This document shows positions 1-25,536 of a stretch of 25,536 bases of DNA, piece after piece; position 1 is the first letter of the stretch; each line of letters starts with the position of its first letter. The notes beneath the pieces are model-generated. The model did not search any database, was not told the DNA's origin, and saw nothing but the letters and a program-made list of their open reading frames with translations. Made by a program: the position numbers and the translations under genes. The stretch spans positions 1 through 25,536 of the forward strand of contig JAKQEQ010000102.1 in the NCBI GenBank assembly GCA_029556545.1. The letters run 5' to 3'. This stretch comes from Candidatus Hydrogenedentota bacterium (GTDB lineage Bacteria; Hydrogenedentota; Hydrogenedentia; Hydrogenedentales; JAGMZX01).

Positions 1-2244
1 GTGGAAATCTCGGGCGCGACGACGGCGACGCTGACGATTGACCGTCCGTTGTATCAGATTCACACGGGCGATTACCGTTGCGTGGTGACGGACTCGTATC
101 CGGGCACTCCGCCCGCGCCGCCGGAGAGCACCGCGACTTCGAACGAGTCCGATGTGACGATCCGGGACCGGATAGCGATCGTACGGCAGCCGGTGGGCGG
201 CGAGTACTACAATGGGAACGTCGAGTACATGAACGTGGCGGTGATCGGCGGCGTGCCGGTTCCGGCCACGCCGACCCCGGAGAATCCGTGCCCGGCGCCG
301 GATAACTACGGGTTCGCGTGGCGCTACAACGGCGTGTCGATAACGCCTTCGCCGCGGAACCCGATGAAGTTCGACCCGGTGAAGTCGGGTGCGGCCCCGG
401 CGCCGCCGTTTATCTATCCGGACAACGTGGGCTACAGCGGCAATTACAACGTGACGGTAACGCTTCAGCCTGTAGGCACGCTGCCGAGTCCCGACGACCT
501 GAGGACGTCGGCGAACGCGGCGATCGTGGTGCGGCCCGAGGTGAGCTTCTCGACGGCGCCGCAGGACGATACGAAGAACGTGACGGAAGACGTGACGTTC
601 ACGGCGCAGGCGACGGGCGGGTATCCGTTCACCACGGGGGACCCATACACGTACGCGTGGACCTGGAACGGGAACCTGCTGGTGAACGGGAATCACCCGT
701 CGGGATCGGGTTCGCAGGTGTCCGGCGCGGGGACGACATCGATCACGGTGACGGGTCTGCGTCTAGCGGACGCGGGAACGTACGCGGTGGTGGCGAATGA
801 CGCGAAGGCGCCGTGCCCCGGCCCGACGCCGGGTCATCAGAACAAGTGCACGGCGACGGCGTCGGCCACGCTGACGGTCTCGAATCACATCACGATTGTG
901 GACGAGCCGGACGACCTGGACGTGTACGATGGCGACAACGTGAGCTTCTCGGTGACGCCGGACGGCGGCGATCCGGGTTCGTACAGCTACGAGTGGTACT
1001 GGAACAACGGTGTGTTCGAGACGCAATTGAGCAACGGTGCGCACCCGTCGGGCTCAGGCGCGACGGTGAGCGGCGCGACCTCGGCGACGCTGCAGCTTGG
1101 CGGCGTGCGCGTGGGCGCGACCGCGCAGACGAGCGACGCGGGCGAGTACCGCGCGATCGTCCGGGACACCGTGCCGGCGAACAACGCGGGCGAATCGCTT
1201 CCGGCGACATTGGGCGTGTACGCGGCGGTATCGGTGACGACGCATCCGGCGTCCGCGAACCGCTATGATGGCGAGAGCGTGTCGTTCTCGGTGGTTGCGA
1301 CGGGCGGCCTGCGCGGCGAGCGCAGCTACCTGTGGGAGGTGAGCACGGACGGCGGCGGGAGTTGGTCGCCGCTGAGCAACGGGGGCGTCGTGTCCGGCGC
1401 GACATCGACAACGCTGACGCTGGCGTCGGTGGCGCTGGCCGACGACGCGAACCGGTACCGGTGCCAGGTGACGTCGTTGCCTTCGGAGGTTGGCGGTTCG
1501 CCGTCGAGCAACTGGGAGGCGACGTCGAATTCGGCGACGCTGCGGGTCTCGGACGCGCTGGTGATCCTGGATCGTCCGGCGGACGTGCAAGCCTACGTGA
1601 GCGAGCCGCCGTTCCAGCTCCGGGTCCACTTCGAGGGCGGGATGCCGCCGTACAGTTCGATGTGGCGTCGCGCGGGCGTTAACCCGGTGGTGGCGGAGCA
1701 GAACGCGGGCGCGGGGACGATCATCCTTGGCGCCCCGAACACGACGGTGCTGACCGTGTCGCCGACGGCGTTGGGCGCGGGCCTGTACACGTTCGCGGCG
1801 CAGTTGACGGACCAGGTGAAGATGACGCGTTCGGACACGGGTACGGTCGAGATCGCGAACGATCTGCAGTTCATCCGCGGTCTGGAGAACAAGTTCGTGC
1901 GGCTGCGGCAGCGTTTCGAGTGGTCGGTCGAGGTGGCGGGCGGTCTGGGTACGGTGCGCTTCCAGTGGTACAAGGACGACGGCACGAAGGCGTTTGTGCC
2001 GCTGGCTGACGATGCCTTGCATACGGGCACGCAGACGACGGAGATGACCTTCGTCGAGATCGCGCAGGAAGACGAGGGCCTATACCAAGTGGTGGTGTCG
2101 GACGACTTCACCAGTATCGAGTCGCAGGCGCAGTTGACGGTTGGCACGGCGTTGCCGGTGGCCGGTCTTGCCGGCGTTGCGGCGTTGGCGCTTGCCAGCG
2201 CGTTGGCGGGCGCGGGCGCGTTGCGGCGTCGCCGGCGGTGCTAG
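1..2244 (+). CDS. Ig-like repeat surface protein with C-terminal sorting/anchor signal (5' partial)
   Basis: The reading frame is open from the first base, and the first residues lie inside an Ig-like unit, so the gene starts upstream. What is present is one partial and about six full Ig-like units of roughly 90-120 residues. Each follows the pattern VSFSV..GG, a Trp strand (YAWTW, YEWYW, YLWEV), a loop such as HPSGSG..VSGA, then a closing ADAGxY.xxVxD strand typical of I-set/Ig_3 folds. Residues 718-722 (LPVAG) start a hydrophobic segment to about 741, followed by RRRRRC at the very end. This is the motif-TM-Arg layout of PEP-CTERM/VPLPA-CTERM-like sorting signals processed by exosortase-type enzymes. 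No sortase gene is in the window. The likely role is a cell-surface or extracellular adhesive or structural protein; no catalytic domain is seen. A hairpin terminator follows the stop. Confidence 0.85.
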   Translation: MEISGATTATLTIDRPLYQIHTGDYRCVVTDSYPGTPPAPPESTATSNESDVTIRDRIAIVRQPVGGEYYNGNVEYMNVAVIGGVPVPATPTPENPCPAPDNYGFAWRYNGVSITPSPRNPMKFDPVKSGAAPAPPFIYPDNVGYSGNYNVTVTLQPVGTLPSPDDLRTSANAAIVVRPEVSFSTAPQDDTKNVTEDVTFTAQATGGYPFTTGDPYTYAWTWNGNLLVNGNHPSGSGSQVSGAGTTSITVTGLRLADAGTYAVVANDAKAPCPGPTPGHQNKCTATASATLTVSNHITIVDEPDDLDVYDGDNVSFSVTPDGGDPGSYSYEWYWNNGVFETQLSNGAHPSGSGATVSGATSATLQLGGVRVGATAQTSDAGEYRAIVRDTVPANNAGESLPATLGVYAAVSVTTHPASANRYDGESVSFSVVATGGLRGERSYLWEVSTDGGGSWSPLSNGGVVSGATSTTLTLASVALADDANRYRCQVTSLPSEVGGSPSSNWEATSNSATLRVSDALVILDRPADVQAYVSEPPFQLRVHFEGGMPPYSSMWRRAGVNPVVAEQNAGAGTIILGAPNTTVLTVSPTALGAGLYTFAAQLTDQVKMTRSDTGTVEIANDLQFIRGLENKFVRLRQRFEWSVEVAGGLGTVRFQWYKDDGTKAFVPLADDALHTGTQTTEMTFVEIAQEDEGLYQVVVSDDFTSIESQAQLTVGTALPVAGLAGVAALALASALAGAGALRRRRRC

Positions 2245-2276
2245 ACAGCCCGCTTCGCATCTGATTGCGTAGTCAG

Positions 2277-2314
2277 GCCGCCGGTCCTGAAATAGGGGCC
2301 GGCGGCTTCTTGTT
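2277..2314 (+). terminator. Probable intrinsic terminator after the Ig-like protein
   Basis: GCCGCCGG (2277-2284) pairs with CCGGCGGC (2299-2306) across a 14-base loop region that can pair further, and is followed by TTCTTGTT. It lies 33 bases after the stop codon and ahead of the next gene's start. The T-tract is interrupted, so termination strength is uncertain. Confidence 0.6.
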
Positions 2315-2348
2315 CAGGGTATTGGTCGCTTGGTGAAAGGCAGAAGCA

Positions 2349-5300
2349 GTGGCACGTAGTATATTTGCCGGCACAACGATGGGGTGCGCCGCCGTCGCGT
2401 TGTTGGTGGTTGCGGCGTCTGGCGGGGCTGCGGAGGGCATTGAGCGGTACGATAAACTGGCCGTTACCGCGTCGCAGGACTTTTTCGAGACAAGCGACGC
2501 GCTTCCCGCGCGGGTGTCCGCCAAGGCGGAGACAGGCTGCATCGAGTTTGTGGGCCAAGTCGGGGGAATCTGCGCCACGGTGGCCGTCTCGGGCACGACG
2601 GTGCTTGTGGGCGAAGGGCCGCGGCTGACGGTCGTGGACGCGACGACGCCGACGATGCCTCAGGCCTTGGCGAGCACTCACTTCTCGGAGTTGGTTCAGG
2701 ACGTTACGGTGGTCGGCGACCTCGCCTACGTGGCCAACGGGCCGGCGGGACTGCATATCGTCGATATTGCGGATCCGTCGGCGCCGACTTTGCTTGGCGG
2801 GGTTGTGACCCCGGCGCCCGCGCGCGGTGTCGGTGTGGCGGGGCGGCTGGCGTTCGTAGGCATGGGGGCTGCGGGGCTGCAACTGGTGTTCGTCAACGTA
2901 CCGACCCGGCCTACCTTGGGCAATTTGGTGGACACGCCGGGGAACGCGCGCGGCGTGGCGGCGGCGGGGAACTTCGCGTACGTCGGGGACGGCTACCCCG
3001 GGCTCCAGGTGGTGGATGTGTCCAACGTCCTGAGCCCGTACATTCGGGGATCGCTGGAGATGACGGGGAGCGCGCGGTCCGTGACGCTTGTGGGGAGCGT
3101 GGCATATGTCTCGGACGACTGGGCGGGTATGATCCCGGTGGACGTGAGCAACCCGTCGTCGCCGACGCAGATCGGGCGGCGCGGCGTAGCGGGCAATGTT
3201 TTTGACACGGCGGTGTCGGGCGATTTCGCGTATCTGGCGGACGGCCTGGAAGGCTTGAAAGTGGCGACGATAAGTAACCCGGATGACCTGCGGGTCATTG
3301 GGACGTATGAGACGCCGGGTTTCCTGTGGTCGGTGGCGCACAACGCGGGCACCGTTTATGCCGCGAACGGACGTTTCGGACTCCAAGTGTACAACGTGAG
3401 CGATCCGTCTCAGCCCGCGCTGATTGGCCGATTCAGCCGACCGGGGCACGTTTACGACGCCAGGGTGTCGGGGACCACGGCGTATCTGGCGTATGGCCAC
3501 GCGGGCGTGCGCATCATGGATGTGACGAATCCCGCCTCGCCCGAGATGCTCGCCGCGCATTACACGACGGGGCCGACGTTCGGCTTGGCTGTGGCCGGGG
3601 GGCTGCTCTATGTCGTTGATTGGGAAGATGGCCTGACGATATTGGACGTGAACGACCCGGCAAGTCCGGTAATGATCGGTGTGTGTGACACGCCCGGCCA
3701 GCCGCGTGCGGTGGCGGTGGCCGGCGGCCTCGCCTGCGTGGCTGACGGCGCCGCAGGATTGCAGGTCATCGACGTGGCCCAGCCGGATCAGCCGTCTCTG
3801 GTCGGTACGTGCGCGGAGGCCGCGCCCGCGTGGGATGTTCGGATCGCCGGGGGGAAAGCCTACGTGGCCTGCGGGCCGAACGGGCTGTACGTCGTCGATT
3901 TGTCCGATCCGGCCGATCCGGCGGTGCTTGGCGCGGATGACACGCACGGCGTGGTGCAATCCATAGCGATGCGAAACCAGATCGCGTATCTCGCGGCGGA
4001 CTCGGCCGGTCTGCGGATCGTGGATATGGGCAATCCCGCCGAACCGGTGCTGCTGGGCGGGCAACCCACGGGCGCCCCGGCTTGGGGCGTGGCCTTGTCC
4101 GGGAACGTGGCGGCCGTGGCGGCGGGCTACGCGGGTCTCAGCCTCATTGATGTCTCCAACCCGAGCGATCCCGCGCTGCTCGACACCTATGACACGCCCG
4201 GCGAATGCCTGGCCGTTTCGGTGTCGAACGAGACTGCTTACGTCGCCGACGGAGTGGGCGGCCTTGTCATGCTTGCGATACCGTGCGGGGCGGAAGGTGA
4301 AGGTGAAGGTGAAGGTGAAGGCGAGGGTGAGGGTGAGGGTGAGGGTGAAGGGGAAGAGGAAGGTGCGGACCTGCCCAAGTTTCTCGTCAAAGACTTTGTC
4401 GATATCAGTACGATTGAGCGCGTGTCCCTTTTTAGGTCTTCGGCGGGGCACGATTACAGCCATGTCGGCGACGAAACCTGCCGCAGCAAGAAGCACTACT
4501 TCGACCCGTATCCAGAGTTGGACCGGAGTCAACTGCGCGTATACGCGCCGGCATCGGGAACCATTGACAGACTTGAGGACGAGTGGATAGGCAAGAAGAT
4601 CGAATACATTCCCGACGGATATCCTACTTACCGCATAACAATCTTCCACATCAACGTGATCCCATCGCTTGCCGTCGGCTCTCACCTGCGGGCCGGGCAG
4701 CCGCTCGGAACGTATGCAAGTCACAACACGGACATTGCGATTCAGGGATTGGACGACTTGTATTCGTATTTTCACCTGATAACCGACGAGGTGTTTGAGA
4801 ATTATCGCGCCCGGGGCGTGCAGTCCCGGCAGGACTTTGTGATTCCTCGGTGGCTGCGCGACAGCGATCCCCTTGAATGCGACGGCCAAACGTTCCTGAC
4901 ACGCGGTACGCTCCCGGCATGGTATTACTTCGATGCGTCTGCCGAAGGCGAAGGTGAAGGCGAAGGTGAAGGCGAGGGTGAGGGCGAAGGCGAGGGTGAG
5001 GGCGAAGGCGAGGGTGAAGGCGAAGGCGAGGGTGAAGGCGAAGGCGAGGGCGAGGGTGAAGGTGAAGGTGAAGGCGAGGGTGAAGGCGAGGGTGAAGGGG
5101 AAGGCGAGGGCGAGGGCGAGGGTGAAGGTGAAGGTGAAGGTGAAGGTGAAGGCGAGGGCGAGGGTGAAGGGGAAGGCGAGGGCGAGGGTGAGGGTGAAGG
5201 CGAAGGCGAAGGCGTGCCGCCCGTTGTTTATCACTCGTCGGATGTCAACGGCGACAATCGAATAGATCTCGTGGAAGTGCTTCGGATAATCCAGTTCTAC

Positions 5301-5543
5301 AACGCGGGCGGGCTGTACTGCGCGCGTCCGCCCCACGCGACCGAGGACGGCTACGTGGCCGGGCCGGGGCTCGACACGGCCTGTACGCCACATAGCGCGG
5401 ACTATGAACCGCCGGGCGGCGACTGGAGCATTTCGTTAAGCGAATTGCTGCGGGTGGTGCAGTTGTATCAGGCGAGCGGCTACGAGTATTGCCCGGACGC
5501 GGGCACGGACGATGGATTCTGCCCGATCGTCGTATCGATGTGA
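2349..5543 (+). CDS. Secreted LVIVD beta-propeller with M23-like domain, GE linkers and dockerin-like tail
   Basis: The GTG start at 2349 is preceded by AAAGG and gives a signal peptide (hydrophobic core about residues 10-23). An ATG ten codons in is the alternative. Residues about 60-645 hold around thirteen LVIVD-type repeats of about 42 residues (VAYVADGxxGLxVVDVSxP), which form beta-propellers. A first Glu-Gly linker spans residues 649-672. Residues about 675-865 form a compact domain with GHDYSH, CRSKKHYF, YAPASGTI, FHINV and AGQPLGTY. This resembles the peptidase M23/LytM barrel, but the second HxH zinc motif is missing, so hydrolase activity is doubtful. A second linker of 45 Glu-Gly pairs covers residues 866-955. 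The tail (956-1064) has an EF-hand-like loop DVNGDNRID (965-973), a degenerate second copy ending in SELLRVVQLYQ, and several Cys, as in dockerin-like tails. Likely extracellular or surface attached; substrate unknown. Confidence 0.85.
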   Translation: MARSIFAGTTMGCAAVALLVVAASGGAAEGIERYDKLAVTASQDFFETSDALPARVSAKAETGCIEFVGQVGGICATVAVSGTTVLVGEGPRLTVVDATTPTMPQALASTHFSELVQDVTVVGDLAYVANGPAGLHIVDIADPSAPTLLGGVVTPAPARGVGVAGRLAFVGMGAAGLQLVFVNVPTRPTLGNLVDTPGNARGVAAAGNFAYVGDGYPGLQVVDVSNVLSPYIRGSLEMTGSARSVTLVGSVAYVSDDWAGMIPVDVSNPSSPTQIGRRGVAGNVFDTAVSGDFAYLADGLEGLKVATISNPDDLRVIGTYETPGFLWSVAHNAGTVYAANGRFGLQVYNVSDPSQPALIGRFSRPGHVYDARVSGTTAYLAYGHAGVRIMDVTNPASPEMLAAHYTTGPTFGLAVAGGLLYVVDWEDGLTILDVNDPASPVMIGVCDTPGQPRAVAVAGGLACVADGAAGLQVIDVAQPDQPSLVGTCAEAAPAWDVRIAGGKAYVACGPNGLYVVDLSDPADPAVLGADDTHGVVQSIAMRNQIAYLAADSAGLRIVDMGNPAEPVLLGGQPTGAPAWGVALSGNVAAVAAGYAGLSLIDVSNPSDPALLDTYDTPGECLAVSVSNETAYVADGVGGLVMLAIPCGAEGEGEGEGEGEGEGEGEGEGEEEGADLPKFLVKDFVDISTIERVSLFRSSAGHDYSHVGDETCRSKKHYFDPYPELDRSQLRVYAPASGTIDRLEDEWIGKKIEYIPDGYPTYRITIFHINVIPSLAVGSHLRAGQPLGTYASHNTDIAIQGLDDLYSYFHLITDEVFENYRARGVQSRQDFVIPRWLRDSDPLECDGQTFLTRGTLPAWYYFDASAEGEGEGEGEGEGEGEGEGEGEGEGEGEGEGEGEGEGEGEGEGEGEGEGEGEGEGEGEGEGEGEGEGEGEGEGEGEGEGEGEGEGEGEGEGVPPVVYHSSDVNGDNRIDLVEVLRIIQFYNAGGLYCARPPHATEDGYVAGPGLDTACTPHSADYEPPGGDWSISLSELLRVVQLYQASGYEYCPDAGTDDGFCPIVVSM
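4293..4364 (+). repeat. First in-frame Glu-Gly hexanucleotide tract
   Basis: Twenty-four codons alternate GAA/GAG with GGT/GGC/GGG, with one GAAGAGGAA interruption near the end. It links the propeller to the M23-like domain of the 2349-5543 protein. Confidence 0.95.
4944..5213 (+). repeat. Second in-frame Glu-Gly hexanucleotide tract (45 pairs)
   Basis: Ninety codons encode an uninterrupted Glu-Gly alternation. The bases vary only at wobble positions (GGT, GGC, GGG; GAA, GAG), which gives irregular 6-, 12- and 18-base sub-repeats. It makes a flexible, strongly acidic linker ahead of the dockerin-like tail. Length variation between strains is likely. Confidence 0.95.
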
Positions 5544-5577
5544 TTCAGCCAAGTCCGCGCAACGGTTCGAGCCGGCG

Positions 5578-7221
5578 TTACAGGGAGTCTTCCCAGTTCG
5601 CGGGCATGTCCAGTTGTTGTACCCAGACGCGTTCCTGGCCTACGTTGCGGTTCCAGTTGGTTGCCCAGACGATTTTCGAGCCGTCGTTCGCGATGGTCCC
5701 GTGCGTTTCCTCCCAGTAGGCGCCGGTTGTGCCATAGACCTTGGCCAGGTAGAAGACGCGCGGGGCGGCGGGGTCCAAGTACACCAGCGTGACCGTGCGG
5801 TCGAGCCAATTCTGCTCGGGTTCACCGAGGGGCGTTTCGGTGGATACGACGGCGTAGCCGGGGTGATTGCATGAAATGTGCACACCGCCGCGGAAACCGA
5901 TTGGGGAATTGTCGTAGAAGAGACGCATGAGCGGCACGCGATTCGTGCCCGCGTAGTCGCCACCGGCTTCGAGAATGGGCTGCGTCGCCCAATCAATCGG
6001 GATGAGGTCGATATAGTCCGTGCGCACGTTCTGCATCACGACGACCTCGTTTCCGTTCGTATCCAGGCCGACGTCCGCGTGGGCCGTGGAGTAGTCGAGG
6101 CGATTGAACTGCGTAAGGTGGCGGTTGGCCATGGTCAATCCCGTGAGGTTGCCGCCGTTGTCCCATTCACCGCCGATGAGCACGAAGTTTCCGAGGGCGG
6201 ACATGCCGACCCAGTCGATGATCGATTCGCCGGTGGATAAGGGGAGCAGCCCGAGTACTTGGTCCGGCGTCCGGTCCCAGCAGAAGACATAGCGGATTCG
6301 GTAGTCGTCATTGCTTCCCTGAATCGCGAAGGCCCAGTACCGTTTGTCTATCGAGGACTCGCCTTCGTCGCGCATCGTGATTCGATAGAGATCGGGCTGC
6401 GCCGCGAGGAGCGGGCCGATTGTCGGGTCTTGAGCAAAGTCTTTCACCGTGGTTTCGGCGCCGGTCGCGACGTTCACCCGGATGATGCGAAACGCGATGT
6501 TGCCCCAGATGAGGTCCGGGTCCTGCGGGTCCCAGCGCGGCTCCTCGATGTTGAGCGTGGCGACCAGATTGGCCGGCGTGTCATACGGGACGGAGGCGGT
6601 GCGATAGACGCGCCAATCGCCGGTGGGGAGATGCGTCAGGAGGATACGCGACCCGTCCGCGTTGAACGGGTCAAAGCGCGAGTACTCGTGGCGCATGCCT
6701 TCGGTCTGCGTAACGCGGCGCTGGCGCGTGCCAAAGGCCACGTCGTTCACGTAAGCGCCCGGCTGCGGGGCCGCCGCCGCCGGAAGCGCGTAACGCGGGT
6801 TGTCCCCCGAAAGCGGGTCCGGTACCTCCAGGAAGCCGGCAAACTCGCCCTCGCCCTCGCCTTCGCCCTCGCTTGGGCTTACGACGACATACCGTGTTTC
6901 GAAGCGGGTGTCGCTGCCGTGTTGCGTGGTCACTGTGAGCCCCACGTCATAGCTGCCGGGGTTTGGATACGTGTGCGCCGGGTGCTGCGCCAAGCTGGAG
7001 GCGCCGTCGCCGAAGGTCCACGACCAGGACGTGATGGCGCCGTCGCCGGGATTCGACGCGTCGGTGAATTGGACCGCGAGCGGCGCCGGACCGGACCGGG
7101 GCGCGGCGGTGAAGGCGGCGGTGGGGCCTTTCTTTGGCGGACAGCCCGCCATACCGGCGAGGCAGAGTGCGGACACAACGGCAGCAATCAGCGACGTGGA
7201 ACGGTTTCTCATGCGGCACAT
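5578..7221 (-). CDS. PKD-domain lipoprotein with TolB-like beta-propeller
   Basis: The ATG at 7221 has GGAG seven bases upstream and lies 34 bases below a good promoter. A more upstream in-frame ATG at 7290 overlaps the -35 box and is rejected. The protein has 547 residues. A hydrophobic segment ends in a lipobox, MAGC, with the modified Cys at residue 27. Residues about 32-115 form a PKD domain (AAFTAAPRSG, VQFTDAS, WTFGDG, HTYPNPGSY). A short Glu-Gly linker follows, then about 420 residues that read like a TolB/oligogalacturonate-lyase-type propeller (SRFDPFNADGSRILLTH, WDPQDPDLIWG, GGVHISCNHPGYAVVSTE). No catalytic set can be named. Predicted to be membrane-anchored and periplasmic or surface exposed; ligand unknown. 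It converges on the propeller gene ending at 5543, with only 34 bases between the stops. Confidence 0.85.
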   Translation of the reverse strand: MCRMRNRSTSLIAAVVSALCLAGMAGCPPKKGPTAAFTAAPRSGPAPLAVQFTDASNPGDGAITSWSWTFGDGASSLAQHPAHTYPNPGSYDVGLTVTTQHGSDTRFETRYVVVSPSEGEGEGEGEFAGFLEVPDPLSGDNPRYALPAAAAPQPGAYVNDVAFGTRQRRVTQTEGMRHEYSRFDPFNADGSRILLTHLPTGDWRVYRTASVPYDTPANLVATLNIEEPRWDPQDPDLIWGNIAFRIIRVNVATGAETTVKDFAQDPTIGPLLAAQPDLYRITMRDEGESSIDKRYWAFAIQGSNDDYRIRYVFCWDRTPDQVLGLLPLSTGESIIDWVGMSALGNFVLIGGEWDNGGNLTGLTMANRHLTQFNRLDYSTAHADVGLDTNGNEVVVMQNVRTDYIDLIPIDWATQPILEAGGDYAGTNRVPLMRLFYDNSPIGFRGGVHISCNHPGYAVVSTETPLGEPEQNWLDRTVTLVYLDPAAPRVFYLAKVYGTTGAYWEETHGTIANDGSKIVWATNWNRNVGQERVWVQQLDMPANWEDSL

Positions 7222-7261
7222 GGCGCGTCTCCAGTAGGCCCCCCCCGAGTTCCCACGCCTC

Positions 7262-7290
7262 ATTATCGCACCGCGCCTGTCCCACGGCAA
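7262..7290 (-). promoter_or_regulatory. Sigma70-type promoter of the PKD lipoprotein gene
   Basis: On the minus strand TTGCCG (7285-7290) and GATAAT (7262-7267) are separated by 17 bases. Transcription would start near 7255, about 34 bases above the ATG at 7221. A run of eight G (plus-strand C, 7239-7246) lies in this short leader. Confidence 0.6.
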
Positions 7291-7643
7291 TAGGGTAAGT
7301 CATGGCATGGGTGGCTTCGACCAGCCGGGACGAACACCGGCGATGGGGAATGCGCGTCGCTTGCGGGCGACCGAGCACGGAGAGGGCCAGCTGAAGTTGC
7401 GCCAGGGTGACGATGCGCAGCCGTAATGAAAGAGCCGCGAAGGCACTCGCCGCGAATGCCCAGCCAAGCTTGTCCCCCGAGACCGATGCCACTAACGATG
7501 GCAACGACGAAAGCGGCGTGGGGGCGCAGCGTCGTCCAGAGGCCGATTGCCAGACCCGCGCGCCGGACAAACAGGGTTTGGAGCAGGAACTTGAACGCCG
7601 CCGTACGGACCGCGGCGCGCACAAGCGCCCGGCCCGGCGTCAT
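7263..7643 (-). pseudogene. Frameshifted 5' remnant of a membrane protein
   Basis: An ATG at 7643 with GGGGA six bases upstream opens a frame with strongly GC3-rich codons and hydrophobic stretches (AAFKFLLQTLFV, AAFVVAIVSGIGLG). At the run of five G (plus-strand C, 7473-7477) the coding character moves to the next frame, which continues as GDKLGWAFAASAFAALSLRL and another hydrophobic stretch, TLAQLQLALSVLG, down to about 7370. The original frame there loses its GC3 bias. The remnant overlaps the lipoprotein promoter and has no proper 3' end. It lies downstream of the Wzz-like gene on the same strand, so a decayed polysaccharide polymerase or exporter is one guess, but no family was recognised. 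A sequencing or assembly error in the G run, or a chance open frame, are alternatives. Confidence 0.35.
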
Positions 7644-7690
7644 CGAGCGTCCCCAAAACTTTCTCCCAGGCAGCGTGCTTCACGCGGATC

Positions 7691-7722
7691 GTCCGTTGTG
7701 TCCATATCGTCCATAGTGTCCA
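7691..7722. repeat. Four 9-base phased GTCCA units (TGGACNNNA element)
   Basis: GTCCG at 7691 and GTCCA at 7700, 7709 and 7718 are spaced exactly nine bases apart. They sit in the gap between the Wzz-like gene and the membrane-protein remnant. The same unit occurs in inverted pairs at 13384-13469. No opposing arm was found here. Confidence 0.8.
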
Positions 7723-7759
7723 TGCCCCCGCGAACTCCGTGTGGCTCTTTGCGCTGCCT

Positions 7760-8878
7760 TTAGCCTCGATCTTCAAGCTGCTCCACGTAACGCCGCAGCG
7801 CGTACATCGCGAAGTAGTGCACCGGCATGGCCATGCACGCCAGGACCGCCGCCGCCACGACAATCAGCGACCGCATGGGGCCGGTCTTGTCCTCCGGGGG
7901 GAACGCGGGCGACGCGACCTTGAACTCGGGGGTTACGTCCTGCGAGGTTACGCGCGCGGCGTATTGCCCCATGGCCAGTTCCTCGAGTTGGCTCTCGTAG
8001 TAGGCCGCCTTGTGCCTGTGCCGATCGAGTTGTCGGCGCTGCGCGGCCCATTGCTCGCGCAATTCGGCGATCTTCGGCTGCAATTGTCCGAGTATGGCCT
8101 GTATGCGGGCGTGTTCCGCGGGCAGACGTTCGGGCGCCGCCTCGGGGTCCGCGGTAAGGCGCGCCTCCTCGATTTGCGCTTCGGTTACGGCCTGTTCGAG
8201 ATGCGCGATGCGGTCCGCCAAGGCGTCCGGGTCGCTTTCCCGCTCGATGGCTTCAATGGCGGCGCGTTCGCCGTCGAGCAGGGCTTCGGTCGCCTCGATC
8301 TGCCGGTCGAAGAAATCGAGCATGCCCTGCCGTCCCGCGAAGCGCAACTCATTCGCGAACGTGATGCTTTCCTCGGCCCAATAGTTTGTCGCTTCCGCGA
8401 GGATTTCGGGATCCGTTCCGGCGAGCAGCAACTCGACCACCTGCTGGTATTCGAGTTCCTGGTAGGTTTGCTTGAAAATTTTGACCTGCACGTCCATGGC
8501 CCGGCGGATGCCCGACACGCTGAGCCCGCCAGGGTCCATGCCGCGCGCCTCGTACAACGCGCGCATCCGGTCGCGAACCCGCCGCGCCATCTCTTCGCTT
8601 GTCAGGATGAGCTTGTAGTCCGGCATCGGCAGCGTCTCCATATAGCCGAGCCGCAGATACTTCGGGTAGGGCGCGGGCGTGTCGCCGTAGAAATCCACCT
8701 GCGTCATGGGGGCCTTCTGGTGGGTGATGGGCATGGGCGCCATGATCAGGAGCGCGCGCGCGCGGTACTGGTCAGGCATCCGTGAGGTAAACCATGCCGC
8801 CGCGCCGCCGGCGACGACCGCCGCCAACACCATGCGCAAGAACACCGAGCGCAGTATCCGAGAACTTTCTCCGGCCAT
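7760..8878 (-). CDS. Wzz/GumC-type polysaccharide chain-length determinant protein
   Basis: The ATG at 8878 has GGAAGGGA just upstream and a good promoter 31 bases above. The 372-residue protein has a hydrophobic helix near residues 14-33 and a second near 335-357. Between them are a periplasmic part and a long charged coiled coil (about residues 185-300). The second helix is preceded by a Pro-rich stretch, AFPPEDKTGPMRS, as in Wzz-family proteins. No tyrosine-kinase Walker motifs are fused to it. Family members set chain length of O-antigen, capsule or exopolysaccharide, or act as co-polymerases in Wzy pathways, in the inner membrane. No glycosyltransferase, Wzx or Wzy gene is intact nearby, though a decayed membrane-protein remnant lies downstream. 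The cluster may be eroded or dispersed. Confidence 0.8.
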   Translation of the reverse strand: MAGESSRILRSVFLRMVLAAVVAGGAAAWFTSRMPDQYRARALLIMAPMPITHQKAPMTQVDFYGDTPAPYPKYLRLGYMETLPMPDYKLILTSEEMARRVRDRMRALYEARGMDPGGLSVSGIRRAMDVQVKIFKQTYQELEYQQVVELLLAGTDPEILAEATNYWAEESITFANELRFAGRQGMLDFFDRQIEATEALLDGERAAIEAIERESDPDALADRIAHLEQAVTEAQIEEARLTADPEAAPERLPAEHARIQAILGQLQPKIAELREQWAAQRRQLDRHRHKAAYYESQLEELAMGQYAARVTSQDVTPEFKVASPAFPPEDKTGPMRSLIVVAAAVLACMAMPVHYFAMYALRRYVEQLEDRG

Positions 8879-8915
8879 ACGCTTCCCTTCCAGCCGTTGT
8901 GTCCCTTGCGCGTCA

Positions 8916-8944
8916 GTATATCAGTGGGCCTTGGGCGCTACAAC
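8916..8944 (-). promoter_or_regulatory. Sigma70-type promoter of the Wzz-like gene
   Basis: On the minus strand TTGTAG (8939-8944) and TATACT (8916-8921) are spaced by 17 bases. The predicted start is near 8909, about 31 bases before the ATG. The gene therefore need not depend on read-through from the radical SAM gene upstream. Confidence 0.6.
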
Positions 8945-8972
8945 CGGGCGTGAATCTTGTGGGTCTGCGGCC

Positions 8973-10487
8973 CTATGCACGAAACTTTTCGAGCAGCCGC
9001 CGTTTGCGACTGTTCAGGAAGATATCGAGCTTGCATGTCTCGCGGCCGCGGGCCACGTTCCAGAGTATCTGGAAGAAGCGCCATGGGCGGACGAGAAAAG
9101 ACGTGAGATAGAACGCGCCGAGTATCTTGTACTTGAACCAGGTCAATTGTCGCGCCGAGAGCCCCCGGCAATAGTTCACCTCGTCGCGAATAACCGGCTC
9201 CATCGCGAAGAGCGGCGTCAATAGAAAATCATCCGAGGGGACAATCCGCCCTGCGGCCACGAGTTCCTCGTACAATTCCGTATTCGGAATGGGGAAAAAG
9301 AGCGAGAGGGCGATGTCATTTACACCCGCGGTCGCGAGCCGCACGGCGAAGCGGACCGAGGCGTTCAAGTCCTCCCGCGTGTCGTGCGGAAAGCCGATAA
9401 CGAAGAAGGTTGAAATGTTTAGACGCTCAGCCGCGCAGGCGCGCACGGCCCGCATGAGGTCCTCCTCGGACATCTTCTTCTTGATCAGGGCGCGCGTGCG
9501 AGCGGAGCCGCTTTCCGGCGCGAAGGTGAGCGAGGAACCGCCTGTCCTCCGCAACAGGAAGGCGACTTCCTCGTCCACCACCTCGCAGCGGGTGCCGCTC
9601 GGCAGTTGCCAGGTGATGCACAGACCGCGGCGCAACAACTCTTCACAGAACGCGACGATCCACGACTTCTTGAGGATCGCCGTGAGGTCGTGAAACGGGA
9701 AGTTTGTCGCGCCGTATTCGTGGTGATACGCCGCGATTTCGTCCGCCACGTGGGCCGGGTCGCGGGCGTACCAGCGGCGGCCCCACATCATGGCGTTCGA
9801 GCAATAGGTGCACTCGTAGGGGCAGCCGCGCGTCGCGAGAATGGGCATCGTCATCCCCGCGTCCACGCCGAACACGAACCCCATGCGATAGTACGCTTGC
9901 GGATCGAACAGGTCCCACGCGGGCCGCCGCAGGGCGTCCACTTCGCGAATGCGCTCGCGAGTCGGCGTCTTCACGAAGCGCCCGTCGCTGAGGAAGGCCA
10001 GACCGGGGACTTGATCGAGGTCCGTCCGTCCTTCGGACAGGGCCCGGAACAATTCCTGCGCCGTTGCCTCGCCTTCGCCGAGCACGACGTAGTCGATGGG
10101 CGCGCCGCGCAGCGAGTATTCCGGCATCCCCGTGCAGTGCTCGCCGCCGGCCACGACGGCCTTGTCGGGGTAGCGTTCCTTGACGCCTCGTATGATGCGC
10201 TTCGCCAGTGGCCACGTGAATGAGAACATGACACTGACGCCGATAGCGTCCGCATCCGGGTCGATAGCCTCGGCAATTTCTTCAGGGCGCAGCCCGATGT
10301 ACTGCAGGGGCCCGTCGACCGTTTGCTGGTCCGGTTTGCGCAGCACGGCGTCCAGCACCGACACGTCGTGGCCGTCCTCGCGCAGGGCGGCGGCGACATA
10401 GGCGAGGCCGAGCGGCAGCGAGGGCCGCGTCGCCTGCACGGCGCGCTTATTCACGTAGATTGGCGGATGCAGCAGTTGAATTCGCAT
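8973..10487 (-). CDS. B12-binding-domain radical SAM protein
   Basis: Start ATG at 10487; the frame is open further up, but a perfect TATAAT at 10509-10514 lies within that extension. The protein has 504 residues. Residues about 1-175 match the cobalamin-binding Rossmann-type domain of this class (PLGLAYVAAALREDGHDVSV, VVAGGEH, YVVLGEGE). The radical SAM cluster motif is TRGCPYECTYCS, with Cys222, Cys226 and Cys229, followed by the TIM-barrel signatures FAPESGS and FFVIGFPHDTRED. The C-terminal part (about 415-504) is the variable substrate end and is rich in aromatic and basic residues. Class B enzymes of this kind carry out methylations or ring rearrangements on lipids, tetrapyrroles and natural products. 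The substrate cannot be read from the sequence. Its same-strand neighbour is the Wzz-like gene, 94 bases downstream, so an envelope role is possible. Confidence 0.88.
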   Translation of the reverse strand: MRIQLLHPPIYVNKRAVQATRPSLPLGLAYVAAALREDGHDVSVLDAVLRKPDQQTVDGPLQYIGLRPEEIAEAIDPDADAIGVSVMFSFTWPLAKRIIRGVKERYPDKAVVAGGEHCTGMPEYSLRGAPIDYVVLGEGEATAQELFRALSEGRTDLDQVPGLAFLSDGRFVKTPTRERIREVDALRRPAWDLFDPQAYYRMGFVFGVDAGMTMPILATRGCPYECTYCSNAMMWGRRWYARDPAHVADEIAAYHHEYGATNFPFHDLTAILKKSWIVAFCEELLRRGLCITWQLPSGTRCEVVDEEVAFLLRRTGGSSLTFAPESGSARTRALIKKKMSEEDLMRAVRACAAERLNISTFFVIGFPHDTREDLNASVRFAVRLATAGVNDIALSLFFPIPNTELYEELVAAGRIVPSDDFLLTPLFAMEPVIRDEVNYCRGLSARQLTWFKYKILGAFYLTSFLVRPWRFFQILWNVARGRETCKLDIFLNSRKRRLLEKFRA

Positions 10488-10508
10488 GATCGTAAGCCGC
10501 TCGAAGCC

Positions 10509-10536
10509 ATTATAGCCCACATCGAGCCAACAGGAA
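10509..10536 (-). promoter_or_regulatory. Promoter of the radical SAM gene (perfect -10, weak -35)
   Basis: Minus strand TATAAT at 10509-10514 with a weak TTCCTG 16 bases upstream (10531-10536). The leader would be only about 15 bases, which supports the start codon at 10487. Confidence 0.45.
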
Positions 10537-10642
10537 CGGCGGTTCGATTCTTCCTTGCGGGGGCTTCGAGTGTGCACGTTAGGGCGCGCGGGCAGCGGAT
10601 AGGCGATGATATGTTTCCGGTTATGGTATTCTTGTATGCGTG

Positions 10643-10670
10643 CGAGTACGAGGACGAGAACGAGTATGAA
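10643..10670. repeat. 6-base phased CGAGNA repeat
   Basis: CGAGTA, CGAGGA, CGAGAA, CGAGTA and a degenerate TGAA follow one another in the gap between the divergent radical SAM and PilZ genes, ending 20 bases before the PilZ start codon. It lies in the leader or promoter region of the PilZ gene. Confidence 0.7.
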
Positions 10671-10690
10671 ATGGATAGGGAGGAACGCAT

Positions 10691-11335
10691 ATGGACACGG
10701 ATCCGCTTTCTGTCGGTAGTCGCGCGCTGCTCGTCCTGTTGGGGCAGCGGTTCCTGGTGACTATTCTGGAGACAAACCCGACCGCGATTCGTGTGAGTTT
10801 CCCCTCCGTCGACTTTCCGCTCGAAAACATGCACGTCGAGCTTGAGTTCCATGACGAGAGCGGTTTCCTGTCCTATGAGTTCGAGGTTCTCGAAACACCC
10901 AAGAACGTGGGCGATGGCCTCTTGCTTTCTCGTCCTGCGGCGCCTGTGCACACCCGGCACCGCACGGACTGGCGGGTCCCCGCAATGTTTGAGGTGGCTA
11001 TCCGCGAGCAAGCGCACCCGCGCGCGATCGCCGGGCGTATTCGCAATCTGAGCGCCGGCGGTATGCTCGCCGAGACCGACGTCGCGTTGCGCGTGGGCGA
11101 TGCCGTGGATCTGCGCTTCGAACTGCCTTCCGGGCGCGAAATCAAGACGGTTGCCGAGGTGGTCTCGAGCGCCGCGACTCCCGAGCGCACCAGCAACGCC
11201 CACCTATTCGGCCTGCGGTTTCTCGGCCTTGAACCCGAGGACGCCCAAGCCGTGACGCACTACGTCCGGTTTCGCCTGCGCGAGCTGCATGCCCAGGCGC
11301 TCGATGCGCAGCGCGCGCGACCGACGCCGTCGTAA
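10691..11335 (+). CDS. PilZ-domain protein, probable cyclic-di-GMP receptor
   Basis: ATG at 10691 with AGGGAGGA six bases upstream. The 214-residue protein has an N-terminal beta-rich domain (about 1-88) like the YcgR-N/PilZN fold, followed by a PilZ domain. Both ligand motifs are intact: RTDWR at residues 91-95 (RxxxR) and NLSAGG at 119-124 (D/NxSxxG). The C-terminal helix (about 185-206) is Arg-rich. There is no signal peptide, so it acts in the cytoplasm. Family members bind c-di-GMP and pass the signal to flagella, cellulose or exopolysaccharide synthesis, or pili. The partner here is not known. The neighbouring Wzz-like gene is suggestive but not in the same operon. Confidence 0.9.
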   Translation: MDTDPLSVGSRALLVLLGQRFLVTILETNPTAIRVSFPSVDFPLENMHVELEFHDESGFLSYEFEVLETPKNVGDGLLLSRPAAPVHTRHRTDWRVPAMFEVAIREQAHPRAIAGRIRNLSAGGMLAETDVALRVGDAVDLRFELPSGREIKTVAEVVSSAATPERTSNAHLFGLRFLGLEPEDAQAVTHYVRFRLRELHAQALDAQRARPTPS

Positions 11336-11375
11336 GCCCCTACGATTCTTGAGTCTGCATAGCCAACACCACATA

Positions 11376-11405
11376 TTGTGTATCCGCCGTGCGTCGTGAT
11401 ACTAT
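11376..11405 (+). promoter_or_regulatory. Possible promoter of the amidase gene
   Basis: TTGTGT (11376-11381) and TACTAT (11400-11405) are spaced 18 bases apart in a locally AT-rich stretch, about 45 bases above the amidase start. Confidence 0.4.
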
Positions 11406-11456
11406 ATGTAGGCCACGCGCCTGAAGGGGCAACGGCATGCGTCGGGAGCCATGTGC

Positions 11457-13331
11457 ATGTTGGTGAGAAGCGGATTTCGGACGGTGACGCTATTCGCACG
11501 TAGCAGGTCCGCCATTGCTTTCCGCGTGCGGTCCGTGCTTGCGTTGCTGACGGTGTCCGCTGTGAGTTGGGGGATGCCTGCGTTCGCGGATATCTTGGCG
11601 CGCCAGCAGATTGACCCCGGCGTGGTTGCCGCCGTCCGGTCGGGGAAAGCGCTCCAGCTTTACCTGGAGTGCATTCCGCCGCGCGGCGACGCGGCCAAAG
11701 CATTCTTCGCCAAGTACCTTGCGGATCTGGAGGAGTGGAAGATCTACCGCGGTCGCATGGCGGTCGCGGTCTCGCTGGACAAGGTAAACGCGGTGACGCG
11801 CCGGGCCGCGCTTCTTGCTCTGTTTCCCGATGATTCCGTGGATAGCTACGGGTGGTGGCATGTGGTGGCGTTCGATGGCGCCGGGTCTCAGGAAGACTGG
11901 CGGACGATGGCCCAGTGGTTCACGGGGGACGAGGCCCATGCGGCCACAGTGGCGGGCGCGCCGCACAACCGAAACGCCGTCACGCCCATGAAGAAGGGGC
12001 AGATTGTGCTCATTCCGCGCGACATCCTGCCCGAAGCGCTTCAGGCGCCCACGCCCAAACCGCCGCCGCTACTCATCACGGCGCAGCGCGCGGAGGAGGC
12101 GCCTGGACCGGCGGCCGCCAAGACGCCGGTTGTCAACGGCCTCGGAGAAGGGGAGGGCGAGCCTCCTCCGTTGCCGCTTTCCGAGGACCTCACCTTCGAG
12201 ACCGACGGCGAAGGTCTTCACGCGGTGTATCGCATCAAGAAGGGCGAGGCCCTCTACACCTCCGTGGTCGTCCGATTCACCGATATTCGGGACCACGCGG
12301 ACATACTTGATGCCTGCGCAATTGTCCAGAAGCGCAGCGGCATTCGCGACGTGCGTGACATTGACACGGGCGCGAAGATCCGTATTCCCCTTAATCTGCT
12401 TTCGGACCGGTTTCACCCCGAGGGGAGCGCGCGTCGCGAGGAGTACGAGGCGATGCGCGCCGAGGCCAGCCGCCTCCAGCAGCAGCGCGTGCGTAGCAAG
12501 GAGCTTGAAGGCGTGGTCGTTGTCATTGATGCGGGGCACGGCGGGCGCGACTACGGCGCGGCCATCCCGAGCGCGGGCCTGTACGAAGACGAACTGGTCT
12601 ACGACATTGCATGCCGACTGAAACTGTTGCTCGAGACGAAGTCCCAGGCGAAGGTGTACATGACGGTCTGCGACCGAAGCCAGGGATTCACGCCGACGGA
12701 CGCGAAGCGGTTTCAGCACGATACGGACGAGGAACTGCTCACCACGCCCGCCCATCCTAACGGCGACGCCAAGATATCGGCCAACTTGCGCTGGTACCTG
12801 GCCAACAGCATCTATCGCAAGGTACGCGCGGCGGGCGTGGACGACCGGAAGTGTGTCTTCATGAGCATCCATTGCGACATGTTGTTTAATGAACAACTGC
12901 GCGGCGCCATGGTCTACATTCCGGGCGCGGCGTATCGACGCGATTCCGAGCAGCCCGAGGGCGCCGTCTACGACCAGTACCTCGAGGCGCGCGGTCACCG
13001 CCGCGTCACGACGACCGCCGCGCAGCGCCGCCGGGATGAGGCGTTGTCCCTCAACTTCGCGGAGACGATCCTCGCCAGTCTGCGCGCGCATAATCCGCCC
13101 CTCAAAGTGCACAGCGCCAGCGCGCCCATCCGCAGCGTCATCCGGCAGAGCGGCGGGCGCGCCTACTTGCCCGCCGTCCTTCGCAACACGCAGATCCCCA
13201 CGAAGGTGTTGGTCGAGGTCGCCAATATGAATAACGCCGCCGACCGCGAGCGGCTCTCGAACCCGCAGTGGCGGCAGTGGTTGGCTGAGGCCCTCTATGA
13301 CGCCCTCAAGCGCCAGTTCAATTCGGGCTGA
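11457..13331 (+). CDS. LysM/Amidase_3 N-acetylmuramoyl-L-alanine amidase
   Basis: Two ATGs compete, at 11451 and 11457. GGGAG at 11444-11448 is two bases from the first and eight from the second, so 11457 is chosen (624 residues). A signal peptide covers about residues 1-45 (hydrophobic VRSVLALLTVSAVSWG, then PAFA). The N-terminal 300 residues include two LysM-like pieces ending in KKGQIVLIPRDIL and AKIRIPLNLL, with a short GEGEGEPPP linker between. The C-terminal half is Amidase_3: DAGHGG with His361, Glu377 in YEDELVYDIA, His472 in SIHCD, and Glu587 in LVEVAN. The zinc ligands and general base are all present. It should cleave the amide bond between MurNAc and the stem peptide in the periplasm, for daughter-cell separation or wall remodelling. 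The region between Glu377 and His472 is longer than in short AmiC-type enzymes. Confidence 0.9.
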   Translation: MLVRSGFRTVTLFARSRSAIAFRVRSVLALLTVSAVSWGMPAFADILARQQIDPGVVAAVRSGKALQLYLECIPPRGDAAKAFFAKYLADLEEWKIYRGRMAVAVSLDKVNAVTRRAALLALFPDDSVDSYGWWHVVAFDGAGSQEDWRTMAQWFTGDEAHAATVAGAPHNRNAVTPMKKGQIVLIPRDILPEALQAPTPKPPPLLITAQRAEEAPGPAAAKTPVVNGLGEGEGEPPPLPLSEDLTFETDGEGLHAVYRIKKGEALYTSVVVRFTDIRDHADILDACAIVQKRSGIRDVRDIDTGAKIRIPLNLLSDRFHPEGSARREEYEAMRAEASRLQQQRVRSKELEGVVVVIDAGHGGRDYGAAIPSAGLYEDELVYDIACRLKLLLETKSQAKVYMTVCDRSQGFTPTDAKRFQHDTDEELLTTPAHPNGDAKISANLRWYLANSIYRKVRAAGVDDRKCVFMSIHCDMLFNEQLRGAMVYIPGAAYRRDSEQPEGAVYDQYLEARGHRRVTTTAAQRRRDEALSLNFAETILASLRAHNPPLKVHSASAPIRSVIRQSGGRAYLPAVLRNTQIPTKVLVEVANMNNAADRERLSNPQWRQWLAEALYDALKRQFNSG

Positions 13332-13383
13332 GCGATCCCGGCTTATGGATTCCGCGCGCCGTGGGGCGGGCCGGGGAATAAGG

Positions 13384-13469
13384 TGGACTGGATGGACCGG
13401 ATGGACGGGATGGACTAAGTCGAACCAGGCGGGCTTTGTCCATATTGTCCATCCCGTCGATATCGTCCA
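13384..13469. repeat. Inverted pair of 9-base phased TGGAC arrays
   Basis: TGGAC starts at 13384, 13393, 13402 and 13411, exactly nine bases apart. After a 22-base spacer the opposite orientation follows: GTCCA at 13438, 13447 and 13465, with a degenerate GTCGA at 13456 in phase. The two arms can fold into a long imperfect hairpin. The element fills most of the gap between the amidase stop and the lipB start. Confidence 0.9.
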
Positions 13470-13495
13470 ATCCTCGGAATGATACGACGAAACGC

Positions 13496-14182
13496 ATGAA
13501 CACGAATCAGGGACAACACCGCCGAACCCGCAAGACAGGCGACTTCCCTATCGAGGTCGTCCGGTTGCCTGGCCGTACCCCTTTCCGTGAAGCATACGCG
13601 CTTCAAGTTGCCCGGCGGGACGCCGTGGCGGGCGGGGAGGCCGTGAACGCGTTGTACCTCCTCGAACACACTCCGGTGATTACCATGGGCCGCGGCGCCA
13701 AGCCCGAGCACCTTCTGTTCGCGCCGGACGCGCTTCGCGCACGGGGCATCGAGGTATGCGCGACGGACCGCGGCGGCGACGTGACCTATCATGGCCCGGG
13801 CCAACTCGTGGCCTATCCGATCCTGGACTTGGGCCGGTGGCGGTGCAGCGTAGGCCGGTACCTGCGGATGCTCGAGGCGTCGGTAATTCGCTTGCTCGCG
13901 TCTTACGACATCGAAGGGGAGCGTGTCGAGGGGTACACCGGCGTGTGGGTAGCGGGCGCGAAGGTGGCGGCAATTGGCATTGCCGTACACCACTGGGTCA
14001 CCTTCCACGGCGCGGCAATCAACATCGATCCGGACATGGGCCATTTCGAGCTAATTGTCCCTTGCGGCATCGTCGATAAGCCGGTAACGTCGATGAAGCG
14101 GCTTCTCGGCGTCGCGCCGCCGCGGGGGGAGGTCGAGGCCCGCTTTGAGGCGGCATTCCTTCAGACCGTCACCGGCGAGTAG
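13496..14182 (+). CDS. lipB: Octanoyl-[acyl-carrier-protein]:protein N-octanoyltransferase LipB
   Basis: LipB moves the octanoyl group from octanoyl-ACP to lipoyl domains, the first step of endogenous lipoate synthesis, in the cytoplasm. The 228-residue protein carries the family signature RGGDVTYHGPGQ (residues 92-103), GYTGVWV, and the catalytic pair Lys156 (AKVAAIGI) and Cys190 (PCGI), followed by KPVTSM. It has full family length. ATG 13496 is taken as the start; a TTG at 13436 is in frame but lies in the TGGAC repeat element. No clear Shine-Dalgarno sequence precedes it. The partner lipA is not in the window. It follows the amidase gene on the same strand, separated by the inverted repeat array. 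Confidence 0.95.
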   Translation: MNTNQGQHRRTRKTGDFPIEVVRLPGRTPFREAYALQVARRDAVAGGEAVNALYLLEHTPVITMGRGAKPEHLLFAPDALRARGIEVCATDRGGDVTYHGPGQLVAYPILDLGRWRCSVGRYLRMLEASVIRLLASYDIEGERVEGYTGVWVAGAKVAAIGIAVHHWVTFHGAAINIDPDMGHFELIVPCGIVDKPVTSMKRLLGVAPPRGEVEARFEAAFLQTVTGE

Positions 14183-14209
14183 GGGCCGTCAGCATCCTTG
14201 AAGAAAGAG

Positions 14210-14252
14210 GCGCCCACGCCTTCGGGAGTGATGGTAACTCGGACGTGGGCGC
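14210..14252. repeat. Inverted repeat downstream of lipB
   Basis: GCGCCCACG (14210-14218) is matched by CGTGGGCGC (14244-14252). Inside, GAGT and ACTC can pair around a 7-base loop. It lies 28 bases after the lipB stop and between convergent genes, so it may stop transcription, but no T-run follows. The rest of 14253-14365 shows nothing recognisable. Confidence 0.5.
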
Positions 14253-14365
14253 GCAAGCGACTCCCGGCGGTTACCGTGTGGGGGGTTAGGCTTCGGCTCT
14301 GCCAACAGACAGCCCAAAGGCACGGCCCCGCCTGGAAAGCCGCTGTTCTTGGCGCGAAAACGCGA

Positions 14366-14602
14366 TCAGTGAACGGTCCGCAGCGGCGACGCTCCCATGC
14401 AATCCAGCACCTTGATGGCGCCCTCGATCATGCCGTGACGTTCCGCGTAGAGCGTGGCGGTGTGTGCGGCCTCGGGAAACGTTCCCCAGAAACAGATGTC
14501 CTCGTTCTGGATGGAAAATGTCCACAAAGCCGGGTCCTTCGAGTCGAGGACACCGCCTTCCGCCCTTGCCAGCCGTTCCTTATCCACGTGAATCTTCCCC
14601 AT
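14366..14602 (-). CDS. Small conserved-looking hypothetical protein (78 residues)
   Basis: ATG at 14602 has AAAGG seven bases upstream, and a perfect TATAAT box lies 58 bases above. The product has 78 residues, is mixed in charge and has no signal peptide or membrane segment. It begins MGKIHVDKERLARAEGG and contains two Cys, several His and the aromatic stretch ALWTFSIQNEDICFWG, then a helix-like ATLYAERHGMIEGAIKVLD. The family is not recognised. It follows yraN on the same strand, 169 bases away, with its own promoter. The expression signals argue that it is real, although a longer open frame exists on the opposite strand across the same bases. Confidence 0.6.
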   Translation of the reverse strand: MGKIHVDKERLARAEGGVLDSKDPALWTFSIQNEDICFWGTFPEAAHTATLYAERHGMIEGAIKVLDCMGASPLRTVH

Positions 14603-14659
14603 AATGTACCTTTCCGACCGCGCCTCGGTATTCGTGGCGCGTCATTTCTGCCTACCTTA

Positions 14660-14665
14660 ATTATA
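14660..14665 (-). promoter_or_regulatory. Perfect -10 box of the 78-residue gene
   Basis: TATAAT on the minus strand in the only AT-rich patch of this gap. No good -35 match is found at 15-19 bases spacing, so an activator or a non-standard -35 may be used. Confidence 0.4.
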
Positions 14666-14771
14666 CCGTGGTGGGCGCGAAAGGTTTCGCGGGCTTGCGA
14701 AGTCGGCGTTCAGGGGACGTGCGTAATGCAGGGGCAGCCGCCAAACGATGACACGGAAGTCGACGAATGGG

Positions 14772-15149
14772 TCATTCCTCGGGAGAAAAGGCGTTCTCCA
14801 GATGGGTGATGATTGGGCGGCCCTTCTCGGGAAAGATGATGGCCACAATGTCGAAGCGGTAATAAATATCCGGGTCGGGGTGCCGGGCCATGTATAGGCC
14901 GGCGGCGTGGGTCAGGTGGCGGCGTTTGCGGTATCCCACGGTGTTCTCCGGCGCCACGGGGTCCGGGTCGCGGCGTGATCGCACCTCGACGAAGGCGATG
15001 GTGTCGCCTTGGCGAGCGACGATATCGACTTCGTAGCGGCCAAGGCGCAAGTTTTGCGCGAGAATGCGGTATCCGGCGCGTCGGAGGAACCGGGCGGCCA
15101 GGTCCTCGGCCTGTCGGCCGAGGGGCCGGGTATCACGCCAGGGCCACAT
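14772..15149 (-). CDS. yraN: YraN/UPF0102 family protein
   Basis: The 125-residue protein matches the UPF0102 family over its whole length: GRQAEDLAARFLRRAGYRIL at the N-terminus, then the nuclease-like core RYEVDIVARQGDTIAFVEVR with Glu40, Asp42 and Glu55, an arrangement like Holliday-junction-resolvase and restriction-endonuclease folds. The expected Lys of the ExK motif is Arg here, which is common in the family. The biological role is not established. The ATG at 15149 lies inside the 3' end of scpA (17-base overlap), so the two are translated from one message and are probably coupled. Confidence 0.9.
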   Translation of the reverse strand: MWPWRDTRPLGRQAEDLAARFLRRAGYRILAQNLRLGRYEVDIVARQGDTIAFVEVRSRRDPDPVAPENTVGYRKRRHLTHAAGLYMARHPDPDIYYRFDIVAIIFPEKGRPIITHLENAFSPEE

Positions 15150-15966
15150 CGAGGGGGTCCGCTTCCTCGGGGTTCTTGGGGAAGATACGGATGTCGGCGA
15201 ACGCTTGATGTTGGTGCGCGCGGATGCGGTTCATCCGGCACAGCTCGAGTATGGCTAGGAACAGGCAGATCTTCTCGAGGTGGTCGTCGGTGGCGGCGCA
15301 TAACTCGGACCAGGTGACGCTGTTGCGTTCCTCGAGGAGATTCTCGATGCGGGTAATGCCCTGCTCGACGGAATAGGTCTCGGCCTGCACGCGCTGGATG
15401 TAGGGCTCGCGCACGTAGCGCAGCACGTTGCGAATGGCCTGGACGAGGTCGTAGAGGCTGACCTCGCTCAGTTCTTCTTCCTCGATGATTTCGGGCTGCG
15501 GTTTGGCGAATCGTGGGTAGCAGTCGGCGCGTGCTTCGGCCAAGTCGCCGAGTCTCTCGCCGAGGTCCCGAAATTTGCGGTATTCGAGGAGTTTCTCGAC
15601 TAATTCGAGGCGGGGGTCCTCTTCTTCGATTTCCTCGTCTTCGTCGCCCTCGACCTCGACGGGCAGGATCATGCGGGCCTTGATCTGGATGAGCGTGGCG
15701 GCGAGTACGAGGAATTCGCCGGCCACGTCGAGGTCTTCCTCGCGCAGCATCTCGAGGAAGCGCAAGTATTGCTCCGTCACCTGGACGATGGGGATATCGA
15801 AGATGTCAATCTCCTGGGTCTTGATGAGATAGAGGAGGACCTCGAACGGTCCCTCGAAGCGGTCTAATTGCAGGCGCAACACCTCATCGGCGGCCTCGTC
15901 GATGATGAAGCCGTCGGACTCGTTTTCCTTGGAAGGCGCTTGCTGTTCTGGTGCTTCTTCAGGCAT
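15133..15966 (-). CDS. scpA: Segregation and condensation protein A (ScpA kleisin)
   Basis: ScpA is the kleisin that bridges the SMC heads in the bacterial condensin complex with ScpB. The 277-residue protein begins with an acidic, low-complexity segment (about 1-28), then the kleisin N-domain signature LDRFEGPFEVLLYLIK (34-49) and DIFDIPIVQVTEQYL. It continues with helical VAGEFLVLAATLIQIKARMI, an acidic linker near residues 105-117, and a C-terminal winged-helix part (FLAILELCRMNRIRAHQHQAF). Length and order fit the family. scpB is not next to it; yraN follows, overlapping its end. The start ATG at 15966 has only a weak ribosome site. Confidence 0.93.
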   Translation of the reverse strand: MPEEAPEQQAPSKENESDGFIIDEAADEVLRLQLDRFEGPFEVLLYLIKTQEIDIFDIPIVQVTEQYLRFLEMLREEDLDVAGEFLVLAATLIQIKARMILPVEVEGDEDEEIEEEDPRLELVEKLLEYRKFRDLGERLGDLAEARADCYPRFAKPQPEIIEEEELSEVSLYDLVQAIRNVLRYVREPYIQRVQAETYSVEQGITRIENLLEERNSVTWSELCAATDDHLEKICLFLAILELCRMNRIRAHQHQAFADIRIFPKNPEEADPLDVALA

Positions 15967-16224
15967 GAAACCGCCGATTTGATGTGGCCACCGGTCGGGG
16001 ACCGGGAACCAGGGACCGGGGATCGGCAGGCATGGTAGCCTGATCGAGGGGGGTTCCGCAAACGGACCGGGAACGGGGCTTGCATGTCGCTCGGGGCCGT
16101 AGTATCGTCATGGGTGACGTGGGAACGCGGGGACGAAGCGCGTTGTGGCGCGGCGGACGTGGCAGCGTGGGCGCGTGCGCGCTCTCAAGGCGGGCATCGA
16201 CCCGCTCCGCGAGGGAGAGAGGAC
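15967..16224. other. Divergent intergenic region with GGGACCGGGAACC-type repeats
   Basis: This gap separates scpA from the permease gene. It holds imperfect copies of a GGGACCGGGAAC/GGGGATC motif (about 15997-16024 and 16064-16077). A weak promoter-like pair, TTGCAT (16080) and TATCGT (16103) with 17-base spacing, points to the permease. No reading frame here looks real. Confidence 0.5.
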
Positions 16225-17529
16225 ATGGAGGCGATAGACCGGTACTTCGGGATTCGTGCGTCGGGGTCGAGTTTTCGAGGGGAGATCATCGGGGGGCTGA
16301 CCACCTTCGCAACCATGAGTTACATCATTTTTGTGCAGCCGGCGGTGCTGACGGGCGCGGGGATGTCGAGCGGCTATGTCATGCTGGCCACGTGCCTATC
16401 GGCGGCGGTGGCGACGCTCTTGATGGGACTGGTGGCCCGATACCCGTTCGCGCTGGCCGCGGGCATGGGGGAGAACTTCCTTTTCGTGTACGTGTGCACG
16501 CAGGGAGAACGGGGCCTCGGCTTCAGTTGGCCGGCGGGGCTGGCCATCGTGTTGTTGTCCGGCGTGATCTTCCTGGGATTGTCGCTGTTCCAGTTTCGAG
16601 CACGTATTCTCAGGGTCTTTCCCGACGCGCTCAAGAACGCCATCGGCCCGGCTATCGGTGTGTTTATCGCGTTGGTCGGGTTCCAGTGGGGCCGTGTAAT
16701 CGTATCGGACGCGTGGACCATGGTGAAGCTGGGCAGTCTGCGCGATCCGGCGGCGCTCGTGACGCTCGGGGGCGTGGCGCTGACCGCCGCCTTGCTTGCG
16801 TGGAACGTGCGTGGCGCCATTCTCGTGGGGATTCTCGGGACCGCCGCTGTGGGGTGGGCCACGGGGTTAATCTCGCATCAGGCGGCGCCCCTGAACTGGG
16901 ATACGAGCACGTTCTTTAACCTGAATTTCGGGGAACTGCTGCAACATTGGGACAAGGCGCTTCTTGCGATTTTGCTTTTCTTCTTCCTGGACCTCTTCGA
17001 CACAGTGGGCACGCTCGTGGGCGTGGGCAAACAGGCCGGTTTCATTGGTGACGACGGAGAACTGCCCCGGGCGGACCGCGCGTTCTTTTCCGACGCTGCG
17101 GCGACATGCGCCGGGGCGCTTTTCGGGACGTCCACGGTGACCAGCTATATCGAGAGCGCGAGCGGCGTTGCCGCGGGCGCGCGGACGGGGTTCGCGTCGG
17201 TCGTAACAGCGGCATGCTTCCTGCTAGCGATGCTTGCGGCGCCGTTTCTCTCGATATCACAGGCCACCGTGGCGCCGGCGCTGATCGTGGTGGGATTTCT
17301 CATGATGGCGCCGTTGCGCAAGGTGAAGTGGGAGGATGTCACGGAGAGTTTTCCGGCGTTCATGACGTTGACCATGATGGTGTTCGGCTATGGCATCACT
17401 GAAGGTATCGCCATGGGCTGCATCTCATTCGTGGTCATCAAGACCCTGGCGGGGCGCTGGCGCGAGGTGCACCCGGTGATGTATGTCGTGGCGTTGGCGC
17501 TTGCGGCGCGTTACGGGTTCCTGCGATGA
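16225..17529 (+). CDS. AzgA/NCS2-type purine (xanthine/uracil family) permease
   Basis: The ATG at 16225 is preceded by a purine-rich GAGGGAGAGAGGAC. The open frame runs further up, but without family similarity. The 434-residue protein has about 12-13 hydrophobic segments. It carries the NCS2 AzgA-branch signatures FFFLDLFDTVGTLVGV (253-268) and GTSTVTSYIESASGVAAGAR (301-320). The N-terminal segment GLTTFATMSYIIFVQPAVL is also typical. AzgA-type members import adenine, hypoxanthine or guanine with protons across the inner membrane. In place of the usual GMGLNAYF-like motif it has GMGENFLF, a difference that may mark a different substrate. No purine enzyme gene is nearby. The next gene has its own promoter, so this one is probably monocistronic. 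Confidence 0.92.
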   Translation: MEAIDRYFGIRASGSSFRGEIIGGLTTFATMSYIIFVQPAVLTGAGMSSGYVMLATCLSAAVATLLMGLVARYPFALAAGMGENFLFVYVCTQGERGLGFSWPAGLAIVLLSGVIFLGLSLFQFRARILRVFPDALKNAIGPAIGVFIALVGFQWGRVIVSDAWTMVKLGSLRDPAALVTLGGVALTAALLAWNVRGAILVGILGTAAVGWATGLISHQAAPLNWDTSTFFNLNFGELLQHWDKALLAILLFFFLDLFDTVGTLVGVGKQAGFIGDDGELPRADRAFFSDAAATCAGALFGTSTVTSYIESASGVAAGARTGFASVVTAACFLLAMLAAPFLSISQATVAPALIVVGFLMMAPLRKVKWEDVTESFPAFMTLTMMVFGYGITEGIAMGCISFVVIKTLAGRWREVHPVMYVVALALAARYGFLR

Positions 17530-17565
17530 TTTCCATACTGAGTAGCTGTGCTAGTGGGCTTCGTG

Positions 17566-17594
17566 TTGACTGGGAAACGGCGGGGCCTTAGACT
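17566..17594 (+). promoter_or_regulatory. Sigma70-type promoter of the MshEN-HDOD gene
   Basis: TTGACT (17566-17571) and TAGACT (17589-17594) with a 17-base spacer. Transcription from about 17601 gives a leader of roughly 118 bases, which includes a small hairpin CTCCT/AGGAG near 17626-17641. Confidence 0.65.
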
Positions 17595-17718
17595 GCCTCT
17601 AAGGGCGAGATTCAGCCTTATCAATGCTCCTTGGGTCAGGAGTTGCTTGATTCAAGGAATGCTCGGGTAGGTGTACAGGCGGTCTCGTGTGGTTGCCGAG
17701 GCCAGAGGAATCGTGCAT

Positions 17719-19158
17719 ATGGCGTCCCCGGATCAAGGCCAGGAGAGGGGGGTCGGAACGGTCGGGGTTCAGACCGGGAAGAACGGCAGGAAGCGGATAG
17801 GCGAGTTGTTGATCGAGGAGGGCCTTATCACCGCGGGCCAGTTGCAGGAGGCGCTCGCGGTGCAACAGGAGAAGGGGGGGAAGGTGGTCGAGAACCTGAT
17901 CGCGCTGAATTACCTGGACGCCCGGTCCTTCCTGACGTTTCTCTCGCGGCAGCCGGGCATGGCCAGCATCGACCTGCTGAACTATACCATCCCCAGGGAA
18001 CTCATTGAGCTTGTCCCGGCGGCGTTCGCCCTGAAACACGAGGTGGTCCCTCTGGATAAGATGGGGCGGGACTTGACCGTGGGCATGGCGTGTCCGCTGG
18101 ATGCGGCGTCCATCGCGGAACTCGAGCAGACCACGGGCCTGCGCGTGCGGCCGTTGCTCGTCTCCATGAACGACGTGCGCGTCGCACTCGAACGGTATTA
18201 CGCGAAGCCGAAAGTCGTATCGCCGCTCGCCTATACGGAGAGTCTTGTCGAGCAGGCGCGCGTCGCGGCCCCGGTGTCGGCGCCGCGACCGGTGACGTTG
18301 TCGCGGGTGGAAACCGCGATAAGTCTCGAGGGGATCATGCACCTCGTGCGCAACGTGAAGGGACTGCCTGCCCTCCCCGAGACCGTGCATCGCGTGCGCG
18401 CCATGATAGACCGCCCGGAGACCTCGACGCGCGACATTGCGGAAGTTGTCGAGCAAGACCCGTCGTTGTCGGCGAAGTTGCTGAGTCTCGCGAACTCATC
18501 GGCTTACGGTTTCGCGCATCGGGTGGAGAACGTGACGAAGGCCGTAACACTGCTGGGCCTTCGGGAGACGTACTCCGTTGTGCTGACTTCGGCGGTAATC
18601 GATTACTTTGACGCCTCCAAGCACTTCGACTACAAGGCGTACTGGCGCTGGTCCGTCTTTTGCGCCACCGCCGCCCGCACCATTGCCGAGGCATGCCGGC
18701 ACAGAGACGCCGGCACCGCCTTCAGCGCCGGCTTGCTCCACGACCTCGGCCGTCTCGTCTTCGCCGAGGTAATCCCCGAGCGCTACGCCGCTATTGACCA
18801 GACCCTGCCAGACCGGGAGGTCATCGCCCTCGAAGAACGCCACTTCGGCGTGTCTCACCCCGAGATCGGATACCTCCTCGCCCTCGAATGGGCGCTGCCC
18901 GGCGAAATCATGACCGCAATGCGCTTCCATCATCAGCCCGTCCAGGCCGATGCGTGCCATGAACTCGTGGCCACCGTCGGCCTCGCCGCGGTCATGACGG
19001 ACGCCTACGGCCGGATCACGAAGGAGAATGTCAGAACGTTTGCCGAACAGTGCAAGGATATTCTGCATCTGCTGCGGATTACCGACAAAGACTTCATTCT
19101 CATTCTGGGCGAGACGGCCAAGGCCGCCAAACAGCGGCTTCAGGACTGGAAGCTCTGA
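17719..19158 (+). CDS. MshEN-HDOD signalling protein
   Basis: ATG at 17719 with AGAGGA nine bases upstream; the frame is open to a GTG at 17671, which lacks a ribosome site. The 479-residue protein has an MshEN/T2SSE_N domain at about 25-161 (KRIGELLIEEGLITAGQLQE, then FALKHEVVPLDK and LTVGMACPLD), a fold known in some ATPases to bind cyclic-di-GMP. After a Pro/Ala linker comes an HDOD domain at about 216-410 (LPALPETVHRV, SLSAKLLSLANSSAYGF, LLHDLGRLV). HDOD domains resemble HD phosphohydrolases but usually lack activity and act as protein-interaction modules in signalling and motility. No GGDEF or EAL domain is fused. It is cytoplasmic. The combination suggests an output protein that senses a nucleotide signal. 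Confidence 0.9.
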   Translation: MASPDQGQERGVGTVGVQTGKNGRKRIGELLIEEGLITAGQLQEALAVQQEKGGKVVENLIALNYLDARSFLTFLSRQPGMASIDLLNYTIPRELIELVPAAFALKHEVVPLDKMGRDLTVGMACPLDAASIAELEQTTGLRVRPLLVSMNDVRVALERYYAKPKVVSPLAYTESLVEQARVAAPVSAPRPVTLSRVETAISLEGIMHLVRNVKGLPALPETVHRVRAMIDRPETSTRDIAEVVEQDPSLSAKLLSLANSSAYGFAHRVENVTKAVTLLGLRETYSVVLTSAVIDYFDASKHFDYKAYWRWSVFCATAARTIAEACRHRDAGTAFSAGLLHDLGRLVFAEVIPERYAAIDQTLPDREVIALEERHFGVSHPEIGYLLALEWALPGEIMTAMRFHHQPVQADACHELVATVGLAAVMTDAYGRITKENVRTFAEQCKDILHLLRITDKDFILILGETAKAAKQRLQDWKL

Positions 19159-19173
19159 CGGACGGGTGCGATC

Positions 19174-19222
19174 GGGGACAGGCACGTCTCGCTCGCGGAC
19201 TCGCTCGCTTGTGCCAGTCCCC
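19174..19222. repeat. Palindromic intergenic element GGGGACAGGCAC...GTGCCAGTCCCC
   Basis: The arms at 19174-19185 and 19211-19222 pair at 11 of 12 positions. The loop contains CTCGCTCGC twice (19188-19196, 19200-19208). It begins 15 bases after the HDOD gene's stop and ends 35 bases before the next promoter. It looks like a REP-type mobile or processing element. It may also help end transcription, but it has no T-run. Confidence 0.75.
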
Positions 19223-19257
19223 TGCTGACCCCAGCTTCGTTGGCGGGTGCGATTCCA

Positions 19258-19286
19258 TTGACAAAGCAGCGTCATAGTGCTAGGTT
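19258..19286 (+). promoter_or_regulatory. Sigma70-type promoter of the M4 protease cluster
   Basis: A perfect -35 TTGACA (19258-19263), 17-base spacer and TAGGTT (19281-19286). The predicted start near 19293 lies about 37 bases above the ATG at 19330, which rules out the upstream in-frame TTG at 19240 as the start. Confidence 0.7.
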
Positions 19287-19329
19287 GAGGAGGGCGGGCG
19301 TATCTTCCTACAGCAGGGCACGGGAAGCC

Positions 19330-22300
19330 ATGTGGCGGTGTCGTGAAAATGCAGCGGACGCTGAGAGAACGATAGGAAAAGGCACGTCTCTTTTCAGCGC
19401 CCGCCATAGCCCGCCTCAGCGTTCTCGGAGTTTCTTCCTTCGTGTATCTATTGCGTTAGGGTTGACGGCCGCAATGGCCTGCCAGTTGGCCCTTGGGCAA
19501 GCGGCGCGGGATGCGGGGGCTGAAGCGCGGAGCGCCGCCCTCGAAGCCCTGATCGACGGCGCGGAACGGGGAGCGATCCCCGGCAATCTGCGGATCATCA
19601 ATGATCGGGACGGGTACGTGCGCGCCATTGCCGCTCCCCCCTCTTCGCATTTTCCCGTGACCGCGGGAAACGGCGTCTCACCGGCAGACAAGGCCCGGGC
19701 GTTCTTGAGGCAGTACCGCGCGCTATTCATGGACGATTCCGCGACCGTGGATTTCCTTGCCACACGGACGAAAACACGAGAAAAACACCGGTACGTCCGC
19801 CTACAGCAGACCTACGCGGGAATACCGGTCTTCGGCGCGGAACTGACGGTGCAACTGGACGATGCGAACGAGGTGGTGTATGCATTTGCGGACATCAAGC
19901 GTCGCACCGACGATCTTGGCGGCGGAGGCATCGCGCTTTCTCCCACCCTTTCCGCCGCGGATGCGCAGTCACGGGCGCTCGAACTGGCTTGGCCTGTTCC
20001 CGCGGGTCAACGCGGGGAGGACCAAGCCGAGAAGGGTGAGCCGGAACACCAGGTGCGCGGCTGGCTCCTCGGGCGGGATCGGGCGATTCCGTTGGAGGCC
20101 GGCCCGGCTACGCTTATGATCTACGCGCCGGAGGTTGTGGGGTCCGGGGGCCCGGCGCGCCTCGTCTGGCAAATGGTGCTCAATGCTGTGGATGATCCGG
20201 CGGTGGCGGAGTCGGTGTTGGTGGATGCGCATTCCGGGGAGATCGCGTTCCATTATCCGCTGGTCTATACCGCGTTGAACAGGCAGATCTATGATGCGAA
20301 CAATACAGCCAACGATCCCGGCACGCTCGTGCGTTCGGAGGGCGGCGCGCCGGTTGGTCTCGTGGACGCGAACAACGCTTACGACTATTTCGGGCACACG
20401 TATGCGTTTTATAGTTCGGAACACGGTCGCGACAGCATCAACAATGCGGGCATGACCTTGAGCGGCACGGTGCGGTACTGCCCGGAAGCCCCGTGCCCTT
20501 ACGCCAACGCTTTCTGGAGCGATTCGACGAATCGCATGTATTTCGGCGAGGGGTACGCGAGCGCGGACGACGTGGTCGCGCATGAATTGACGCACGGGGT
20601 GACGAGCTATGAGTCCAATCTGATCTATTTCAATCAGTCGGGCGCGATAAATGAATCTTTTTCCGACATGTGGGGGGAATGGGTCGATCAGACGAACGGC
20701 GCGGGAAATGACGCGCCCGGGGTGAAATGGTACATGGGCGAAGACCTGCCGATCGGCGCGATCCGTAACATGGCGAACCCGCCGGAATTTGGGGATCCCG
20801 ACCGGATGGGAAGCCCCTATTACAGCGCGAACATAGCGGACTTGGGCGCGGTCCACTGGAACAGCGGTGTAGGCAATAAATTGTGCTACCTCCTCACGGA
20901 CGGCGACACGTTCAATGGGCGCACGGTCACCGCAATGGGGATCGGGTCGACCGCGGACCTGTTCTACGAATGCCAGGCGAACCTGTTGACCAGCGCTTCG
21001 GATTACATGGATCTCTATGTTCTCCTCCTGCAGGCCGCCAATACCTTCGGCTATACACAGATGCAGACGAACAATCTGGTGGAAGCCTGTTTGGCCGTTG
21101 AACTCGGCGTGCAGCCCAATAAGCTGGCGGTCGGGGATTATGCAGGTTACTGGGGTTTCCCCATGTATACCCTGTACCACGATTCCCGGACGCAGTCCAT
21201 CTACCTGGCGAGCGAGATTGGGAGAAGCGGCAGGATTACGGCCGTGTCGCTGTATGTCACCACCGTGCCCGGGCAGCCGCTCAATAACTGGACCATCCGC
21301 ATGAAGACCACGGCGCTCAGTGCGTTCCCGGCGCCGGCGTCCATGGACGGCACGGGATGGACCGTCTGTTACCAAGCCAATGAAACGGTGAGTTCGACGG
21401 GACAGCGCACGTTTACGTTCTCGACGCCGTTCCAGTATGACGGCGCGAGCAACCTCATGATCGATTTCAGCCATAATAACACCTCCTATACCACCGCCGG
21501 CAGCTGTCTTGCGTTTGTCCCCGGAGGCTACCGGAGCGTTTACGCCTACAGCGACAGTACAAACGGGGATCCCCTGACGTGGTCGGGCACATCCTCGCCG
21601 TCGAAGACGCGGTCCACCGCGGTCCCCTGCGTAGCCCTCACGTTCAGCGCGGCAAGCGCGACCGTGACCAACGTGAGCAGCGTGCATGCGAACGGTTCCT
21701 TCACGGTGGGCGAGGTTATCGACATTGACGTTACCTTTGCCGTGCCGGTAAGCGTGACGGGCACGCCCAGGCTGGAGCTTGAGACAGGCAATATCAACCG
21801 CATGGCGACTTATCTGAGCGGCAGCGGGGGCGCGACGCTCACGTTCCGATACACTGTGGCCTCGGGCGACACCTCGCCCGATCTGGACTACACGAATGGC
21901 GGCGCGCTGCGGTTCAACGGAGGAACGATCAAGGATGTTTCGACACAGACGCTGGCAGTCCTCACCTTGCCCGCGCCCGGTGCGTCGGGCTCACTTGGCG
22001 CGAACAGGGCCATCGTCATCGACACCGCGGCGCCGACGGTATCGAGCGTGACGAGCAGTCTGGCGAATGGGACATATCCGGTGGGCCAGGTGGTCCCTGT
22101 GCAAGTCACGTTCGATGAGGCGGTCGTGTACATGGCCGGTACAGGGGTGGCGCAACTGCAATTGGAGACGGGAGTGACGGATCGGCAAGCCCCGTATGCC
22201 GGCGGAACCGGAACCGCGGGGCTTACGTTCAATTACACGGTTCAGCCGGGGGACATGTCGCCCGACCTCGAGTATTTCAGCACGGGCGCGCTGACGCTGA

Positions 22301-23301
22301 CGGGGACCGCCACCATCAAGGATGTCGCCGGCAACAATGCGGTGCTTACGTTGCCGGGTCTGGGTACGCCGGCCTCGCTTGGCGGGAGCAAGGACATCGT
22401 GATAGATACGACGGGGCCGCCGGGCACGGTCGATGCCGCCGCGAGCCCGCAGCCGGACCGCGACCTCCCGAACTGGAACGACACGGAAGCGGAGAAGATG
22501 AGCGTGCTGAAATTCCGCGTCAGCGATCAGGGAGTTGACGGCTGGCCCACGCTGATAGACCGAATTACGGTCTCCGTCTCCGGCACGGCGGGCAATGCGG
22601 CGAACGACATCGCCTGGGCGGAATTGCGCGATGCGTCGGTGCGCGTGGCGCTGGCGGCGTCCATCTCGAATACGCAGATTATCTTCGGCGCGCCGCCTAA
22701 CAGCGACAGCGTGGCCCAACTGACCACCGTTGCGGACAATGCGTTTGTCGAGTACACGGTCTATATCTATCTGAACACCGTGCTGATCGGGCAGCACGAC
22801 GAAACGTACGTATTCGCCATCGACGAGGACGGCGTCGGCACGGACGCCGGGAACAGTTCGCCGATGGGTCTGAACTCGGGCGCCGTGACGCCGGTGACTG
22901 GGACGCTGGTGATCCCGGCGCTGGGCATTACGGTGACGCCGGACGTGTGGAATATCGGGGCGAGCCCCCTCAGCCACGTCGTGACGGCCGGGCCCTTCAC
23001 GGTGCAGAATACAAGTACGGTGGCGGGGGACATTTCGATCAAGGGCGGCAACGGCAGCAACGGCTGGACGCTCGAGAACGCCGTTGGGCTGAACGCTTTC
23101 AAGGTCGAGGCGGACAAGGGTTTCAACGACAGCTATGAAACGACGCTTTCCACGGGCGAGCAGTCGTTCGCGGTGAATGTCCCCGTCTCGGGTGCGGAGA
23201 CGCTCGGGCTGCGCTACAGCGGCCCGAGCGGCGACAGCTTCGGCGCGGGGTTGCCGCAGGATTTCACGATTACGTTGAAGGTGTCGGCCTATGCGCCGTA
23301 A
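19330..23301 (+). CDS. Secreted thermolysin-like (M4) metalloprotease with Ig-like and small-subunit-like C-terminal modules
   Basis: ATG 19330 is set by the promoter just upstream; the leader before the hydrophobic signal core (about residues 38-56) is unusually long. Residues about 65-300 form the FTP/PepSY propeptide (RYVRLQQTYAGIPVFGAELT). The catalytic domain has HELTH with His418, Glu419 and His422, third ligand Glu442 in NESFSD, and His509 in VHWNSGV; the spacing matches thermolysin. Next come a beta-sandwich at about 610-772 (SIYLASEIG, LNNWTIRMK) and two Ig-like units at about 773-1020 (VDVTFAVPVSVTGTP, FRYTVASGDTSPDLDY). A linker region leads to a final module, 1197-1323, that repeats the next gene's mature protein (VTPDVWNIG ... 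FTITLKVSAYAP). The 1323-residue protein should be exported and self-processed. The last module may tether it to, or build it into, the structure formed by the small protein downstream. Confidence 0.9.
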   Translation: MWRCRENAADAERTIGKGTSLFSARHSPPQRSRSFFLRVSIALGLTAAMACQLALGQAARDAGAEARSAALEALIDGAERGAIPGNLRIINDRDGYVRAIAAPPSSHFPVTAGNGVSPADKARAFLRQYRALFMDDSATVDFLATRTKTREKHRYVRLQQTYAGIPVFGAELTVQLDDANEVVYAFADIKRRTDDLGGGGIALSPTLSAADAQSRALELAWPVPAGQRGEDQAEKGEPEHQVRGWLLGRDRAIPLEAGPATLMIYAPEVVGSGGPARLVWQMVLNAVDDPAVAESVLVDAHSGEIAFHYPLVYTALNRQIYDANNTANDPGTLVRSEGGAPVGLVDANNAYDYFGHTYAFYSSEHGRDSINNAGMTLSGTVRYCPEAPCPYANAFWSDSTNRMYFGEGYASADDVVAHELTHGVTSYESNLIYFNQSGAINESFSDMWGEWVDQTNGAGNDAPGVKWYMGEDLPIGAIRNMANPPEFGDPDRMGSPYYSANIADLGAVHWNSGVGNKLCYLLTDGDTFNGRTVTAMGIGSTADLFYECQANLLTSASDYMDLYVLLLQAANTFGYTQMQTNNLVEACLAVELGVQPNKLAVGDYAGYWGFPMYTLYHDSRTQSIYLASEIGRSGRITAVSLYVTTVPGQPLNNWTIRMKTTALSAFPAPASMDGTGWTVCYQANETVSSTGQRTFTFSTPFQYDGASNLMIDFSHNNTSYTTAGSCLAFVPGGYRSVYAYSDSTNGDPLTWSGTSSPSKTRSTAVPCVALTFSAASATVTNVSSVHANGSFTVGEVIDIDVTFAVPVSVTGTPRLELETGNINRMATYLSGSGGATLTFRYTVASGDTSPDLDYTNGGALRFNGGTIKDVSTQTLAVLTLPAPGASGSLGANRAIVIDTAAPTVSSVTSSLANGTYPVGQVVPVQVTFDEAVVYMAGTGVAQLQLETGVTDRQAPYAGGTGTAGLTFNYTVQPGDMSPDLEYFSTGALTLTGTATIKDVAGNNAVLTLPGLGTPASLGGSKDIVIDTTGPPGTVDAAASPQPDRDLPNWNDTEAEKMSVLKFRVSDQGVDGWPTLIDRITVSVSGTAGNAANDIAWAELRDASVRVALAASISNTQIIFGAPPNSDSVAQLTTVADNAFVEYTVYIYLNTVLIGQHDETYVFAIDEDGVGTDAGNSSPMGLNSGAVTPVTGTLVIPALGITVTPDVWNIGASPLSHVVTAGPFTVQNTSTVAGDISIKGGNGSNGWTLENAVGLNAFKVEADKGFNDSYETTLSTGEQSFAVNVPVSGAETLGLRYSGPSGDSFGAGLPQDFTITLKVSAYAP

Positions 23302-23350
23302 CTCACGGAGAATTCGCGATGAGACAATCCAGGCATAACTTCGGGAATCG

Positions 23351-23368
23351 CCCGCCCTGAGAAGCGGG
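23351..23368 (+). other. Small hairpin between protease and small-subunit genes
   Basis: CCCGC (23351-23355) pairs with GCGGG (23364-23368) across an 8-base loop in the 121-base gap. There is no T-run. It could act as a partial attenuator or message-stability element, but it is short and may be chance. Confidence 0.25.
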
Positions 23369-23422
23369 ACTTCGGCGTGCAACTTGAGGGTGCAGGGAAC
23401 AACATTCAGGAGGAAGAAGACG

Positions 23423-23893
23423 ATGAAAAGGGCAATTTGGACGATGGCGCTGGCAGCATGCCTGATGGGCGTGGCTTGGCAGGCGCGGGCCGCCGACACG
23501 GACACGATTACGGTAACCGTGTCGTTGGAGTCGGTCATCTCGGTGTCGGTGACACCGAATACGTGGAACATCGGCGCTGTCAGCCTGAGCGGATCGAGCG
23601 GGCCGGCGTCGTTCACGGCGACGGTGGGCAACACAGCGACGAAGCTCGAGATCATGGGGTCGAACGGTGCTGGCGGCTGGGCGATCGGCGCGACGGCGGG
23701 CGCGGACCAGTTCGTTGTCGCCGTATCGTCTCCGGCGATCACGTTGACGACCTCGTATCAAACACTTGACGCGAGCGTGGCCGCGTATGGGAACAAGGCG
23801 TTTGATCTGACCTACTCCGCGCCCACGAGCGACACCAAGGGTGCGGGCGTGGACCAGAGTTTCGCAATTACGCTGAAGGCCAGCGCGCCGTAA
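23423..23893 (+). CDS. Small secreted beta-rich protein, paralogue of the protease C-terminal module
   Basis: ATG 23423 has AGGAGG nine bases upstream, the strongest ribosome site in the window, which suggests high expression. The 156-residue product has a signal peptide (KRAIWTMALAACLMGVAWQ) with likely cleavage after the ARA at 21-23. The mature part of about 132 residues is rich in Val, Ser, Thr, Ala and Gly and has no Cys, as expected for a beta-sandwich. Landmarks are VTPNTWNIG (43-51), NGAGGW (81-86), LTYSAPTSDTKGAGVDQ (129-144) and FAITLKASAP at the end. The same landmarks occur in the same order in residues 1197-1323 of the upstream protease. The family is not firmly recognised. The TWNIG and ITLxxSAP elements recall camelysin/TasA-like or WxL-domain proteins. 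Probable structural or surface subunit. Confidence 0.85.
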   Translation: MKRAIWTMALAACLMGVAWQARAADTDTITVTVSLESVISVSVTPNTWNIGAVSLSGSSGPASFTATVGNTATKLEIMGSNGAGGWAIGATAGADQFVVAVSSPAITLTTSYQTLDASVAAYGNKAFDLTYSAPTSDTKGAGVDQSFAITLKASAP

Positions 23894-23937
23894 CGCGCGG
23901 ACAATAAGAAGGAACGAAGGAAAGGAGCGCTCGTAGC

Positions 23938-24852
23938 ATGAGGCGCTGCTGTCGGGAGATCGTATGCTGCGCGTGCCTGCTGGCTGCGGCCCGCGGGGCG
24001 GACGCCGCGAGCCTGAAGGTCGCGCCGGCGCGGTTTATCGTGCACAACGTTACGCCGGGCACGGTCTACGATATCCACGCCGAGACGGGCCTGCGGCTGA
24101 CGGTCTACAACGACGATGAGGTCAGCAGGACGTGGTTGCTCTCGACGCATCGTCCGTCGGAGCGCGGAACGTGGGAGACGGGTTACGCCGAGATTCCGGA
24201 TGCGCATTGGTGCTGGCTCGACCGGAATGAAGTCACGGTGGAACCGAACGGCAAGGCCTACGCGCATCTTTTTCTTCAGGTCCCGGCGGAAGAGCGGTAC
24301 TACAACCAGCAGTGGGTCGTCACGCTGGGCATCGAGGGCAAGCGCAACGCGGGCGGGGTTGCGCTGGCCGCGGATGTGCGCATGCAGATCGAGACGAAGA
24401 GCAAAGAAGACGTATCGGCGCGGCCCGACGGACCGCTCGGAATCAGGCCGAGTCTCCTTCGCTTCGAAGACGCCGCGCCGGGAGGCGAAGCGGCGGCGGA
24501 CGTGACGGTCTTCAACAACAGCGCCGCGCCCGGCAAATACACGGTGGTCCCGTTGTTCGGGCAGCCGGGCATCGAGCCGAGGACTTACCTGACGCACGGC
24601 TTCGAGGCCATTGCGGACAAGGACTGGCTTGTCTATGAATCGGTGGTCTCCGTGGAGCCCGGTGGGACCGCGTCGCTGCGGGTCGTGCTCAAGATTCCCG
24701 GCGACGCAGCGCACTACGGGAAACGATGGGAGGAGTTGCTGTTGTTCCGGACAGAGGACGGTTTGTCGCGGTTCGTGCGCGTGCAGGTTGAGACGGTACA
24801 GCCGGGAGCGGCTGCGCCACAAGGTGAACGCGAGGCGACGGTTTCAGAATAA
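23938..24852 (+). CDS. Secreted protein with two tandem Ig-like units (WxL-interacting/chaperone-like)
   Basis: ATG 23938 has AAAGGAG ten bases upstream. The 304-residue product has a short signal peptide (to about residue 24). It then consists of two related halves, about 25-155 and 165-288. Each half has an opening strand and turn (KVAPARFIVHNVTPG; IRPSLLRFEDAAPGG), a middle strand with Asn (LTVYNDD; VTVFNNS), and a closing block of Trp-Leu, VEP-x-G, VP/IP and Tyr-x-x-x-Trp (residues 93-126 and 230-264). This is the layout of Ig-fold partners such as DUF916/WxL-interacting proteins and periplasmic chaperones. Unlike DUF916 proteins it has no C-terminal membrane helix. It lies 44 bases after the small subunit gene and overlaps the next by one base, so it belongs to the same operon. 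Role inferred: partner or assembly factor for the small subunit. Confidence 0.8.
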   Translation: MRRCCREIVCCACLLAAARGADAASLKVAPARFIVHNVTPGTVYDIHAETGLRLTVYNDDEVSRTWLLSTHRPSERGTWETGYAEIPDAHWCWLDRNEVTVEPNGKAYAHLFLQVPAEERYYNQQWVVTLGIEGKRNAGGVALAADVRMQIETKSKEDVSARPDGPLGIRPSLLRFEDAAPGGEAAADVTVFNNSAAPGKYTVVPLFGQPGIEPRTYLTHGFEAIADKDWLVYESVVSVEPGGTASLRVVLKIPGDAAHYGKRWEELLLFRTEDGLSRFVRVQVETVQPGAAAPQGEREATVSE

Positions 24853-25536
24853 TGTCAAGGCAACGTCACATAGCGCCGATGGTTCTGGTCATGGGCGTCC
24901 TCTTTCTGACCGCGTGGGGAGAGGTCGCGGCGGAGACAACGGCCGTGATCAGCGTGTCGGTGCTGTTCGAGGGTCCGCCGTCGCGGGTCTTGACGGTCGT
25001 CATCGAGGGCACGGGCCAGACGGACCCGTCCGGGAGCCCGGCCCCGGGCGTCGAGCACATCTATGCCGATGGAGATACTGCCTTCGTCCAGGCGTTCTAC
25101 GGGACGGACGGCTGGGCATTCAGCCACTGGAGCGGCGACCTCGGCGGCGCGGACCCGCAGCGCTATCGGATCAACCTCCCGATGGATCAGGACCGGACGA
25201 TCACGGCGCATTACGTGGCGGCGGACTGGACGTTGACGCTGGACTTCACGGGCGACGGATCGCTGTGGCCGGGCGCGGGCGTCTACGGCTTCGTAGACAT
25301 GGGCGAGGCCGAATTCGGCGCGAACCTGCTGAGCGGTGGCGACGCCTTCGACCAGTGGGTCGGCGACCTGCCGGCGGGCCGTAATCCGCAGGAGACCCAC
25401 CACCGGTTCGCGATGACGCAGGACCGCACGTTGACGGCGGTGTTCACTCCGGCCGACTGGTCGCTGACGATCAACGGGATCGTGGGCGGCGGCTCGGCAT
25501 TCCAGGACCCGCAGCCGGGCGTGTACGGCTACCTCG
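24852..25536 (+). CDS. Secreted InlB-type repeat protein (3' partial)
   Basis: The frame starts at the ATG in TAATG, sharing one base with the previous stop, and stays open to the window end (228 residues visible), so translation is probably coupled. An N-terminal signal peptide (MVLVMGVLFLTAWGEVAA at about residues 10-27) is followed by repeats of about 75-85 residues. Each ends in a WSGDL/WVGDL-type turn and a strand such as DQDRTITAHYV or TQDRTLTAVFT, typical of divergent InlB B-repeats (Flg_new/InlB-like beta-grasp). A third repeat begins at NGIVGGGSAF. Conserved GVYGF/GVYGY blocks recur. Such repeats occur in large surface or extracellular proteins. The rest of the protein, including any anchor, lies beyond the window. 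Confidence 0.8.
   Translation, partial: MSRQRHIAPMVLVMGVLFLTAWGEVAAETTAVISVSVLFEGPPSRVLTVVIEGTGQTDPSGSPAPGVEHIYADGDTAFVQAFYGTDGWAFSHWSGDLGGADPQRYRINLPMDQDRTITAHYVAADWTLTLDFTGDGSLWPGAGVYGFVDMGEAEFGANLLSGGDAFDQWVGDLPAGRNPQETHHRFAMTQDRTLTAVFTPADWSLTINGIVGGGSAFQDPQPGVYGYL

Follow-up and report, generated by a model that had tools for sequence, protein, structure and literature searches.

A four-gene cassette of Hydrogenedentota that may encode an usher-free, donor-strand surface fibre with an exchangeable enzyme tip

Why should a secreted protease end in a copy of the small protein encoded by the next gene? This question is raised by the distal part of a 25,536-base contig from a 6.1 Mb metagenome-assembled genome (MAG), the whole of which was analysed and is referred to here as the window. 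The original prediction described a secreted module of three components at 19330-24852. Its three genes are present as described, but the module extends further, since a fourth gene begins at 24852; the locus is thus a four-gene cassette on the forward strand at 19330-25536, in the order tip, small, two-Ig, fourth. All four proteins have signal-peptide-like segments at their N-termini, and the fourth gene starts inside the stop codon of the two-Ig gene, an overlap of one base which suggests a single operon. The features of the locus are as follows.

19330..23301, + strand: putative tip gene, a secreted M4 metallopeptidase of 1323 aa (start codon uncertain) with a C-terminal putative acceptor domain; Pfam FTP, Peptidase_M4 and M4_C
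20284..21090, + strand: M4 catalytic domains (residues 319-587), an exchangeable effector module by Pfam match and by its replacement in relatives
22918..23298, + strand: putative acceptor (pilin-like) domain of the tip protein (residues 1197-1323), 38% identical to the small subunit, with an alignment gap where the donor strand is shortened relative to that protein
23408..23413, + strand: ribosome-binding site (AGGAGG) preceding the small subunit gene, from the sequence
23423..23893, + strand: small, putative stalk subunit, 156 aa with signal peptide; BLASTP, AF2 pLDDT 86, pilin-like fold matches
23501..23527, + strand: putative N-terminal donor strand DTITVTVSL of the small subunit (residues 27-35), conserved in 7/7 genomes, pLDDT below 50
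23938..24852, + strand: two-domain PapD-like protein of 304 aa, putative periplasmic chaperone; alignment, AF2 pLDDT 84, PapD-like fold matches
24852..25536, + strand: fourth gene, cut by the contig end, encoding a putative donor-only base or anchor protein with InlB-type repeats; Flg_new_2 Pfam match, intact homologues in six relatives
24939..24968, + strand: TAVISVSVLF, putative donor strand near the N-terminus of the fourth protein, the sole conserved segment of fourth proteins

A domain shared by the protease and the small protein

Residues 1197-1323 of the protease had been proposed to be a copy of the small protein, and the two regions do align: the small protein matches the C-terminal 125 residues of the protease with 38% identity over 125 aa (BLASTP, E 6e-21), and the sequence landmarks first noticed are present in both. 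The Smith-Waterman score of the pair is 191, compared with 37 +/- 6.5 (maximum 75) for 1000 shuffles, and 13 columns, including both tryptophans, are invariant in an alignment of 14 domain copies from seven genomes. The M4 assignment also holds. FTP, Peptidase_M4 and M4_C each exceed their Pfam cut-offs, and the protein has both the catalytic and C-terminal domains of M4 peptidases and an intact HExxH...E arrangement, with HELTH at residues 418-422 (DNA 20581) and the NESFSD glutamate downstream. The strong ribosome site of the small gene is an AGGAGG lying 9 bases upstream of the ATG. Just 5' of this site, in the gap between tip and small genes (window 23320-23400), a long hairpin is predicted (-25 kcal/mol, no T run), which may stabilise the downstream messenger.

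The small and two-Ig proteins are unnamed by Pfam and NCBIfam. Matches to DUF5853, FixG_C and StaE were weak and were dropped, no Peptidase_M73/camelysin match came up when the 14 domains were compared with Pfam as far as E 1, and sequence profile searches of the PDB gave no useful match, the hits to chagasin and sialidase having E near 1. Elsewhere in the window, an opposite-strand match at 14134-14328 was weak (E 1e-3, one stop) and was put down to chance, and other large proteins of the contig feature Ig_3/I-set and PKD domains (1-2244 and 5578-7290).

Distribution of the cassette and its exchangeable modules

Scans of genome contigs and viral contigs with single sequences gave no match, whilst a profile scan of contigs found four loci, all from Candidatus Hydrogenedentota; a genome search assigns the window genome to the order of these relatives. 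Within Hydrogenedentota, where the evidence comes from MAG assemblies throughout and genomes may be incomplete, matches to the domain profile were confined to 7 of 68 genomes and numbered exactly two in each; those to the two-Ig profile were confined to the same seven, one in each. The survey of related genomes that had been suggested as a check found the order large, small, two-Ig, fourth kept in all seven cassette-bearing genomes. The best-conserved part is the two-Ig protein, at 43-62% identity to the window copy. The cassette is patchy across families, making loss or transfer likely.

The large protein, by comparison, varies in everything but its tail. Each cassette-bearing Hydrogenedentota genome encodes a single tagged large protein, whose leading module is M4 in two genomes (G000, G021), S8 in G001, M6 in G009 and an SBBP beta-propeller in G016; that of G007 has no named domain, and the G062 gene is cut by its contig. 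Beyond the phylum, the modules include one papain-family protease and two DUF362 proteins. The same C-terminal domain always follows, whichever module precedes it. A domain tree shows repeated copying of the tail onto large proteins: that of G007 groups among small subunits, and that of G009 adjoins its own small subunit.

To broaden the survey, the Ig profile was applied to about 320 genomes outside the phylum, of which 15 were positive. Twenty loci were inspected around these matches, and 12 of them, from 11 genomes, have an acceptor-domain protein beside the Ig gene; the remaining eight, with an Ig protein and no recognisable acceptor-domain protein, were not counted as cassettes. More distant forms of the cassette are thus present in at least 11 genomes outside Hydrogenedentota. 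Nine of the outside loci have a fourth protein with the strand described below. The iterated acceptor profile drew in generic Ig-like domains, and only matches adjoining the Ig partner were used. Plasmids gave no match, and literature searches of open-licence papers returned no description of the cassette. One outside genome (G218, L072:6795-10025) has three successive Ig-partner genes, among which a divergent small subunit is encoded, possibly a multi-fibre locus. Several outside Ig-partner genes adjoin a gene judged by eye to encode a PorV/PorQ-like outer-membrane protein (FEDIGVGARPxxMGxAF; L087:7833-9000, L082:5453-6700, L080:4567-5742); the one that was tested lacks a Pfam match.

Candidate donor strands and predicted folds

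The small subunits of the phylum start with [DG]TI[ST]VTVSL, a strand conserved in all seven genomes. A related segment, TAxIxVSV or close to it, directly follows the signal peptide of the fourth protein in all homologues, which are otherwise diverse, featuring TSP3, Big_12, Ig or InlB repeats. In the tails of the large proteins the strand is shortened (G000, G001, G021) or missing, and the fourth proteins of this phylum have no groove domain. Across 16 loci, the small and fourth strands are more similar within loci (mean score 25.6) than between loci (19.9; permutation p 0.0007); the difference persists for 12 loci (p 0.034) and for eight loci representing one per family (p 0.013), and a shuffled control scored 14.0 +/- 0.9. 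SEDIYCTV, for example, is present in both strands of a locus; in L081 the two strands are nearly identical (small ALSEDIYCTVLI, fourth ALSEDIYCTVMI), and in L084 they read TDTITITIS and TESITITIS. Among loci beyond the phylum the strand differs between lineages, and the small and fourth copies tend to co-vary. Short β-strands alternating T, V, S and I are easily alike, and the N-terminus of the Ig protein, used as a control, reached 21-23 in two of seven loci; because the donor windows were delimited by eye, we regard the within-locus similarity as good, and not as final, evidence.

The C-termini of the fourth proteins fall into several types. Within the phylum, three have a hydrophobic C-terminal stretch with basic residues after it, two close with an SLSELLR motif and one has neither feature, whilst several fourth proteins outside it end in type IX sorting domains (CHU_C, FlgD or Por_Secre). 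Secreted Hydrogenedentota proteins (L019:12100-12259, L023:11200-11448) end in repeated Dx[NP]xDxxISLSELLRxIQFxNSGGYxC motifs, which resemble dockerin-type calcium loops and possibly represent an undescribed surface or sorting domain. An exosortase gene shares a contig with the G007 cassette (G007:C125:4128-4886, L090). Exosortase was rejected as an explanation for all anchors, since none was detected in G000 or G001.

The AF2 model of the small subunit (pLDDT 86) folds over residues 13-133, whereas residues 1-12 are mostly below 50 and the strand is unpaired in the monomer. The underlying alignment was shallow, and the strand is missing from half of its 10 rows, so that low confidence in this segment would be expected on that ground too. 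A Foldseek search of the PDB gave no match below 1e-3, the best E being a weak 2e-3, but chains of chaperone-usher pili fill about 42 of its top 50 rows; VIA Z-scores reach 8.6, and are less selective, lying in a range where common arrangements also score. The shared domain looks pilin-like and may be an incomplete, grooved Ig fold. The two-Ig architecture claimed for the protein downstream is recovered by AF2 (pLDDT 84), and its structural matches, at Z about 9-11, comprise ASH/HYDIN axonemal domains, the WxL-interacting proteins (WxLIP) 9i1y and 9i25, and CsuC, EcpB, CfaA, FimC and PapD. It is thus predicted to have a PapD-like fold, matching the periplasmic chaperones at fold level (Z about 10) with no PapD Pfam match.

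Of the analogies first offered for the locus, the closest fit is with fibre systems that have their own chaperone, given a pilin-like small domain and a PapD-like partner. We consider it probable that the locus encodes an enzyme-tipped cell-surface fibre whose subunits are joined by donor-strand exchange. The small subunit, which seems to possess both groove and strand, could polymerise head to tail and would form the stalk. The protease, or the module that replaces it, would be the distal tip, like FimH, as its groove is paired with a degenerate or missing strand that would restrict it to the distal end. The suggestion that the fused copy anchors or recruits the protease to a polymer is refined accordingly: the copy resembles the pilin domain of a tip subunit, which accepts a strand and donates none. 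The fourth protein, with a strand and no groove domain in this phylum, could occupy the proximal end only, and would be the base whose C-terminus fixes the fibre to the cell, by a membrane helix and basic tail or, elsewhere, by a type IX sorting domain. The two-Ig protein would cover the groove in the periplasm before polymerisation, as the natural chaperone for an open groove.

Several observations argue for this fibre: the tails are shortened or missing exactly in the strand segment; the domain and its Ig partner co-occur strictly and in fixed order in seven of 68 genomes; the tail is constant although the module in front of it changes; fourth proteins have hardly anything in common apart from the strand; and the small and fourth strands are most alike within loci. 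From these features we infer strand exchange, polymerisation, chaperone action, export and surface display. In sequence, such a fibre would be indistinguishable from a short complex that contains a single small subunit.

Related systems and alternative readings

The nearest functional parallel is with the chaperone-usher pili (type 1, P, Csu), with which the cassette shares, by predicted fold, a PapD-like two-domain partner and may share a pilin-like subunit with an N-terminal donor strand and a two-domain tip whose acceptor pilin domain has no usable donor strand of its own. The cassette differs in that its putative tip bears proteases or other modules, a putative donor-only anchor is encoded, and the two-Ig and small proteins match no Pfam pilus chaperone or pilin family. 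Moreover, the outer-membrane usher (PF00577) was detected in none of the seven cassette-bearing genomes of the phylum and none of the 15 outside it, these 22 being MAGs that may be incomplete, while an E. coli control was positive. The cassette would work like a chaperone-usher pilus, but with no usher detected it is not a member of that class, and export across the outer membrane would have to use a route other than the usher. The TasA/TapA filaments of Bacillus also assemble with no usher; the N-terminal segment of TasA intercalates into following protomers, and the accessory protein TapA donates its own N-terminus to TasA, a precedent for a donor such as the fourth protein (PMC10151520). 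Those filaments differ in their domain, have neither a two-Ig chaperone nor an enzyme tip, and do not use TapA as an anchor that bears variable domains (PMC10151520). Active proteases also reside on extracellular filaments in the Vpr fibrils (PMC10657474) and the proteolytic flagellins (PMC5595980), where the protease is, or lies within, the repeating subunit, whereas here it would be the tip on a separate stalk.

The alternative that survives best, although we judge it unlikely, is a diderm analogue of the WxL clusters of Firmicutes: a surface complex that presents the enzyme without polymerising, in which partner strands complete the shared domain and no fibre forms. WxL clusters comprise a small WxL protein, a large protein with a C-terminal WxL domain, a two-Ig WxLIP and often an LPxTG protein (PMC9772566, PMC10599100). 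This parts list equals that of the cassette, which likewise combines a domain-only small protein, a large protein ending in the domain, a WxLIP-like two-Ig partner and, frequently, an anchor. The parallel, also drawn in the original prediction, thus holds for architecture: the Enterococcus faecium WxLIP structures 9i1y and 9i25 rank with the best matches to the two-Ig protein, at Z about 11, and W-x-[ILV] occurs at both conserved tryptophans in all 14 phylum domains. It does not hold for family. The Leu is not strict, the tryptophans are partly replaced in relatives outside the phylum, and neither the WxL domain PF13731 (no match over cut-off in 13 genomes, none at the cassette) nor DUF916 was matched over cut-off at the cassette, which is therefore not filed as a WxL cluster. 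A WxLIP combines DUF916 and DUF3324 with a membrane helix, but by eye the two-Ig protein has no apparent membrane helix, its C-terminus included; the hosts are Hydrogenedentota and other non-Firmicute-like MAGs, and the modules of the large proteins include enzymes. The strand common to small and fourth proteins, degenerate or absent in the tip, is also foreign to the described WxL scheme. The dual W-x-[ILV] of this phylum may reflect a distant relation to WxL clusters.

Less likely still is a role of the tail as a tag that marks exported enzymes for secretion or sorting, with the small protein as a stand-alone carrier or cofactor and the two-Ig protein as its chaperone. Like type IX sorting domains, the tag does form the C-terminal end of secreted enzymes that are unrelated to one another, and type IX domains and SprA occur in some cassette-bearing genomes (SprA in five of the 11 outside genomes tested). 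Sorting tags are usually found on many proteins, however, and each Hydrogenedentota genome has one; the tag is on the tip, but the type IX domains that were found are on fourth proteins; and the strand common to small and fourth proteins is left unexplained. SprA was not detected in the seven Hydrogenedentota genomes, and type IX secretion was accordingly rejected as the export route in the window's lineage. Finally, that the small protein and tail are ordinary paralogous Ig-like adhesion domains joined by duplication, their strands alike by chance as in other β-rich secreted proteins, is very improbable: Ig-like domains are abundant in these genomes, the domain was re-copied repeatedly and the short strands are of low complexity, but this reading sits poorly with strict co-occurrence and order in seven genomes, recurrence outside the phylum and strands that are alike within loci.

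A donor-strand fibre with an enzyme tip thus remains our preferred reading of this locus. More tentatively, and somewhat short of probable, usher-free donor-strand surface fibres with an interchangeable enzyme tip and a dedicated donor-only anchor may be a widespread undescribed class in several lineages, whose folds relate them to chaperone-usher pili as well as to WxL clusters, between which they perhaps form a link. To our knowledge, all donor-strand fibres described in didermic bacteria are pili that serve adhesion and depend on an usher. If the reading proposed here is correct, such fibres would be a general display system in distant bacteria, with the adhesin replaced by proteases or other modules, and the question of how they cross the outer membrane would be raised anew. 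The reading would also offer WxL clusters, which are poorly understood, a mechanism that can be tested, and would account for the way in which uncultured polymer degraders hold their enzymes on a pole near the cell.
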